From Halobiforma lacisalsi AJ5 (GTDB taxonomy: Archaea; Halobacteriota; Halobacteria; Halobacteriales; Natrialbaceae): a stretch of 64,000 nucleotides of DNA. Position numbers and translations under genes: made by a program. Positions 1 to 64,000 of the stretch are shown piece after piece; within the stretch, counting starts at the first letter, position 1; each line of letters begins with the position of its first letter. The stretch is from the NCBI RefSeq assembly GCF_000226975.2, contig NZ_CP019285.1, positions 3,968,001 to 4,032,000 of the forward strand, given 5' to 3'. Under the pieces are notes generated by a model. It did no database searches. It was not told the DNA's origin and saw only the letters and a program-made list of their open reading frames with translations.

Positions 1-788
1 GAGATCCGGCCGCCGTCGAGTGTCTTCTTCGTTTGCTCCCAGCCGTCGCCTTCCTCCCCCAGGAGGCGGTCTTCGGGCAAGCGGACGTTCTCGAGCTGGA
101 TTTCACAGGTGGGGGAGGCGTTCAGCCCCATCTTGTCCCAGACCGTCGTCACCTCGAAGCCGTCGTCCTCGCGTGGGTCGACGATGAACGTCGAGATGCC
201 GCCGTAGCCGGCGTCGGGGTCGGTGACGGCCTTGACGAGCACCGAGCCGGCCTCGCTGGCGTTCGTGATGAACTGCTTGGTGCCGTTGAGGACCCACTCG
301 TCTCCGTCTTTCTCCGCGGCTACGCTGCCCCGTTCCGGTTCCGAGTCGCTTGCCTCCCGTTTCTCCGCGGTGGTATCCATGTCGGAGGCGTCGGAGCCAC
401 TGCCCGGTTCCGTCAGCGCCCAGCCGCCCATATGTTCGCCCTCGGCCAGCGGCCGGAGCCATCGCTCCTTTTGCTCTTCGGTGCCGAAGAGTTCGATCGG
501 CTTCGAGGCAAGCGAGATGTGTGCGACGTAGGAGAGCCCGACCGAACCCGAAACGCGCCCGATCTCCTCGGCGACCAGCGAGTACATGAGGGTGTCGCCG
601 CCGAGGCCGCCGTACTCCTCGGAGATGGGGACGCCCATCATGTCCAGGTCGGCGAGTTGATCGAAGATTTCCTCCGGGAACCGGTGTTCTTCCTCGATCT
701 CCTGGGCGATCGGCTCGATTTCGGTTTCACAGAAGTCTCGGACCGTCTCCTGGATCATCCGATGCTCGTCGGACAGCTCGAAGTCCAT
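1..788 (-). CDS. Acyl-CoA dehydrogenase, C-terminal part outside window
   Basis: Flavin-dependent first step of fatty-acyl or branched-chain acyl-CoA oxidation. About 262 N-terminal residues are visible, starting MDFELSDEHRM. The family N-terminal helical domain is followed by the beta-domain motifs GGWALTEPGSGSD (about 121-133) and WVLNGTKQFITN (about 163-174), which bind FAD and acyl-CoA; the catalytic C-terminal domain lies beyond base 1. Unusual: roughly 15-20 charged residues (EKREASDSEPERGSVA) sit between SDMDTTA and the WVLNG strand, where most relatives have a short loop. The frame stays open, so this is an in-frame loop expansion. Substrate cannot be told from this half. Confidence 0.9.
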   Translation of the reverse strand, partial: MDFELSDEHRMIQETVRDFCETEIEPIAQEIEEEHRFPEEIFDQLADLDMMGVPISEEYGGLGGDTLMYSLVAEEIGRVSGSVGLSYVAHISLASKPIELFGTEEQKERWLRPLAEGEHMGGWALTEPGSGSDASDMDTTAEKREASDSEPERGSVAAEKDGDEWVLNGTKQFITNASEAGSVLVKAVTDPDAGYGGISTFIVDPREDDGFEVTTVWDKMGLNASPTCEIQLENVRLPEDRLLGEEGDGWEQTKKTLDGGRI

Positions 789-952
789 ACGCAATACTTG
801 CCGGGCCGAAAAATAAACGCACCGACAACATTCGACGTGGGCTGTGTTCACAGGTCGAAGTGGTTCCCTCGAGCGATTTTTCCGTCGAGAATCGGTCGTC
901 GAATCGCGTCGGACGAAGAAACTCGAGTCGCTACCGCGGCGGGGAAGCGCGG

Positions 953-2119
953 CTACCAGCCGCGATCGTCGTTATCGCGGTCGCTTTCGTCACCGTCTCC
1001 GTCTTCCCGATCCCAGAGCGGCGTCTCCTCGACCGAACCCTCGTCCCGGGAATCGCGACCCCAGCGACCGTCCGGCGTGCCCGGATCCGAGCCATCGTCG
1101 GGACCGGAGTCCGAGGAACTGACGGCTCCGGCCCCGCCGGTTCCCCCGCGCTCGCCCTCGCGGGCCGCGGCACGTCGTTCCGGGATCAGGTCGAGATCCG
1201 CATCGGTGTCGCCGAGCAGCAACAGCGCATAGTACTGGAAATACGTCCGGACCGGCATCTGGACGATCGCGACGACCAGCAGTACGGCGAGCACCGCGAG
1301 TACCACGACCGGTGCCGCGAGCCACACGCCGACGTCGCCAAGCGAGACCAACAGGAATCCCACGATCCCGAACGGGATGAGGACGACGATCGCCGCAAAC
1401 AGGATCAGAAAGCCCGCGGCGATGTTGACGACGATCCCGAGAATCCAGACGAGCACCAGGTAGACCGCGTACTCGCCGAGGTTCGACGTCAGGGCACCCC
1501 AGAACCGGCTCCACGCCGAGAGGACGCCCCGCTCCTCGAGCAACATCACCGGCGCGACGAACTCGGAGGTAAAGCGCATCACGATGGTGTAGACGAGCCC
1601 CAGGACGATCCCGAGGAGGACGATTCCGAGGAGTTCGCCGATCACCGCCTCGGGGGATGGAGCGCCGAGCAAGACGTATGCCAGCGGCACGCCGATCACC
1701 ACCAGCAGGACGAGGCCGGCGACGAGGCGGAAGCCGAACAGCCGCAGGCCGCGGCCGAGGTTCGCCCCGGCGAACCGCCGGATCCGGACCTCTCCGGAGC
1801 GCAGCGACTCGAGGAAGACGAACTCCATGATCGCGCTGATCAGGGAAAACACCAGCCACAGGACGATCGCTGCGACGACCAGAATCGCGGCGATCGCAAG
1901 CACGTCGTCGGGCAGTTCTCCGACGGGAGCGTCGACGCCGGGTTCCTGAACAGTCGGTTCGAAGTCACCGGTCGGCGCGCCGCTACCGCCACCGAGTCCC
2001 GTGTTTCCGCCGACGAAGAACGCGACGACCGCGAGTTTGAGCCACAGTCCGACGCGGACGGGCAACAGGAGGTCCCGCGTAACGTCGATCGCGTCTCCGA
2101 GATCGTCGATAGCATCCAT
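953..2119 (-). CDS. Haloarchaeal polytopic membrane protein (DUF7544-like)
   Basis: 388 residues, starting MDAIDDLGDAIDVTRDLLLP. After an N-terminal amphipathic stretch there are about six to seven hydrophobic segments, including runs of I/V/L around residues 80-100, 130-150, 160-180, 220-265 and 275-295. A cytoplasmic-looking tail of about 70 residues follows, rich in R, E, D, S and G (low complexity, probably disordered). It resembles the haloarchaeal family I know as DUF7544. No catalytic motif is seen and no function is assigned. It stands alone, with about 170 bases to the divergent kinase gene. Confidence 0.7.
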   Translation of the reverse strand: MDAIDDLGDAIDVTRDLLLPVRVGLWLKLAVVAFFVGGNTGLGGGSGAPTGDFEPTVQEPGVDAPVGELPDDVLAIAAILVVAAIVLWLVFSLISAIMEFVFLESLRSGEVRIRRFAGANLGRGLRLFGFRLVAGLVLLVVIGVPLAYVLLGAPSPEAVIGELLGIVLLGIVLGLVYTIVMRFTSEFVAPVMLLEERGVLSAWSRFWGALTSNLGEYAVYLVLVWILGIVVNIAAGFLILFAAIVVLIPFGIVGFLLVSLGDVGVWLAAPVVVLAVLAVLLVVAIVQMPVRTYFQYYALLLLGDTDADLDLIPERRAAAREGERGGTGGAGAVSSSDSGPDDGSDPGTPDGRWGRDSRDEGSVEETPLWDREDGDGDESDRDNDDRGW

Positions 2120-2291
2120 ACATCAGCAGTATCGTTGCACGGGTGAAAATAATACTGTTCTGACGTTCCTGCGGTCGGGATCGGTGCCGGTCGGTAGCCC
2201 TGGAGGCTACGGCGCTCGTATCCGCCACGAGATATCTCCCGTCGTCGATAGTTCGAGACGCATTTAACCTCCAGGGGCCTCTGTTTCCCGT

Positions 2292-3101
2292 ATGGATCTC
2301 CGCCAGCTCGTCCGCGGCACTGTCGAGTGGGACCGCATCGAGCGGGTCATCCACACGCTGGCGGACCGACACGGCCGCGAGACAGTTCGCGTCGAGTTCC
2401 TCGAGGCCGACAACTGGCTGTCGACACCCTGTGTTATCGACGACGAGTGGTTCGTCAAGATCGTCTCCCGGCAGAACGCGCTCGTCCACGCCCTCCTCAC
2501 CACCGGCCGGAACTTCGGAGCCGTCTCTGCCGGAACCGGCGGCTTCTTCGATCGGTTCGATACACCGCGGGAAATGGTCGAACACGAGTACGAGGCCACC
2601 CAGCGGATGCGCGAGATCGGCATCAACGCCCCGCAACCGATCGAGGCCTTCGAGATCAACGGGCTGGGCGTGCTCGTTCTGGAGTACTTGCCGGAGTTCG
2701 AGTCGTTCGGGACGGTTTCCGACGACGTCGTCGCCGAGCGGGCGGGGGAACTGTTCGACATGCTCGCGACGCTACACGACCACGGCCTCGCCCACGGCGA
2801 CTTGCGCGCGGAGAACATCCTCATTTCCGACGGCGAACTCTACTTCATCGACGCCACGAGCGTCCACGCGGATCGCGTTCCGGAGACAACGGCCTACGAC
2901 CTCGCCTGTGCGCTCGCCGTTCTGGAGCCCCGCATCGGTGCACGACGGGCGGTCGAGGCGGCGGCCGGCGTCTACGGGCCGTCGGAACTGCTCGCGGCCC
3001 GGCGGTTCCTGGATTTCGTCCGACTGCGGCCGGATCACGAGTTCGATTCGACGCAACTGCGCAGCGAACTGGAGAAAGCTGCCGAACTGGGGGGCTACTG
3101 A
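2292..3101 (+). CDS. RIO1/Bud32-like atypical protein kinase
   Basis: 269 residues, starting MDLRQLVRGTVEWDRIERV. The kinase core is visible: an N-lobe Lys in WFVKIVSRQNALV (about 55) as likely ATP contact, a catalytic loop HGDLRAENIL (about 176-185; Asp as base, Asn as metal ligand) and the DFG-equivalent YFIDATSV. The short C-lobe and absence of an activation segment fit RIO/Kae1-associated kinases rather than eukaryote-type kinases. The FDRFDTPREMVEHEYEA segment resembles the flexible loop of RIO1. It is monocistronic and its substrate is unknown. The window offers no genes that tie it to ribosome maturation or tRNA t6A. Confidence 0.8.
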   Translation: MDLRQLVRGTVEWDRIERVIHTLADRHGRETVRVEFLEADNWLSTPCVIDDEWFVKIVSRQNALVHALLTTGRNFGAVSAGTGGFFDRFDTPREMVEHEYEATQRMREIGINAPQPIEAFEINGLGVLVLEYLPEFESFGTVSDDVVAERAGELFDMLATLHDHGLAHGDLRAENILISDGELYFIDATSVHADRVPETTAYDLACALAVLEPRIGARRAVEAAAGVYGPSELLAARRFLDFVRLRPDHEFDSTQLRSELEKAAELGGY

Positions 3102-3135
3102 GGGGGTGGCCGCTACCGCTCAGCCGCTCGGCCGC

Positions 3136-4545
3136 TCAAGCCTGACTCGGCCTCGGGGCCGATTCGCCGTCCGTAAGGGTGCTAACAAGGACGATGAGCA
3201 GTCCGGCGATCGGGGCCGCGACGATCACCGCATCCAGCCCGTACGGGCTGGCGAGGACCGTATCCCACGTGATCGCGAGCAACGCGCCGACGATCATCCC
3301 CGTGAGGCCGCCCAGTTTGGTCAGGCGCTCGCGCATCAGGAAGATCGCGAGCAGGGCGGGCGTGATCGCCGCACCGTAGGCCGTGTAGGAGTACATCTGG
3401 ACCTCGAGGATCGTCGGGAACTCCTGCCCGAGGACGAACGCGAAGATCCCGAGGACCACCACGAACGCGCGGGTCAGCCAGAAGACCTGCTGGTCGGAGG
3501 CGTCCGGGTTGATGAGGCCCTTGTAGAGGTCCTGCGAGAGGTTCGTACAGGCCGACAGCAGGTAGGAGCTCCCGGTGGTGATGATGAAGGCCGCGGCGGC
3601 GGCGAGCAGGATGCCGCCGACCCAGGTCGGGAGTTCCGTCGTCGTCGCAATCAGGGCCATCCCCGGGTCGAGGTCGGGGAACATCGCCCGCGAGGCGAAC
3701 GCGATGATGGGGACGAGCGTCATCGTCGCGACGACGCCGACGAACCAGGCGACTAGCCCCGCGTCGGTCCCTTCGTCGGTCTCCCCGGCGATGATGCGCT
3801 GGTACATGTTCTGGTCGGCGAGGATCAACAGCAGCGGCGGGGCCCAGAGAGCGAAGAACTCGAGGGCGGAGAGGTCGCCGAGGACGTCGAGGTGAGTCTC
3901 GGGGACGCTCGCGGTGATCCCGGACCAGCCGCCGGCCTCGAGGACGACGAACGGAACCGCGATCACGAGGCCGACGAGCATCAGGAAGGCGCTGATCGCG
4001 TCCGTGTAGGCGACGGACATCAGACCGCCCATCGCCGCCAGTGCGATGATGACGGCGGTCCCGATCAGGGTCCCCTGTGAGACCGGGATGCCGGTGGTGA
4101 CGTTCAGCACGTAGCCGAGGCCGATGAACTGGTAGGAGACGATCCCGACGTAGGCGAAGGCGATCACGAGCAGGCTGATGATCCGTCCTTCCTTCCCGAG
4201 TTCCGCCTCGATCATCTCGGGGATCGTCAGCTTGTCGAACCCGCGGATCCGCGGGGCGAGGGCCTTTAGAATGCCGATACCGATGAGCGCGGCGGTGCCG
4301 AACAGGATGGCCGGAATCAGCCCGTTGTCGTACGCGACCGAGTTCGCGCCGCCGGTCACCGTCCCGGAGCCCATCCACGTCGCGAGCAAGGTGCCGGCGA
4401 TGACCGCCGTCCCGAGGCTTCGGCCGGCGACCATGAAGTCCTCGGCGGTGTTCGTCTGCCCGTACGCCCAGACGCCAACGCCGAGCATCACGGCCAGATA
4501 CCCGGCGACGATATAGAGCAACGTCACGTCGGATTCGACTGCCAT
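3136..4545 (-). CDS. Sodium:solute symporter (SSS family), probably proline or related solute
   Basis: 469 residues if it starts at ATG 4545 (MAVESDVTLLYIVAGYLAVM). That start lies about 25-32 bases from a clear TATA box; upstream in-frame codons would cross the promoter. About 13 hydrophobic segments follow the LeuT-fold SSS pattern; GRSLGT (TM2 start), ATWMGSGTVTGGAN and the SAYTDAISAFLM-like stretch (here SVAYTDAISAFLM) match the sodium site and family signature. Divergent from the M24 hydrolase and next to proline dehydrogenase and P5C dehydrogenase, so uptake of proline or a prolyl osmolyte is inferred. SSS members are not specific by sequence, so substrate is uncertain. Confidence 0.88.
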   Translation of the reverse strand: MAVESDVTLLYIVAGYLAVMLGVGVWAYGQTNTAEDFMVAGRSLGTAVIAGTLLATWMGSGTVTGGANSVAYDNGLIPAILFGTAALIGIGILKALAPRIRGFDKLTIPEMIEAELGKEGRIISLLVIAFAYVGIVSYQFIGLGYVLNVTTGIPVSQGTLIGTAVIIALAAMGGLMSVAYTDAISAFLMLVGLVIAVPFVVLEAGGWSGITASVPETHLDVLGDLSALEFFALWAPPLLLILADQNMYQRIIAGETDEGTDAGLVAWFVGVVATMTLVPIIAFASRAMFPDLDPGMALIATTTELPTWVGGILLAAAAAFIITTGSSYLLSACTNLSQDLYKGLINPDASDQQVFWLTRAFVVVLGIFAFVLGQEFPTILEVQMYSYTAYGAAITPALLAIFLMRERLTKLGGLTGMIVGALLAITWDTVLASPYGLDAVIVAAPIAGLLIVLVSTLTDGESAPRPSQA

Positions 4546-4569
4546 GGTACCGGATTCTAAAACTCCGTT

Positions 4570-4577
4570 CTTAAATA
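4570..4577 (-). promoter_or_regulatory. TATA box of the symporter gene
   Basis: Read on the minus strand this is TATTTAAG, 25-32 bases before ATG 4545. This is the normal spacing for a leaderless haloarchaeal transcript and supports the chosen start. Confidence 0.6.
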
Positions 4578-4608
4578 CCCATCCAACCGATCGTTCCCGG
4601 TCGATCAT

Positions 4609-4627
4609 TACGTGTAGTAAACACGTA
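4609..4627. promoter_or_regulatory. Inverted-repeat operator candidate between symporter and M24 gene
   Basis: Perfect 7-base inverted repeat TACGTGT - AGTAA - ACACGTA, lying between the two divergent TATA boxes and upstream of both. The position suits an activator or repressor serving both genes. The HTH-10 protein at 5993-6715 is one candidate binder, but no copy of the motif was seen before the proline dehydrogenase or aldehyde dehydrogenase genes. Confidence 0.5.
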
Positions 4628-4653
4628 GTGTGCCCGGCCGTGGTCGGGTCCCC

Positions 4654-4661
4654 TTTTACTA
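4654..4661 (+). promoter_or_regulatory. TATA box of the M24 hydrolase gene
   Basis: TTTTACTA, about 25-32 bases before ATG 4686, again fitting leaderless transcription and favouring that ATG over the GTG at 4674. Confidence 0.5.
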
Positions 4662-4685
4662 TCGGCAGCCCGCTTGTGTCGATCC

Positions 4686-5858
4686 ATGACGGAGCTTTCG
4701 ATCCCGGAGACCGAACACCGACGGCGAACACGAGACTTGCTCGAGCGTGCCGACGCGGACGGCTACGACGGCCTCGTCCTCTTCGGCGCGTTGAACATCC
4801 ACTACGCCAGCGGAATGTACCACCTCCCGACCGAACGGCCGGTCGCGCTAGGGATTACCGACGAGCGAATCGAGGCGGTCGTCCCCAGACTCGAGCGGGA
4901 ACACGCCGAACGCGGGGAGTTCCTGATCGACGAGGTGACGACCTACTTCGAGTACCCACAGGGTGATCCGATGGAACGGGTCGCGGAGATGTGCGAGCGA
5001 CTCGGGCTGGCGGACGGCTCGATCGCGGTCGACTCCGATGGGAGTCCGGCCCGCAACGGCTATACAGGCCCCGCACTCTCGGAACTGGTGGACGCGGAGG
5101 TCGGCCTCGAGGCGTACGTTACGGAGATGCGTGAGACGAAAAGCGACGCCGAGATCGATCTGATCCGGGAGGCGAGCGTCTGGGCCAACTTCGGTCATCG
5201 GCTCCTCCAGGAACGGATCGAGCCGGGCCGACGGCCGATCGAAGTTCGTGCGGAGGTCGAGGCCGAGGCCGTCAAGCCGATGCTCGACGCGCTCGGGGAC
5301 CGTTACGAGATGCGGTCGTGGGCGAACCCGATGCAGTGTCTGTTCACGACCGGCGACGTGACTGAACTACCCCACAGCATGGACCAGACGACGCGGATCG
5401 AACGCGGTGACAATATCGTCACCATCGTCAAGCCGACCGTCGGCGGCTACACGACCGAACTCGAGCGGACGATGTTCGTCGGCGAGGTGTCCGACGAGAA
5501 GCGGGAGTACTTCGAGATCATGACGGAGTCCCAGGAGATCGCGATCGATGCGATCGGCCCGGGCGTCGAGTACGCCGCCGTCGAGGAGGCTGTCGTCGAC
5601 TACTACGAAGAGCAGGGGGTCGCCGAGTACACCCAGCACCACGTCGGCCACAACATCGGTATGGAAGGCCACGAGCGGCCGTTCCTCGACGTCGACCAGG
5701 AAGGCGAGATCCGACCGGGCGAACTGTTCACCGTCGAGCCGGGGTTCTACGTTCCGGACGTCGGCGGCTTCCGCCACTCCGATACCGTGGTAGTGACCGA
5801 GGACGGAACCGAGACGCTGACCGACTACCCACGGGACCTCGAGAGCCTGATCGTTTGA
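4686..5858 (+). CDS. M24 (prolidase/creatinase-fold) hydrolase with degenerate metal site
   Basis: 390 residues from ATG 4686. An N-terminal creatinase-like domain (about 10-145) is followed by the pita-bread domain. In prolidases and aminopeptidase P two metals are held by D, D, H, E, E. Here the first Asp region reads IVKPTVGGYTTELERT, so the first Asp is Lys249/Pro250 and the second is Glu258. The His is kept (HHVGHNIG, His322), TVEPG keeps Glu351, but the last Glu of RIED is replaced in FRHSD (Ser365). Metal-free members such as creatinase and ectoine hydrolase DoeA use the same fold. So hydrolysis of a small C-N bond in a proline-like or methylated solute is as plausible as Xaa-Pro dipeptidase activity. 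Context with a symporter and proline oxidation enzymes supports osmolyte or peptide-derived proline use. Confidence 0.8.
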   Translation: MTELSIPETEHRRRTRDLLERADADGYDGLVLFGALNIHYASGMYHLPTERPVALGITDERIEAVVPRLEREHAERGEFLIDEVTTYFEYPQGDPMERVAEMCERLGLADGSIAVDSDGSPARNGYTGPALSELVDAEVGLEAYVTEMRETKSDAEIDLIREASVWANFGHRLLQERIEPGRRPIEVRAEVEAEAVKPMLDALGDRYEMRSWANPMQCLFTTGDVTELPHSMDQTTRIERGDNIVTIVKPTVGGYTTELERTMFVGEVSDEKREYFEIMTESQEIAIDAIGPGVEYAAVEEAVVDYYEEQGVAEYTQHHVGHNIGMEGHERPFLDVDQEGEIRPGELFTVEPGFYVPDVGGFRHSDTVVVTEDGTETLTDYPRDLESLIV

Positions 5859-5992
5859 TCCGCCCACGGGTCGGTGGGTGAGACGCCACGTCCCCGGCCG
5901 TTTCCTGTACGAATATCAGTCGAGCACGGCGTTCGGTGGACGACCGCTTCGAAAACGCAACATAGAAGCCCGGCGTTGAGACATGGCTACAC

Positions 5993-6715
5993 ATGAGTCT
6001 TCAGGGCGAGCTCTCGAGCGTTCGGTTGACCCTCGATCTGTGGCACCCGAACTGCTGGGCGATCGAGGCGACCGATCGAACGGGGGGCGGCGTGCTCGCT
6101 CACGCGGTCTACAACTCGCCGACCACGGAGGGCGAGAGCCCAAACACCGTCAAGGGGCTGTTCACCGCCTTCGGCGACACCTCCGCGGAAGTCGAGCAGC
6201 TCCTGGACGCGATCCGCGAGTCCGACCACTCCGGCGAAGTGTTCGAACTCCAGGAGCGGTTCGGCCGCGCCCGCAACGCGCCCGGTAACGTCGTCCGCGA
6301 GTTCTTCCTCGAGTACGACCCCACGGAGATGGTCTGTCCGACGTTGCTCGAGCACGGGTTCGTCCACAGCGCGCCGGTCCACATCGAAGACGGGAGCGAG
6401 GAGTGGAACCTCTGTTTCGCCGGGGACCGGTCCGCGATCGAGGAGTCGCTTGACGACGTGCGCGAACAGTCCGGCGCGGAGGTGACGATCACGTCGATCA
6501 CGACCTCGGAGGCCCCCGACCGGTCGACCCGCGAGCAACGGCTGGACACGCTGACGACGAGCCAGCGCGAGGTGTTCGAACACGCCCGCGAAGCGGGCTA
6601 CTACGAGTGGCCTCGCGAGATCACGACCCGGGAACTGGCCGACGAACTCGATGTCGCGAAGTCGACGCTGCTCGAGCACTTGCGACGGGCGGAGTCGAAG
6701 CTCCTGGACCCCTGA
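5993..6715 (+). CDS. HTH-10 (bacterioopsin-activator-type) transcription regulator
   Basis: 240 residues. The C-terminal HTH-10 domain is clear from about 180: LTTSQREVFEHAREAGYYEWPREITTRELADELDVAKSTLLEHLRRAE, given here only in outline, with recognition helix around VAKSTLLEHLRRAE. The N-terminal 170 residues form a sensory-type domain common in haloarchaeal Bat-like proteins, without a recognised ligand motif. It lies between the M24 gene and the convergent proline dehydrogenase gene, so it is the obvious candidate regulator of the proline block. ATG 5993 is used; the ATG at 5983 is in another frame. Confidence 0.85.
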   Translation: MSLQGELSSVRLTLDLWHPNCWAIEATDRTGGGVLAHAVYNSPTTEGESPNTVKGLFTAFGDTSAEVEQLLDAIRESDHSGEVFELQERFGRARNAPGNVVREFFLEYDPTEMVCPTLLEHGFVHSAPVHIEDGSEEWNLCFAGDRSAIEESLDDVREQSGAEVTITSITTSEAPDRSTREQRLDTLTTSQREVFEHAREAGYYEWPREITTRELADELDVAKSTLLEHLRRAESKLLDP

Positions 6716-6732
6716 TTCCGCATCCGGTCAGT

Positions 6733-7569
6733 TCAGCTCAGGATCGCTCGCAGCGCGAACAGCAGGTTCTCCTTGCGCTCGCGGACTCTCCGGTAGAAGT
6801 ACGAGAACCACTTGTTTCCGTAGGGGATGTACTGGTAGACCTCGACGCCGTCGGCGGCCAGTTCGTACTGGGCGTCGGTCCGGACGCCCATCAGCATCTG
6901 GATCTCGTAGGGCGTCCCGTGTTCCCGGTGAAGCTCCCGGGCGAGCGAGACGAACTCCGGATCGTGACTGCCGACCGCGACCCCGTCGTCGAACGACTCG
7001 AACATGTACTCGATGAGGTCCCGGTAGTTCTCGTCGACCCGGTCCTTGTCGGTGTAGGCGACGGAGGCGGGTTCGTCGTAGGCCCCCTTGACGATCCGGA
7101 CCTTGCCCGGGGCGTCGGCCAGTCGCTCGAGGTCCTCGCGGGTCCGCTCGAGGTTCGCCTGGAGGCACAGCCCCATGCCGCCCCCGTGCTCGCGGACGAG
7201 CTCCTCGTAAGCGTCGAGGGTGGCGTCGGTCGTCGTGTGATCCTCCATGTCGACCCAGACGAAGACGTCCCGTTCGGCACCGCGGTCGGCGATCTCGGTG
7301 AGGTTCTCCGCGAACGTGTCCGCGCCGACGTCGAGCCCGATCTGTGACGGTTTGACCGAGACGCAGGCGTCGACGTCCGAGCGGCCGATGTCGTCGATCA
7401 ACTCGAGATAGGACTGGGTGTCCGCCGCCGCGTTGGCGGGGTCGTCGTAGTGCTCGCCGAGCAGATTGAGGATGCCGGCGACGTCGCGCTCGTTGAGCGC
7501 CCGGACGTGTTCGATGGCCTCGGCGGACGTCTCACCCGCGACGAATTTGCTCGCGATAGGGGGAATCAT
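6733..7569 (-). CDS. Proline dehydrogenase
   Basis: 278 residues from ATG 7569 (MIPPIASKFVAGE), the usual haloarchaeal beginning; a GTG 39 bases upstream would add an untypical tail. FAD-dependent oxidation of proline to pyrroline-5-carboxylate in a TIM-barrel. Markers include VSVKPSQIGLD, VWVDMEDHTTTD, RIVKGAYDEP and the C-terminal substrate motif YIPYGNKWFSYFYRRV, whose paired arginines bind the proline carboxylate. It is a monofunctional enzyme, separate from the P5C dehydrogenase encoded divergently 137 bases away. It ends convergently with the HTH-10 gene, 17 bases apart. Confidence 0.92.
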   Translation of the reverse strand: MIPPIASKFVAGETSAEAIEHVRALNERDVAGILNLLGEHYDDPANAAADTQSYLELIDDIGRSDVDACVSVKPSQIGLDVGADTFAENLTEIADRGAERDVFVWVDMEDHTTTDATLDAYEELVREHGGGMGLCLQANLERTREDLERLADAPGKVRIVKGAYDEPASVAYTDKDRVDENYRDLIEYMFESFDDGVAVGSHDPEFVSLARELHREHGTPYEIQMLMGVRTDAQYELAADGVEVYQYIPYGNKWFSYFYRRVRERKENLLFALRAILS

Positions 7570-7706
7570 TCGTTCGTATTCCTCGAGACGGAGACCATAA
7601 GCCACCACCCGACCAATGCGTTAGCGCTCTGTCGGTCCGAAAATAACTCGGTCGGGGCGACCATGATCGGTGGGGCTTACATGAGATCAGGGAGTAATGA
7701 CGAACC

Positions 7707-9242
7707 ATGTCGCAGCAAGCCGGAACGCAAACACATCAGCATTACATCGGCGGCGAGTGGACCGAAGGCAGCGGCTCCGAGACCTTCGAGAGCGAGAGCC
7801 CGGCGACGGGCGAGACGCTCGCGGAGTTCCACCGCGGCACCGAAGACGACGTCGACGCCGCACTCGAGGCGGCCGAGGACGCCTTCGAGGAGTGGCGCGA
7901 ACTGTCCTACATCGACCGCGCGGAGTACCTGTGGGATATCTACCACGAACTGCGGGAACGCCACGAGGAACTCGGCGAGATCGTCTCCAAGGAGTGTGGC
8001 AAGGAGATCTCCGAGGGGAAAGCCGACGTCACCGAGGCCTGGCACATGGTCGAGTGGGCAGCGGGCAACGCCCGCCACCCCCACGGCGACGTCGTCCCGA
8101 GCGAAGTCGGCAGCAAGGACGCCTACATGCGCCGCAAACCTCGCGGCGTCGTCGGCTGTATCACCCCCTGGAACTTCCCGGTCGCGATCCCGTTCTGGCA
8201 CATGGCCATCGCGCTGGTCGAGGGGAACACGGTCGTCTGGAAGCCCGCCGAGCAGACGCCGTGGTGTGGCCAGATCATCGCCGAGATGATGGAGGACGCC
8301 GGCATCCCCGACGGCGTCTTCAACATGGTCCAGGGCTTCGGCGACGCCGGCGCCGCGATCAGCGACGATGGCCGCGTCGACACCGTCCTCTTTACCGGCT
8401 CCGCGGAGGTCGGCCACGAGATCGCCAGCAAAGTCGGCGGCGAACCCGGCAAGCTCGCGGCCTGCGAGATGGGCGGCAAGAACGGCATCGTCATCACCGA
8501 GGAGGCGGACCTCGACATCGCCGTCCACTCCGCCGTGATGTCGAGCTTCAAGACCACCGGTCAGCGCTGTGTCTCCTCCGAGCGCCTGATCGTCCACGAG
8601 GACGTCTACGACGAGTTCAAGGAACGGTTCGTCGACATCGCCGAGGACATCGCCGTCGGCGACCCCCTCGAGGAGGACACGTTCATGGGGCCGGCCATCG
8701 AGGCCGACCATGTCGAGAAGATCCGCAAGCACAACGAACTCGCCGAGAAGGAGGGGGCGAACGTCCTGGTCGACCGGTTCGAACTCGCCGAGGACGAGAT
8801 TCCCGAGGGCCACGAAGACGGCCACTGGGTCGGCCCGTTCGTCTACGAGATCGACTACGACACCGACCTGCGCTGCCTGAAAGAGGAGTGTTTCGGCCCG
8901 CACGTCGCCCTGCTCGAGTACTCGGGTGACATCGAGGACGCCGTCGAAATCCACAACGACACGCCCTACGGACTCGCTGGCGCGGTCATTTCCGAGGACT
9001 ACCGACAGATCAACTACTTCCGCGATCACGCCGACATCGGACTGGCGTACGCGAACCTGCCGTGTATCGGCGCCGAGGTCCAGTTGCCGTTCGGCGGCGT
9101 CAAGAAGTCCGGCAACGGCTACCCGAGCGCCCGCGAGGCGATCGAAGCCGTCACCGAGCGCACCGCCTGGACGATGAACAACTCGAAGGAGATCGAGATG
9201 GCACAGGGCCTCTCGGCGGACATCATTACGAAAGACGACTGA
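7707..9242 (+). CDS. Aldehyde dehydrogenase, probable 1-pyrroline-5-carboxylate dehydrogenase
   Basis: 511 residues of the NAD(P)-dependent ALDH superfamily. Visible active-site parts: PWNFP (Asn156), Lys179 in VWKPAEQTP, Glu254 in ACEMGGKN and the nucleophile Cys288 in GQRCVSSER. The C-terminal oligomerisation/substrate end reads FGGVKKSGNGYPS. Divergent placement next to proline dehydrogenase makes oxidation of glutamate semialdehyde (from P5C) to glutamate the likely reaction. Haloarchaeal ALDHs of this type also resemble semialdehyde dehydrogenases of other pathways, so the assignment rests on context. A T-run at 9278-9282 may end the transcript. Confidence 0.88.
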   Translation: MSQQAGTQTHQHYIGGEWTEGSGSETFESESPATGETLAEFHRGTEDDVDAALEAAEDAFEEWRELSYIDRAEYLWDIYHELRERHEELGEIVSKECGKEISEGKADVTEAWHMVEWAAGNARHPHGDVVPSEVGSKDAYMRRKPRGVVGCITPWNFPVAIPFWHMAIALVEGNTVVWKPAEQTPWCGQIIAEMMEDAGIPDGVFNMVQGFGDAGAAISDDGRVDTVLFTGSAEVGHEIASKVGGEPGKLAACEMGGKNGIVITEEADLDIAVHSAVMSSFKTTGQRCVSSERLIVHEDVYDEFKERFVDIAEDIAVGDPLEEDTFMGPAIEADHVEKIRKHNELAEKEGANVLVDRFELAEDEIPEGHEDGHWVGPFVYEIDYDTDLRCLKEECFGPHVALLEYSGDIEDAVEIHNDTPYGLAGAVISEDYRQINYFRDHADIGLAYANLPCIGAEVQLPFGGVKKSGNGYPSAREAIEAVTERTAWTMNNSKEIEMAQGLSADIITKDD

Positions 9243-9277
9243 TCGTCGGCGGTCGCACTCGAGTTCCGACTCTGCGA

Positions 9278-9282
9278 TTTTT
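9278..9282 (+). terminator. Possible oligo-T terminator after the aldehyde dehydrogenase
   Basis: Five T residues about 36 bases after the stop codon, without a strong hairpin; oligo-T alone is typical for archaeal termination. Confidence 0.3.
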
Positions 9283-9459
9283 ACGGTACTGGGAAAAGTC
9301 CGTCCCGTAGCTGCTGTCTCGAGGTCTACTGGGGCTGGCTCTACGGTTCCGGTCTAGACGGGGCGGGAACCGTCGATTCGAGGCGAGGGACAGGAGTACG
9401 AAGGCGAACCGGCCGAACCGGCTAGCCGCCGGTTCGGAACGGCGACGAAACGGACGACA

Positions 9460-9500
9460 ACGAACTGAGGACGGGACGCGGACGAACTGAGGACGGGACG
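9460..9500. repeat. Two-copy direct repeat in a gene-free stretch
   Basis: ACGAACTGAGGACGGGACG occurs at 9460-9478 and again at 9482-9500 with CGG between. The gap 9243-9729 holds no gene I can support: its open frames are Arg/Pro/Ser-rich shadows of GC-rich DNA. Confidence 0.6.
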
Positions 9501-9729
9501 AGATTGGGTGGGTGTCGGCCTCGAAACGAGGAGACGGGTGAGGACGCTCGTTCCCGGGAAACGAGCGTCGACGGGCCGGGCCGGATCGGATCGAAGCCGG
9601 AGCGACGCGCAATGCCGGTTGCGACGTGAAAAGCGTCCCTACCGGCACTCCGATCAAGGGCATGGCCGAACAAAAAGTCAGCGGTAGCGGTAGCCGGCGG
9701 CACCGTGTCGCACCCGTCAGTGCCGACGT

Positions 9730-10602
9730 CTACAGCCGCCTGTCGTGAAGCGCCGGGAACTCCTCCCGAACGTCGGCGACCCGGACGGGATCGACCTCGG
9801 CCGTGACCAGCGCCGGCTCGTCGCCGCTCGAGGCCAGCGAGACGCCCCACGGGTCGTGGACGGTCGATCGGCCGAGCAGCGTCGCGTCGGCGTCGGGGAA
9901 CTCGCCGCTGCCGTTTATCGTGGCGACGTAACACTGGTTCTCGATCGCTCGCGCACGCGAGAGGGTCTCCCAGTGTTCGACCCGCGGGTAGGGCCACGCG
10001 CTCGGGACGAGCAGCAGGTCGGCGCCCGGCTCCGAGTCGACCAGCCGCCGGTAGAGTTCCGGGAACCGCAGGTCGTAGCAGGTCGTCACGCCGATGCCGA
10101 CGCCACCGATCGAGGCCGTCTCGATGCGTTCGCCGGGGACCAGCAGCTCCGATTCGGCGGACTCGTACCCGAACAGGTGGTGCTTGCGATAGACGAGTTG
10201 CCGGTCGCCGTCGGCGTCGAACAGCGCTGCGGTATTGGCGAGACCCTCGTCGGCTGGCGTCGGGACCGTCTCGGTCGCCGCGAGGTCTTCGACGATAGTC
10301 CCCGCGAGGACGGCGATTCCGTGGTCCGCGGCCGCCTCCCGTAGCTGGGTGAAGGTATGGCCGGCGAACGGCTCCGCGAACTCCTCGTAGCGGTCGAACG
10401 CGAAGTAGCCGACGTTGAACAGTTCGGGGAGCGCAACAAGATCCGCGCCCCGGGCGGCGGCCTCCTCGATCGCCTCGAGGGCACGATCCAGGTTGCCGTC
10501 GAGGGCTCCGGACTCGACGCGGATCTGGGCAAGAGCGACGGTTAGCGTGCTGTCGTCGGCGTCGGTGTCCGTCACTGGATCGGTGTCGGTCGTCATAGGC
10601 AT
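9730..10602 (-). CDS. Carbon-nitrogen hydrolase (nitrilase superfamily)
   Basis: 290 residues. The catalytic triad is complete: Glu60 (VALPELFNVGY), Lys140 (VYRKHHLFGYE) and Cys175 (VTTCYDLRFPELYR). Family members cleave amides such as omega-amidase (alpha-ketoglutaramate/ketosuccinamate), N-carbamoyl compounds or beta-ureidopropionate; the CYDLRFPELYR neighbourhood is most like the Nit2/omega-amidase branch. The first 18 residues are Asp/Thr-rich. Start codons 10602 or 10596 are both possible. It lies 13 bases after the SRPBCC gene and is probably co-transcribed with it. Confidence 0.85.
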   Translation of the reverse strand: MPMTTDTDPVTDTDADDSTLTVALAQIRVESGALDGNLDRALEAIEEAAARGADLVALPELFNVGYFAFDRYEEFAEPFAGHTFTQLREAAADHGIAVLAGTIVEDLAATETVPTPADEGLANTAALFDADGDRQLVYRKHHLFGYESAESELLVPGERIETASIGGVGIGVTTCYDLRFPELYRRLVDSEPGADLLLVPSAWPYPRVEHWETLSRARAIENQCYVATINGSGEFPDADATLLGRSTVHDPWGVSLASSGDEPALVTAEVDPVRVADVREEFPALHDRRL

Positions 10603-10615
10603 AGGCGTAGTATTC

Positions 10616-11050
10616 TTATTGTATCGTCTCCAGATACCGCTCGAGTTCCCGGCGGAGATTCTCGATCTCCTCGTCGAGGTTCCGCTTGAAGAACTTCTCG
10701 ACGCCGGGGAGTTTGCCGTCGACCACGAAGTGGTTCTCGAGTCGGGTGCCGGTGTCGGTCTGAACGACCTCGTGTTCGCCGGTGACCTGCATCACTTTCG
10801 ACTTCCCGACGAACTTGACGTACTCCGGGGGCCGGCGCGTGAGGTCTTCCGTTTCGACGGCCGTCGTCCGTCGCACGAGCGGGATCGGGAGTTCGACGTG
10901 CCAGGTGACCCGTCTCCCCTCCGGATCGTTGGCGGTGTACTCGCGCACGACGCTGATCGCTCGAGCGCGGTTTTCCGGGTCGGCGATGAACTCCCAGACT
11001 TCCTCGGGGGTCGCCGACAGCTCGAACGACCGATCGACCCGTACAGTCAT
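10616..11050 (-). CDS. SRPBCC (START/CoxG-like) ligand-binding protein
   Basis: 144 residues from ATG 11050 (MTVRVDRSFELSATPEEVWEF). The helix-grip signature is visible: a first strand, then TPEEVWEFIADPENRA, antiparallel strands through YVKFVGKSKVMQVTGEHEV, and the long C-terminal helix FFKRNLDEEIENLRRELERYLE that closes the pocket. Such proteins bind or process hydrophobic ligands (polyketide cyclase, CoxG, SRPBCC). No catalytic residue is evident. It lies upstream of the nitrilase gene in what looks like a two-gene operon, without an obvious common pathway. Confidence 0.8.
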   Translation of the reverse strand: MTVRVDRSFELSATPEEVWEFIADPENRARAISVVREYTANDPEGRRVTWHVELPIPLVRRTTAVETEDLTRRPPEYVKFVGKSKVMQVTGEHEVVQTDTGTRLENHFVVDGKLPGVEKFFKRNLDEEIENLRRELERYLETIQ

Positions 11051-11122
11051 GTCACTACGTCGGTTGCTCACCGGTAAAAAGACCGTGGAGTGGGCCGGGG
11101 CCGACCGAGTCGACTGCGCCGG

Positions 11123-11347
11123 TCAACTGAGGGTGACCTTCCAGGTCGTCGACCGAGCGCGTCCCCACTTCTCGATGTCGACCTCGTCGGATTTCTCCGC
11201 GATGTGGGGAAGGCGTACGCCAACCTGTTTCGACGAGAGGCCGATCGCTTCCGCGATGTTTTTCGCCCGGAAGTACTGCTCGCCCCGGGCGGCGCTCTCG
11301 CGGAGATACGAGAGGATCCGCTGCTCTTCGTCGGAGTAGTCGGTCAT
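11123..11347 (-). CDS. Small winged-helix-like protein (DUF7123-like)
   Basis: 74 residues, starting MTDYSDEEQRILSYLRES. It predicts as helix-helix-helix-strand, with the motif FRAKNIAEAIGLSSKQVGVRL as helix-turn-helix and a C-terminal strand TWKV. A paralogue with the same core (IA..+GLS.K++G, IEKW..., TTWRV) lies at 46834-47106 in this window. Haloarchaea carry several such small proteins; a DNA-binding role is inferred only. Confidence 0.7.
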   Translation of the reverse strand: MTDYSDEEQRILSYLRESAARGEQYFRAKNIAEAIGLSSKQVGVRLPHIAEKSDEVDIEKWGRARSTTWKVTLS

Positions 11348-11440
11348 CGTCCGTACCGGACCTAGGGGATCGGCGGCCTTAACTCTTAACGGCCAGAATC
11401 GGTCGAGTCGGCAAAAAGCACCGTTTCGATCGTCCGCTCG

Positions 11441-11626
11441 TCAGTCCCAGAGGTGGATCCCGACGACCGCCAGCGAGCTAAAGAGGACTGCAGCCGCAAA
11501 GCCCCAGGCTGCGTCGAGTTCCGGCGCGCCCGTCAGCATTACGAGCGCCCCGAGCGTCGCGGCCGCGCCGAGTGCAAGCGCTATTCCAACGCCCTTGTCC
11601 GTCGTCGACTCCGTTTCCGTAGCCAT
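11441..11626 (-). CDS. Small two-helix membrane protein (DUF7525-like)
   Basis: 61 residues from ATG 11626 (MATETESTTDKGVGIALALG). Two hydrophobic segments, about 13-32 and 40-58, are joined by a short APELDAAW turn. It resembles a haloarchaeal-only small membrane family. No function is known; it is probably monocistronic. Confidence 0.65.
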   Translation of the reverse strand: MATETESTTDKGVGIALALGAAATLGALVMLTGAPELDAAWGFAAAVLFSSLAVVGIHLWD

Positions 11627-11761
11627 GCTCGGGGGTTGTGAGCGCGGTGTCTTAATTGCATTCGTTTCGCTCGGCGTGAACACTCGATGCGGGGCGGCCC
11701 TCGAACCGAACTCGTTCGATCACCGGCTCGACGGGGTCCGTCGATTCGACGCCCGACCGAA

Positions 11762-12793
11762 TCAGTTGATCGTCGTGTGGACCGACTCCTCGTTCAGCGC
11801 GAGGTTGGCCGCGATCTCGGCGTTTCGCATCGCGTATTCGGCGGTCTGCTGGAGGCTAACTAGCACTTCCCGCACGCGCAGCAGTTCCTCGTTCGACATC
11901 TCCGGCAGGTCCGCGAGGATCTCCTTTTCTCGGTCGGCGCTCTTCTGGAACAGTTCACGGACCTCGTTGGACTTGTCGTAGTCGCGTTCGACCGCCGCTT
12001 CGACCGCCAGCGAGGTGATTTCGTCGACGAGGTCGTTCAGTTCGCGGATGTCCCGCATCACGGAACTATCGACGTCCAGCGAGTGGCCCTCGGTTTCGAT
12101 GACGATGTCCGCGATGTCCTCGGCGTTGTCCGCCGTCAGTTCGAGGTTCTTGGCGATCGAGCGGTAGCCGATCAGCGGGAACCCGGTGTTGAGCCCGACC
12201 GCGCGGGCCAGGTTGGGGTTCTGGTAGGCCGTGAAGATCAGCCGCAGCAGGAGCACGAAGATCTTGTTGGCCTGTCGTTCCCGGTTCAGCGCTCGTTGGG
12301 CGAGGTCGGGGTTGCCGTGTGCCAGTGCCTTGATCGCCTCGCTGCGCATCGTCTGGCCGGTTCGCTCGAGGCGCTCGAGCAGGTTGTGGAGCGTGAAGTC
12401 CTCGGGGTCGACCGAACAGCGAATCGAGATGCTCTCGGGGGTCTCCTCGATGACCCCGAGCCCCATCAGTTGCGTTTCGGCCTGGTAGACGGCGTTGATG
12501 TGATCCGACTCGAGGGCGCCTTCCTCGCGCTCGACGCGAATGACCCGGCGGCCGAGGACGTACTGGGCGACGATCGCTCGCTCGACGGCGGTGGCGCTGA
12601 GGTCGTCCGCGTGGACGATCGCTTCCGTCTCCTCGGAGTTCGCCGATTCGGGCATCACCGTCAGGGTCCCCTTTCCGCTCGTTCGAAGGGAGACCTCGTC
12701 GCCCTTTTCGACGGCGTGTTCGCTCGCCCACTCGGCGGGGAGGGTCATCGCCAGCGTCGACGGCCCGAGTCGCTGCACTTTCCGCGTTTCCAT
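11762..12793 (-). CDS. AbrB-PhoU domain regulator
   Basis: 343 residues from ATG 12793 (METRKVQRLGPSTLAMTLPAEW; an ATG six bases upstream is also in frame). Residues 1-45 form a SpoVT/AbrB swapped-hairpin DNA-binding domain. The rest holds two PhoU-type three-helix repeats with acidic metal-binding positions (ELTADNAEDIADIVIE; EKEILADLPEM). In haloarchaea such proteins commonly sit beside Pst phosphate transporters; here no pst genes adjoin it. A 7-base inverted repeat GGTATAG/CTATACC (12801-12807 and 12830-12836) brackets the promoter zone and could be an autoregulatory site. Confidence 0.85.
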   Translation of the reverse strand: METRKVQRLGPSTLAMTLPAEWASEHAVEKGDEVSLRTSGKGTLTVMPESANSEETEAIVHADDLSATAVERAIVAQYVLGRRVIRVEREEGALESDHINAVYQAETQLMGLGVIEETPESISIRCSVDPEDFTLHNLLERLERTGQTMRSEAIKALAHGNPDLAQRALNRERQANKIFVLLLRLIFTAYQNPNLARAVGLNTGFPLIGYRSIAKNLELTADNAEDIADIVIETEGHSLDVDSSVMRDIRELNDLVDEITSLAVEAAVERDYDKSNEVRELFQKSADREKEILADLPEMSNEELLRVREVLVSLQQTAEYAMRNAEIAANLALNEESVHTTIN

Positions 12794-12800
12794 ACGCATG

Positions 12801-12836
12801 GGTATAGCGTGGCGCGACCTTAATCTTGACTATACC
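12801..12836. promoter_or_regulatory. Inverted repeat around the AbrB-PhoU promoter
   Basis: Perfect arms GGTATAG and CTATACC separated by 22 bases. A TATA-like GATTAAGG (minus strand) lies between the arms, about 25 bases before ATG 12793, so binding at the arms would bracket the promoter. Confidence 0.35.
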
Positions 12837-12904
12837 ACCCTTATATTTCCACGCGTGATTATACAGGCCCTGCTCGCTGCTGTGTGTTTCCCGTCCTTAT
12901 ATTT

Positions 12905-14053
12905 TCAGGCAACGTTGACCAGTCGAGTCGTGAATCGTCCCGTTCGGACCCGGGTCCATCCCCGGAGTTCCTCGTCGAGGTCGTCGTCGTCGGTATCGAC
13001 GTGCAGCGCGTCGATCCCGTCCAATTTCTCGGCAGAGGCGACGATCTCGATCTCGTCGGCACGCCGGATCACCGGCGGCGAGATCTGGTGGTTCCCGCGA
13101 CCGAAAACGAACCCCTGGCCCCCGATCGGCGAGACGACGATCGTCACCGGCTCCTCGAGGACTTCGAGGATCTCGTCCTCCGCGGCGTCGCGGGCGAGGA
13201 GGGTGCCGTCGCCGTCGTCCCCCGCCCGCCACACGTCCACGCCCAGCGGCGACGGCTCGAGTCCCAGTTCCTCCTCGATCGCGCCGACAGTACTGCCGGG
13301 GCCGAAGACGTACGTCCGGCCCGGTTCGACCTCGCGGGCGAACCCCACGGCGAGCGAGTCGACGCTTCCGCTCGCGAGTTGCTTGCTCGACTGGACGTCC
13401 TCCGCGACGGGTACGGGGACGATCGCCCGGAGTTCCGCGCGGACCTCACCCTCGCGGTAGGCGTCCTCGTCGATGTCGTTGACCTCGCGATCGGCGACGC
13501 GGTCGAACTCGGCGGCGATCCGACCGGCGTCCTCTGGCGTGACGGCGAACACCGAGGAGTAGATCTTGACGCCCGCGGGGACCCCCAGAACCGGTGTCCG
13601 GTCGTCCGCGTCGCCCTCGACGGACTCGAGGGTTTCCGCGACGTCGACGGCCGTTCCGTCCCCGCCGACGAACAGCACGAGGTCGACGTCGTGCTCGAGG
13701 ACGGCACGGACGGCCCGGCGGGTGTCGGTCGCGGCCGTCTCCGCCTCGGCCGGATCGGACGGCCGCGCGGGATCCGCCTCCGTGCGGTCGTCGCTGTCGG
13801 CCGGGTCGTAGACCACGACGGGATCGAACCCCGCGTCTCGAGCGGCGCGTTCGCCCATGACTCCCGCGGCCGTGTAGACGGCGGTGTCGGGGTCGCGGTT
13901 CCGCAGCGAGCGCAACGCCGCACGGGCGCGTTCCGGAGCGCGCGGCTGTGCGCCGCGTCGGCGCGCCTCCGCGACTTTTCCGTCGGTTCCTTTCAGCCCG
14001 ACCCGACCACCCATGCCGGCGATCGGGTTGACGACGACGCCGAGAGCCTCCAT
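12905..14053 (-). CDS. ATP-NAD kinase family protein (AcoX-like)
   Basis: 382 residues. N-terminal nucleotide-binding start GVVVNPIAGMGGRVGLKGTDG; diagnostic kinase motif FVGGDGTAVD (about 130); and VLGVPAGVKIYSSVFAVTPEDA in place of the usual NxxT-type second motif. The C-terminal beta-domain includes SPIGGQGFVFGRGNHQISP. This branch (COG3199-like) is related to NAD kinase and diacylglycerol kinase folds; true NAD kinases have a somewhat different second motif, so its substrate may not be NAD. A charged Asp/Glu/Ala insertion lies near 85-110. Confidence 0.8.
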   Translation of the reverse strand: MEALGVVVNPIAGMGGRVGLKGTDGKVAEARRRGAQPRAPERARAALRSLRNRDPDTAVYTAAGVMGERAARDAGFDPVVVYDPADSDDRTEADPARPSDPAEAETAATDTRRAVRAVLEHDVDLVLFVGGDGTAVDVAETLESVEGDADDRTPVLGVPAGVKIYSSVFAVTPEDAGRIAAEFDRVADREVNDIDEDAYREGEVRAELRAIVPVPVAEDVQSSKQLASGSVDSLAVGFAREVEPGRTYVFGPGSTVGAIEEELGLEPSPLGVDVWRAGDDGDGTLLARDAAEDEILEVLEEPVTIVVSPIGGQGFVFGRGNHQISPPVIRRADEIEIVASAEKLDGIDALHVDTDDDDLDEELRGWTRVRTGRFTTRLVNVA

Positions 14054-14185
14054 GCCGCTACGTTGCCGTCGGCCGTACGTGAGTGTGCGGGTTCGCCGCG
14101 CCGACGCCCCGGCAGCCTCGAGTCGGCGACCCCATCACCGCGGCTTTTCTGAAAAACTAAGGGGAATGGGTACGGATCGCCGATT

Positions 14186-14311
14186 ATGAACGAACTCACG
14201 CAGGCCGTGCTGGAGTCGGAACCGGTGCTCCCGATGGACGTCGTCGGCTGGGGGGCGCTGATCCTCGGATTGCTGGTAACGATCGTCTGGCTGGTCTACC
14301 TCTACCGCTAG
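14186..14311 (+). CDS. 41-residue single-span membrane protein
   Basis: Starts MNELTQAVLESEPVLPMDVV and ends in YLYR. An acidic N-terminal 16 residues precede one hydrophobic helix (about 20-38: GALILGLLVTIVWLVYL) and a terminal Arg, so the N-terminus is probably outside and the C-terminus inside. Its stop TAG overlaps the convergent stop of the CinA-like gene in the palindrome CTAG, so one tetranucleotide ends both genes. Start ATG is about 25-30 bases downstream of an A-rich element (AAAAACTAAG). I believe similar short proteins exist at this position in other haloarchaea, but this needs checking. Confidence 0.6.
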   Translation: MNELTQAVLESEPVLPMDVVGWGALILGLLVTIVWLVYLYR

Positions 14312-15033
14312 TTCGACGCGTCGGTCGTCGACGGGGGCTCCGGATTCGGCTCCGGAGTCTCGACCCGTTCGCGCAGCCAGTCCGCGGCTTCGCGTACCGT
14401 CGGCTCCTCGTTGCCCTTGATCTCGATGCGGACCGACTCTCCGGGATAGCTGCCGACCGAGACGTCGAACCGCTCGCGAAGCGACTCGATCCGGTCCAGC
14501 AGCGCGCTCTCGGGTTCGTCGGCGACGACGTCCTTCCGGTAGGTTTCCGTCCCGGAAAACTCCTCCTCGATCGACTCGAACATCGCCCGCATCTCCGCCG
14601 GCACGCCTGGGAGGACGTAGATACCCTCGACGGCTGCCCCCGGTGCGACGCCGACCTCGTTGTGTAGTGCCCGCGCGCCCGCCGGGAGGTCGGCCGTTCC
14701 CGCCGTTAGATCCGACCGGGAGTAGCCTTCTTCCTCGAGCCAGGCGAGTGCAGTTTCGTGTTCCTCGAGCGGGCGGCCGAGCGCGGCGGCGACCCCGTCC
14801 ATCGTGACGTCGTCGTGGGTCGGGCCGACGCCGCCGGTGACGACGACGGCGTCGTACTCGGCACGGTACTCGTTGACGACACGGGCGATATCGGTGACCC
14901 GGTCCGGAACCGTCGTGACCCGCTCGACGTCGACCCCGCGTCGGTCGAACCGCTCGCAGAGCCAGGTGGCGTTCGTGTTCGTCGTTTGCCCCGCGAGCAG
15001 TTCGTCTCCGACAGTGACGACCGCGACGTTCAT
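14308..15033 (-). CDS. CinA/MoaB-Mog-like molybdopterin-binding-domain protein
   Basis: 241 residues from ATG 15033 (MNVAVVTVGDELLAGQTTNTN). The MoCF-biosynthesis domain signature is clear: VVTGGVGPTHDDVTMDGVAAAL (positions about 65-86, quoted in part), with catalytic-type Asp pair, and YVLPGVPAEMRAMFE. This is the COG1058/CinA N-terminal domain alone; bacterial CinA has an extra amidohydrolase domain that is absent here. In archaea the function is unsettled: FAD/ADP-ribose pyrophosphatase activity or nicotinamide-nucleotide metabolism have been proposed for the family. A Pro/Glu/Ser tail ends the protein. Confidence 0.85.
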   Translation of the reverse strand: MNVAVVTVGDELLAGQTTNTNATWLCERFDRRGVDVERVTTVPDRVTDIARVVNEYRAEYDAVVVTGGVGPTHDDVTMDGVAAALGRPLEEHETALAWLEEEGYSRSDLTAGTADLPAGARALHNEVGVAPGAAVEGIYVLPGVPAEMRAMFESIEEEFSGTETYRKDVVADEPESALLDRIESLRERFDVSVGSYPGESVRIEIKGNEEPTVREAADWLRERVETPEPNPEPPSTTDASN

Positions 15034-15161
15034 ACCGACCCGTTCGGGCCGGACCCCCAAATGCGTCTCGTCCCGATTATGTCACTCGGCGCCAGTATCG
15101 TACCGAAGCGACAGTTCACTAACCACAAGATTCAATCTTGATAACTAGAAACGGAGTGACG

Positions 15162-15518
15162 ATGTCACGTAGTCGGACGGAATCGGACGAGGTGGACTCG
15201 ACCACGGTGTTGTCCGCCCTCGGAAACAAGTACAGCGCGGAAATCCTCTGTGCGGCGGGGACGCCGAAGTCCGCACAGGCGCTCAGCGAGGACGTCGAGA
15301 TCCCGATCGCGACCTGTTATCGGCGGATCGAGGAACTCGTAGACGCGGGACTGTTGACATGTGAGGGCCGACGGCTCTCCGAGAAGGGGCGGCGCACGAA
15401 CATCTACCGGCGGACGTTAGACGAGATCGAGATCGACTTCTCGGACGACGCCCCCGACTGTTCGAAGAAACGGCGTACAGAGGCGAAAAACCGGCTGCAG
15501 GATCAACTCGACGACTGA
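15162..15518 (+). CDS. ArsR-like winged-helix regulator
   Basis: 118 residues from ATG 15162 (MSRSRTESDEVDSTTVLSALGNKYS); a TTG 24 bases upstream is less likely. Winged helix at about 15-85: LGNKYSAEILCAAGTPKSAQALSEDVEIPIATCYRRIEELVDAGLL, shown here only as landmarks, with recognition helix IPIATCYRRIEEL. The C-terminal segment is charged and helical with a single Cys. No sensor motif (for example CVC) is present, so it is not a classical metal sensor. It lies 203 bases upstream of queD and is transcribed toward it; regulation of that operon is possible but untested. Confidence 0.75.
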   Translation: MSRSRTESDEVDSTTVLSALGNKYSAEILCAAGTPKSAQALSEDVEIPIATCYRRIEELVDAGLLTCEGRRLSEKGRRTNIYRRTLDEIEIDFSDDAPDCSKKRRTEAKNRLQDQLDD

Positions 15519-15721
15519 TCGCCGGTCACGACTTTTCGGCGGGGTGGACGGAGGGGAGGTCGCGTTCCCGACTTCGAGAGCGGCACGTCTTCCGGTTCGA
15601 GTCCCGGTTTTCCTCCCGCGGCGATCTCGACCCCTCGAGTGTCGGGTAGGGGACCCCCGGTCGGTCTCGGCCCCTCGGCTCGTTCGATCATCCTTAAGTA
15701 TTCTCGGAAGAATATCCGAGT

Positions 15722-16204
15722 ATGACCGAGACAGCGGGTCGCCTCGAGCGCGAGGAGTCGTCCGAAACGGAAGCCGGGGACCTCGTCGGGAGCCGGCGGG
15801 TCCTCCGGGTCGGCCACGAGCGGCCGATCCGGATCAGTACGGGCCATCGCCTGCTCCACCACGACGGGAAGTGTTCTCGGCCCCACGGCCACAACTACGA
15901 GATCGCCGTCACCGTCGAGGGCGAACTGACCGAAGAGGGGTGGATCGCCGACAAGGGCCAGATCACCGGCGTCATCGAGGAGTGGGACCACGTGTTCCTG
16001 CTCGAGGCCGGTGACCCGCTGGTCGAGGCCTTCGAGGCCGCGGGCGACGGCGACGGCGTCGTCGTTCTCGAGCATCCGCCGACGGCCGAGGTGATGAGCG
16101 CCCTCTTAGAGGAGAAACTCGAGGCGGCCCTTCCCGACACCGTCACGGACGTCGCGGTGCGGGTGAGCGAGACGAGCGAACTCTGCGGGGGGAGCGGGTT
16201 CTGA
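15722..16204 (+). CDS. queD: 6-carboxytetrahydropterin synthase
   Basis: 160 residues. Converts dihydroneopterin triphosphate to 6-carboxy-5,6,7,8-tetrahydropterin in preQ0 synthesis. Zinc ligands His42 (RISTGHRL) and His55/His57 (CSRPHGHNYEI) are present, with the catalytic Cys51 four residues before the first His of HGHNY; the VFLLEAGDPL and HPPTAEVMS segments are also family features. The N-terminal 25 residues are an acidic extension. First gene of a tight queD-queE-queC run: one base separates its stop from the queE start. Confidence 0.93.
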   Translation: MTETAGRLEREESSETEAGDLVGSRRVLRVGHERPIRISTGHRLLHHDGKCSRPHGHNYEIAVTVEGELTEEGWIADKGQITGVIEEWDHVFLLEAGDPLVEAFEAAGDGDGVVVLEHPPTAEVMSALLEEKLEAALPDTVTDVAVRVSETSELCGGSGF

Positions 16205-16205
16205 G

Positions 16206-17033
16206 ATGCCGGTATCGGATTCGGTCGACGCGGAGTCGACGGGGACGGGCGATCGCGGAGACGCGACCGAGGGACGTGACGGCGACGTCCCCACACTCCC
16301 GATCAACGAACTGTTCGCCTCCCTGCAGGGGGAGGGGACCCTCGCCGGCGTCCCCTCGACGTTCGTCCGCACGAGCGGCTGTAACCTCCGGTGCTGGTTC
16401 TGCGACTCCTACCACACCTCCTGGGAGCCGACCCACGCGATGATGAGCCTCGAGGAGATCGTCGCCGAGGTCGAAGCCCGCGACGCCGACCACGTCGTAC
16501 TCACCGGGGGCGAACCCCTGCTCCACGAGGAGAGCGTCGCCCTGCTCGAGCGCCTCGACGACCGAGGGTACCACACTACCGTCGAGACCAACGGGACGAT
16601 CCATCGGGACGCGCCGATCGACCTCGCCTCGATCAGCCCGAAACTCGAGAGCAGCACGCCCACGCCCGAGCGGGACCCGAGAGGCGAGATTCCGAGCGAA
16701 TCTCAGGGCGAGGGCGGATGGGAGAAGCGCCACGAGAACGCGCGGATCGACCTCGAGGCGCTTTCCGCGCTCGTCGAGGCGTACCCCTTCCAGCTGAAGT
16801 TCGTCGTCACCGACGACGACGATATGCCGGAGATCCTCGAGTTGCTCGAAGACCTGCGGGGCGTCGCCGACGTCCCCGTTCGCGACGAGGACGTCCTCCT
16901 GATGCCCGAGGGAGCGACCCGCGAGCGGCTCGCGGAGACCCGCAACCGGACCGCGGAGCTGGCGATGGAGTACGGCTTCCGGTACACGCCGCGACTGCAC
17001 GTGGACCTGTGGAACGACGCGCCGGAGACCTGA
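16206..17033 (+). CDS. queE: 7-carboxy-7-deazaguanine synthase (radical SAM)
   Basis: 275 residues. The radical SAM cluster motif CNLRCWFC (Cys59, Cys63, Cys66) follows the queE signature INELFASLQGEG; GGEP follows at about 103. It rearranges 6-carboxytetrahydropterin to 7-carboxy-7-deazaguanine. A Glu/Arg/Gly/Ser insertion at about 150-180 (PERDPRGEIPSES...) interrupts the region after ISPKLESSTP, a halophile-style loop. It lies one base after queD and 20 bases before queC. Confidence 0.93.
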   Translation: MPVSDSVDAESTGTGDRGDATEGRDGDVPTLPINELFASLQGEGTLAGVPSTFVRTSGCNLRCWFCDSYHTSWEPTHAMMSLEEIVAEVEARDADHVVLTGGEPLLHEESVALLERLDDRGYHTTVETNGTIHRDAPIDLASISPKLESSTPTPERDPRGEIPSESQGEGGWEKRHENARIDLEALSALVEAYPFQLKFVVTDDDDMPEILELLEDLRGVADVPVRDEDVLLMPEGATRERLAETRNRTAELAMEYGFRYTPRLHVDLWNDAPET

Positions 17034-17053
17034 ACCGACTTGCCACGATCACC

Positions 17054-17818
17054 ATGACCGACACCGAACCTACCCCGACCGACGAAGTCGCATCGAACGG
17101 AACCGACGAAAAGCGTGCCGTCGTCCTCCTCTCCGGCGGCATGGACAGCGCCACCGCCGCCTACGAGGCTCGCGACCGGGGCTACGAGATCTACGGCCTG
17201 CACACCTCCTACGGCCAGCGAACCGAGGACCGCGAACTCGAGTGTGCCCGCCGACTGGCCGACGAGGTCGACGCCGCGGACTTCCTGCGGATCGAGACCG
17301 GCCACCTCGCAGCGATCGGGGCCTCGAGTCTCACCGACGACGACATGGACGTCGCGGACGCGGACATGGACAGCGACGAGATCCCCTCCTCGTACGTCCC
17401 CTTCCGGAACGCGAACCTGCTCGCGATGGCCGTCTCCTACGCGGAGGCCAACGACTGCGACGCGGTCTTCATCGGCGCACACAGCGAGGACTTCTCGGGG
17501 TATCCGGACTGCCGGCCCGAGTTCTTCGAGGCCTTCGAGAACGTGGTCGAGGTCGGGACGAAACCCGAGACCGAAATCTCGATCGAGGCGCCGTTCGTCG
17601 AGCACTCGAAGACCGACATCGCTCGCCGCGGCGAGGAACTCGAGGTGCCCTACGAACACACCTGGAGCTGTTACCGCGAGAACGAACCGGCCTGTGGGAC
17701 CTGCGACGCGTGCGCGTATCGGTTGCAGGCGTTCCAGCGGATCGGCGTCCGGGATCCGATCGAGTACGCCGAGCGGCCGTCCTACGTCGAAGGGGACGAA
17801 CGCGCCGAGGCGGAGTGA
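17054..17818 (+). CDS. queC: 7-cyano-7-deazaguanine (preQ0) synthase
   Basis: 254 residues from ATG 17054. ATP-dependent conversion of carboxy-deazaguanine to preQ0, which archaeal TGT inserts in tRNA to make archaeosine. PP-loop SGGMDS at 27-32; substrate region YVPFRNANLLAMAVSYAE; zinc site from four cysteines near the C-terminus in CYRENEPACGTCDAC. An extra Asp-rich run (TDDDMDVADADMDSDEIP) precedes the SSYVPFRN motif. Last gene of the que operon. Confidence 0.95.
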   Translation: MTDTEPTPTDEVASNGTDEKRAVVLLSGGMDSATAAYEARDRGYEIYGLHTSYGQRTEDRELECARRLADEVDAADFLRIETGHLAAIGASSLTDDDMDVADADMDSDEIPSSYVPFRNANLLAMAVSYAEANDCDAVFIGAHSEDFSGYPDCRPEFFEAFENVVEVGTKPETEISIEAPFVEHSKTDIARRGEELEVPYEHTWSCYRENEPACGTCDACAYRLQAFQRIGVRDPIEYAERPSYVEGDERAEAE

Positions 17819-17884
17819 TTCCCGACGGTCCGGCGTGTTAGCTTTTACTCGCTTTGTGTCGTAGTACCACAGTGGTGGTCCACC

Positions 17885-18181
17885 GTGAGCAACGACCAGC
17901 GGCTGTACGCGGGCGTCGACGTCGGACAGCCGATCTACGACGAGGACGGCAACGAACTCGGGACCGTCAGGGGCGTCGACGACGACGGGTTCTACGTCCT
18001 CGCGCCGGAGGCGTCCCCTGAAAAGACCCTCGGCGAAGCGCGCGACATCACCGGGAAGGACTACGTGATGTGGCGCTGCTGGGAGTGTGGCGAACTGGGC
18101 CGGATCGAAGACGAACTCCCAGCGGAGTGTCCGGACTGTGGCGCGCCTCGAGAGGACCTGTACTACTGGGCGGAGGACTGA
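17885..18181 (+). CDS. Rubredoxin-like zinc-ribbon protein (DUF7130-like)
   Basis: 98 residues from GTG 17885. An N-terminal PRC/beta-barrel-like half (GQPIYDEDGNELGTVRGVDDDGFYVL) is joined to a C-terminal rubredoxin-like knuckle pair MWRCWECGELG and PAECPDCGAPRE, four Cys in two CxxC units. It could bind zinc or iron. The PRC-barrel-like first half suggests a membrane- or RNA-processing-linked adaptor, but this is inference. It lies 66 bases after queC with its own TATA-like CTTTTACT, so separate expression is likely. Confidence 0.75.
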   Translation: MSNDQRLYAGVDVGQPIYDEDGNELGTVRGVDDDGFYVLAPEASPEKTLGEARDITGKDYVMWRCWECGELGRIEDELPAECPDCGAPREDLYYWAED

Positions 18182-18308
18182 GCCGTTTTCCGCCGCTCGG
18201 TCGCTCTCGTGAGCGAGCAGTAGCGATGGCCGTTCCGTAACGGGGATCGTCGAACCGGAGCCCTGATCGTCTTCGACGCGCTCGAGGAGACGCCGCGAAC
18301 CGGCGGCG

Positions 18309-19535
18309 TCACCAGGCCGCCTCGAGCACCCCTTCGATCTCCGCGACCGACGGCTCCAGGCTCGGCGGCGCGTTCGCCATGAACCCATCGCCGAGGATCG
18401 CCTCCGCGACGCCCTCGAACGCGTCGGGTTCCGGGCCGTCGACGTCCCGGAGCCGCGAGGGCAGGTCGAGCGCGTCCCGGACCTCGGTTACCGTCTCGAC
18501 GACGGCGTCGCCCGTCCGACCCGCGTCCTCGACCCCGAGCGCGTCCGCGAGGACGTCGACGCGGGCGTCGACGCCGTCCCGTTCGAACAGGTACTCGAGG
18601 ACGTGGGGGACGACGACCGCGTGGGCAACCCCCTGCTGTACCTCGTACCCTCGCGTCAGCCCGTGGCCGAACGCGTGGACGATCGACAGCGTGGTCTCGC
18701 CGGGCCGGGAGATGCCGTACTGGACGAGGACGATCCCCTCGAGCAGCCGTTCGTACGTCTCGAGGTCCCGCTCTCCCCGGCCGTACGCGCGCAGGCTCGA
18801 CTCGAGAGCGGCGAGGCCGCGGGCGGCCGTCGCGTCGGTGATCGGCGTCGCGTTCGCGGCGTAGATCGTCTCGAGCCCCTTGTCGAAGCCGTTCATCGCC
18901 GAGCCCGTCAGGACGGATTCCGGCGTCGTCGCGAGGAGTTCCGGGTCGTAGTAGGCCGCGGCGGGCATCAGTTCGGGATCCGAGAGACCGCCGCCGACCG
19001 TCTCGTCGACGAGTCCGGACTCCGGCGACGCAGCGAGCCCCGCGACCTGCGAGAGGTCGGCCCCGGCGAGGGTCGTCGGGACGGCGACGATCGGAACCGG
19101 ATCGTCGGGAACCGCGAGCGTTCCCGTTTCGGCGAACTCCGCGGCGGCCTCCTCGCGGGTACGCTCGCTCGCCGCGAGCGCGTTGATCGCCTTCGCGACG
19201 TCGAGGCTGCTGCCGCCGCCGAGACTCACGAGGGCGTCGGCGTCCGCGTCCTCGAGCCGATCCCGGCCGTCCAGCGCCGTCTCGAGCCGTTTCTCCGGGG
19301 TCGTCTCGTCGAAGACGCCGGCCAGCCGATCGCCGAGGCCGGCGGTCACGGGATCGATCACGGCAGGCGTGGAGCCGACGGTCGATCCGCAGACGACGAG
19401 CGCCCGCTCGCGACCCAGGTGCTCGAGTTCGGCCGCGAGGTCGTCGACGCAACCCGGGCCGAGGCCGATGGTCGCGGGGTCGTACTCGAAGCGAAACGGG
19501 GACTCGCGGCTCCGCGAGCGCGAGGGAACGGTCAT
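18309..19535 (-). CDS. Iron-ADH-fold dehydrogenase with altered metal ligands
   Basis: 408 residues. The NAD-binding half has SLGGGSSLDVAKA (104-116) and VAVPTTLAGADLSQ; the helical half has LSIVHAFGHGLTRGYEV and VVVPHVLEY. In FucO-type enzymes the metal is held by D-x3-H, His in VHGMAH and His in PHGVAN. Here these align with Asp218, Glu222 (not His), His287 and Gln301 (not His). So two of four ligands are replaced. Metal preference or even metal dependence may differ, and the annotation alcohol dehydrogenase should be read as fold only. Monocistronic. Confidence 0.8.
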   Translation of the reverse strand: MTVPSRSRSRESPFRFEYDPATIGLGPGCVDDLAAELEHLGRERALVVCGSTVGSTPAVIDPVTAGLGDRLAGVFDETTPEKRLETALDGRDRLEDADADALVSLGGGSSLDVAKAINALAASERTREEAAAEFAETGTLAVPDDPVPIVAVPTTLAGADLSQVAGLAASPESGLVDETVGGGLSDPELMPAAAYYDPELLATTPESVLTGSAMNGFDKGLETIYAANATPITDATAARGLAALESSLRAYGRGERDLETYERLLEGIVLVQYGISRPGETTLSIVHAFGHGLTRGYEVQQGVAHAVVVPHVLEYLFERDGVDARVDVLADALGVEDAGRTGDAVVETVTEVRDALDLPSRLRDVDGPEPDAFEGVAEAILGDGFMANAPPSLEPSVAEIEGVLEAAW

Positions 19536-19641
19536 GGCCGACCTACGGGCGGAGCGGTGTTAAAGCCAGGAACGTCGCCAACGACTCCACGGCAGCCTCG
19601 AGGCCGCTCGTAGCGATCACTTTCACCGGGCTCCGGGAACG

Positions 19642-19650
19642 CTTTTAAAT
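19642..19650 (+). promoter_or_regulatory. TATA box of the rpa operon
   Basis: CTTTTAAAT, about 23-31 bases before ATG 19673, giving a near-leaderless transcript for rpa-rpap-rpe. Confidence 0.6.
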
Positions 19651-19672
19651 CCGCCACACGAAATGAAACCGA

Positions 19673-20977
19673 ATGGAACTCGAAGATCATGCCGAGGAAC
19701 TCGCCTCCGACCTCGGCGTCGACAAAGAGGAGGTCAAGTCCGACCTGCAAAACTTAGTGGAGTACAGCGTTCCGATCGACGAGGCCAAAGGGAGCCTCCG
19801 GCGGAAGTACGGCGACGGCTCCGGTGGCGGCGGCGCGCCCGAATCGAAAGACATCGCCGACATCTCGCCCGAGGACAGCAGCGTCACGGTGACGGGTGTG
19901 GTCCTCACCGCGGGCAAGCGGTCGATCCGTTACCAGGGCGACGACCACGTCATCGTCGAGGGGCGACTCGCCGACGACACCGGCGTCGTCGACTACACCG
20001 CCTGGGAGGACTTCGGTCTCTCGCCGGGCGACACTATTACCGCGGGCAACGCCTCCGTCCGCGAGTGGGACGGCGAACCAGAACTCAACCTCGGCGAGAG
20101 CACCTCGCTGTCGTTCGAGGACGGATCGCTCGAGGTACCGTACGAGATCGGCGGCGACGCAGACCTCGCCGACCTGCGGACCGGCGACCGCGCAGTCGAC
20201 GTCGAGGTCGCCGTCGTCGAGTGCGAACGCCGGACGATCGACGGTCGCGACGGGGAGACGGAGATCCTGAGCGGCGTCTTCGGCGACGAGAGCGGGCGCC
20301 TGCCGTTCACGAACTGGGAGCCGGCACCCGAGATCGAGGAAGGGAACGCGGTCCGCATCGAGAACGCCTACGTCCAGGAGTTCCGTGGCGTCCCCGAGGT
20401 CAACGTCTCGGAGTTCTCGACGGTGACCGAACTCGGCCGCGAGGTCGACGTCGGCGCGGACACGACGACGATGGACGTTGCCGAGGCCGTCCGCACCGGC
20501 GGCATCTACGACGTCGAGGTCGTCGGCAACGTCATCGCGGTCCGGGACGGCTCCGGCCTCATCCAGCGGTGTCCGGAGTGTTATCGGGTCATCCAGAAGG
20601 GCCAGTGTCGCACCCACGGCGACGTCGACGGGATCGACGACCTCCGCGTGAAGGCGATCGTCGACGACGGCACGGGCGCCCTCACCGCCGTCCTCGACGA
20701 CGAACTCACCGAGGACGTCTACGGCGGCACCCTCGAGGACGCCCTGGAGCAGGCCCGCGAGGCGATGGACCAGGAGGTCGTCGCCGACCGGATCCGCGAG
20801 CGGATCGTCGGCCGCGAGTACCGCGTCCGCGGCCACCTCTCGGTCGACGAGTACGGCGCGAACCTGGACGCAGAGACCTTCGCGGAGAGCGACGACGACC
20901 CCGAGCGACGGGCCCGGGAGTTCCTCGAGTCGATCGATACCGGTGACGAGGGCGAGAGCGAGGAGGTGAAAGCATGA
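19673..20977 (+). CDS. Replication protein A (ssDNA-binding), large subunit type
   Basis: 434 residues. At least three OB-fold segments can be followed (about 65-150, 170-255, 280-330), then a zinc finger CPECYRVIQKGQCRTHG (C-x2-C...C-x2-H) and a C-terminal domain ending in Glu-rich residues. Binds single-stranded DNA in replication and repair. It is the first gene of an operon with the RPA-associated protein (ATGA overlap of four bases) and a calcineurin-like phosphoesterase, an arrangement described for rpa-rpap-rpe operons of Haloferax volcanii. Which numbered RPA it matches (RPA1 or RPA3) I leave open. Confidence 0.9.
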   Translation: MELEDHAEELASDLGVDKEEVKSDLQNLVEYSVPIDEAKGSLRRKYGDGSGGGGAPESKDIADISPEDSSVTVTGVVLTAGKRSIRYQGDDHVIVEGRLADDTGVVDYTAWEDFGLSPGDTITAGNASVREWDGEPELNLGESTSLSFEDGSLEVPYEIGGDADLADLRTGDRAVDVEVAVVECERRTIDGRDGETEILSGVFGDESGRLPFTNWEPAPEIEEGNAVRIENAYVQEFRGVPEVNVSEFSTVTELGREVDVGADTTTMDVAEAVRTGGIYDVEVVGNVIAVRDGSGLIQRCPECYRVIQKGQCRTHGDVDGIDDLRVKAIVDDGTGALTAVLDDELTEDVYGGTLEDALEQAREAMDQEVVADRIRERIVGREYRVRGHLSVDEYGANLDAETFAESDDDPERRAREFLESIDTGDEGESEEVKA

Positions 20978-22764
20978 GCGCGAACGACGAGGACGTCGAG
21001 ATCCCGAACCGCGAGATCGCCTACCGGCTCTTCGCGGCCGAGTACGACGACGCCTCGGTCTCCTACACCGAGAGCGACGAGGAGCGCGCGCCCAACTACG
21101 TCGTCTCGCCGACGGGCGCGCGGATCAACCGCCTGTTCGCCGTCGGGACGCTCACCGAGGTCACGGCCGTCAACGACGAGATGGTCCGGGCCCGCGTCGT
21201 CGACCCGACGGGCGCGTTCGTCGTCTATGCCGGCCAGTACCAGCCCGACGAACTCGCCGCCCTCGAGAGCATCGACCCGCCGGCGTTCGTCGCGGTCACC
21301 GGGAAGGCCCGCACGTTCGAACCAGACGACGGCGACGAGGTCTACACCTCGATCCGCCCGGAAAGCGTCGCAGTTGTCGACGCCGACACCCGCGACCGCT
21401 GGGTCGTCAGCGCGGCCGAGCAGACCCTCGAACGGATCGGTACCTACGCGGTCGCTTCCGCGGTAGATGCGAGCGGCGACGCCCTGACGGAGGCGCTCCG
21501 CGAGGCCGGCGTCGAGCCGGGAGTCGCCGCTGGCGTCCCGCTGGCACGCGACCGCTACGGCACCACGCCGTCGTACCTCGCTTCCCTGCGCGACCGGGCC
21601 ATCGAGGCCGTCGAGGTCGTCGCGGGCGACCGAGACCAGGTCGGCCCGCTCGAGGCGAGTCCGGACGATCGGGGCCGCGAGGATGCGACTCTCGCGTCGC
21701 TTACCGAGCTGACGGGACTGGAGGCGAGCGACCTCGAGTCGGCTGCCGAGGTGGAGGCTGTCGAGGCGAGCGCGGATGCTGACGAGCCCGTCGACGCCGA
21801 AGCAGTGGCCGAGTCGACGCCCGAACCCGAGTCCGTCGCGACGGCCTCGGCGGCCGGCACCGCGACGCCGTCGGAGTCGAACGATTCGGAGGCGACCGCC
21901 GTGGACGCCGAGCCGGGCGAAGCCGCCGTGACGGCTGCGGAATCCCCCGATACCGCCGACGCCGCCGCGAGCGAGACCGAACCGACTGCCGACGACTCAC
22001 TCGATGCCACGGCCGACGCGAGCGCGAGCGGGACTGATTCGGTAGACGCCGGCACGGAACCCGACGGGGTCGAGGACTCGAGCCTCGAGGCGGACGCCGA
22101 CCCCGAGGCGGATGCCGCGTCCATCGACGACGCAGGCATGTACGAGATGGACGAGGAGGAGCGCGAACAACTCGAGGAGGAGTTCGGAGCCGAGTTCACG
22201 ACGGGCGCCGAAGTCGAGGAACCGGGCGAGGCCGGAATCGACGTGCCGGAGCCCGACTCGGACTCGGACGCCGAAGCCGAGAGCGAGGGCGAAGCGGCCA
22301 AGGCTTCCGAAAGCGACCCCTCCGACGATCTCGGGGCTGCACCGACCTCGGGACTCGCGGATGAGGACGAGGACGCCGACGAGGACGCCGACGGGGACGC
22401 CGACGAGGACGAAGTCGAAAGCGACGCCGACGAGGAGGCCACGACCGAGCCCGACGAGGAAGCCCCGGACACGACGGAAACGGAACCCGCCGCCTCCGAC
22501 GAATCCGAGGCTGCCGAAGACGAGGCTGCCGAAGGGGCCGACGGGAGCGAGGAGATCGATCCCGCCGAGATCGACCTCGAGGAGTACGTCGTCGAAACGA
22601 TGGGCGAACTCGACGACGGCGACGGGGCCGACCGGGACGAACTCGTCGACACCGTCGCCGCCGACGTCGGCGTCGACGAGGACGCCGTCGAGGACGCGAT
22701 CCAGGACGCCCTCATGGGCGGCCAGTGTTACGAACCCGACGACGAGACACTGAAACCGATCTAA
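20974..22764 (+). CDS. RPA-associated protein with long acidic linker
   Basis: 596 residues (COG3390 type). N-terminal OB-fold domain (about 1-170: RLFAVGTLTEVTAVNDEMVRARVVDPTG...), and a C-terminal winged-helix domain of about 70 residues (EIDLEEYVVETMGELDDGDG...GQCYEPDDETLKPI). Between them, about residues 255-525 form an extremely Asp/Glu/Ala/Ser-rich low-complexity linker with repeated DEDADEDADGDAD-like runs. It forms a complex with its cognate RPA. The linker is far longer than the short acidic spacer I would expect; it may be a flexible tether or an intramolecular DNA mimic competing for the OB folds. Confidence 0.88.
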   Translation: MSANDEDVEIPNREIAYRLFAAEYDDASVSYTESDEERAPNYVVSPTGARINRLFAVGTLTEVTAVNDEMVRARVVDPTGAFVVYAGQYQPDELAALESIDPPAFVAVTGKARTFEPDDGDEVYTSIRPESVAVVDADTRDRWVVSAAEQTLERIGTYAVASAVDASGDALTEALREAGVEPGVAAGVPLARDRYGTTPSYLASLRDRAIEAVEVVAGDRDQVGPLEASPDDRGREDATLASLTELTGLEASDLESAAEVEAVEASADADEPVDAEAVAESTPEPESVATASAAGTATPSESNDSEATAVDAEPGEAAVTAAESPDTADAAASETEPTADDSLDATADASASGTDSVDAGTEPDGVEDSSLEADADPEADAASIDDAGMYEMDEEEREQLEEEFGAEFTTGAEVEEPGEAGIDVPEPDSDSDAEAESEGEAAKASESDPSDDLGAAPTSGLADEDEDADEDADGDADEDEVESDADEEATTEPDEEAPDTTETEPAASDESEAAEDEAAEGADGSEEIDPAEIDLEEYVVETMGELDDGDGADRDELVDTVAADVGVDEDAVEDAIQDALMGGQCYEPDDETLKPI

Positions 22765-22785
22765 CCGCTCGAGTTTCGAACCCGA

Positions 22786-23739
22786 ATGGTCCGTGACCGA
22801 TCTCGACCCCAGCCCCCCGGACGCGACCCGGACGCCGGCGTTCGCGTCGAACCCGTCCCCGGCGAGCCCGCGGCGACTGCCACCGTCACTGTCGACGATA
22901 GCGACGGGAACGCCGCGGAGCCGCGACGGGAACGCCTCCTGCTGATCGCCGACTACCACGCCGGCTACGAGGCCGCCCTCCGGTACGAGCGTGGGGTCGA
23001 CGTCCCCAGCCGCGCCGCCGAGCGCCGCGAGCGGCTTCAGGCCCTGATCGCCCGAACCGATCCGGACCGACTCGTCGTCCTCGGGGACCTGATGCACTCG
23101 ATCGGCGATCCCGGCGGCGCGGAGCGGGGCGAACTCGAGGTGCTTTTCGAGTCGCTCCCATCGACGCTCGAGGTGACGGTGGTCAAGGGGAACCACGACG
23201 GAGCGATCGAGACGTGGCTGGTCGACGACGGACCTGAGGAGGGTCGATCCCCCTCCCCGCCCGACGATCCCGCCGACGACCTCCCGCCGGTCTCCGTCGT
23301 TCCGGGGGAAGGGGTCGCGATCGGCGGACTCGGCGTCTGTCACGGCCACACCTGGCCCGCCCGGGAGCTCCTGGATAGCGACGTCGACGCGATCTGTCTC
23401 GGCCACGAACACCCCTGCGTGCGCCTCGAGGACGAGGTCGGCGGGAGTCGGGTCGAGCGGACGTGGCTGCGCGGGCGTGCCGATCCGACGCCGTTCGCCG
23501 ATCACGAGAAGTACGACGACGGCGAAGGCGAGAGGGAACCGGCCCCGTGGCTCTCGAGCGATGCCGACGCCGATCCGCCGCAGGTGATCGTGCTCCCCGC
23601 GTTCAACGATCTGGTCGGTGGGACGTGGGTGAACCTCCCGGAACAGTCGTTTCTCTCCCCGTTCCTCCCGGCGGGCCTCGCGGACGGGGAGGCGTACCTG
23701 CTCGATGGGACGCGGCTGGGGCCGTACGACGCGGTTTGA
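22786..23739 (+). CDS. rpe: Calcineurin-like metallophosphoesterase of the rpa operon
   Basis: 317 residues. All metallophosphoesterase motifs are present: IADYHAGYE (motif I, D-x-H), VLGDLMH (motif II), KGNHD (motif III), CHGHTWP and GHEHP. It belongs to the YfcE/UPF-like single-domain group fused with a 45-residue acidic N-terminus. As third gene after rpa and rpap it matches rpe of haloarchaeal rpa operons; its in vivo substrate (nucleic acid or nucleotide) is not established. Insertions at about 150-165 and 235-260 are acidic loops. Confidence 0.85.
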   Translation: MVRDRSRPQPPGRDPDAGVRVEPVPGEPAATATVTVDDSDGNAAEPRRERLLLIADYHAGYEAALRYERGVDVPSRAAERRERLQALIARTDPDRLVVLGDLMHSIGDPGGAERGELEVLFESLPSTLEVTVVKGNHDGAIETWLVDDGPEEGRSPSPPDDPADDLPPVSVVPGEGVAIGGLGVCHGHTWPARELLDSDVDAICLGHEHPCVRLEDEVGGSRVERTWLRGRADPTPFADHEKYDDGEGEREPAPWLSSDADADPPQVIVLPAFNDLVGGTWVNLPEQSFLSPFLPAGLADGEAYLLDGTRLGPYDAV

Positions 23740-23864
23740 GAGCCGTGCTTTCGGTGAGCCGCCGGTTCCCAGCACTCGAGAGCCGGGGAGAACGGTTACG
23801 GTGTTCGGTTCCCAAGACTCGCCCGACCGCCGCTCGACCACACGAACGCTTAGTTTCACCACCG

Positions 23865-24365
23865 ATGCCCGATACAGACCTGCGCCCGTCGCTCTCGGAG
23901 CCGATCCGCATACTCGGGGACGAAGCCGCTACGATGGCTCCCGAAACGCTCGCGGACCTCCCCGTCCGGGAACGGGAGATCGAGATCGTCTGCTCGACGG
24001 GCGACCGCTACACGGACCACTGGCAGGGGGTCGCGATCATGGACGTCCTCGAGACGGAGGCGGCCGCCGCGGCGTCGATCCCCGCCGAGACGACGCACCT
24101 CCTCGTGGAATCGGCGGACGGCCACCGGGCCTGCGTCGCCCTCGGGGACGCCCTGGACGGACTGCTCGCGTTCGGTCGGGACGGCGACGCGCTCGGAGCG
24201 GTGGCGGACTACGACTCGCGGTTCGTCGCGCCCGGCCTGACCGGCCCGCGAACGGTCAAAGACGTCGTCAGCGTCGAGGCGACGCGGCTCGAGCCCGGCG
24301 AGGATCCCGAGTCCTACGAGCGGTTGCTCGAGGTGGAGTCCGAAGACGGAGCCGACGTCGAGTAG
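23865..24365 (+). CDS. Small molybdopterin-binding (sulfite-oxidase-type) domain protein
   Basis: 166 residues from ATG 23865 (MPDTDLRPSLSEPIRILGDE). It corresponds to part of the oxidoreductase molybdopterin domain: IVCSTGDRYTDHWQGVAIMDVLE keeps the Cys that ligates molybdenum in sulfite oxidases and the W-x-G-V motif, and a later segment reads SRFVAPGLTGPRTVKDVVSVE. The usual domain is about 170-200 residues with a dimerisation domain after it, here absent. It may be a minimal Mo enzyme subunit or an apo-protein. Monocistronic; no partner cytochrome nearby. Confidence 0.75.
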   Translation: MPDTDLRPSLSEPIRILGDEAATMAPETLADLPVREREIEIVCSTGDRYTDHWQGVAIMDVLETEAAAAASIPAETTHLLVESADGHRACVALGDALDGLLAFGRDGDALGAVADYDSRFVAPGLTGPRTVKDVVSVEATRLEPGEDPESYERLLEVESEDGADVE

Positions 24366-24438
24366 CCGCCAGGCCGACGCCGCCCCGCAGGCGCATGTAA
24401 GCCGAACCGCCATTCCGTCACCCCGTGTCCCCTCGCAC

Positions 24439-24741
24439 GTGTCTCTGGAAACGTACCGACTCGAGGTGCGGGAGATCGAGGCCGGCGGGATCGACGCGGA
24501 CGTATACGGTGACGACGATCTGATCGTCGAGTCGACCCACGTCGGCTACGACGAGCACGACGTCGATCAACCGGACTCCCGCGAGGAGTATCCCGCCGAG
24601 AGCACGGAAGTCACCGCCGACGTCACGACGCTCGACCTGCAGGTGACTCGCCTCGACGGCGGGTTCTCCTTCCGGCTGCTCGGCGATCGGGACGAACTGG
24701 CGGCGCTACGCGTCGACGACGAGGAGTGGGGACTCGAGTAG
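24439..24741 (+). CDS. Conserved-looking unknown acidic protein
   Basis: 100 residues from GTG 24439 (MSLETYRLEVREIEAGGID). Strand-rich, no cysteines, no signal or membrane segment, end ...DEEWGLE. Codon use matches its neighbours. I do not recognise the family. It lies 73 bases after the molybdopterin-domain gene and could be co-transcribed with it. Confidence 0.5.
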   Translation: MSLETYRLEVREIEAGGIDADVYGDDDLIVESTHVGYDEHDVDQPDSREEYPAESTEVTADVTTLDLQVTRLDGGFSFRLLGDRDELAALRVDDEEWGLE

Positions 24742-24840
24742 TTGCGGCCCCGGAAACGACGAGTCATCGCGACAGCGGGCGCTCGCGACGGCGACTGCAC
24801 AAAAAATCGAAAATCGACCGCGAACCGATTAGCTACCGGA

Positions 24841-26208
24841 CTACAGGTTCGCGTTCATCCATTCGGAGAACGACGCGAGGATATCCATGTAATCCACGAT
24901 GCCGAGGTACAGCGAGATGACCAGCACGATGATGATCGGCACGCGGATCGCCCAGATCCAGGCCTGGGCGAGGCCGTTGAGGTCGCCGATCCCCTTCTCG
25001 AGTTCCGTGACTGCGACCTTCGGTGCGACCCAGCCGACGAGGATCATCACCATGAGCGCGCCGAAGACCAGCAGGACGGCGTCGATGAAGCCGTCGTACA
25101 GTTCGATGAAGATGATGTCGTACGTGGTCGGAAGTCCGATCACGTAGATCAGGAGCCCGATGCCGCCCGCGGCTTTCCAGCGTTCGACCCCCTTCTCGTC
25201 GATCAGGTAGGCAGTAACGACCTCGAGCAGCGAGATGGCGCTCGAGAGCGCGCCGATGACGACGGTCCCGAAGAAGACGAGACCGAGCACGCGGCCGCCG
25301 GGGATGTTCGCGAACGCTTCGGTCATCGAGACGAAGATGGTGATCGGACCGCCTTCGCCGGGTTCGATGCCGCCCGAGAAGAAGACGGGGAAGACCACCA
25401 GACCGGCGAGGAACGCGATCCCGGTGTCGAAGCCGATGATGGTCGCGGCGTCTTTGGTCAGGTTACGGTCTTCGCCGAGGTAGGAGGCGTACGTAATCAT
25501 CACGCCCATCCCCAGCGACAGCGTGAAGAACGCTTGCCCGGCGGCGGCCGGCAGTAGCGTCGCCCAGTTTTCGGCGATCGTCCCTGCGTCCGGCGAGAGG
25601 TAGTACGCGTAGCCGGCGCCCGCACCGTCGAGGGTGAACGCCCAGACGGCGAGCCCGACCAGCAGCACGATCAGTGCCGGCACCATGAGCTTGACCGCCA
25701 ACTCGATACCCTGCCGGATGCCGAGCGCGACGATGCCGATCGTCGCCGCCATGAACACGGTGTGAAGCACCACCGAACTCATGCCGAACGTCATGTCGAA
25801 GAACATCTCGATGGCCTCGCCGTTGTAGCTGGCGAGGTGGTCGGCGTAGCTCCCCCGGAAGCCCGCCAGGAAGTATCGGATGAACCAGCCGGCGATGACG
25901 CTGTAGTACGAGAGGAGGACGATGCCGATGAAGACGAAGACCCCACCGACGTACTTCCAGGCTTCGCCACCGTACTCCATCAACGCCCCGACCGGGTTCC
26001 GTCCCGTTTTCCGACCGACGACGAACTCGGCCAGGATCGCCGGGAACCCGATCAGGGCGATGAAGGCGAGATAGACGATCAGGAAGGCCGCCCCGCCACC
26101 GTCACCGACGGCGAACGGGAAGCGCCAGATGTTCCCCAATCCCACTGCGCTGCCGACGGCAGCGAGGATGAACCCTGTTCTTGTGGACCATGTCTCACGT
26201 TGTGCCAT
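24841..26208 (-). CDS. Neurotransmitter:sodium symporter family transporter (NSS/SNF)
   Basis: 455 residues. The LeuT-family signature GSAVGLGNIWRFPF (TM1, about 19-32) with the unwound sodium/substrate site is intact, and about 12 membrane segments follow; GMGVMITYASYLGEDRN marks TM6-7. Transports an amino acid or similar solute with sodium. No periplasmic or accessory subunit is encoded nearby. Start ATG 26208 lies 26-32 bases from a TATA box. Confidence 0.9.
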   Translation of the reverse strand: MAQRETWSTRTGFILAAVGSAVGLGNIWRFPFAVGDGGGAAFLIVYLAFIALIGFPAILAEFVVGRKTGRNPVGALMEYGGEAWKYVGGVFVFIGIVLLSYYSVIAGWFIRYFLAGFRGSYADHLASYNGEAIEMFFDMTFGMSSVVLHTVFMAATIGIVALGIRQGIELAVKLMVPALIVLLVGLAVWAFTLDGAGAGYAYYLSPDAGTIAENWATLLPAAAGQAFFTLSLGMGVMITYASYLGEDRNLTKDAATIIGFDTGIAFLAGLVVFPVFFSGGIEPGEGGPITIFVSMTEAFANIPGGRVLGLVFFGTVVIGALSSAISLLEVVTAYLIDEKGVERWKAAGGIGLLIYVIGLPTTYDIIFIELYDGFIDAVLLVFGALMVMILVGWVAPKVAVTELEKGIGDLNGLAQAWIWAIRVPIIIVLVISLYLGIVDYMDILASFSEWMNANL

Positions 26209-26233
26209 GGATCACTTGTTTAAAAGAAGACCC

Positions 26234-26240
26234 ATATATA
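26234..26240 (-). promoter_or_regulatory. TATA box of the NSS transporter gene
   Basis: ATATATA on either strand, at leaderless spacing from ATG 26208. Confidence 0.55.
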
Positions 26241-26361
26241 ACTTTTCGTAGCCGAGTAACATCTGTCAGCGCAACAGTTATTAATCGTGATGGTATTACG
26301 GAATCCTTTTCATATTGGTCGTCACACAACGGCGTATGAAACCGACTGGGGTGGTTCCAAC

Positions 26362-28276
<1,915 letters not shown>

Positions 28277-28377
28277 CGCGCCCGTTCACGTACGATTCGA
28301 GTGCTCCGGTCGATGCGTCCGTACCCGTTTGGTACGTCCATCCGACCACGTTGTACTCGTCGACGCGATACCAGGAT

Positions 28378-29024
28378 CTACGCGACCGTCCATCGGACCC
28401 GCGTCAGCGGATGTAGCGGGTTCGACCCGTGGACGTCGTAGCTCATGTCGGTTATCTCGAGCACTGACGACTCGCGGAGCTGCTCGAGAAGGCCGTCGCT
28501 GTAGCCACGCTCCTGCGAGTACTGCCGGTGAAGGAGACCGAGGACGTTCTCCGGATGGGGACCGACCTGCTCGATGTGGACCCCTGCCGTGATCTATCCG
28601 TCCTTCGCGAAGCGCTCGAGTCGATCGACGACCGGCCTCGTCTCTGGCAGCGTCACGAGCGCCTCTTTCGTGAAGACGATATACTCGTCGTCGACCTCGA
28701 GAAGCGAGTTCCAGTCTCCGAAGAAGTCGAACTGCTCGACCGAGACTCGATCCCGGTCGTCTGCGAACCGCTCCTGGAGGGGCTCCTCGAGCACACTGTT
28801 CGCTCCGAGTCGGGGGAGCCCCGGATCTCTTCGACGAGTTCCCTCGTCGGACGTGGGGTGTCTTGGTACGTCTTGATGAGGGCATCGTAGAGCCGGCGAT
28901 ACGTATCGGTCCCGGTGTAGGAGCGTGGTTCGCCTGGCGGCTCCCGCTCTGGCTCAAGCAGATACGCCGCCCATGCCGATCGTTTCGGTAACTCGTCGAG
29001 GGAAACAGCTCCATCAGCGCTCAC
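28378..29024 (-). pseudogene. Broken gene of unknown family (frameshift plus amber stop)
   Basis: Reading starts at GTG 29024 or further upstream (coding-like residues WVREQSLEHPVSLPEV precede it but no start is seen). It runs through SLDELPKRSAWAAYLLEPE and YRRLYDALIKTYQDTPRPT, then shifts frame in the homopolymer GGGCTCCCCC near 28806-28815, continues as NSVLEEPLQERFADD and YIVFTKEALVTLPETRPVV, hits TAG after RFAKDG, and the same frame stays coding-like to TAG at 28378-28380. High GC, unlike the AT-rich DNA next to it, so it is probably old chromosomal DNA decaying beside the island. Function unknown. Confidence 0.55.
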
Positions 29025-29417
29025 CTCCGGCAGTGAGACAGGATGCTCGAGCGACTGTTCGCGAACCCAGTAATAGTTGCGTCGCTACCACCGGTAGAAT
29101 TCGGATACGATCAGCGACAGTACCGATCGTATTAAAATCACGGTGTAATGACTGGCCGGTGACGGCCCGTGTCACGTTCGATTCTCGATAGCTGAAAGCA
29201 AGTCGATCCCAGAGCCTTCGGTCTCCCAACATGTGGCGGATAGTATTAAAACTGATAGTAAAAAATGACATGATCGGTCAAGAATTGAATATTGACTCAG
29301 TTATCAATGAACCACACGGCATTTATCCATGTGTTATGAGGGATCGTTCCAACGATTTTGAGGTGTCGATTTGTCGTAAGAGTGTGAAGTTGCGGAACTA
29401 TATTCGGAACGTTCGAT
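29025..29417. other. Gene-free transition from high-GC to AT-rich DNA
   Basis: GC content drops within this stretch. The 76-residue open frame at 29231-29461 has no coding character and overlaps the convergent regulator gene. I see no attachment site, tRNA end or direct repeat here. Confidence 0.4.
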
Positions 29418-30203
29418 TTAGTCGTAGTGTGTACTCTGTTTTCGGTAGTTTTCAAAGGTAGATATCCCCCATGAAACAGCTTCTTCTGACTTGTTTATCA
29501 AAACACCTAGTAATCCGTCTTGATTATACATATTTATTCCCACATAGTCTTGATCACCTTTGGTGATCCAGAGGGAGAAAGGCAATTCACCGTCAAACTT
29601 GTGGAAAGTGGTGTTTGGATGGGCGATAATAGTGGAAACCTCTGAATCGTCTTCCTTTTCAACTGTGTCTAACACATCCGCCTCTATAACGACCTCAATG
29701 GATGTCTCGCTTTTCTTAACAGTCTCAAGTAAGTTCTTCGAAAATGCTGGCATTATCACTGGTGCTAATCTAAATAATTGATCCGCTTCTCTGACCAACC
29801 CATAACTTTCTTTAAGTACTATCCCAGGAGCCTTCGGATCAGCGACATTCACATTAATGTTTTTAATGAACTGAGTTGAGATCGTGGGTTGGGACGGTAA
29901 TTCTTTTAATATCTCATTCGCTTCCTCAATTCCTTGTAGAACTTGACGATGTCGGGTGTATTCTTTATGGGAAATCTTGCCTGTCTGAGTGATATGATAT
30001 CTCCCATTCTTATACTGGACACACCCTTGTTCCTGAAGCGATTTGATCCCTCTGTCAATCGTAGAACGAGATCGCCCTGTGTTTTCAATGAGTTGTGCTT
30101 TCGTCTGTGGTTCAGTCAATAAGTTTTCTAGGAGGTTGTTCCGTTTCTTGAGTACTTCTTCACGGGTAGTGATTGAGGACTCCATACTAATTGATATCTC
30201 CAT
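29418..30203 (-). CDS. Winged-helix regulator with FilR1-type C-terminal domain
   Basis: 261 residues from ATG 30203 (255 from ATG 30185; TATA-like elements fit either). N-terminal winged helix: LLTEPQTKAQLIENTGRSRSTIDRGIKSLQEQG (landmarks). The C-terminal 180 residues resemble the methanogenesis-regulatory FilR1 middle domain common in haloarchaeal HTH proteins (ESYGLVREADQLFRLAPVIMPAF; IEVVIEADVLDTVEKE; ITKGDQDYVGINMYNQDGLLGVLINKS). GC is far below the chromosomal genes, with Ile/Lys/Asn-rich codons, so it was acquired. It is the only intact regulator of the island. Confidence 0.8.
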   Translation of the reverse strand: MEISISMESSITTREEVLKKRNNLLENLLTEPQTKAQLIENTGRSRSTIDRGIKSLQEQGCVQYKNGRYHITQTGKISHKEYTRHRQVLQGIEEANEILKELPSQPTISTQFIKNINVNVADPKAPGIVLKESYGLVREADQLFRLAPVIMPAFSKNLLETVKKSETSIEVVIEADVLDTVEKEDDSEVSTIIAHPNTTFHKFDGELPFSLWITKGDQDYVGINMYNQDGLLGVLINKSEEAVSWGISTFENYRKQSTHYD

Positions 30204-30255
30204 CGGAAATTTTTATTACAACTATTAAATTCTTTCTTATTCCATTTATTGTCTT

Positions 30256-30486
30256 TTGATTCTGGTGCTATGGAGAAAACCGACGATTGTGGGGGAATTT
30301 TCTGGTTTATTATCCTGTAATTTAGTGGGGGGCGGTGTCACATCAGCACGGTTCGAACGGACACTGGACCCGGAAACGTGGGGCCTGGGCCACGGAGGCG
30401 AGTACGGGGTCTACTTCAGTGCTTCAACGCCAGATGGTAGCGCTCTGAATTGGGATATTCGGTACTTCCCGAACGTCGATCTGTGA
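30256..30486 (+). pseudogene. Probable 3' remnant of an unknown gene
   Basis: The last 50 codons (TSARFERTLDPETWGLGHGG...DIRYFPNVDL) look like real haloarchaeal protein, while the first 25 look like non-coding AT-rich DNA. This suggests a gene tail truncated at its 5' end. It ends 38 bases before the IS5-type element's target duplication. No family recognised. Confidence 0.3.
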
Positions 30487-30524
30487 GCTATGCTGATTCC
30501 TGGTGAACGACTGTAGCAGCACCA

Positions 30525-30532
30525 GAATAGAG
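30525..30532. repeat. Target-site duplication, left copy
   Basis: GAATAGAG directly before the left end of the IS5-type element; identical to 31461-31468. Confidence 0.75.
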
Positions 30533-30606
30533 TGCTCTGTTAAATAGCGATCTAATCAGCTGATATCACGGGTTAGAAGGGTGAAGTCGAGGAAATCGAG
30601 GTTGGT

Positions 30607-31431
30607 ATGGAAATCGACATCCTCGACTTCGTTGAGCAGTGTCGAGACCTAGCTAAACAAGCGTTGGGGAAGCACGCGGGCGAGCCCGCCAGCGGCGGGT
30701 TCGCCCGCTGGGTACACGTCGTTTTGCACTGTTTTCGGCTCGAAGAGGGCCATAGCTACCGTGAAACGCCGAACCGGCTGAAGTACATGTCTGAGATTCG
30801 TGACGTACTTGACCTCGATCAGGACGAGCTGCCGGATTACAGCACGATCTACAAGTCGTTCGATCGGCTGAAAATGTGGGTGTGGCGGGCGTTGCTGCGC
30901 GTTTCACCACAGCAACACCCGCAGTCTGGGCACGTCGCTCTCGACAGTACGTTCTTTGATCGACGCGCTGCTTCATCGTACTACCGTCAGAGATCCGGGA
31001 ATAGCGTCCAGACACTGAAAGTGACCACATTAACCGATGTAGAGCCTCTTGCAGTTCTTGACGTCCATATTTCGGCCCGGTGGAAGCATGATACGAAGAC
31101 AGGGCCGCAGGTCGTCCGCCGAAACGCGGACGACCTGCTTTCCGTGGCGGCTGACAAAGCCTTCCACAACTGGCACACCAAATACGAGTTCTACGCCCTC
31201 GGTGTCGAACCACTGATCTCACAGCGTGGATCGAGGCCACTCACGACAGGGAACAACGCGCTCATCCGGACAAAAGGCTACGCTCAGCGCTGGATGGCCG
31301 AAACGTCGTACTCGACGACGAAGCGCTCGCTCGGCGATGCCGTGCGAGCGCTGGGCTGGTATCGATAGTTCCGTGAAATCGTCCTCATGTTCGCCATCAT
31401 CAACATAGAAAAGCTCTGTGAACCGCTCTAA
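30607..31431 (+). pseudogene. IS5-family transposase, amber-interrupted near the C-terminus
   Basis: 253 codons run to TAG 31366-31368 (...RALGWYR), then the same frame continues FREIVLMFAIINIEKLCEPL to TAA 31429-31431. Relatives read through with an amino acid, commonly Gln, at the stop, so CAG-to-TAG is likely. DDE residues appear present: VALDSTF (Asp), SVAADKAF (Asp) and MAETSYSTTKRS (Glu). The catalytic core is upstream of the stop, so residual activity is possible. Codons 24-34 are formed by a 33-base hairpin (30676-30708). Confidence 0.8.
30676..30708. repeat. 15-bp GC palindrome inside the IS5 transposase gene
   Basis: Arms GCGGGCGAGCCCGCC and GGCGGGTTCGCCCGC pair at 14 of 15 positions around AGC. 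The 33 bases equal eleven in-frame codons (AGEPASGGFAR). Confidence 0.85.
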
Positions 31432-31460
31432 CCATCATTCAGCAGCTATTCAACAAAGCA

Positions 31461-31468
31461 GAATAGAG
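31461..31468. repeat. Target-site duplication, right copy
   Basis: GAATAGAG directly after the right end of the IS5-type element. Confidence 0.75.
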
Positions 31469-31570
31469 AACCAACGAGGAAACGGAGCTCACATCAGGAG
31501 GAATTCAGGCTGAATTACCCGAATGAAGCAGTAGTGGACGGGTGCTGCAGCTCGGGAGAGGAAGGCCCGA

Positions 31571-31598
31571 GGCCGCGGGCTGACGCCAGCCCGCGGCC
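31571..31598. repeat. 12-bp perfect palindrome inside the ISH3 transposase gene
   Basis: Arms GGCCGCGGGCTG and CAGCCCGCGGCC around ACGC, located in the C-terminal codons. Confidence 0.85.
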
Positions 31599-31724
31599 GC
31601 TCCGTATGCGTCTGGGACGCCTACCCCATTCATCTCCAGCTGCCACCTCCGGTCTAACTCCTCCTCTAACGCATGTCTGATCCAGTCAGAGAAGGTTTTG
31701 AACGTAAACTCCTCTGGAAGGTCG

Positions 31725-31748
31725 CGCCCGCCCCGACGTGGGCGGGCG
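31725..31748. repeat. 9-bp perfect palindrome inside the ISH3 transposase gene
   Basis: Arms CGCCCGCCC and GGGCGGGCG around CGACGT, second hairpin of the same gene. Confidence 0.75.
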
Positions 31749-32800
31749 ACGACCGCCCAGCGAAGCACAAGCCAGAGGTTCTCCAGCAAGAATCCAACCA
31801 AGACGAACGCAAACCGAATGACTGGATCCTGTGTTGTCGTTATCGGTCGTGCTTGACGAAACACCCGGTAGCTCGTCTCGATCGCTGAGCGCTTTCGATA
31901 GAGTCGTACGACCTGTTTGGGCGTGCGATCGGCCAGATCGCACGCCACATAGCCTCGAACGACCTCGCCGCTTTTCCCCGATCTCCGGCGTGATAGGACA
32001 CTGCGACCGCGAGCGGGAATTCCAGTTCCTGCTCGCGGCCCTCGTACATTCGATAGGTCGTCATGTACGAGCAGTGCGTCTCTAGCTTCTCTTGCATACG
32101 ATCGCCCTTGTTTTGGACGGGAACAACGGTTGCAGCGATCTCCCGAGATCGGCGCAAAATGCGTTCGTTGTAGAAGCCACGATCAGCCAGGAGAAGGTCT
32201 ATCTCGAAGGGATAGGTCTTGACGCGGTCGAGGACACGCTCGACCGCGTCGGCCTCTGATTCGTCGCTGCGGACGTAGGTCATGGCCAACGTCACCGGCT
32301 TCTCGTTCGAAACGAGATACGCCGTACAGTAGCGGTGACACGTGGTTGTACCATCTTTGGCGTGCATGCGACAGAGTTCGCCTTCGTCGTCGGCGTAGGT
32401 CCCGTGATAGGGGTTATCGACAAAGTCGATGGAGACGATCCTCGACCGGTCAGGGTCGAGGATCGTCATCGCTAACTGTCTGAGCAGGAGGTTAGCAACG
32501 AACTCAAGCCACTCCCGGTCGAGCGTGTGTAACCAGTTCATCACGGTATCGTCACAGGGAGTGTCGTCGTTCTCTTTGCACGTTTCCCAGACAGAGGTCT
32601 GGTTGACGGCTGCAAGAATGACGACAGCCCAGATCTCGCCGGGATCGAGGGGCGAACCCTCGATCCCTGGCAGCGGGAGCTGGCCGATAACGTTCTCCGC
32701 TACATCTTTGACATCCGAGTCCGAAAGAACACCGTCTGCTTGAGGGATCGTGAACACATTCACTCAACCAGACATCTTCCTTATGAGACCAACGCTTTAG

Positions 32801-32820
32801 AACCGGCTCTCACACCGGTT
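32801..32820. repeat. Small inverted repeat at the ISH3 upstream flank
   Basis: AACCGG and CCGGTT around eight bases. It could be the terminator of the small minus-strand frame ending at 32810, or part of an element end. Confidence 0.35.
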
Positions 32821-32992
32821 GGGAAGTACCGATCATCATCATCGGCTCAGTATCAATCTCCCGAAAGAAGATGTGATTAAGGTCGGTCTTGATTCCGGGG
32901 TCAATCCTCAGGACATTCGCCTTGACTGCTTGCAAAAACTCCAATAATTCCACCATCTTCAAGATGTCTCTGTCGATCAGCCGACCAGACAT
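32810..32992 (-). CDS. Possible 60-residue protein of unknown function
   Basis: ATG 32992, beginning MSGRLIDRDILKMVELLEFL. An amphipathic helix is followed by AVKANVLRIDPGIKTDLNHIFF. A TATA-like TTTAATAG lies roughly 20-25 bases upstream on the minus strand. No relatives recognised; size and context make a spurious frame possible. Confidence 0.35.
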   Translation of the reverse strand: MSGRLIDRDILKMVELLEFLQAVKANVLRIDPGIKTDLNHIFFREIDTEPMMMIGTSQPV

Positions 32993-33146
32993 CAAATCAT
33001 AATATCTATTAAAATGGATGTATTATATAATTACTAGAAGCGAAGTGAAGAAGGCCTTTAGACAGGACTGATTGACTATGCCCCCCACAAACGACTGTCC
33101 CCGATTTCAGACTGTTAATCAAGCCCGTAATAGTTCGGAAAGTTTG

Positions 33147-33668
33147 ATGCGTCGGTATGTTCTTACTGCTTTGGGAACTGCACTCACAGGAACGTTAGCC
33201 GGATGTTCAGAACTCAGCAGTGAAGAGTATGAAAACCTCCAGGAACATCCAGTCTACATCGATCTAAACGTTGAGCTCTCAATCCCGGATACGATGCAGA
33301 TTGTAGACGCGCCGAAGGACGCTAACCTCATCGTGATACCAGATACTCACGACATCGCAGCACCTCAGGCAGTCGAGTGGCTCAAACAGAAGCGGGTAAT
33401 CGCGCTACTGGGCGGGGAAGCCTGGAGTACGTGGTTATCGTGGGTTGAAACTGATGCGTACGAAGAGACGTTTGAGCACCCGGATATGGTTGGGGAACGT
33501 CTCCCCGACTCACGGTTAGTGATCACTTGGCCTACTCCCGCGGCTGCTCTTACCGCCCAGTATCGCTTGGAGTCTGAACCGTCTGACAGCGACATTCTTA
33601 CTGCTCTAGACAACACGATCGAGGATATACGACCTCGAACGACTGAAAGTACTGATCTTCGTCAATAA
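33147..33668 (+). CDS. Predicted lipoprotein of unknown function
   Basis: 173 residues from ATG 33147, chosen because it begins a signal peptide MRRYVLTALGTALTGTLAGC with an arginine pair, hydrophobic core and lipobox LAGC; ATG 33078 upstream would bury it. Mature protein after Cys20 contains APKDANLIVIPDTHD, VEWLKQKRVIALLGGEAW and VITWPTPAAALTAQY, suggesting an alpha/beta fold. No catalytic motif is recognised. Moderate GC and island location point to acquired cargo. It may pair with the exported protein at 34003. Confidence 0.65.
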   Translation: MRRYVLTALGTALTGTLAGCSELSSEEYENLQEHPVYIDLNVELSIPDTMQIVDAPKDANLIVIPDTHDIAAPQAVEWLKQKRVIALLGGEAWSTWLSWVETDAYEETFEHPDMVGERLPDSRLVITWPTPAAALTAQYRLESEPSDSDILTALDNTIEDIRPRTTESTDLRQ

Positions 33669-34002
33669 ACCTCGGATATTCGAAGGTACAATCACTGGAC
33701 ACCGACTACTGGGCACTGAGCGCGATGAGTTGCGTTGAGAACGACGATGGGTGTCGCCTCGCGATCCTTCATCGACAGGTTGCAAACTAACGCCAGCGGG
33801 AACCAGTGGAAGTACTGAGTGAATACTCACCTGGTACAGTCTATTTGGGCTTTGCTGTAGCGAAACTCTAGTCCTGATCATTCTCCAACCAAATGGTTGA
33901 TGAGTGGGTATGTTCTTCAGGCAGTGGCGAAACCCATTCTATCGTGAAAAATCATTCGTGAGATAATCTATAGTCAAAACACATTAATCATACAACTGGA
34001 TC
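33669..34002. other. 333-base gap without a supportable gene
   Basis: Mixed GC, several short frames with many stops; no repeat, tRNA or element end identified. The last 50 bases are AT-rich and should hold the promoter of the next gene (ATAATCTATAGTC region). Confidence 0.4.
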
Positions 34003-34923
34003 ATGGATCGCAAAACCCGCCGTTCGGTATTGAAGACAAGTGGCATCGCCCTAGCAGGGACTGCACTGACAATGCCTGTCGCAGCTCGCGAAGAAGACAA
34101 CCCCGATGAAGAAGAAATTGGAACTGAAAGCAACGAACCATTCGCCACAGGTGAACTTCCGGAGGATCCGCAAACTCGTGGCGAACCTATAACTATCGAA
34201 TCGGGGGACACTGTCTCGTTTTTTGATCGCAGTTCTTACCCATTCGAAGTTGCCGATATCTACGAAGATGACCGCTGGGACACGCTGGATGTTGAAAACA
34301 CTTCGAGGGGGCGCTACAACGGTGTGGTTAGTGGCGAATGTTCGGAAAAGGCGGCTGGCTCACCGACAGACTTTGGGGTCGTCATGGGAGTGCCGTTTGA
34401 GATGGAGACTGACGAGGCCAACGTGTTCGTAGACGCTCGACTAGAGTACGATCTGGACGTTCCAGGGTCCATCCCGACGTCAGAGTCCGAGCAAGCGGGT
34501 ATTGAAAAGCCCGCCTCTGATGACGACTCATCCACGTCGGTTGATCCCGACGCTGTGCAATACATTCCGATCGCGCTCGGCGGTGCGAACTTCCTAGTCT
34601 CAGTAGGGGACATGATGGATAATACCAGCACACACGCCGGTGTTCAGATTGCTTGGTTCCTCCAGAACCTGACACAGGGGACTACAATCACCTCCGACTT
34701 CGGTAGCGATACAACCTTTGACGTCGTTGAGGTTATTCAAGAGGGGAGTGGCGAGCACAGCAACACGCTGGAACAAACCGATAGTGAAGAGGGAATCTTC
34801 AGAAGTGGAGACGTATACCGGATCGGAGCTGCAATCGGCGGGAGTGTCGAAGTCTCTCTTTACCGGTCGAGAACTGACCTGGAGTTCGAAGCGAAAATCA
34901 AGAGTATGGAAATCCGAGCCTGA
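34003..34923 (+). CDS. Tat-exported protein of unknown function
   Basis: 306 residues. Twin-arginine signal MDRKTRRSVLKTSGIALAGT with cleavage expected near VAARE. The acidic mature part begins with a Glu/Asp-rich linker; strand-rich segments follow (FFDRSSYPFEVADIYEDD; VVMGVPFEMETDEANVFVDARLEYDL; QYIPIALGGANFLVSVGDMM; VEVSLYRSRTDLEFEAKIKS), like an immunoglobulin/jelly-roll fold. No cysteine pair or enzyme motif. Probably a cell-surface or secreted product carried by the island. Confidence 0.7.
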   Translation: MDRKTRRSVLKTSGIALAGTALTMPVAAREEDNPDEEEIGTESNEPFATGELPEDPQTRGEPITIESGDTVSFFDRSSYPFEVADIYEDDRWDTLDVENTSRGRYNGVVSGECSEKAAGSPTDFGVVMGVPFEMETDEANVFVDARLEYDLDVPGSIPTSESEQAGIEKPASDDDSSTSVDPDAVQYIPIALGGANFLVSVGDMMDNTSTHAGVQIAWFLQNLTQGTTITSDFGSDTTFDVVEVIQEGSGEHSNTLEQTDSEEGIFRSGDVYRIGAAIGGSVEVSLYRSRTDLEFEAKIKSMEIRA

Positions 34924-35211
34924 GGAGTGGGATAGACGGTCGCTCCGTTCAATAGTACCGCGACTGAATTCTTTTTATGATTGTTCACTCGTAACCAGCG
35001 GTACGCGAAATCATCAGGTCTGCGAGTGGTCTCCTTGGGATCTGTGGATAGGTGTGCCCCATCACTACCGATTTATGATGTCAATTTCGGCTTTCACCTT
35101 GGTCGTGTATAGTTTGTAGCATCGCTCTTCTGTAGGAATTGTTGACGCCGCTTAGCTGTCGCTGTAGAATCGAAGAGAGCAAGGAAACCGCGTCAGCGGT
35201 GTCCGTTAGGC

Positions 35212-36094
35212 ATGATTCCGCTAGATGTTTTTGGGTCGGAATCGGTCGCAGCGGACCTGTTGCAGCAGGTTCGCTGGCGTGACGGTGTTACCTGTCCTCG
35301 CTGCCGTTCTGACCGGACGGTCAAGAACGGCAGCTACAGGGAGTTTCAACGGCATCTCTGTAAGGATGCGACCGCACGTTCAACGACAAGACTGGCACGA
35401 TCTTCGCTCACTCGAAGGTTGCACTCCATCGGTGGTTGTTCTCTATCTACGCGTTTCTCCGGTTTAACACGAGTCTTCGGCAGCTACAGTGCGAAATCGA
35501 GTTTACACACAAAACGATGCATCGGCGCATCGAGCGCTTCGCCAGCGCGCTCGATGCGCCTTCCCTCAATCTTGTTGGCCCGGTCGAAATCGACGAAGTA
35601 TACGTCTCAGACGGGAAGAAAGGCCGCAAGCGCGACTAAGAGTCGCGCTCGCGTGGCCTGTCCACACGCGGATGTGGATCGTATAGCGGTGACAAGCCAC
35701 CCGTGTTCATTCTCGCTGATCGCGGGACTGAAAAACGGTACCTGATCTCAGCGAAAGCCGCCGACGGATCGACGATTCGACTCCTCCTGGCGGTCGGCCT
35801 GCAGGAGTCGTTGCTCGTCTATACTGACGGCATTCGAGCGTACGAACCGCTCTAAGAGGACGACGCATTCGACCGTGATACGTCGTCCACGGTGACGGTG
35901 AATACGCTGGCGACGAGGTACACGTCAATACTTGCGAGAGCCACGCCTCGGTGACGCGACGGTGACTCTCGCCCCATCGAGGGATCTCGAAGGACAAACT
36001 CACACAGTACCTCAGAGCGTTTCAGCTACGGCGAGAACTATACAGAAAGCCTGGGAGAACTGCTCTCAAACACGCCATCCGAGCTATGCTCTGA
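35212..36094 (+). pseudogene. IS1595-family transposase, degenerate
   Basis: Recognisable pieces in order: IPLDVFGSESVAADLLQQVRW; zinc ribbon CPRCRSDRTVKNGSY...HLCKD; a frameshift; SIYAFLRFNTSLRQL and MHRRIERFASALDAPSL; VGPVEIDEVYVSDGKKGRKRD, then TAA; the reading continues with PVFILADRGTEKRYLIS, STIRLLLAVGLQES, another stop, then YVVHGDGEYAGDEVHVNT and a TGA where relatives have Trp, ending IRAML. At least three disabling changes, so the copy is old. Contains a 14-bp palindrome at 35524-35560. Confidence 0.75.
35524..35560. repeat. 14-bp perfect palindrome inside the IS1595 transposase pseudogene
   Basis: Arms GGCGCATCGAGCGC and GCGCTCGATGCGCC around TTCGCCAGC. Confidence 0.85.
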
Positions 36095-36285
36095 AATCAA
36101 CAATGTGCTACGCAAGAGTGAAATCCAAATCAACCCAGTCGCTACTACCGCTGAGGCGTGTGATTTCTGTAATGAAACAGCTGCAATCAGCACACCTCAC
36201 TTTTCACGCTTAACTAAACACGGCCCGATGACTGGTCTTGAACCTGTCAATATGGCGTATCGACGTCTGAAATACGGTATGAATA

Positions 36286-36407
36286 GCGAGGCGGCGAACC
36301 GGCGTTCCCAGAGGGTCTCCCACTCCAGTACTTGCCGGAACGCAGGCGGGCTTAACTTCCGTGTTCGGGATGGGTACGGGTGTTCCCCGCCGCTGTGGCC
36401 GCCTCAA
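36286..36407 (-). rRNA. 5S ribosomal RNA, solitary copy
   Basis: 122 bases on the minus strand. It begins TTGAGGCGGCCACAGCGGCG and ends GGTTCGCCGCCTCGC; the terminal helix GAGGCGGC/GCCGCCTC closes, and internal 5S landmarks CCCGTACCCATCCCGAACAC and AGTACTGGAGTGGGAGACC are present. No 23S gene lies upstream: the minus-strand upstream side is the divergent pccA promoter region. No tRNA-Cys follows. It therefore lies outside an rrn operon, at the right edge of the accessory region. Confidence 0.92.
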
Positions 36408-36446
36408 CGCCGACCCGCGGAATCGAACCGCGGCGAAGACCACCGT
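36408..36446 (-). ncRNA. tRNA-like processing element at the 5' side of 5S rRNA
   Basis: Immediately before the 5S 5' end the minus strand reads a T-arm-like hairpin CGCGG TTCGATT CCGCG followed by GGTCGGCG, able to pair with upstream CCGAC. In Haloferax volcanii a tRNA-like element before 5S directs tRNase Z cleavage at the 5S 5' end; this is the same arrangement. Its retention argues that the solitary 5S can be matured. Confidence 0.7.
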
Positions 36447-36480
36447 CGGTCTTTCTTACTCGAGTATCGATCCGTCGCTC

Positions 36481-36490
36481 GGATATACTT
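36481..36490 (-). promoter_or_regulatory. TATA box candidate for the 5S gene
   Basis: Minus strand AAGTATATCC preceded by purine-rich CCGAAACGG (BRE-like). Transcription would begin near 36460, reading through the tRNA-like element into 5S. Confidence 0.5.
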
Positions 36491-36703
36491 TCCGTTTCGG
36501 CCCGGCGTTCGGTCGCCCCGGCCGACTCGAGGATGGGAACTGGACACATACCATAACCCTCAACGAACCGATGGGCGTCCCGGGTTTCCCGACGGCCTGG
36601 CGGTGATCGTCATCGACCACCGCCGTCGGATCCACGAGCGGACGTCGACGGCCGACCGGTTGCGAAAAAGTAAGGTAGTGGCCCGACGACAGTTCTCACA
36701 GGA

Positions 36704-38542
36704 ATGTTCAGGAAGGTCTTGGTGGCAAACCGTGGTGAAATCGCCGTCCGAGTGATGCGCGCGTGTAAAGAACTAAACATCGGAACCGTCGCGATCTATT
36801 CCGACGCCGACAAGAACGCCGGCCACGTGCGCTACGCCGACGAGGCGTACAACGTCGGCCCCGCTCGAGCGGCCGACTCCTATCTGGATCACGAGGCCGT
36901 CATCGAGGCCGCGCGCAAGGCCGACGCCGACGCGATCCACCCGGGCTACGGCTTCCTCGCGGAGAACGCCGAGTTCGCGAGCAAGGTCGAGGACGCCGAG
37001 GGGATCACGTGGATCGGCCCCTCCAGCGACGCCATGGAGGCGCTCGGCGAGAAGACCAAGGCCCGCTCGATCATGTCCGAGGCGGACGTGCCGATCGTCC
37101 CCGGGACCACGGAACCGGTGACCGACCCCGAGGAGGTCAAGGCCTTCGGCGAGGAACACGGCTACCCCATCGCAATCAAGGCCGAAGGCGGCGGTGGCGG
37201 CCGTGGGATGAAGGTCGTCCGCTCCGAGGAGGAAGTCGAGGACCAACTCGAGAGCGCCAAACGCGAGGGCGAGGCGTACTTCGACAACGACTCCGTCTAC
37301 CTCGAGCGCTACCTCGAGCAGCCCCGTCACATCGAGGTCCAGATCCTCGCGGACGAACACGGGAACGTTCGTCACCTCGGCGAACGTGACTGCTCGCTCC
37401 AGCGCCGCCACCAGAAGGTCATCGAGGAAGGGCCGTCCGCGGCGCTGACGGACGAACTCCGCGAGAAGATCGGCGAGGCCGCCCGTCGTGGCGTCGCCGC
37501 GGCCGACTACACCAACGCCGGCACCGTCGAGTTCCTCGTCGAGGAGGAACCCGGCCGGGACGGCCCGCTCGGCCCGGACGCGAACTTCTACTTCCTCGAA
37601 GTCAACACCCGGATCCAGGTCGAACACACCGTTACCGAGGAGATCACGGGCTACGACATCGTCAAGCGCCAGATCCGGATCGCCGCGGGCGAGGAGATCG
37701 ACTTCGACCAGGACGACGTCGAGTTCGACGGCCACGCGATCGAGTTCCGTATCAACGCCGAGAACGCGGCCAACGACTTCGCGCCCGCGACCGGCGGCAC
37801 GCTCGAAACGTACGATCCGCCGGGCGGGATCGGCGTCCGTCTGGACGACGCTTTGCGGCAAGGCGACGAACTCGTCACCGACTACGACTCCATGATCGCG
37901 AAACTCGTGGTCTGGGGCGAGGACCGCGACGAGTGTATCGAGCGTTCGCTGCGCGCGTTGCGGGAGTACGACATCGAGGGCATCCCGACGATCATCCCGT
38001 TCCACCGGCTGATGCTCACCGACGAGGAGTTCGTCGCGAGCACGCACACGACGAAGTACCTCGACGAGGAGATGGACCAGAGCCGGATCGAAGAGGCCCA
38101 ACAGCAGTGGGGCGGCGACACCGGCGACGGGAACGGCGACGACGAGGACACCGTCGAACGCGAGTTCACCGTCGAGGTCAACGGCAAGCGCTTCGAGGTC
38201 GAACTCGAGGAACACGGCGCGCCGGCGATCCCAGCCGGAGAGGTCGAGACAAGCGGCGGCAGCGGGACGAGCCCGCCCCAGCCGGCCGGCGGCGATAGCA
38301 GCGGCGGCGGCGCGGACCTCGCCGGCGAGGGCGAGACCGTCGACGCCGAAATGCAGGGGACGATCCTCGACATCGAGATCGAGGAAGGCGACGAAGTCGC
38401 CGCGGGCGACGTGCTGGTCGTCCTCGAGGCGATGAAGATGGAAAACGACATCGTCGCCTCCCAGGGCGGCACCGTCACCGAGATCCCGGTCGAAGAGGAC
38501 CAGAGCGTCGACATGGGCGATACGCTGGTCGTCCTCGAGTAA
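36704..38542 (+). CDS. pccA: Propionyl-/acetyl-CoA carboxylase, biotin carboxylase plus carrier subunit
   Basis: 612 residues. Biotin carboxylase domain (1-450): [20 protein letters not shown], the Gly-rich ATP loop [22 protein letters not shown] with catalytic residues, and the biotin carboxylase C-domain. A Gly/Ser/Asp-rich linker (about 465-535) leads to the biotinyl carrier domain with the biotinylated Lys in EAMKMEN. Partner of PccB and PccX, which are encoded at 26.4-28.3 kb on the same strand but separated by an 8-kb accessory region. A weak A-rich promoter element (GCGAAAAAGTAAGG) lies 30-40 bases upstream. T-runs follow the stop. Confidence 0.95.
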
Positions 38543-38549
38543 CGGGCGC

Positions 38550-38564
38550 TTTTTCGCTCGTTTT
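38550..38564 (+). terminator. Oligo-T terminator after pccA
   Basis: TTTTT then TTTT within 15 bases, starting seven bases after the stop codon; typical of archaeal factor-independent termination. Confidence 0.5.
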
Positions 38565-39206
38565 CGGGCGTTCGGCCAGCGGGCCGCATCGCGACCGACG
38601 GACGCCGTCGACCGGTCGCCGGGAACGGCAGCTATCCGTATCTACCACCTCCCGTCCGCTCGAGCCGAACGTCTTCGCCCGAACGTCGAAACGGTTCCGG
38701 TCGAAAGGACCGGATGCACGCGGAGCCCGTCCACGCGACCCCGTGGACGACCGGCAACAGTGAGCGTCTCAGTACACGGTAGCAGTCCCGGCTCCTGCGT
38801 GCGAGTGTCCGACCAAACGTCGGCCCGAATCGGTCGACACCGGTCTCACAGAGCCATCGTCACCGGTGATCGGGTTGTGGGTCTCGTCTCACCCACTTGC
38901 GGTGGTCGTTCGGTCAGTCAGTCGACCCGATCGCCGACCCTCTCTACGAAGCGTTTTTTCGACCGTTCGATCCGCGGAGCCACACGTTCTCGGTAGCTCG
39001 AGCAGGAATCGCCGTTCGCTCGAGCGAGTGGTGATTGGTGAGTGGTGAGTGGCAAATACCGAATACCGAATAGTGGGTAGTGAGTAGCGAGTAGAAGAAG
39101 ATCGAACGGTCGGCGGAAACGGCTCATACGGTTTACTGTCCGTCAGTTCCGGCGCAACCGCGATCCGGACGGCGGTTGCGTCGGTACATCGGGACAGGGA
39201 TCCGTA
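38565..39206. other. 640-base gap without a supportable gene
   Basis: Only Arg/Ser-rich shadow frames occur. The stretch contains a degenerate heptamer array (39026-39095). No tRNA or element end is recognised. Confidence 0.5.
39026..39095. repeat. Tandem degenerate 7-bp repeat, ten units
   Basis: Units in order: GAGTGGT, GATTGGT, GAGTGGT, GAGTGGC, AAATACC, GAATACC, GAATAGT, GGGTAGT, GAGTAGC, GAGTAGA. Consensus about GAGTAGT. Ten units stay in register over 70 bases although bases drift along the array, as in slippage-generated short tandem repeats. Confidence 0.8.
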
Positions 39207-40376
39207 TCAGTCCCCGACCGACGGCGTCACGTCGGGGTCGGGTGCGGCATCTTCGTCATCCCACGGCAGCGGTCCGTCGTACCCCTCCGGGATGTGCGGG
39301 CAGAGCGGATCGCTCTCGAGCGGATTCCCGGTGTGAGCGTACGCACGGGAGCGGCTCCCGCCGCAGACGTGGCGGAACTCGCAGGCGCCGCACTTGCCCT
39401 CGAGTCGGTCGCGGTCCCGGAGCGACTCGAACAGCGGCGCGTTCCGGTAAATGTCGTGTACCGGGCGTTCGCGCACGTTGCCGGCCGATTCCGGGAGGAA
39501 GCCCGAGGGATAGACCTCCCCGGTGTGGCTCACGAACGCGAAGCCGTCGCCCGCGATGATCCCGGTGCGGCGCTGGATGCCGTCGTCGGCATTGCTCTCG
39601 CGGCTCGAGCGGCCGGGTTCCCCGTCGGTCTCCGCATCGCGCCCTCGGTCCCGATCCCGCTGGAGCGCCACGCGGCGGTAGTGGGGCGCTTCGGTCGTCT
39701 TGATTCCGAACGGCTCCTCGCGGTTGACCTCGTCGAGCCAGGCCATCACCGCGTCGGCCTCGTCGGGATCGATCGGCTCGAGGATCCGTCCGCGGCCGAC
39801 GGGGACCAGGAAGAAGACGCTCCACAGCACCGCGCCGATCTCCGTCAGCAGGTCGCGGATTTCGGGGAGGTCGCCGACGGTCTGACGACAGACGGTCGTG
39901 TTCACCTGGACGGGAAGCCCCGCCTCGCGGGCCTGTTCGACCGCCCGGATCGTTTCCTCGAAACTGCCGTCCTCGCCGCGAAAATCGTCGTGGCTCTCGG
40001 GTGTCGCGCCGTCGAGGCTGACCGCCATCCGCCTGAGGCCGGCGTCGGCCAGCGCCTCGATGCGCTCGGCGGTCAGCGAGTGGGTCCCGCTTGGGGTAAT
40101 CGTCATCCGGAGCCCAAGGTCGTCGCCGTAGGCGACGAGTTCCTCGACGTCGTCCCGGACGAGCGGGTCGCCGCCCGAGAGGACGACCAACTGCCCCTCG
40201 CCGAACTCGGCCGCGTCCTCGAGCAGCCGCTTGCCCTCCTCGGTCGTGAGTTCGTCGGGGTGGCGCTGGGACTGGGCGTCGGCCCGGCAGTGGTCACAGG
40301 CCAGTTCACAGGCCTGGCTGAGTTCCCAGATGAGCACGAACGGTCGGTCGGAGGTGTCGAGATTGCCGGGTCGCAT
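39207..40376 (-). CDS. Radical SAM/SPASM enzyme (AhbD/NirJ-like; TIGR04053-type)
   Basis: 389 residues from ATG 40376 (MRPGNLDTSDRPFVLIWELS). Radical SAM motif CELACDHCRAD (about 23-33), LSGGDP for SAM binding, VSLDGATPESHD. C-terminal SPASM-type cysteine region: GKCGACEFRHVCGGSRSRAYAHTGNPLESDPLCPHIPEGY, here only as landmarks. Relatives include AhbC/AhbD of heme synthesis, NirJ of heme d1 and peptide-modifying enzymes. An acidic/Arg insertion lies near 255-285. Located 104 bases after a CGCGG protein gene, which I recall as the partner family of this enzyme type, so peptide modification is the favoured role; heme side-chain chemistry is the main alternative. Confidence 0.82.
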   Translation of the reverse strand: MRPGNLDTSDRPFVLIWELSQACELACDHCRADAQSQRHPDELTTEEGKRLLEDAAEFGEGQLVVLSGGDPLVRDDVEELVAYGDDLGLRMTITPSGTHSLTAERIEALADAGLRRMAVSLDGATPESHDDFRGEDGSFEETIRAVEQAREAGLPVQVNTTVCRQTVGDLPEIRDLLTEIGAVLWSVFFLVPVGRGRILEPIDPDEADAVMAWLDEVNREEPFGIKTTEAPHYRRVALQRDRDRGRDAETDGEPGRSSRESNADDGIQRRTGIIAGDGFAFVSHTGEVYPSGFLPESAGNVRERPVHDIYRNAPLFESLRDRDRLEGKCGACEFRHVCGGSRSRAYAHTGNPLESDPLCPHIPEGYDGPLPWDDEDAAPDPDVTPSVGD

Positions 40377-40480
40377 TACTCGAGGGTTACGAGGACGCAA
40401 AGGAAAGGGACTCTCTCCTTCCCAGGGGTCGGGAAGACGGTGACATGTTCGTCGGCGGGCTGAAGGGGTGACACGGCCGG

Positions 40481-40816
40481 TTACTCCCCCACGTGGACGC
40501 GGGTGACGTGGCCACCGCAGCCACACTGGTCGACGTACTCGAGGCGGATTCGGGGCTCGGCGCCGTCCACATCGCCGTCGACCACCGGGAACGCCGCCTC
40601 GAGTTCCGGCCAGAGGTACGACTCGGGGTGGCCGTGGTCGCCGTGGGTCACCAGGTTGACGTGGTAGCCGTCGGCGGTCGCCTCGACCGCGTCCTTGGCC
40701 TGTTCGACGACCAGGTCTCGGTCGTCGGCGTGGACGGGCTTCTCGAGGTTCGCCGACCACGAGCACTCGTGGACGCGACGCGTCACTGGTTCGGCGCCGC
40801 TGACGTCTTCGCTCAT
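40481..40816 (-). CDS. CGCGG-motif small protein, candidate rSAM-modified RiPP precursor
   Basis: 111 residues. Core RRVHECSWSANLEKPVHADD, VNLVTHGDHGHPESYLWPELE and the C-terminal signature YVDQCGCGGHVTRVHVGE. The Cys-Gly-Cys-Gly-Gly stretch next to the C-terminus gives the name of a family I recall from NCBIfam as CGCGG family putative rSAM-modified RiPP. Six His and three Cys could also hold a metal or cluster. It is co-directional between the MoaD-like gene (52 bases) and the radical SAM gene (104 bases). No leader-peptide cleavage site such as GG before a core is obvious, so a modified whole protein is as likely as a released peptide. Confidence 0.75.
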   Translation of the reverse strand: MSEDVSGAEPVTRRVHECSWSANLEKPVHADDRDLVVEQAKDAVEATADGYHVNLVTHGDHGHPESYLWPELEAAFPVVDGDVDGAEPRIRLEYVDQCGCGGHVTRVHVGE

Positions 40817-40868
40817 GCGGCCACCTGCGGCCTCGAGCGGGGTAAGGGCTGAGACGAACGCGTTCGCC

Positions 40869-41294
40869 CTAGCAGCAAAACATGAAGGGGTAGATGAGCG
40901 CGACGCGGTCGCCGTCCTCGAGTTCGGACTCGAACCCGTCGTAGTGTTCGTTGAACCGGCCGTTGATGCAGACTCGGGCGTAGGTACGAGTCTGCTCGCC
41001 TTCGGGGTTCTTTCGCCACGTCCCCGGGAGTTCCTCCGGCGGCTCCGCCCACCCGTGGGCGGTTGCCTCGTCCTCGGTTTCGGCGATGAGCATGTCTTCG
41101 ACGTCGTACTCGTCGAAGAAGGCCTCGAGGAAGTCCCGGAGCCGGTCGCCCTCGAACGCGAACTCGAGGTCGTGGGTACCGACGGCCTCGCGGACGTGGC
41201 CGGTACAGCGGACCTCGACGGTGGTCGTGGCCTCGGTCGAACGGTCTGTATCGCTTTCGGATCCCGGCTCCTGGCTCGTTGCGTCGGCTGACAT
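40869..41294 (-). CDS. MoaD/ThiS-like beta-grasp protein ending in Phe-Cys-Cys
   Basis: 141 residues from ATG 41294. After an acidic, Ser/Thr-rich N-terminal 25 residues the beta-grasp follows (TTTVEVRCTGHVREAVG; FEGDRLRDFLEAFFDEYDV; RVCINGRFNEHYDGFESELEDGDRVALIYPF). MoaD, ThiS and SAMP proteins end in GlyGly, which is adenylated; here the terminus is MFCC with stop directly after. So normal thiocarboxylate or isopeptide chemistry is not expected; a terminal Cys pair could bind metal or act as a thiol/persulfide donor. An insertion (AETEDEATAHGWAEPPEELPGTWRKNPEGE) separates the strands. First gene of the operon with the CGCGG protein and radical SAM enzyme. Confidence 0.78.
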   Translation of the reverse strand: MSADATSQEPGSESDTDRSTEATTTVEVRCTGHVREAVGTHDLEFAFEGDRLRDFLEAFFDEYDVEDMLIAETEDEATAHGWAEPPEELPGTWRKNPEGEQTRTYARVCINGRFNEHYDGFESELEDGDRVALIYPFMFCC

Positions 41295-41331
41295 GCCAGT
41301 ACGTACGCCGCCGAGCCGCGAAACGTCCGTC

Positions 41332-41345
41332 CCGAACACGTTCGG
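41332..41345. promoter_or_regulatory. Palindromic operator candidate in the divergent promoter region
   Basis: CCGAAC - AC - GTTCGG, perfect 6-base arms, with outer partly paired GTCCG (41326) and CGGAC (41343). It lies between the MoaD-like gene start and the divergent membrane protein start. Confidence 0.45.
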
Positions 41346-41382
41346 ACACAACGGCACGGCGTTCGGCCCCCAACGGGCGAGT

Positions 41383-42795
41383 ATGAACCGGATACCCGGC
41401 GGACTACGGACCGACCAGCAGCCGCCGATGGCGATCCCGCTTCGACACTTCGTCCTCGCGCTCGCCTTCCTCGTCGCCGGGATCGTCGGCGCCACCGCGA
41501 TGACCGTCGAAACGCTGCCCGGACTGGCCGACATCGCCTCCGTCCACGCCCTCCTGCTTGGCTGGGTCGGGGTGACGATCATGGGCGCGATGACACAGTT
41601 CGTTCCCGTCTGGTCCGGCGTCACGATCCACTCGCGGCGGCTCGCCGTCACCCAGCTGTGGCTCGTCGTCGTCGGCCTGGTCGCGTTCGTCCCCATCCTG
41701 CTCGTCGGCGACCTCGCCTGGCTCCCTCTGGCCGCTGCGGCGCTGCTGGCCGGCATCTGGCTGTTCGTCTACAACGTCGGTCGCACGCTCCTCCGCGCCC
41801 GACCGCTCGAGTTCACGGAACGCCACTTCGCCGTCGCGCTCGTCTGCTTCGCCGCGGTCGCGCCGCTTGGATTCCTGCTCGCCGTCGATTTCACGACGCC
41901 GCTGCTCGAGGGCGTTCCGTTCGCCAGGGGTGAGGTCGTGCTCGCCCACGCGACGCTCGCGCTGTACGGAGCCGTAATCGGGACGATCATCGGCGCGCTG
42001 GTACAGCTCGGCCAGATGTTCGCCCAGTACGATCTCACGGCTCTCGACGATCGCCTGCTGGCCGTCGAACAGCCGCTCTTTCCGGCAGCGATCGTCGCGC
42101 TCTCGGTCGGGCGCGGGCTCGGCATCGAACCCCTCGCCCGTGTCGGCGGGGTCGCCCTTCTCGCCGCGCTGCTCGCCGTCGCGGTCGTCGTCGCCCGGAT
42201 CCTTGGCGGGTCGACCGCGGACCGCTCGCCGATGACAGACCGCTACTGGGTGGTCGTCGCCTCGCTGGTCGCCTGGAGCGTCGTCGCCTTTCCCGCGTGG
42301 TGGTCCGACCCGCTCGGGTACGCCGGCCTCTTCGGCCACCCCGACGCGACGAACCTGCTCGTGTTCGGCGTCTTCGCGTTCGTCGTCGTCGGCTCGCTGT
42401 ACCACATCGTTCCGTTCATCATCTGGCTCGAGGAGTACAGCGACCGGCTCGGCTTCGAACAGGTTCCGATGATCGACGACCTCTACGACGACCGCCTCGA
42501 GCGGGCCGACCTCGCCCTGACGCTCGTCGGCGTCGCCGCGATGGTCGCGACTCCGCTGGCGGACCTGCCCGGAATCGCCCTCACGGCCGGCGGGGCGGTG
42601 GCGACCGTCGGCTTCTGTCTGTTCGTCGCGAACATGCTGCTGACGATCCGCCGGCACAGTCCCGATGGCCTCGTCGGCGTGTTCACGACGCTCGAGGACG
42701 GGGAGTCAGGGGAGGAAAGCGAGCCGGGGCCGGACGTCGATATCGGGGCCGAGGGTTCGGCCGGGTCCGGTTCTGAACCCGAAGCCGGCCCCTGA
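41383..42795 (+). CDS. Heme-copper-oxidase-subunit-I-like / NnrS-like membrane protein
   Basis: 470 residues from ATG 41383 (MNRIPGGLRTDQQPPMAI). About 12 membrane helices. The helix motif ASVHALLLGWVGVTIMGAMTQFVPV matches the H-x2-LLGW-x-G pattern of cbb3 oxidase subunit I and NnrS proteins; other helix histidines are in VLAHATLALYG and SLYHIVPFIIWLEEYS. The full copper-B His set of respiratory oxidases is not evident, so it may bind heme without oxidase activity. Acidic C-terminal tail of about 40 residues. Ends two bases from the convergent related gene 42798-44042; divergent from the RiPP-like operon. Confidence 0.75.
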   Translation: MNRIPGGLRTDQQPPMAIPLRHFVLALAFLVAGIVGATAMTVETLPGLADIASVHALLLGWVGVTIMGAMTQFVPVWSGVTIHSRRLAVTQLWLVVVGLVAFVPILLVGDLAWLPLAAAALLAGIWLFVYNVGRTLLRARPLEFTERHFAVALVCFAAVAPLGFLLAVDFTTPLLEGVPFARGEVVLAHATLALYGAVIGTIIGALVQLGQMFAQYDLTALDDRLLAVEQPLFPAAIVALSVGRGLGIEPLARVGGVALLAALLAVAVVVARILGGSTADRSPMTDRYWVVVASLVAWSVVAFPAWWSDPLGYAGLFGHPDATNLLVFGVFAFVVVGSLYHIVPFIIWLEEYSDRLGFEQVPMIDDLYDDRLERADLALTLVGVAAMVATPLADLPGIALTAGGAVATVGFCLFVANMLLTIRRHSPDGLVGVFTTLEDGESGEESEPGPDVDIGAEGSAGSGSEPEAGP

Positions 42796-42797
42796 CG

Positions 42798-44042
42798 CTA
42801 TGTCAATCCCCGCTCCAGGAAGACCGTCCCGACGACGGTCGCGTACATGACCGCCCCGACCGTCGAGAGCGTCCGCCCGAGCGGCACCGCCAGTGCCAGC
42901 AACGTTCCCGACCCGCCGGCACCCAAGAGTAACCCACACGCCTCGAGAACGAGCCCGACGGCGAGCGCAGCCGCGGCGGCCCCCGCTGTCCGATCGTCGA
43001 CGAACCGGGAGGTGGCGATCCCGGGCGGGTAGAAGTAGTAGGTAACGCCGACGATAGTCAGCCCGAGGAAGCCGCCGACGGCGAGTCGGTAGTGGGCGTC
43101 GAACGCGGCCGCGCCCGAGCCGAGGGCCGGCCCGAGGGCGAACGAGAGCCCGAGCAACGCCGCGAGGACGGCGAAGGCGGCCGCGACGAGAACCGTCCGA
43201 CCCCCCACTCGGGGTCGATCGCTCCGACGGAACATGTCGCCGTACGCGGTCCCGAAGCCGGCGAGCGCGGTCGCCTGGAGCGTGGCTCCGGCGCGAAAGA
43301 GCCAGTCGCCGTGGAGGTCGGCCGCGAGCAGTGCCGGTCCCATCACTCCGGTCGCAAGCACCGTGACGACGAGCGGCCGCGAGGGCGAGACGACGAGCAG
43401 CCGCGGGAGGAGACGAAACCCGACCGCGAACACGAGCAGTGCCGCAGTTCCCGCCGCGAGCAAGTGCGTAACCCCCGGACCGGCCGGGACGAACGCTGGG
43501 AACCCGCCCTCGAGGCCGAGTACACCGACGAGCGCGAGCGACGAACCCGCGAGCAGGTACGCGAGCACGAACGGAACGGCAGCGTTGGCGATTCGGTCGA
43601 TGGGCCGTCGCTCAGCGTTCGCGCTGCCGGTGCCCGTTTCGTCCCCAGTGGGGTTATCACTGATCGTCCAGCCGAGCACGCCGACGAAGACGAGACAGCC
43701 GCCGAGCCAGAGAGTGAGTCCGGCAGCCTCGAGGACGGCCGGTCCGACGCCGGCGGCCCCGAGAAACGCCCCGACCGTTCCGAGCGCGGCAAGCGGCAGA
43801 TGAAGCACGGCTGCAGTCGGGACGGCGAGTTCGCGCGCGAAGTACGACGGGATCAGGGCGTAGGCTTTCCCGAAAACGACGTGGAGGACGAAGCCGTTGA
43901 CGCCGAGCACGACGGTCGCCGACCGGGGATACCCCGCCAGCGCGGCCAGGTGCCAGGCGACGAAGAAGCCGACGCCGGTCGCGACGAAGAGCCGCGACCA
44001 GCGGGTGACGGTCGCCGTCGCGGTGCCCGCTGGCGCACCCAT
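42798..44042 (-). CDS. Second HCO-I/NnrS-like membrane protein
   Basis: 414 residues, about 12 hydrophobic helices. Helix histidines recur with the same spacing as in its neighbour: VAWHLAALAGYP, NGFVLHVVFGKAYALIPSYF (H-x10-P), GVTHLLAAGTAALLVF and FDAHYRLAVGGFLGLTIVGVTYYFYPPG. The H...FG...P pattern is typical of NnrS and oxidase-like heme proteins. Three bases from the upstream gene 44046-44600, so the two form an operon. A disordered Gly/Thr/Asn loop lies near 130-145. Confidence 0.7.
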   Translation of the reverse strand: MGAPAGTATATVTRWSRLFVATGVGFFVAWHLAALAGYPRSATVVLGVNGFVLHVVFGKAYALIPSYFARELAVPTAAVLHLPLAALGTVGAFLGAAGVGPAVLEAAGLTLWLGGCLVFVGVLGWTISDNPTGDETGTGSANAERRPIDRIANAAVPFVLAYLLAGSSLALVGVLGLEGGFPAFVPAGPGVTHLLAAGTAALLVFAVGFRLLPRLLVVSPSRPLVVTVLATGVMGPALLAADLHGDWLFRAGATLQATALAGFGTAYGDMFRRSDRPRVGGRTVLVAAAFAVLAALLGLSFALGPALGSGAAAFDAHYRLAVGGFLGLTIVGVTYYFYPPGIATSRFVDDRTAGAAAAALAVGLVLEACGLLLGAGGSGTLLALAVPLGRTLSTVGAVMYATVVGTVFLERGLT

Positions 44043-44045
44043 CGG

Positions 44046-44600
44046 CTAGAACGGCGACTGCGTTCGCCGATCGCTCTCGTCGTCCCCGTCGGCAGACCGG
44101 TCCTTTCCGGGGATCTCGCCAGTCTCGAGGTACTCGGTCTCGAGTCGCTCGAGGGCCTCGTTGAGCCCCTCGGCCTGGTGGTGGGTCGGATCGACGCGCA
44201 CCCGGACCAGGTCGTACTCGTGGCGGTCGGACAGGCCGTTCCAGGCCCGGAACGATCCCTTCGTCAGGGCGTCGGCCTGCGGACAGAACTCCGTCGTCGG
44301 GGAGAACTCGGCCCGCAGCACCGACGGGTCGTCGGCGTCGACGGCATAGCGGTAGCCCGCCTCGGGGTGGCGGTGATCGAGGTTGAGCCGGGCGAGGTTG
44401 TAGCCGAACGTCGCGTCGTAGACGCCCCGCTCCTCGAACAGTTCCTCGGTCAGTTCGTGAAAGCCGACGTGATCCTCCTCGACGAGTACGTCGTGGCCCG
44501 CGAGGAACGGACCGGGATCCGGGAGGTGCTCGGGAACGAACTCGGACGCGTCGTCGAAGCCGTCGCCGTCCGCGTCGGCCCCTCTCGAGAACGGATTCAT
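44046..44600 (-). CDS. Conserved haloarchaeal protein of unknown function (DUF7998-like)
   Basis: 184 residues from ATG 44600 (MNPFSRGADADGDGFDDASEF); an upstream ATG (44648) would add an unlikely tail. Contains DGDGFDDAS (calcium-loop-like), VEEDHVGFHELTEELFEERGVYDATFGY, a single Cys in TTEFCPQADALTKGSFRAW, and HEYDLVRVRVDPTHHQ. The TTEFCPQADAL segment recalls MIP18/FeS-assembly-type proteins but with one Cys only. First gene of the two-gene operon with the NnrS-like protein, so a role in assembling or serving that membrane protein is inferred. Confidence 0.65.
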   Translation of the reverse strand: MNPFSRGADADGDGFDDASEFVPEHLPDPGPFLAGHDVLVEEDHVGFHELTEELFEERGVYDATFGYNLARLNLDHRHPEAGYRYAVDADDPSVLRAEFSPTTEFCPQADALTKGSFRAWNGLSDRHEYDLVRVRVDPTHHQAEGLNEALERLETEYLETGEIPGKDRSADGDDESDRRTQSPF

Positions 44601-44701
44601 CTCGGATCGAGATACGGTATCGACGGCCCAGTATCCCGTCCCGAACATGTACCCCAACTCTTGTTCTTCTCCTTCGACCCCGACGCGTGTCCCGTCCCCG
44701 G

Positions 44702-45328
44702 CTACGCGTCCGCGTCCGGCCGATCGAACGCCACGTCGCCGGTGACGCCGTCGACGTGTGCCTCGAGCGGTTCGTCGCCCGACGTTTCGAACGACACCCG
44801 CCAGGTCCCACTGATCCGGTAGATTTGACCGGAAAGCGGCGTTTCCGGATCGTCACCGCGGTCCTCGAGCGCGTCGCGGGCGAGTCGCTCGGCCTCGTCT
44901 TCCCCCTCGATCCGGAGATCGTCGGCGAGTCGAACCGTGACGACGGGGATGTCGGCCATCCGAACGATGCGCTCCGTGACGCTCCCGACCAGCACGCGAT
45001 CGAGCCCCGTCCGTCCCTGGGTCCCCATGACGATCGCGTCGATCCCCTCCTCGTCCGCGTAGTTCAGGATCTCCTCGTGGGGGACTCCCTGGCGGACCGC
45101 AGTCGTGGCGTCGATCCCGCGACGGTCGGCTTCGAAGGCGACGTGATCGACCGCTCGACGGGCCGCCGGTGCTGCATCCTCGCTCTCGAACGTGCCCAGC
45201 GGTCCCTCCGGAACGATCGAGAGGGCGTGAACCGTCGCGTCGAACCGCTCGGCGATCGTCAATCCGTGTTCGATCGATCGCCGCGTGTCGTCGCTCCCGT
45301 CCGTCGGAATGAGGACGTCGTCGTACAT
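44702..45328 (-). CDS. UspA-type universal stress protein with PepSY-like C-terminal extension
   Basis: 208 residues. Usp domain 1-133 with ATP-binding motif GTQGRTGLDRVLVGSVTERIV. The remaining 75 residues (ETPLSGQIYRISGTWRVSFETSG...AHVDGVTGDVAFDR) form a strand-rich unit like a PepSY repeat, unusual after Usp. Close upstream lies another Usp gene (45413) in the same direction, 84 bases apart. Role: nucleotide-dependent stress response; ligand of the extension unknown. Confidence 0.82.
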   Translation of the reverse strand: MYDDVLIPTDGSDDTRRSIEHGLTIAERFDATVHALSIVPEGPLGTFESEDAAPAARRAVDHVAFEADRRGIDATTAVRQGVPHEEILNYADEEGIDAIVMGTQGRTGLDRVLVGSVTERIVRMADIPVVTVRLADDLRIEGEDEAERLARDALEDRGDDPETPLSGQIYRISGTWRVSFETSGDEPLEAHVDGVTGDVAFDRPDADA

Positions 45329-45412
45329 CGGTCGACAGTTGGGAAGGCGACCATAAATAGCCTCGACCCACGTTCGGCGGCTGACGGGTCGAGCGAGGAG
45401 GAGACTGACCGC

Positions 45413-45871
45413 CTACTCCTCCCCGCGAACGAACGTGACCGGGCACGGCGAGGACAGCAACACTTCCTGGGCCGTCGACCCGAAAACCGCCTTCCCTGCC
45501 GGCGAGCGCCGACGGCCGCCCACCAGCACGCGGTCCGCGTCGACGTCGAGCGCGAGGTCGACGATCGACGGGCCGTGATCCCCGACGGTACCCCGGACCT
45601 CGTATTCGACGCCGTGTTCCTCGAGCGCCGTCCTGAGTTCGCGGATCGTCGAGTGGCGGGCGGCGACCTCGTCGGGGTCGACGTCGGCGCCAGTCTCGAA
45701 CTCGAGGCGCTCGAGCACCTCGTCGTACTCGTCGCTCGTGAAGACGTGTGCGAGCACGACGGTCGCGTCCGCGGGGGCCGCGACCTCGAGGAGCGCGTCG
45801 CTGAGTTCGTCGGTTCGGTTCGCATCGCCGGGTCCGACGGCGAGAAGTACCGTCTCGAGTGCTACGGTCAT
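45413..45871 (-). CDS. UspA-type universal stress protein
   Basis: 152 residues, one Usp domain: LLAVGPGDANRTDELSDALLE, then VGGRRRSPAGKAVFGSTAQEVLLSSPCPVTFV with the G-x2-G-x9-G(S/T) ATP motif in a modified form. Upstream partner of the larger Usp gene. Confidence 0.82.
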   Translation of the reverse strand: MTVALETVLLAVGPGDANRTDELSDALLEVAAPADATVVLAHVFTSDEYDEVLERLEFETGADVDPDEVAARHSTIRELRTALEEHGVEYEVRGTVGDHGPSIVDLALDVDADRVLVGGRRRSPAGKAVFGSTAQEVLLSSPCPVTFVRGEE

Positions 45872-46026
45872 ACCCCCAGTAAATCGTGCGGGTAACTAAA
45901 ACCACGCGTGTGATACACGCCGTGAGACGGTCGGGTCGAACGTCGGCCGACCGTGCAGGACTCCGATATACCGTCGCCGACTTCCGCTTCCGGGCGACTT
46001 TTCCACGCGCTCGCCAACCACCCGGC

Positions 46027-46773
46027 ATGGACGGACCGGATCTCTCGGACCACACCGTACTCGTCACGGGAAGCGCGAAAGGCGTCGGCCGCGAACTCCT
46101 GCTTTCGACGGCCGACTGCGGAGCCAGGACGGCCGTTCACTACCACACGAGCGCCGACGCCGCCCGCGAGGTCGCCGACGAGGCGCTCGAGCGCGGGGCC
46201 GAAGACGCGACGACGGTTCAGGCCGACGTGACCGATCCCGGCAGCGTCGACGGCCTCTTCTCTACCGTCGAATCCGAACTTGGGACCGTCGACGTCCTCG
46301 TGAACAACGTCGGCGACTTCGCCCCGACACACTGGGAGGACCTCGAGTTCGAGACGTGGAAACGCGTCTTTGCGACCAACGTAGACGGGACCTACCTCTG
46401 TTCGAAGCGGGCGCTGCCGGCGATGCGTGAACGCGACGACGACTACGGACGGATCGTCAACGTCGGCTACGCCTCCTCGGAAAAGGGGCTCGTCAGCCCG
46501 CGAAACTTCCCGTACTTCGCCGCGAAGGCGAGCGTGTTGATGTTTACGCGCATGCTCGCGGCGGACACCCAGGACGACGGGATCACGGTCAACGCCATCT
46601 CGCCGTACGTCGTCGAGAACTCCGACGTGTTCCCGGACGAACTCCCGCGGGACCGCCCGGCAAGCTACGAGGATCTGGTCCAGCCGCTTTACTTCTTCCT
46701 CGATCCCGAGACCGACTACGTCAGCGGCGAGAACGTCGAAGTCGACGGTGGCTGGTTGCCCGAATCCGTCTGA
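46027..46773 (+). CDS. Short-chain dehydrogenase/reductase
   Basis: 248 residues from ATG 46027 (MDGPDLSDHTVLVTGSAKGVG). Cofactor motif TGSAKGVG, NNVGDFAP (NNAG-type), active-site Ser region NVGYASSEKG and YFAAK (Tyr-x3-Lys) at about 160. C-terminal YVSGENVEVDGGW is the usual FabG-like ending. NADPH or NAD and substrate are not predictable. Alone between divergent stress-protein genes and small genes. Confidence 0.88.
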   Translation: MDGPDLSDHTVLVTGSAKGVGRELLLSTADCGARTAVHYHTSADAAREVADEALERGAEDATTVQADVTDPGSVDGLFSTVESELGTVDVLVNNVGDFAPTHWEDLEFETWKRVFATNVDGTYLCSKRALPAMRERDDDYGRIVNVGYASSEKGLVSPRNFPYFAAKASVLMFTRMLAADTQDDGITVNAISPYVVENSDVFPDELPRDRPASYEDLVQPLYFFLDPETDYVSGENVEVDGGWLPESV

Positions 46774-46833
46774 CCGTGGTCGGTTGGTCGGCTCGAGTCA
46801 GAAGGGGGAGACGTAGAGGGCGCCCGACCCGTC

Positions 46834-47106
46834 TTACGATCCGTCGGAGACGCGCCAGGTCGTCGCGGACGTGTACGACCACTTCTCGATCTCGATATCC
46901 TCGACCGAATCCTGTAGCTGGACCATCAGCGCGCCGATTTCCTTCGGCGAGAGGTCCACGTCGTCCGCGATGAACTTGCCTTTGACATAGAGGTCGCCGG
47001 ACTGGCGCTCGAGTTCTTCTTTGAAGTAGTCGACGAGCCGCTGTGCCTTGGAGGAGTGCTGTGTGGACTGTGACTGGGTCTGGGTCTGGGTTGCGCTCGT
47101 ACTCAT
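46834..47106 (-). CDS. Small winged-helix-like protein (DUF7123-like), paralogue of 11123-11347
   Basis: 90 residues from ATG 47106. N-terminal Ser/Thr/Gln-rich tail (STSATQTQTQSQSTQHSS), then QRLVDYFKEELERQSGDLYVKGKFIADDVDLSPKEIGALMVQLQ (landmarks) and IEIEKWSYTSATTWRV. The core matches the 74-residue protein at 11123-11347 position by position at IA..., LS.KE/QIG, IEKW and TTW+V. Seven bases after the small membrane protein gene. Confidence 0.75.
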   Translation of the reverse strand: MSTSATQTQTQSQSTQHSSKAQRLVDYFKEELERQSGDLYVKGKFIADDVDLSPKEIGALMVQLQDSVEDIEIEKWSYTSATTWRVSDGS

Positions 47107-47113
47107 AGTTTTG

Positions 47114-47359
47114 TTAGTGGGGACTGTGATCGTGACCGATGATTGCACACGCGCTGTACGCCGCGAGGAACCCGACGACGGTCGGCGGGGAGACCGACGT
47201 GGCTCCCATCGAAAGCGCGACGAGAGCCACCGCCGGCAACAGGATCGTCAGCCAGAACGCGATCGCTCGCACCGGAGGGAGGACGGATTCGCTCACGGCA
47301 GACGCCACTCGCCGGGCGGCGGGGCGAGCGTGAGGATCCGTGTTCGGGGTCCGCAACAT
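47114..47359 (-). CDS. Small membrane protein, two helices
   Basis: 81 residues from ATG 47359 (MLRTPNTDPHARPAARRVAS). Two hydrophobic helices at about 30-48 (AIAFWLTILLPAVALVALS) and 55-71, then HDHSPH tail that could bind a metal. Seven bases upstream of the DUF7123-like gene with a shared TATA box. No family recognised. Confidence 0.55.
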   Translation of the reverse strand: MLRTPNTDPHARPAARRVASAVSESVLPPVRAIAFWLTILLPAVALVALSMGATSVSPPTVVGFLAAYSACAIIGHDHSPH

Positions 47360-47393
47360 GGTTCGACTCACTCTCCCCTTTCCCCTCCGACCC

Positions 47394-47402
47394 CATATAA
47401 AG
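47394..47402 (-). promoter_or_regulatory. TATA box for the 47359-46834 gene pair
   Basis: Minus strand CTTTATATG, about 35-43 bases before ATG 47359. Confidence 0.45.
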
Positions 47403-47465
47403 AACATATCATTAGCTGTGATTCACTTTGTTTCACGAATCACGGCACTCGTCGGCCGTTTCGAG

Positions 47466-47490
47466 TCGTTTTATAGAGCCAATAAAACGA
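47466..47490. promoter_or_regulatory. Perfect 9-bp palindrome, operator or terminator
   Basis: TCGTTTTAT - AGAGCCA - ATAAAACGA. It lies in the 357-base gap 47360-47716 between the geranylgeranyl-reductase-like gene's 3' end and the next promoter. Minus-strand transcripts from the reductase gene would run into it. The rest of the gap shows no gene. Confidence 0.45.
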
Positions 47491-47716
47491 TCTAGAGGGC
47501 CGTAGACGTTTTAGAACCGCTGCTAATTCTTTCGTTTCTGTTCGGTAGATCCCGGGGAATTCACGACTTCGGTTCGGATTTACTCGCGACCTCGGGTCGA
47601 TTTCGTCAGTAACCTCCGTTGTAATCGTCAGTCGGAACGGGCACACGCGACATCGCGTCCACCGACGCCGCGGTCGACAGGTGATCGATCCTGGAGGAAG
47701 GCTTCGAGACGTGACC

Positions 47717-48961
47717 CTAGAAGGGGAGATCGAGATCCAATTCGCGTTTCGCGAACGTCGCGAGCATGGGCAGGTCGCCGGGCTCGAGCAGTCGCATGAT
47801 CGCCCGGACGTTCCCCTTGTTGGCTTTCGCCAGCGTCTCGTCGTCCAGCCGGTTCAGGTCCGCCATCAGCTGATCGTACCGTTCGTTCCCCGCGAGATAG
47901 AGGAGCTTCGTCATCAGGAGGCGGCTGCGCATGTTCGGCGCGACCTCCCGGTGCCACAGCGTCTCGTAGACCTCGAGGTTCTCCGCGGACGGCTCGAGGT
48001 CGCCGTGTTTGAGACAGCTGTCAGCCGCGGCGGCGGCCATCCGCCCGGACTGCATGCACTTGTTGATGCCCTCGCCCCAGAGCGGGTCGACCGTCGGGAC
48101 GGTGTCGCCGATCGCCATGAACCGGTCGGCGTGCATCTTCCCGGGCATCTGGATGTGGGCCGAGCCGCGGTGTTGCTTGCCCTCGATGCGCTCGGCGTCC
48201 GCGAACCGCGGGTCCGTCTCGAGCCAGTGCTCGAGGTAGTCGTCGATGGTGTAGCTGTCCTTTGCGTAGCGCTGGTGGTGGCCGTTCTGGATGTAGCAGA
48301 GTCCGACCTTTGCTGTGTCCTCGCCCGTGTGGAAGATCCACGAGTAGCCCCCAGGCGCGATATCGTGGTCGAGTCGCAGCATCATCGCGTCGTGGAGGTC
48401 GGCGAATCCGGGGCGGTCGATGTCGATCCCCTCGAGTTCGTACTCGATCCCGATCGCATGGTTCTCGCGCTGGAGGTCGCTAACGCCGAGTTCCTTCGCG
48501 ATCGGTGCGCTCGGGCCGGTCGCGTCGATCACGATGTCGCCGTAGACCTCCTCGTCGCCGTTGTACTGGACGCCGACGATCTCCCCGTTCTCCATGATCG
48601 GGCCAGTGACCCGTGCGCCGAACCGGTACTCCGCGCCGTTCTCGCGGCTGTCCTCGACGAGGAACCGCTTGAAGTCGGCGAACTCGAGGACGGCACCGGG
48701 CTGTTCCCGGACGTAGTGGTCGGTCGGCGACTCGAGGACGACGCTGTCGGTGTACTGCATCACGACATCGTCGGGGATCCCGAACGAGGCCATCATCGAC
48801 GGGAACGTTCCGGCGGTCGATTTGTTGCTCTGACGGGGGAACTCGTCTTCCGGTTCGGTTTCCAGGACGACGACGTCGTATCCTCTCGTCGCGAGATCGC
48901 GGGCGCACTGTCCGCCGGCGGGTCCGGCGCCGGCGATCACTACGTCGTAGCGCTCGTTCAT
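47717..48961 (-). CDS. Geranylgeranyl reductase family FAD enzyme
   Basis: 414 residues. FAD motif VVIAGAGPAGGQCARDLA at 8-25; the family segments VVIDATGPSAPIAKELGV, GGYSWIFHTGEDTAKVGLCY and FMAIGDTVPTVDPLWGEGINKCMQSGRMAA are all present. Members saturate isoprenoid chains of archaeal lipids (digeranylgeranylglycerophospholipid reductase) or quinones/chlorophyll tails. Haloarchaea have several paralogues, so the precise substrate is open. Conserved PxxYxWxFP-like motif appears as PGGYSWIFH. Confidence 0.82.
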   Translation of the reverse strand: MNERYDVVIAGAGPAGGQCARDLATRGYDVVVLETEPEDEFPRQSNKSTAGTFPSMMASFGIPDDVVMQYTDSVVLESPTDHYVREQPGAVLEFADFKRFLVEDSRENGAEYRFGARVTGPIMENGEIVGVQYNGDEEVYGDIVIDATGPSAPIAKELGVSDLQRENHAIGIEYELEGIDIDRPGFADLHDAMMLRLDHDIAPGGYSWIFHTGEDTAKVGLCYIQNGHHQRYAKDSYTIDDYLEHWLETDPRFADAERIEGKQHRGSAHIQMPGKMHADRFMAIGDTVPTVDPLWGEGINKCMQSGRMAAAAADSCLKHGDLEPSAENLEVYETLWHREVAPNMRSRLLMTKLLYLAGNERYDQLMADLNRLDDETLAKANKGNVRAIMRLLEPGDLPMLATFAKRELDLDLPF

Positions 48962-49167
48962 GAACTCGGAACTGTCTCGGAGCCTAATTAGTCTGTCCGG
49001 TCTCTCCGCGGTATCAGTATCCGGACAGATATTTCACCTGATCATTGCGGGCAGATCACGTCCCGGATGACGTCGCTCTGTTCGTTTCCCACGTACGACG
49101 GGCAACGTCTTGTGTCTGCCGTCGGCGACCGCGTACCTTTTTGCTCCGCTCCCGAAAACCAAGGAAT

Positions 49168-49947
49168 ATGGTCGACGTCCTCGACAACAAGCGGGCCGCG
49201 ACGCGGTTCAGGATTCTCGTCCAGATCGCCGAGCGCCAGCCCGCCGTGAGCCAGGGGGAGATCGCCGAGGAAGTCGGCGTCACGAGCCAGGCGGTCAGTG
49301 AGTACATCCGTGAACTGGTCAACGACGGACTCGTCGAGAAGGAAGGACGATCGCGGTACCGCGTCACCAAGGAAGGCGTCGACTGGCTGTTCAGGGCCGC
49401 CGACGACGTCCGCCGGTTCGCGGACCACGTCACGGGCGACGTCCTCGGTGCGATGAGCGAGGATGCCTACATCGCCCTCGAGGAGATCGAGGAAGGCGAA
49501 ACGGTTTCGCTGTTCATAGAGGACGGACTGCTCCACGCCGAACCGGGCAGCGAAGGCCCCGCGACCGGAATCGCGACCACCGACGCCGAGGCCGGCACCG
49601 AGGTCGGCGTCACGAGCTTCGAGGGCGTCATGGATCTCGAGCCCGGCTCCGTCACGGTGTTGCAGGTCCCCAGCATCCGGACCGGCGGCAGTCGTGCGAT
49701 CGACGACGACACCGTCCGCGACGCCTGTGCGGGCGCCGATCGGGTCGCCGCGACCGGCATCGAGGCCATTGTGGCCTGCCGACAGACCGACGTCGAGCCG
49801 TCCGTCACGTTCGCCGTCGGCGAATTCGCCGCGGACGCCGCCGAACACGGCCTCGAGGTCACCGTCGTCGCCACCACGGACTCCGTCGGCCGCGTCACGG
49901 ACGCGCTCCGGGACGCCGACGTCTCGTACGAAGTGCTCGAAGGGTAG
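49168..49947 (+). CDS. MarR/HTH regulator with small-molecule-type C-terminal domain (DUF7839-like)
   Basis: 259 residues from ATG 49168 (MVDVLDNKRAATRFRILVQIA). Winged helix at 10-75 (AVSQGEIAEEVGVTSQAVSEYIRELVNDGLVEKEGRSRYRVT; landmarks). The C-terminal 170 residues are Val/Asp-rich strands with TGIATTDAEAGTEVGVTSFEGVMDL and VLQVPSIRTGGSRAIDDDTVRDACAGADRVAATGIEAIVACRQT, reminiscent of a ligand pocket. No target known. A CTTTTTGC element lies about 30 bases upstream. Confidence 0.78.
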   Translation: MVDVLDNKRAATRFRILVQIAERQPAVSQGEIAEEVGVTSQAVSEYIRELVNDGLVEKEGRSRYRVTKEGVDWLFRAADDVRRFADHVTGDVLGAMSEDAYIALEEIEEGETVSLFIEDGLLHAEPGSEGPATGIATTDAEAGTEVGVTSFEGVMDLEPGSVTVLQVPSIRTGGSRAIDDDTVRDACAGADRVAATGIEAIVACRQTDVEPSVTFAVGEFAADAAEHGLEVTVVATTDSVGRVTDALRDADVSYEVLEG

Positions 49948-50039
49948 ACCCGAGAGACGACTCGAGAGGAACTCTCGGAACGTAGTAACCGGACGAATCG
50001 GAGAAAACGGGAAAAGCGACTCGAGGGTCCGCGACCGGC

Positions 50040-50807
50040 TCAGCCGATGTACCGCAAGTCGTCGTCGGTTGGGACGTCCATCCCCTGTTGTTGTTCCATC
50101 TCCTGGATCTTGCCGACGACCTCCTCCATCTCCTCGGCCCGCTCGTCCAGGGAGTCGTACTCCAGTTCGAAGCCGAGCAGTTCCTCGAGGGTCTCGAGGA
50201 CCGCACGGGCGCTTTTGGGATCGACGATGTAGCCGCTCGTTTCGCCCATCAGACAGGCCGCGTCGAAGCCGCGGCGGTCCCCAAGACCGAGGAGGAGCCC
50301 GGAGACGCCGACGATGCCGCCGGCCGGTTCGTCCTCACGGAACTCGACCCCGGCGTCTTCGAACTCGTCACACATCGATTCGTCGCTGACGGCACCGACG
50401 ACGGCGTACTCGTCGATGAGTTCGCCGGTCGGGACGCCGCCCAGCGCGAACACCTCGCTCGCGCCGAACTCCTCGGCGACGTCGAGGAAGGCGTCGGTCA
50501 GCACGTAGTGGCCCTCGTTGGACTGGGCCTGGTGGTCACCGGTCAACAGGAGCAGGTCCCGCCCGTCCTCGACCGAGACGGCGTGGATCTCCGTACAGGT
50601 CAGCTCGGAGACGCCGTCCTCGACGCTGACCTGTGGCGGGAACTCCCGGGAGTAGATCCGGCGAACGAGCGTGCTCTCGCCCGCGAGCTCCTCGATCAAG
50701 TGATCGACGGCGAGTTTGCCGACGTGTCCGACGCCGGGCAACCCCTCGACGAGTACGGGGTCGTCCAGTTCCGCTTCGGCGACCGCGTCGACCTCGAGTT
50801 GGTCCAT
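50040..50807 (-). CDS. PAC2 family protein (proteasome-assembly-chaperone-like)
   Basis: 255 residues. PAC2 hallmarks: LVEGLPGVGHVGKLAVDHLI near the N-terminus, LLLTGDHQAQSNEGHYVLTDAFLDVA, VFALGGVPTGE, GVSGLLLGLGDRRGFDAACLMGETSGYIVDPKSA. The C-terminal helix ends in ERAEEMEEVVGKIQEMEQQQG. In archaea such proteins were suggested as 20S proteasome assembly factors; the genes adjoin translation/RNA operons as here (seven bases after nop10). Confidence 0.85.
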   Translation of the reverse strand: MDQLEVDAVAEAELDDPVLVEGLPGVGHVGKLAVDHLIEELAGESTLVRRIYSREFPPQVSVEDGVSELTCTEIHAVSVEDGRDLLLLTGDHQAQSNEGHYVLTDAFLDVAEEFGASEVFALGGVPTGELIDEYAVVGAVSDESMCDEFEDAGVEFREDEPAGGIVGVSGLLLGLGDRRGFDAACLMGETSGYIVDPKSARAVLETLEELLGFELEYDSLDERAEEMEEVVGKIQEMEQQQGMDVPTDDDLRYIG

Positions 50808-50814
50808 ACCCGTA

Positions 50815-50994
50815 TCAGCGATTGCGACGCTTAAGAGACCGTCGGTACTCGCCGTACGGGTCCTCGGGGTCGAACGGTGCCGGGGCGCTGTTTACCGCGT
50901 CCGCGCCGCAGTCGGGACAGTCGACAGAAAGGGTATACACCGGGCGGTCGTGTCGCTCGCGCCACGCCGAACACACCCGGATGTCGGATTTCAT
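50815..50994 (-). CDS. nop10: H/ACA RNP protein Nop10
   Basis: 59 residues (MKSDIRVCSAWRERHDRPVY). Zinc-ribbon remnant VCSAW and CPDCG, and the family ending SAPAPFDPEDPYGEYRR. Part of the pseudouridylation complex with Cbf5, Gar1 and L7Ae. Lies between aIF2alpha (13 bases) and PAC2 (seven bases), a conserved euryarchaeal order. Confidence 0.93.
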   Translation of the reverse strand: MKSDIRVCSAWRERHDRPVYTLSVDCPDCGADAVNSAPAPFDPEDPYGEYRRSLKRRNR

Positions 50995-51007
50995 CTTCGT
51001 CCTCGTC

Positions 51008-51808
51008 CTATTCGTCGTCGATGCGGCGCTCGCGGTGGTACTCGCCCTCGCCGCCTTCCTCCTCGATCGCGGCGATCGCGCGCTCGGCGCTTTCCTCGAG
51101 TTGGGATTCGGCGGTCTTGTAGTTGGGCGCCTGCACTTTGATGCGGTACTCGGGTGCACCGACGTAGCTGACTTCGAGGTCGACCTCTTCTGGAACCTCG
51201 CCGTTGCCTTCGGCGGCCTCGAGCGCTTCGCGGATGCCGTCGACGCCGGACGGCGACGGGTTCTCGAGGTCGACGTAGCCGGGGACGTTGACGTACGGCA
51301 CCGAGACGTTCTCGCGGGCCGTGTCGACGATCACGTCGATCTCCTCGTCCGAGAGGTCAGTGTCCTCGAGAGCCTCGTCGCCGTGGATCGCAGCCTGCTT
51401 GAAGCCGTCGTAGAGGCTTCCGTGGGCGCCGATCAGTTCGTTGGCGATGGCCGTGTAGGTCTCGTCGTCGGCGTCTTCCCCCAGCGCGAGTTCCATCCAG
51501 TTGTCGGCTTTCTGCTCGTTTTTCCACTGCTGGATCTTCTCGGAGCGCTGGTGGTCGTTGACGTCCTTCAGCGACAGGTCGATCTGCTGGGAGTCTTTGT
51601 CGACGTCCAGCACCTTACAGACGACGATCTGGCCCTCGCGGACGTGGTCGCGGACGTTCTTGATCCATCCGCTGGCGACCTCGGAGATGTGGATGAGGCC
51701 GCGCTTGTCCTCGTACTCCTCGAGATCGACGAAGACGCCGAAGTCTTCGATCTCGTCGATCTTGCCGACGACGAGTTCGCCGGAGTCGGGCCAGCCGCTG
51801 TATTTCAT
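51008..51808 (-). CDS. Translation initiation factor aIF2 subunit alpha
   Basis: 266 residues. N-terminal S1 domain ([43 protein letters not shown], landmarks), a helical middle domain ([22 protein letters not shown]) and a C-terminal alpha-beta domain ([22 protein letters not shown]) as in eIF2alpha. Part of the initiator-tRNA-carrying trimer. Its start overlaps the S27e stop by four bases (ATGA). Confidence 0.95.
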
Positions 51809-51978
51809 CGTGACTCGACTGTTTCGACGATCTCGTGTTCGATCTCGGCCTTTCCACCGGTCGGCCGGGCGAGCGTGGTTCCGCAGACTGCACAGGCGAC
51901 CTCCGTGGAGGCCTTGCCGAAGACGACCTGTTCGTTCTCGCAGTCACCGCAACGGACGCTGTAGAAGTTTCCTGCCAT
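51805..51978 (-). CDS. rps27e: Small ribosomal subunit protein S27e (eS27)
   Basis: 57 residues from ATG 51978 ([20 protein letters not shown]). Four-Cys zinc finger CGDC...CAVCG. Overlaps aIF2alpha by four bases and follows L44e by five. Confidence 0.95.
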
Positions 51979-51983
51979 CGTAA

Positions 51984-52265
51984 TCACTCCTGGAACTCGA
52001 GTCGGCCGGCGCGCCATCCCTCGCGGAGGTGGGCCTTGCCACACTCGCTGCAGCGGTACTTGAGGTCGGTCTTCTTGGTCGGCTTCTCGCCGGCCGGCAC
52101 CTTCGAGAAGCGACCGGAGTTACCGATGCTCGAGGTGTGTCGCTCGGTACGCCGAGCGTCCCACTTCATCCCCGACGAGCGGCCGGATCGGGCCTTCTCG
52201 ACTTCGTGTTCGTGGTGTTCGTTGCAGTGCGGGCAGTACGTATTGAATCGGCGTGGCATCTGCAT
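51984..52265 (-). CDS. rpl44e: Large ribosomal subunit protein L44e (eL42)
   Basis: 93 residues from ATG 52265 ([20 protein letters not shown], as in Haloarcula). Zinc site YCPHCN and [34 protein letters not shown] is highly conserved. First gene of the L44e-S27e-aIF2alpha-Nop10-PAC2 operon. Confidence 0.95.
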
Positions 52266-52450
52266 CGTTATCTCACTTGCCGTGGCCTAAGACGGGGCCG
52301 TTTAAAACCCGTTTGGTTCGTTGTCGTCGGCCGACGGAATGGGGGCGAAGGGCTGTCCGATCGAACCGACGACCACCGGGACGCCGGGAGAGCGACCGAG
52401 TGCGTCACGCGTTCGAAGCGTTTAATCGTCCCTCTTCCGAACTCCGACCT

Positions 52451-52717
52451 ATGAAACAGCTCATCATCTACGGGGACCCGGGGATCCGAAAGGGCGCCAT
52501 CGTCGAGTACGACGGCGAAGAGGTGGTCTGTTTCGGGATCAACCGCAACGGCGAGTGGCACGGCCCCGAGGACGTCCAGCTCTGGTGTACCGTCGGCGAC
52601 CAGTCCGAGTACGAGGACTACGAGAAGCGAAACTACGTCCCCCACTTCCTCGACGTCGATCGCGTCGACGCCGCCGACGTCGACGTGATCCGGGCGAACG
52701 GCGACCTCGCACTGTAA
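52451..52717 (+). CDS. Haloarchaeal conserved small protein (HAH_0734-like)
   Basis: 88 residues (MKQLIIYGDPGIRKGAIVEY). The frame begins with a strand-turn GDPGIRKGAIVEYDGEEVVCFGINRNGEWHG and carries VQLWCTVGDQSEYEDYEKRNYVPHFL. It is recognised as a halophile-conserved family without function. Divergent from L44e with 185 bases between. Confidence 0.75.
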   Translation: MKQLIIYGDPGIRKGAIVEYDGEEVVCFGINRNGEWHGPEDVQLWCTVGDQSEYEDYEKRNYVPHFLDVDRVDAADVDVIRANGDLAL

Positions 52718-52900
52718 CGCCGACCGCGCCTCGCGCGGATCGCCGCACCCGATCGCTCGCCGACCGTTTTTGCTCCGGGTACCTCGTCCCGTCGCACCCG
52801 ACGTGTCACCTCCCGACAGTCGGTTCCCGCTCACCACAACTGACAGGCAAGCTATCATTTTCAGTACGTTTTTGAGGGATCGACGGGACCCTACGGACGA

Positions 52901-53767
52901 ATGAGCCGGACGCTCGGTCTCGTCGTTCCGGCGTTTCGCCCGAACGTCGATGCCCTCCGCGCGTACGTGTCGGATCTCGACGAGCGCCTCGAGCCCGCTG
53001 CGATCCGGATCGAACTCGACGATCCCCGGCCAGAGACGGTCGAGTCTCTCGAGGCGCTTCCGGCGACGATCAACGCCGTCGACGACCGGCGTGGCAAGGG
53101 GGCCGCGGTGACGGCTGGGTTCTGTGCGCTCGAGACGGACGTCCTGGCCTTCGCCGACGCCGACGGGAGCACGGCGGTCGACTCCATCGAAACGATCGTC
53201 GACCGGGCCCGCGAAGGGGGTGCGGACCTCGTAGTCGGCACCCGCCGTCACCCCGAGGCCGACGTGCTCTCGAGCCAGTCGGCGCTCCGCGAGCGCCTCG
53301 GTGACGCGTTCGCGTGGCTTGCCCGCCGGTTGCTCGCCGTCTCGGTGTCGGATTACCAGTGCGGCGCGAAAGCCATCGACGCGGAGGCCTGGACGGCGGT
53401 CTGTCCGCACCTCCGGGAACACGGCTTCGCCTGGGACGTGGAACTGATCGCGCTCGCGGACGCCCTGGGCTATCGGATCGAGGAGGTACCAGTGACGTGG
53501 GCCGACGCGCCCGATTCGACGGTCTCCTCGGTCGAAACCCCCCTCGAACTCGTCCGCGGTGCGGTCCGCGCTCGCCGGCGTGCGACGCGAGTGAGTGCGA
53601 GCGAGGAGAGGGACGACCAGGGTAGCCGGCGCTGGAGACCCCTCTCGTCCGTCGCGAATCGCCCGTCGGAGCCGACACGGGTGATCGAACGGCTGGAACT
53701 CGAGCGGGGAGCGAACGCCGAGTTCCCGCCCGAATCGGACCCTGACGGCAACGCCGACGATGATTGA
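52901..53767 (+). CDS. GT2 glycosyltransferase, dolichyl-phosphate-sugar-synthase-like
   Basis: 288 residues. GT-A fold: nucleotide strand GLVVPAFRPN, TINAVDDRRGKGAAVTAGF, the metal-binding DADG in FADADGSTA, VVGTRRHPEADVLS and SDYQCGAKAIDAEAW, which match ALG5/DPM-like enzymes that move glucose or mannose to dolichyl phosphate. C-terminal 60 residues are Arg/Ser/Glu-rich, without a clear membrane anchor; the downstream GtrA protein, whose gene overlaps this one by eight bases, may supply membrane attachment or flippase function. Confidence 0.85.
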   Translation: MSRTLGLVVPAFRPNVDALRAYVSDLDERLEPAAIRIELDDPRPETVESLEALPATINAVDDRRGKGAAVTAGFCALETDVLAFADADGSTAVDSIETIVDRAREGGADLVVGTRRHPEADVLSSQSALRERLGDAFAWLARRLLAVSVSDYQCGAKAIDAEAWTAVCPHLREHGFAWDVELIALADALGYRIEEVPVTWADAPDSTVSSVETPLELVRGAVRARRRATRVSASEERDDQGSRRWRPLSSVANRPSEPTRVIERLELERGANAEFPPESDPDGNADDD

Positions 53768-54206
53768 GTCCCTGCTCGAGGCGGTCCGAATGCGCGCCCG
53801 TGCGCTGGTGTCGATCACGCGATTCGGCCAGTTCGCGGGCGTCGGCGTCGTCGGTGCGGCAGTCGACAACGGCGTCTTGCTGTCGCTCGTGGAACTCGTC
53901 GGGATCGGGTTCGTCCCCGCGAAGGTCGTCGCCTGGGTGCTCGCGATCGCGGTGATCTTCGCGATCAACGAGGCCTGGACCTTCTCGACGTACGGACGGA
54001 TGGCCCCACGGGCGCTTGTCAAGCGCCTCCTGCGGTCGTACACGGTTCGATTCGGCGGCTTTCTGGTCACGCTGGGCGTCTACGCGGCGCTTATCGAACT
54101 GTTCGGTGTCTGGTACCTGCTCGCGAACGTGGTCGGTATCGCCGTCGGCTTCTTCGTCAACTACACGTTCGAGAGCCTCTTTACCTGGAAGGTCCACCGT
54201 GAGTAG
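53760..54206 (+). CDS. GtrA-family membrane protein
   Basis: 148 residues, four membrane helices (about 25-45, 52-72, 98-118, 122-140) with FGQFAGVGVVGAAVDNGVLLSL and ANVVGIAVGFFVNYTFESLFTWK, the family ending. Thought to flip lipid-linked sugars across the membrane; paired with the GT2 gene that it overlaps by eight bases. Confidence 0.88.
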   Translation: MIESLLEAVRMRARALVSITRFGQFAGVGVVGAAVDNGVLLSLVELVGIGFVPAKVVAWVLAIAVIFAINEAWTFSTYGRMAPRALVKRLLRSYTVRFGGFLVTLGVYAALIELFGVWYLLANVVGIAVGFFVNYTFESLFTWKVHRE

Positions 54207-54272
54207 CGACAGAAATCCCCACACGGCAGCGGAATCACAACCCTTAACTAGTGCACTCGGTTACGATGAGGT

Positions 54273-54347
54273 AGCGGGATGGGATAGCCAGGAGATTCCG
54301 GCGGGCTCATAACCCGCAGATCGGTAGTTCAAATCTACCTCCCGCTA
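54273..54347 (+). tRNA. Initiator tRNA-Met (CAT)
   Basis: 75 bases. Acceptor AGCGGGA / TCCCGCT plus discriminator A; anticodon loop CTCATAA (anticodon CAT at 54308-54310) on stem GCGGG/CCCGC with the three G:C pairs of initiators, and A1:U72. T-arm loop TTCAAAT. No intron, no encoded CCA. An AT-rich CCTTAACT lies about 25-31 bases upstream, and TTTT at 54349-54352 may terminate it. Confidence 0.95.
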
Positions 54348-54348
54348 C

Positions 54349-54352
54349 TTTT
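54349..54352 (+). terminator. Short oligo-T after initiator tRNA
   Basis: TTTT two bases after the mature 3' end; short but typical for archaeal tRNA genes. Confidence 0.35.
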
Positions 54353-54618
54353 CGCCGCGAACCTAACGAGACACGGAGACGAGTCCCCCGAGCGGCGAGA
54401 GTAGCTAGCGGCTCTCGTTACTATTTCGAATTCGTCGGGATAACGGCCCTCAGTACGCTTTCGAGCGGTGAGCGACCGGTATATCGTTCAAACCGTCTCG
54501 AGGCCGGAACCGAATCGCTCGGATGCCACGACGCCTCGGTCGGTCTGGCCACAAGTATTTCCCGGGAATGTCTCACGATCCCACACCTGTTTTCACCCCC
54601 GAGTTCCAACGCCGGGGT

Positions 54619-55599
54619 ATGTCAGGCCAGCCCACGTCGCTCCTCGAGCGGTTTCGGAACCCAGAGTATACGGGCGACAATCGCTGTCTCCCGTGTACCG
54701 CGGTCAACATTGTCATCGCGGCCGTCGCGAGCGCGCTGCTCGCGGTCGTCTCCGCCGGCGTAGGGGCCGTCGCCTTCGTCGCCTCGCTGCTCGCTATCTA
54801 CCTTCGCGGGTATCTCGTCCCCGGGACGCCGACGCTCACCAAGCGGTACTTCCCCGATCGCGTCCTCGCGCTGTTCGACAAGGGGCCGCATCCGGTCGAG
54901 GAGACGCGGGCGGCGAACGCCTCGACGGCTTCCGGCGGGACCGAGTCCGGAAACGGTTCGCCGGTCGAGAACGCCGCGGCCGAGAGCGACGCCGGCGATC
55001 CCGACGACGAGGAGTGGGAAACCCTCGAGGAACTCGAGCGCCACCGCGAGGAGGCGGTCGATCCCGAGACGTTCCTCCTCGAGGTCGACGTCGTCGAACC
55101 CTGCGAGGACGCGGACGACCTCTGTCTCACTGACGGGTTCGCCGACCGCCTCGAGGGAGCGATCGACCGCCACGCCGATCACGTCGGCGACCCGGACCCG
55201 GCCGCAGTCGCCGACCTGTTCGGCGCGGAGTCCGCGGCCGTCGAGGTCAAAGACCGCGAGTACCCCGCTATCGAGGTCGGTCGTCGAATCCACAAGTGGC
55301 CCGGGGACGCGGCGCTGATCGCCGACCTCGCGACCCACGACGCCCTGGATGCCTGGACGGACCGCTGGGAGACGGTGCCGCGCGGTCAGCGCGTCGAACT
55401 GCTCGAGGCGCTCCGGTCGTTCCACGACGCCTGCCCCCAGTGTGGCGGCGCGATCGAGTTGAACGACGAGACGGTCGAGTCCTGCTGTCGCGCCTACGAG
55501 GTGCTCGCGCTCGGCTGTCGCGACTGCGGGGAGCCCCTGCTCGAGTTCGACCCGACCGAAATCAGGGGACAGGACAGCGACGGCGGCGTCCAGCCCTGA
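54619..55599 (+). CDS. Membrane-anchored zinc-ribbon protein of unknown function
   Basis: 326 residues from ATG 54619 (MSGQPTSLLERFRNPEYTG). CLPCTAVN precedes two hydrophobic helices (about 28-45 and 47-70); an acidic linker (about 95-140) follows, then a globular domain to about 280 and a final zinc ribbon: ACPQCGGAIELN...SCCRAYEVLALGCRDCGEPLLEF. Similar haloarchaeal proteins are unannotated to my knowledge. Ends seven bases before the convergent DppB-like gene. Confidence 0.65.
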   Translation: MSGQPTSLLERFRNPEYTGDNRCLPCTAVNIVIAAVASALLAVVSAGVGAVAFVASLLAIYLRGYLVPGTPTLTKRYFPDRVLALFDKGPHPVEETRAANASTASGGTESGNGSPVENAAAESDAGDPDDEEWETLEELERHREEAVDPETFLLEVDVVEPCEDADDLCLTDGFADRLEGAIDRHADHVGDPDPAAVADLFGAESAAVEVKDREYPAIEVGRRIHKWPGDAALIADLATHDALDAWTDRWETVPRGQRVELLEALRSFHDACPQCGGAIELNDETVESCCRAYEVLALGCRDCGEPLLEFDPTEIRGQDSDGGVQP

Positions 55600-55606
55600 C
55601 GAAGGG

Positions 55607-56596
55607 TTACCGCCGCCCCGTATCGACCCGCGGATCGAGGCTGTTGTACGCGAGATCCTGGACGACGTTGCCCGCGATACCGACGCCGATGATGACGAGG
55701 GTACAGCCGAGGACGACCGGCAGGTCCCGCGCGTGGACGGCGTCGAAGAGGAGCCGGCCGAAACCGCCGATCCCGAACAGCGACTCGATCACGAAGACGG
55801 CCAGGACGAGCAACGCGAGCGCCTCGGTGAACAGCATCGAGAACAGCGGGATCGCCGCGTTACGGACGATGTGTTTCGCCACCCGCAGGCTCCCCGCGCC
55901 CTTGGCCTCCACCAGGGTCACGAAGTCGGCGGACGCATACTCGAGCGAGTGGGCCCGCGAGTAACTCACGTAGCCGCCAAGCAGCGTCGTCGCGGTGAGC
56001 GCGATCGGCAGGGCGTGATCGAACAGAAGCGCCGAGTTCGGTACCGCCTCGGTGCCGCGCAGCGAGACCAACATCCCGCCGATCCAGAAGTTCGGAAGGG
56101 CGAAACAGAGGTAGGCCGTGGACAGCCCTGCGTTGGCGAGTCGACTCTCGGGGTGCAACGCGGCGTAGACGCCGACGGCGAGACCGAGCGCGATCGCGAG
56201 GCCGATCGCCGGCAGGATGTACATCGCCGTCCGCACGGTCGCGTCCATCACCATCGAGAACACCGGATCACCTGATCCCAGGACCGCTGCCTGGGAGCCG
56301 GATCCCCCCTCGGAACTGAGGAAGAACGCTTCTCCCCACTCGAGGGTGAGCATGTTGCCCATCCAGTCCACGTACTGCTCCCAGAGCGGTCGATCCAGCC
56401 CGTGAGTCGCGAGGTACTCCTCCATCGCGCGTTCGATCTCGGCCTCATCGGCCCCCACGAACCGCATTCGCCCCTCGAGGCCTTCGGCGACCCAGTCGCG
56501 GCTCATCGTGAACGCGGCGAAGACGGCTGTCAGGACGGTCCACGCGGCGACGAACCCCATGGCGAACCGCTTCGCGACGACCCGGAGAAACCCCAT
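55607..56596 (-). CDS. Peptide-type ABC transporter permease (DppB-like)
   Basis: 329 residues. Six membrane segments in the binding-protein-dependent permease pattern: N-terminal helix 10-30, a long external loop (31-120), helices from about 130, and the EAA motif FVTLVEAKGAGSLRVAKHIVRNA contacting the ATPases. Oddly, the partner DppC gene begins 307 bases away on the opposite strand rather than in the same operon, and no substrate-binding protein gene is in the window. Confidence 0.85.
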   Translation of the reverse strand: MGFLRVVAKRFAMGFVAAWTVLTAVFAAFTMSRDWVAEGLEGRMRFVGADEAEIERAMEEYLATHGLDRPLWEQYVDWMGNMLTLEWGEAFFLSSEGGSGSQAAVLGSGDPVFSMVMDATVRTAMYILPAIGLAIALGLAVGVYAALHPESRLANAGLSTAYLCFALPNFWIGGMLVSLRGTEAVPNSALLFDHALPIALTATTLLGGYVSYSRAHSLEYASADFVTLVEAKGAGSLRVAKHIVRNAAIPLFSMLFTEALALLVLAVFVIESLFGIGGFGRLLFDAVHARDLPVVLGCTLVIIGVGIAGNVVQDLAYNSLDPRVDTGRR

Positions 56597-56903
56597 CTCC
56601 GCTCACCTCGCGGAGACAGGGCAACCGGTCGCGACGGTCGGCCGCGACGCATCTCGATACTCACAGTGCCCCGACCGGGGACGGGATCGGGGATTCGAAC
56701 CTCGAGACCGCCGTAGGGCGAACGGATCGACGGGTCTGATCGAGCGCGATTGCGGTCCGACACGATCCGGTCGGAGCCGGGAGGGAATCATGGGACGTGG
56801 TACCAACGGACCTACAAAAAACGTATCGGTTCCCGAACTTCCGCGCCGATACTGGGCGAACTTTTATTATATGGTGGTATCTGATTACGATCATCCGCCC
56901 TCC
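56597..56903. other. Divergent promoter region of the dppB- and dppC-like genes
   Basis: 307 bases without a gene. On the plus side a TATA-like TTTTATTATAT lies at 56862-56872, 32-42 bases before ATG 56904. A tRNA-T-arm-like GGTTCGAATCC (minus strand, about 56691-56701) has no complete tRNA around it. Confidence 0.5.
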
Positions 56904-58097
56904 ATGAGTGATACTGACAATACCCACCGTTTCGAGCGGATCGACTGGGAGGAAATCGACCGCTCGGGACGATCCCTCTCGTCGACGAGGGCCACCGTCG
57001 TGGTCGGTCTACTCGCATTTACCGCACTGTATACCCTCGAGACGGCCGGTATCGTCTCGCTCGGGTGGCACCTCGAGCGCATCGACTGGGTGATCGTCCT
57101 GGGAATGGTCGTCCTGGGGTCGCTCGTGGGCGTTCCGGCCGTTCGACGACCGGACGTAACCCGTCGGATCCTCTCGAGGCTCGTCTCACGGCCGACCCAC
57201 GCCGCTGCCGCCGGATTCCTCGCTGCGCTGTCGCTGGTCGGTATCTTCGGTTCCCTGATTCTCGGCTCGCCGGAACTATCGTTCGCCCACCGACTACATG
57301 CCCCGTACGGGTTCACGAGCCAGGCCGGGTGGCACGCCGAGTGTCTCGGCGAGATCCACCAGGGCGAAGGGATCACGCGCTACTGTGAGGGCTCGCTCTC
57401 GTATCCGCTGGGAACGAACCACCGGGGCCACCCGATGGGGTACCTGCTCGTCGAAGGGGCACGGATAACCCTCTACGTGCTCGTCTTTACCGCCGCGTTT
57501 ATCGTCCCGCTGGCATCGACGGTCGGCGTCGTGGCTGGCTTCAGAGGGGGCCGAATCGACGACCTTCTGACGAGCTACATCGACGTCCAGTTGTGCGTGC
57601 CCGCGATCGTCGCGTTTTTCATCGGCTACATGTACTGGAACGCCTCCCTGCTCCTGTTGCTCGCGATGTTCGGCCTCCTCAGCTGGGGCGGGATCGCCCG
57701 CCTCGTCAGGAGCGAGACGTTACAGCGCCGCGAGGACGGCCACGTGCTGGTCGCTCGCAGCCTGGGCGCATCGCCGGTGTATATCGCGAAACGCCACATC
57801 GTGCCGAACATCACCAACACGCTCGTCCCGGCGATCTTCCACCTGCTCGCGCTGCTCGTGCTGGTCGAGGCCGGGGTTGCGTTCCTGGGCTTTCACGACA
57901 TCGAACTCTACTCGTGGGGGTCGACGATCCAGGAGGGTCTCGACCCGCCGGTGACCGGCGTCGGGCTCAGGATGGCCGCCCACGAGATCTGGTGGGTCTC
58001 GACCCTGCCTGCAGTCGCGCTGACACTGACCCTCGCTTCGCTGAAGCTCGTCGGCGACGGGCTTCGCGACGCGCTCGATCCCCGACAGAACCCATGA
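56904..58097 (+). CDS. Peptide-type ABC transporter permease (DppC-like)
   Basis: 397 residues from ATG 56904 (MSDTDNTHRFERIDWEEIDRS), which starts after a TATA-like element; longer frames upstream are unlikely. Three to four N-terminal helices before the usual DppC unit make it longer than typical (about 300). EAA motif ETLQRREDGHVLVARSLGASPVYIAKRHIVPN, then ends [13 protein letters not shown] as DppC proteins do. Stop overlaps the next ATPase start (ATGA). Confidence 0.88.
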   Translation: MSDTDNTHRFERIDWEEIDRSGRSLSSTRATVVVGLLAFTALYTLETAGIVSLGWHLERIDWVIVLGMVVLGSLVGVPAVRRPDVTRRILSRLVSRPTHAAAAGFLAALSLVGIFGSLILGSPELSFAHRLHAPYGFTSQAGWHAECLGEIHQGEGITRYCEGSLSYPLGTNHRGHPMGYLLVEGARITLYVLVFTAAFIVPLASTVGVVAGFRGGRIDDLLTSYIDVQLCVPAIVAFFIGYMYWNASLLLLLAMFGLLSWGGIARLVRSETLQRREDGHVLVARSLGASPVYIAKRHIVPNITNTLVPAIFHLLALLVLVEAGVAFLGFHDIELYSWGSTIQEGLDPPVTGVGLRMAAHEIWWVSTLPAVALTLTLASLKLVGDGLRDALDPRQNP

Positions 58098-59188
58098 CGC
58101 TTCACACCGACGATACGACGGACGGTACCGACGCGCTGCGACGCGGCGACCGCAAGCCCCTGCTGACCGTTCGGGACCTTCGAACACACATCACCACCGA
58201 GGGGGACTCTATCCGCGCCGTCGACGGCGTGAGCTTCCGGATCGACCGCGGCGAGACCGTCTGTCTCGTCGGCGAATCGGGCTCCGGGAAGAGCGTCACC
58301 TGCCAGTCGCTGACCGGGCTCGTCCCCCGACCGCCGGCCGAGATCGTCGGCGGCACGGTCGATTTCGACGGCAACTCGCTGCTCGAGGCCGAGGAGTCGC
58401 AACTGCAGGCGATCCGCGGGAGCCGCATCGCCCACGTGTTCCAGAATCCCCAGAGTGCGCTCGATCCGGTCTATACGGTCGGTGACCAGCTCGTCGAGGC
58501 GATCACGATCCACGAGGACGTTCCCGAACGCGAGGCGGTCGACCGCGGAATCGAACTCCTCGGGCGGGTCGGCATCCCGAACGCGGCCGCGCGCGTGGAC
58601 GACTACCCCCACGAGTTCTCCGGCGGGATGCAACAGCGGGTAGCGATCGCCATCGCGCTCGCGGCCGACCCGGACCTATTGATCGCCGACGAGCCGACGA
58701 CCGCCGTCGACGTGACGGTCCAGGCCCGGCTGATCGAACTCTTCCGAGATCTGATCGACGGCGGGATGTCCCTCCTGCTCGTGACCCACGATCTCCGGGT
58801 GGTCGCCGCGCTCGCGGACCGCGTCCTCGTCATGTTCGGCGGAACGATCGTCGAACGCGGCCCCGTCGAGGATCTGTTCGATCGCCCCGCCCACCCCTAC
58901 ACCCGCGAACTGATGGCAAGCTACGACGGCGTCTCACGTCGTGACGATCGCTCGGCTCGAGGGGCGATCCCGGGCAACGGCTGCCGGTTCCGTGGCGAGT
59001 GTCCCCACGCGGTCGACGACTGTGCCGGCGGCGATCAGCCCGCCTTCCACCCCGTCGAAAGCCGGGACGCTCACCGGGCCGCCTGCGTCTACTACGGCCC
59101 GGAGCGGGACCCGGCGACGATCGACGAACGGAGGGGACCGGACGAACGTCGACTGCTCGGCGGACCGGGAGGTGAGAGCCGTGAGTGA
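58094..59188 (+). CDS. Peptide-type ABC transporter ATPase (DppD/OppD-like)
   Basis: 364 residues. Walker [10 protein letters not shown]-loop [13 protein letters not shown], signature [12 protein letters not shown], Walker [13 protein letters not shown] and His switch VTHDL. The C-terminal cysteine set [15 protein letters not shown]...RAACVYYG (C-x5-C-x6-C-x19-C) matches the [4Fe-4S]-type oligopeptide ATPase tail. Overlaps the following ATPase gene by eight bases. Confidence 0.9.
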
Positions 59189-60506
59189 ACGGATCGGCGG
59201 GGCCGACGAGCGCTCCGACCCTCTCCTCGAGGTCGAGGACCTCGAGACCCACTTCCCGATCACGCGGGGATTCCTCCGGCGCGAGGTCGGCCGCGTCCGC
59301 GCCGTCGACGGCGTGAGTTTCCGGATCGACCGCGGCGAGACGTTCGGCCTGGTCGGCGAGTCCGGCAGCGGCAAGACGACGACGGCGCTGTCGGCGCTGC
59401 GCCTCGAGGAGCCGACCGGCGGCGAGATTCGGTTCGACGGCGAGTCGGTCACGGACCTGTCCGGGGCCGACCTCCGGGCGTTCCGGCGGCGCGCGCAGCT
59501 GATCGTCCAGGATCCGAACGACGCGTTCAACCCCCGGATGACGGTCGGCGAGGCCGTCGCGGAACCGCTTGCCCTCCACGGAATGGACGACGCCGAGCGG
59601 CGCCAGCGGATCGTCGCCGACCTGCTCGAGCGGGTCGGTCTCGCGGCCGACGACGCCGACCGCTACCCTCACGAGTTCTCCGGCGGCGAGAAACAGCGCA
59701 TCGCCATCGCGCGGGCGCTGGTGCTCAACCCGGACCTGATCGTGGCCGACGAACCGACCAGCGCGCTCGACGGCCGCGTCCAGTCCGACGTGCTCGCCCT
59801 GCTCGACGACGTCCGTCGCGAGTTCGACGTCGCCGTGTTGTTCATCAGCCACGACATCGACGTCGTCCGGCAGTTCTGCGACCGGCTTGCGGTCATGTAC
59901 CTCGGCGAGATCGTCGAACGCGGGCCGACCGCGGAGGTGCTGAACGATCCCGCCCACCCGTACACTCGCGTCCTGCTTGGCTCGGTTCCGAGCCTCGATC
60001 CCTCGGATCGGGAACTGGCCCGGCCGCTGACCGATTCCGTTCCCGAACCGAGCGATCCGCCCGCCGGCTGTCGATTCCATCCGCGCTGTCCCGAAGTGAT
60101 CGCCCCCGCGGACGTCGACCTCGAGGCCGATCTCTGGCGAACGGTCGCAGCCTTCCGGTTTTCCGTTCGAACCGGCGAGCTACCCCCGGAAATCGACGCC
60201 GCCCGCGGGAGCGAGGACCCGGAGCCAGGAATCGACGAGACGACGGTTCGGGAGGCGTTCGATCTCCCCGCGGAACTCCCGGACGACCGTGCCGAGGAGG
60301 GCGTCGCCGCCGCGGCCGAGGCGATCGCCCGCGGTGACCTCGATGCTGCGACCGATACCCTCGCGGAAGCGTTCCCGACGGTATGCGGGCGCGAATCGCC
60401 AGCCGACGGAGACCGACACGAGCGCCAGGTTCGGTGTCACCGGTACGATTCGGCCGTCGAGGCGGCTCCGCGCTCGTCGTCTCGAACGCTCGAGACCGAC
60501 GGCTAA
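59181..60506 (+). CDS. Peptide-type ABC transporter ATPase (DppF/OppF-like) with split cysteine tail
   Basis: 441 residues from GTG 59181. Walker A GESGSGKT, signature FSGGEKQRIAIA, Walker B LIVADEPTSALD, His switch ISHDID. The C-terminal region starts CRFHPRCP, but about 100 residues (through VREAFDLPAELPDD...LDAATDTLAEAFP) stand before the second Cys pair VCGRES...VRCHRYD. The homologous tail in the ATPase at 61328 has the same insertion, so it is a family trait here and not a local accident. Confidence 0.88.
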   Translation: MSERIGGADERSDPLLEVEDLETHFPITRGFLRREVGRVRAVDGVSFRIDRGETFGLVGESGSGKTTTALSALRLEEPTGGEIRFDGESVTDLSGADLRAFRRRAQLIVQDPNDAFNPRMTVGEAVAEPLALHGMDDAERRQRIVADLLERVGLAADDADRYPHEFSGGEKQRIAIARALVLNPDLIVADEPTSALDGRVQSDVLALLDDVRREFDVAVLFISHDIDVVRQFCDRLAVMYLGEIVERGPTAEVLNDPAHPYTRVLLGSVPSLDPSDRELARPLTDSVPEPSDPPAGCRFHPRCPEVIAPADVDLEADLWRTVAAFRFSVRTGELPPEIDAARGSEDPEPGIDETTVREAFDLPAELPDDRAEEGVAAAAEAIARGDLDAATDTLAEAFPTVCGRESPADGDRHERQVRCHRYDSAVEAAPRSSSRTLETDG

Positions 60507-60622
60507 TGGGTGCAGTCGGCGATCGAGGACCGTATGTAATAAAAGACGTGTAGCAGCCTCGACCTCGAGGGTAGAACGACGAGAAACGAGTTCTTACACG
60601 CCCCAAAGCGACGTTCGGCCGG

Positions 60623-61099
60623 TCACTCCGTTTCGGTTCGTTCGGCCTCCTCTTCCGGCACGATACGAACCGTCGTCTCCCCTGCGAGTCCCTTCCCGAC
60701 CGGGTCCTCGACGTTGATCTCCGCGCTGATCGTGTGTTCCCCGGGCTCGGCCGGCTCCCACTCCGAATCGGAGACCCGAAACAGCTGGTCCCAGCGTTTC
60801 GTTACTCGCTTTCGTTCGCCGCGATCGAGGACGAGTTCGCCCTCCTCGTCCGGCGGATCGTGGAGTTGGATCTCCGCGGCCTCCGCGAAGCCGTCGACCT
60901 TCCACGCCCAGAGAAGCGGCGAGCGCGTGGGGATGGCAACCGGGGCCGGAAGCGGGTTCCGAAGCGTCACGCGGAACGGGATCGGCTCGCCGACGGCGTA
61001 CTCCTCCTGGGGCGTCGATACCGTCACCGACACCGCACGGTGTCGCAGGCCCTGTGGGAGAACTCGCCGGCTCAACGCGGTCGAATCGACCGACCGCAT
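60623..61099 (-). CDS. BsuPI/DUF7974-like beta-sandwich protein
   Basis: 158 residues from ATG 61099 (MRSVDSTALSRRVLPQGLRH); a GTG at 61189 would add 30 residues. Strand-rich: VSVTVSTPQEEYAVGEPIPFRVTLRNPLPAPVAIPTRSPLLWAWKVDG (landmarks), GELVLDRGERKRVTKRW, WEPAEPGEHTISAEINVE, as in intracellular proteinase-inhibitor (BsuPI) sandwiches. Lies between the two ABC loci, unrelated in sequence. Confidence 0.65.
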   Translation of the reverse strand: MRSVDSTALSRRVLPQGLRHRAVSVTVSTPQEEYAVGEPIPFRVTLRNPLPAPVAIPTRSPLLWAWKVDGFAEAAEIQLHDPPDEEGELVLDRGERKRVTKRWDQLFRVSDSEWEPAEPGEHTISAEINVEDPVGKGLAGETTVRIVPEEEAERTETE

Positions 61100-61327
61100 C
61101 GCCTGTATCTTGTACGACGAGTCCTTCTCACGGGGTGTAAACGGCTCGTCGTCCCTGTGGAGCGCATCCGATTCGTAGATCCGGCGCACTGGTGCAAGCA
61201 GGGGCGGCGAAAACTAAAACGTTCGGGTCGTGTCGGCCGTCTCGAGCCCGTATTCGGGTGTCTGGAACCTCTTCGAGAAATCGCGGGTCGGAATTGGGGG
61301 TCGAGGAACCGCCCTGATCGATTCCGA

Positions 61328-62788
61328 TTAGTCGTCGGCGATGGCGTCACCGGGGTCGTCGCTCGAGCCAGAGCCCGTAGAGCCCGTGCCCGTTCCCGGC
61401 CGCCGATCCCGTCGTTCCCTGCCCCCGCGGTCGGCGAACTCCTCGTCGTACAGCAGACACGAGATCTCGTGGGTGTCGCCCATCGGGATCCGGTCCGGAC
61501 TGAACTTCTCACACGGCGAGACGAACGCCGAGTCCATCCCCTGGCGTGCGTCCTCGATGTTGCCGGCGTGGAGTTCGTCGATCGTCTGGGAGAGGACCAA
61601 CTCCGCCTCGCGGTCCGAGACGGTGTCGGGGAGGTCGAACTCCGAGCGGACCAGGTCGTCGAACTCCGAACCGGAGATCGTCGTCGGATCGATTCGCTCG
61701 GTGTCGTCGCCGTTGGTCTCTTCCTCGGCGATGGCAGTCACCGACTCGATGTTCTCGGCCTCCTGAAGCCGCAGCTTGAAGTCGACGATCGAGCGCCAGA
61801 CGTCCTGCTCGAGGTCGTACTCCTCGGGCGGGATGATCCGCGGACACCGGGTGTGGAACCGGCAGCCGGACGGCGGATTCAGCGGCGACGGAACCGTTCC
61901 CGGCAGGAGGATCTGGTCGCCCTCCCAGAGCGGATCGGGTTCGGGGATCGCCGAGAGCAGCGCCTCCGTGTACGGGTGGTACGGCGGCGAGAAGATCTCC
62001 TCCGTCGTCCCGACCTCCGCGAACTCACCCAGGTACATCACCGCGATCCGGTCGGAGATGTGTTCGACCACGCTCAGGTCGTGAGCGATGAAGATGTACG
62101 AGAGGCCGAACTCCTCCTGGAGGTCCTCGAGCAAGTTGAGGATCTGGGCCTGCACGCTGACGTCCAGCGCGCTGACCGGTTCGTCACAGATGATGATCTC
62201 GGGGTCGACCGCGAGTGCGCGGGCGATGCCGATACGCTGACGCTGTCCCCCCGAGAACTCGTGGGGATAGCGGTGTGCGTGGCTGGCGTTCAGGCCGACC
62301 GTCTCGAGGAGATCGTAGATACGATCGGTTCGCTCCTGGCCCGAGGCGATGTCGTGGATGTCGAGGGGTTCACCGATGATGTCCCCGACGGTCAGCCGCG
62401 GGTTCAGGCTCGAGAACGGGTCCTGGAAGATGTACTGGAGGTCAGTCCGCAGGTCCCGGAGCCGGCTGTTCGAGATCTCGGTCAGATCGACCTCCTGGCG
62501 TTCGGGTTCGCCCGGGCCCTCGCGACGGTCGACGGCCTCCTGGTAGTACACCGAGCCGTCGGTCGGCTCGATCAGCCGGAGCAGCGTCTGGCCGAGGGTA
62601 CTCTTCCCGCAGCCGCTCTCCCCGACCACGCCGAGGGTCTCGCCCTCGTAGAGCTCGAGGTCGACGCCGTCCACGGCCTTGACCCACTGGGTTCGGCCGA
62701 GGATGCTGTCGATGACTCCGCTACTGCTGTCGTAGTACTTCTCCAGGTTCTCGGCCCGCAACAGGGGCCTCTCGTTCGGTCTAGTCAT
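61328..62788 (-). CDS. Peptide-type ABC transporter ATPase (DppF/OppF-like), second locus
   Basis: 486 residues from ATG 62788 (MTRPNERPLLRAENLEKYYD). Walker A GESGCGKS, Q-loop YIFQDPFSSLNPR, signature FSGGQRQRIGIA, Walker B IIICDEPVSALD, His switch IAHDL. Tail: CRFHTRCP, then a long insertion (PEEYDLEQDVWRSIVDF...DARQGMDSAF), then PCEKFSP...HEISCLLYDEEF. Ends with a Gly/Ser/Asp-rich tail. Overlaps the OppD gene upstream by eight bases. Confidence 0.92.
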   Translation of the reverse strand: MTRPNERPLLRAENLEKYYDSSSGVIDSILGRTQWVKAVDGVDLELYEGETLGVVGESGCGKSTLGQTLLRLIEPTDGSVYYQEAVDRREGPGEPERQEVDLTEISNSRLRDLRTDLQYIFQDPFSSLNPRLTVGDIIGEPLDIHDIASGQERTDRIYDLLETVGLNASHAHRYPHEFSGGQRQRIGIARALAVDPEIIICDEPVSALDVSVQAQILNLLEDLQEEFGLSYIFIAHDLSVVEHISDRIAVMYLGEFAEVGTTEEIFSPPYHPYTEALLSAIPEPDPLWEGDQILLPGTVPSPLNPPSGCRFHTRCPRIIPPEEYDLEQDVWRSIVDFKLRLQEAENIESVTAIAEEETNGDDTERIDPTTISGSEFDDLVRSEFDLPDTVSDREAELVLSQTIDELHAGNIEDARQGMDSAFVSPCEKFSPDRIPMGDTHEISCLLYDEEFADRGGRERRDRRPGTGTGSTGSGSSDDPGDAIADD

Positions 62789-63920
62789 CGCTTTCACCTT
62801 CCGGGTTCGCGTTGGATTCGGTACGACGGCCCGACCGGGCGTTCGGGTTCGCGACTGCGGCTTCCGTATCGCCGTCGGTGTCCGGATCGCGGATTTCGAC
62901 CGAGTAATCGAGCCCCTCCTTCAGCGCTCCCGTGTACTCGAGACAGGCAGCGGTGTGTTCGGTCGGCGATTCGAGGCCGCGTTCGGGTTCGCCAGTTTCG
63001 GGATCGAGCAGCGGCGGTTCCTTCCGGGTACAGGCTTCCTCGGCGAACGGACAACGCGGGTGGAAGCTACAGCCGGAGGGCAACTCGACGAGGTCCGGCA
63101 TCGTGCCGGGGATCGTCTGCAACCGCTCGCGTTCGTCCCCGATCCGGGGGATCGAACTCATCAGACCGACGGTGTAGGGGTGTTTGGGATCGTAGTAGAG
63201 GTCCTCGACCGGAGCCTTCTCCACTGGCTTGCCAGCGTACATCACCATCACGCGATCGCAGACCTCGGCGACGACCCCGAGGTCGTGGGTGATCAGCTGG
63301 ATCGCAGTGTCGAACTCGTCGGCGAGTTGCTCGATCTCCTCGAGGATCTGGGCCTCGATCGTGACGTCGAGCGCCGTGGTCGGCTCGTCACAGAGCAACA
63401 GGTCGGGATCACAGGACAGCGCCATCGCGATGACGGCTCGCTGTTGCATCCCGCCGGAGAACTCGTGAGGATAGTCGGAGTACCGGGCTTCGGCCTCCGG
63501 AATGCCGACGCGGTCGAGCAGTTGGATCGTCCGCTCTTTCGCTTCCTGGTCGTCGTAATCGAGGTGGTGTCTGATCGCCTCGGAGACCTGTTCGCCGACG
63601 GTGTAGACGGGGTTGAGCGCGGTCTGGGCGTCCTGGAAGATCATGGCGATCTCGTTGCCCCGAATCTCTCGGAGCTCCTCCTCGCTCATCTGGAGGAGGT
63701 CCTCGCCCTTGAACAGGATCTCGCCGCTCTCGATCCGTCCGGGACTCTCGATGAGCCGCATTAGCGAGAGCGCGGTGACGCTTTTGCCTGCCCCGCTCTC
63801 GCCGACGACGCCGAACTTCTCCCCGCGTTCGATCCGGTAGGAGAGGTCGTCGACGGCGGTGACGACGCCCTCCTTCGTGTAGAACTTGACCGTCAGGTCG
63901 TTGACTTCGATCAGCGACAT
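62781..63920 (-). CDS. Peptide-type ABC transporter ATPase (DppD/OppD-like), second locus
   Basis: 379 residues (MSLIEVNDLTVKFYTKEGVV). Walker [52 protein letters not shown]. Tail CSFHPRCPFAEEACTRKEPP...TAACLEY has four Cys in the compact spacing, without the insertion. Its start overlaps the permease stop by one base (TGATG), so the order is permease-OppD-OppF. Confidence 0.93.
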   Translation of the reverse strand: MSLIEVNDLTVKFYTKEGVVTAVDDLSYRIERGEKFGVVGESGAGKSVTALSLMRLIESPGRIESGEILFKGEDLLQMSEEELREIRGNEIAMIFQDAQTALNPVYTVGEQVSEAIRHHLDYDDQEAKERTIQLLDRVGIPEAEARYSDYPHEFSGGMQQRAVIAMALSCDPDLLLCDEPTTALDVTIEAQILEEIEQLADEFDTAIQLITHDLGVVAEVCDRVMVMYAGKPVEKAPVEDLYYDPKHPYTVGLMSSIPRIGDERERLQTIPGTMPDLVELPSGCSFHPRCPFAEEACTRKEPPLLDPETGEPERGLESPTEHTAACLEYTGALKEGLDYSVEIRDPDTDGDTEAAVANPNARSGRRTESNANPEGESDD

Positions 63921-64000
63921 CAGGCACCACCCTGTTGACCCGCGCCCGTCTCCTGGGCGTCGAGCGCGTCGTTGATTCCGTCACCGATCATGTTCATCGC
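63920..64000 (-). CDS. C-terminus of a DppC-like permease (partial)
   Basis: Last 26 residues AMNMIGDGINDALDAQETGA... to TGA at 63920-63922. The GDGINDALD ending is that of DppC/OppC permeases. The bulk lies beyond the window. Confidence 0.75.
   Translation of the reverse strand, partial: AMNMIGDGINDALDAQETGAGQQGGA

What the first reader, a model, noticed from the sequence alone, without database searches (positions are those of the whole stretch)
39207..41294. Operon of radical SAM/SPASM enzyme, CGCGG-motif protein and an FCC-ended beta-grasp protein: candidate peptide- or cofactor-modification system
Seen: three co-directional genes with short gaps; a full radical SAM motif and SPASM-type cysteines; a 111-residue protein with a C-terminal CGCGG stretch; a MoaD-like protein with a two-Cys end. 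Known: rSAM/SPASM enzymes often modify ribosomally made peptides, and the CGCGG family is, to my memory, named as a putative rSAM-modified product. Inference: the CGCGG protein is the substrate and the beta-grasp protein delivers sulfur, metal or acts as a recognition partner. The combination with NnrS-like membrane proteins next door suggests a heme, NO or copper task.
Basis: partly seen in the sequence, partly recalled or inferred. Interest (0 to 1): 0.8.

Follow-up and report, generated by a model that had tools for sequence, protein, structure and literature searches.

The report
Haloarchaeal denitrification-linked heme and carrier genes
In salt-loving archaea, a small protein that databases label a putative modified peptide (CGCGG) has in front of its gene the same short DNA box as genes for breathing nitrite and nitric oxide; it is predicted to be a folded helper that would carry a metal or sulfur cofactor, and the radical SAM enzyme beside it is likely the oxygen-free heme-making enzyme rather than a peptide modifier.

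Summary
The three genes are real: FCC, CGCGG, rSAM on the minus strand. The RiPP reading is not well supported. (1) The rSAM is TIGR04053 (499.6 bits); five of its next six models are heme or heme d1 enzymes, AhbD first, and it is sister to AhbD in two trees, with modest support. Its Haloferax counterpart, by synteny, is HVO_2144, whose deletion cuts anaerobic growth until protoheme is added (PMC5746218). (2) The CGCGG protein models as a folded domain (pLDDT 88). 18 of 205 CGCGG genomes lack TIGR04053, and 14 of 14 genomes of another archaeal family have TIGR04053 without CGCGG. (3) The denitrification box CGAA-N4-TTCG lies upstream of CGCGG in 66 of 80 loci (6 expected), and before CGCGG and FCC in the window. 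(4) 152 of 161 nirK genomes have CGCGG. FCC is a MoaD/ThiS-like protein ending in Cys-Cys, a feature noted in 2010 (PMC2948915). Proposal: an anaerobic-respiration module of heme synthase plus two Cys-ended carriers; what they carry is unknown.

The parts
39207..40376 (-). TIGR04053 radical SAM/SPASM protein (389 aa), likely the haloarchaeal anaerobic heme b synthase (AhbD role; HVO_2144 counterpart)
   Evidence: NCBIfam 499.6 bits vs cut-off 395; trees; synteny with the Haloferax nirK-norB cluster and knockout literature
40481..40816 (-). CGCGG protein (TIGR03995 / PF26005), 111 aa, predicted folded alpha/beta domain with CGCGG in a beta-hairpin turn
   Evidence: TIGR03995 123.7 bits vs cut-off 70; AF2 pLDDT 88, pTM 0.79; 57-sequence alignment
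40855..40866 (+). CGAACGCGTTCG: denitrification-type box CGAA-N4-TTCG, 38 bp before the CGCGG start codon
   Evidence: enrichment upstream of CGCGG genes in other loci
40869..41294 (-). FCC protein: MoaD/ThiS-like beta-grasp protein ending PFMFCC (fits the description of arCOG00539)
   Evidence: TIGR01687 36.4 bits, PF02597 20.5 bits, both below cut-off; profile weakly matches MoaD 2m19 and SAMP1-like 2l52, E 0.002-0.007; terminal FC invariant in 36 of 36
41333..41344 (+). CGAACACGTTCG: second box CGAA-N4-TTCG, 38 bp before the FCC start codon
41383..42795 (+). Divergent neighbour: COX1-like membrane protein (not NnrS), conserved near CGCGG genes
   Evidence: 10 of 12 aligned members match PF00115; near CGCGG in 33 of 80 loci
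42798..44042 (-). Conserved membrane protein of unknown family
   Evidence: near CGCGG in 21 of 80 loci; no Pfam family for this protein
44046..44657 (-). Conserved soluble protein of unknown family, near CGCGG genes elsewhere
   Evidence: near CGCGG in 36 of 80 loci; invariant CP and His residues

Best explanation
The FCC and CGCGG genes each carry, 38 bp before the start codon, the DNA box reported from haloarchaeal denitrification promoters, and the three genes likely form an anaerobic-respiration module in which the TIGR04053 enzyme would make heme b from Fe-coproporphyrin III and the two small proteins would act as Cys-ended carriers of a metal, heme or sulfur cofactor, not as peptide substrates. 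Shown here: families, gene order, boxes, co-occurrence with nirK and norB, and that CGCGG and TIGR04053 each occur without the other. Shown in print for the syntenic Haloferax gene: anaerobic heme requirement. Predicted: the CGCGG protein folds as a four-stranded TusA/SirA-like domain; if it follows the usual topology of that fold (recalled), the loops after strands 1, 2 and 3 meet at one edge, which would gather His28, His57, Cys97, Cys99 and His102 (53 to 57 of 57 sequences), with His60 and His62 (51 and 50 of 57), into one site. Inferred: this site binds a metal or persulfide for the assembly of the copper and heme enzymes made at low oxygen, and the FCC protein uses its terminal Cys pair, where MoaD uses Gly-Gly, in a related carrier role.
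Confidence: 0.56

Rival explanations
1. RiPP reading (NCBI label, first reader): TIGR04053 modifies the CGCGG stretch of the small protein, and the product is a peptide or a protein-borne cofactor.
For: NCBIfam names the family so; CGCGG occurs in 182 of the 208 genomes scored as holding TIGR04053 and lies within 10 kb of a TIGR04053 gene in 38 of 80 loci. The tree with TIGR04053 joined to PqqE and MftC is not rejected. Some of the 26 genomes with TIGR04053 but no CGCGG may hold only the second paralogue, which would make the pair tighter. Another rSAM-like gene, TIGR04347, with an intact CxxxCxxC in the five copies checked, could serve in some genomes without TIGR04053.
Against: 18 of 205 CGCGG genomes lack TIGR04053 (15 without any match at E <= 1e-20, 3 with only TIGR04347); the motif was found in 110 of 110 loci, including six from genomes without TIGR04053 over the cut-off (listed); 14 of 14 f15 genomes have TIGR04053 and no CGCGG, as does a Thermus plasmid locus. 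The protein is conserved from residue 15 to 105 and models as folded, without a leader and core. Genetics of the syntenic gene points to heme.
Confidence: 0.17
2. Sulfur relay: the CGCGG protein works like TusA and passes persulfide to the FCC protein or to a cofactor assembly enzyme, such as for the Mo cofactor of nitrate reductase.
For: TusA/SirA-like predicted fold; FCC is MoaD/ThiS-like; both genes have the same promoter box in the window.
Against: No CPxP Cys; FCC lacks the C-terminal Gly-Gly that an E1-like enzyme needs; CGCGG and FCC co-occur only loosely (phi 0.31); CGCGG tracks NirK and NorB, which need no Mo. Narrower than the best explanation and not excluded by it.
Confidence: 0.17
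3. Sensor or regulator: the Cys/His site of the CGCGG protein senses NO, copper or redox state and adjusts the denitrification enzymes.
For: In loci without an annotated rSAM gene the neighbours include multicopper oxidase, heavy metal P-type ATPase, cbb3/norB-type, ric and DUF2249 genes; the DUF2249 protein DrpA, with DrpB, is a proposed nitrate sensor in Thermus (PMC6282519, passages).
Against: No DNA-binding or signalling domain found; small soluble protein; no profile link to DUF2249.
Confidence: 0.13

Closest known systems
TIGR04053 family radical SAM/SPASM protein (HVO_2144, published as ahbD)
   Same: Same family and, in Haloferax, same gene order with nirK, norB and halocyanin
   Different: In the window it sits apart from nirK and norB, which lie elsewhere in the genome
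AhbD heme b synthase (TIGR04545)
   Same: Nearest family by model score and tree; shared CxxxCxxCR start and four SPASM-type Cys
   Different: Below the AhbD cut-off; five invariant AhbD Cys missing
CGCGG family putative rSAM-modified RiPP protein (TIGR03995 / PF26005)
   Same: Same family, above cut-off
   Different: Evidence here speaks against the function in the name; the window copy has about 10 extra residues before CGCGG
TusA / SirA / TsuB(YeeD) sulfur carriers
   Same: Predicted fold
   Different: No sequence relation found; CPxP Cys (recalled) absent, Cys pair in the strand 3-4 hairpin
MoaD/ThiS and SAMP1 ubiquitin-like proteins; arCOG00539
   Same: Beta-grasp family; the CC ending was noted for arCOG00539 in PMC2948915
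   Different: Ends in Cys-Cys (or Cys-Val) where MoaD, ThiS and SAMP1 end in Gly-Gly

Membership tests
TIGR04053 | Score above curated cut-off 395 | tested here: met
   499.6 bits
AhbD heme b synthase (TIGR04545) | Score above curated cut-off 500 | tested here: not met
   342.5 bits
AhbD heme b synthase (TIGR04545) | Cys columns invariant in AhbD | tested here: not met
   7 shared (3 rSAM + 4 SPASM-type), 5 further AhbD Cys absent in 14 of 14 TIGR04053 rows
AhbD heme b synthase (TIGR04545) | Groups with AhbD in a tree | tested here: inconclusive
   Sister, 95/92 and 83/89; alternative not rejected, p-AU 0.119
AhbD heme b synthase (TIGR04545) | Makes heme b from Fe-coproporphyrin III | not testable with these tools
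   Knockout of the syntenic HVO_2144 rescued by protoheme (PMC5746218, passages seen)
rSAM-modified RiPP (TIGR03995 label) | Score above family cut-off 70 | tested here: met
   123.7 bits
rSAM-modified RiPP (TIGR03995 label) | Always with its rSAM maturase (taken as TIGR04053) | tested here: not met
   18 of 205 genomes lack TIGR04053: 15 without a match at E <= 1e-20, 3 with only TIGR04347; 5 more have fragments or a weak partial match
rSAM-modified RiPP (TIGR03995 label) | Leader plus core peptide rather than one folded domain | tested here: not met
   Predicted folded domain, pLDDT 88; invariant residues from 15 to 105
rSAM-modified RiPP (TIGR03995 label) | Modified residues | not testable with these tools
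   Needs mass spectrometry
TusA/SirA | Beta-alpha-beta-alpha-beta-beta fold | tested here: inconclusive
TusA/SirA | CPxP cysteine at start of helix 1 (recalled) | tested here: not met
   Only Cys97 and Cys99 are invariant Cys in 57 sequences
MoaD/ThiS sulfur carrier | Beta-grasp domain | tested here: inconclusive
   PF02597 20.5 vs 22.5 and TIGR01687 36.4 vs 49.5 for this protein; precomputed PF02597 on many relatives
MoaD/ThiS sulfur carrier | C-terminal Gly-Gly | tested here: not met
   FCC in 33 of 36, FCV in 3 of 36
Haloarchaeal anaerobic (nirK-type) regulon | CGAA-N4-TTCG box in promoter | tested here: met
   Window boxes before FCC and CGCGG, 66 of 80 CGCGG loci
Haloarchaeal anaerobic (nirK-type) regulon | Induction under denitrifying conditions | not tested
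NnrS | PF05940 match in the neighbour 41383-42795 | tested here: not met
   0 families for this protein; 1 of 12 aligned members at 0.047, COX1 in 10 of 12

The most novel reading that the evidence does not exclude
The CGCGG family is a new kind of cofactor carrier: a TusA-like fold whose Cys/His site has moved to the strand 3-4 hairpin, working with a Cys-Cys-ended ubiquitin-like protein to load copper, heme or sulfur into the enzymes of low-oxygen respiration across haloarchaea; the RiPP label that the family carries in the databases is wrong.
Probability: 0.26. Interest if true: 0.72.

Novelty: new variant of a known kind. Interest (0 to 1): 0.5.

Why it matters
CGCGG proteins occur in about 70% of the haloarchaeal genomes sampled (205 of 292) and carry a RiPP label. 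If the label is wrong, genome mining for archaeal RiPPs counts false positives, and an accessory part of archaeal denitrification has been hidden behind the name. It also makes two questions directly testable in Haloferax volcanii: which protein helps load NirK and NorB, and how TIGR04053 makes heme with fewer Cys than AhbD.

Tried and rejected
NnrS for the neighbours: Pfam gives COX1 for 10 of 12 aligned members of the first and nothing for the window's second protein. DUF2249 as a sequence relative of CGCGG: hhalign probability 0.3%. PDB sequence search with the CGCGG profile: only chance-level hits. CGCGG outside haloarchaea: 0 of 85 other genomes of the phylum; all 33 plasmid records with it are haloarchaeal. 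Papers: a search for CGCGG with radical SAM gave 5 papers, none about this family judging from the listing; TIGR03995, TIGR04053, target_X_rSAM or 'CGCGG family' gave 0; the 2025 archaeal RiPP paper PMC12144867 does not name CGCGG in its main text (term search). Structure of the FCC protein: mean pLDDT 68 with weak middle and end, so not searched.

Corrections made on the way: in the window my gene caller chose the antisense frame of the rSAM gene and lost FCC, so I used homology instead. I first took 23 CGCGG genomes as free of TIGR04053; one search showed fragments or a weak partial match in 5 of them (G009, G107, G192, G201, G224), leaving 18. Matches near 1e-62 are TIGR04347 in five of five checked, not TIGR04053. 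The set of 208 TIGR04053 genomes was drawn by best E-value and is two larger than the tool's own 206. Six of the 205 CGCGG genomes are below the family cut-off.
Full report
WHAT IS THERE. The window is part of a haloarchaeal chromosome (G000, 4.38 Mb). On the minus strand, in the order of reading, are a 141-aa protein ending FCC (40869-41294), the 111-aa CGCGG protein (40481-40816) and a 389-aa radical SAM/SPASM protein (39207-40376). NCBIfam places the rSAM in TIGR04053 (499.6 bits, cut-off 395) and the small protein in TIGR03995, 'CGCGG family putative rSAM-modified RiPP protein' (123.7 bits, cut-off 70). The FCC protein matches MoaD models below cut-off.

THE rSAM ENZYME. After TIGR04053, the next six models are AhbD (342.5 bits), NirJ2 (232), the halo pseudo-SAM family TIGR04347 (219; function not known), AhbC (182), NirJ (172) and NirJ1 (168); PqqE (138) and mycofactocin MftC (136) come after these. 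In a tree of 43 chosen sequences TIGR04053 is sister to AhbD (95/92). After adding two PqqE, two MftC, one NirJ and one Thermus TIGR04053, and removing five long-branch rows, it is still sister, but with 83/89, and a tree forcing TIGR04053 with PqqE and MftC is not rejected (p-AU 0.119). Canonical AhbD (TIGR04545) is absent from 145 of 145 haloarchaea. In a sample of 100 genomes of the phylum (15 haloarchaea, 85 others), 22 pass the AhbD cut-off and 25 the TIGR04053 cut-off; apart from one borderline genome (G364, 395 bits, which scores 589 as AhbD) no genome passes both. All 14 genomes of family f15 in the sample have TIGR04053 and no AhbD over its cut-off. The two families therefore seem to replace each other.

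GENETICS IN PRINT. In a Haloferax massiliensis contig (L094) the order is nirK, DUF2249, TIGR04053, halocyanin, a 183-residue protein of no family, norB, CGCGG, halocyanin. PMC5746218 (passages seen) gives for H. volcanii nirK HVO_2141, ahbD HVO_2144, halocyanin HVO_2145, norB HVO_2147 and halocyanin HVO_2150, and reports that deletion of HVO_2144 strongly reduces anaerobic growth by denitrification and by DMSO respiration, restored by protoheme. By synteny HVO_2144 is the TIGR04053 gene; I did not fetch its sequence. PMC8305020 (passages) states that two-thirds of haloarchaea contain ahbD; TIGR04053 passes its cut-off in 206 of 292. In Thermus thermophilus the TIGR04053 gene adjoins a nitrite reductase gene. 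Against a plain AhbD label: five Cys invariant in six AhbD sequences are absent from all 14 TIGR04053 rows; the three rSAM Cys and four SPASM-type Cys are shared. So it likely works like AhbD, but is not a member of the AhbD model. The window's genome also has a second TIGR04053 member (436 bits), basal to the haloarchaeal clade, away from CGCGG and without the box.

THE CGCGG PROTEIN IS NOT STRICTLY TIED TO THE ENZYME. In the same 292 haloarchaeal genomes CGCGG is found in 205 (199 over cut-off), NirK in 161 (156 over cut-off), FCC in 185 and the NorB cytochrome domain in 162. CGCGG occurs with TIGR04053 in 182 of 205, in 152 of 161 NirK genomes, and with NirK or NorB in 182 of 205. By class: 170 of 176 genomes with TIGR04053 and NirK/NorB have CGCGG, 12 of 32 with TIGR04053 alone, 12 of 24 with NirK/NorB alone and 11 of 60 with neither. 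These counts are not corrected for kinship and mix the two TIGR04053 paralogues. Of 23 CGCGG genomes without a TIGR04053 over cut-off, 15 have no match at E <= 1e-20, 3 have only a TIGR04347 gene (G219, G238, G245; checked) and 5 show TIGR04053 fragments or a weak partial match. None of 85 other genomes of the phylum has CGCGG, though the 14 of family f15 have TIGR04053. The HVNLVTH...CGCGG pattern was found in 110 of 110 loci, including six from genomes without TIGR04053 over cut-off (listed).

NEIGHBOURS. In 80 named contigs (the best 80 of 152 confirmed by the scan), a TIGR04053 gene of at least 50% identity lies within 10 kb of CGCGG in 38. Other neighbours include the COX1-like protein in 33, the protein of the 44046-44657 family in 36 and FCC in 15, and nirK of at least 50% identity in 19 (counted from the listing, whose own tally of 21 includes two weak multicopper matches), norB in 11 and DUF2249 in 23. 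Annotated plasmids show CGCGG beside nirK and a cbb3/norB-type gene, a cbb3/norB-type gene and ric, nirK and halocyanin and a multicopper oxidase. In two Halorussus plasmids it has none of these neighbours.

THE PROMOTER BOX. PMC5746218 names CGAA-X4-TTCG as common to the denitrification genes and ahbD, and cites a reporter study in which it was essential for nirK transcription. PMC11218638 reports CGAAYATDKTYG in promoters of the H. mediterranei denitrification regions (passages). In the window five such sites occur where 3 are expected by chance, so the number says nothing; but two of them, 40855-40866 and 41333-41344, each lie 38 bp before the start codons of CGCGG and FCC. Across the 80 loci, 66 have a box within 350 bp upstream of the CGCGG match against 6.1 expected; windows of the same size elsewhere gave 1 to 21, the highest in the window next upstream. 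The rate is similar with TIGR04053 nearby (33 of 38) and without (33 of 42); in 30 unnamed loci 21 have it, and in 11 annotated plasmid loci 5. FCC genes have a box in 14 of 16, the COX1-like genes in 25 of 32, and TIGR04053 genes in 14 of 37; genes read in opposite directions can share one box. In the window the rSAM gene has no exact box of its own and may be read with CGCGG (inference). In the window's own genome boxes also lie near one of the two nirK genes and near norB.

THE FCC PROTEIN. The profile weakly matches MoaD 2m19 and SAMP1-like 2l52 (E 0.002 and 0.007), and many relatives carry a precomputed PF02597. The terminal FC is invariant in 36 of 36, CC in 33 and CV in 3. PMC2948915 (passages) noted in 2010 a haloarchaeal beta-grasp family, arCOG00539, with a CC end, so this feature is not new; I infer that FCC is that family from the description.

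VERDICT. The operon is likely an anaerobic-respiration module: a TIGR04053 heme synthase, and two small Cys-ended proteins under a denitrification-type box. The RiPP label for CGCGG is probably wrong (about 0.8 in my judgement); the carrier role is a proposal (about 0.4), and what it carries is open.

Noticed in passing
L115 4037-5577, Natrinema loci L032-L037, L189-L193: A second labelled 'rSAM-partnered candidate RiPP' (Htur_1727) and the 'pseudo-SAM' family TIGR04347 sit in such clusters; TIGR04347 groups with AhbC in the trees, and all five copies checked have an intact CxxxCxxC, so 'pseudo' may be a misnomer.
   Followed up: partly
L180 2513-3649 (G000 C1 about 1670012-1671148): A second TIGR04053 member in the window's genome (436 bits, over cut-off), basal to the haloarchaeal clade, beside a PdxS-like gene and without the box.
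   Followed up: partly
genomes G009, G192, G201, G224: TIGR04053 appears only as fragments, so the gene may be decaying or mis-sequenced there while CGCGG remains.
   Followed up: no
window 44046-44657: Conserved family without Pfam match, near CGCGG genes in 36 of 80 loci, with invariant TT.FCP and several His; a further unknown part of the same neighbourhood.
   Followed up: partly
plasmid record NZ_CP029056.1 (2,894 bp, labelled Campylobacter jejuni): Holds a TIGR04053 gene 47% identical to the window's; the short record may be a contaminant.
   Followed up: no
window 40481-40816: The window's CGCGG protein has about 10 extra residues before the last two strands compared with 19 aligned relatives.
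   Followed up: no
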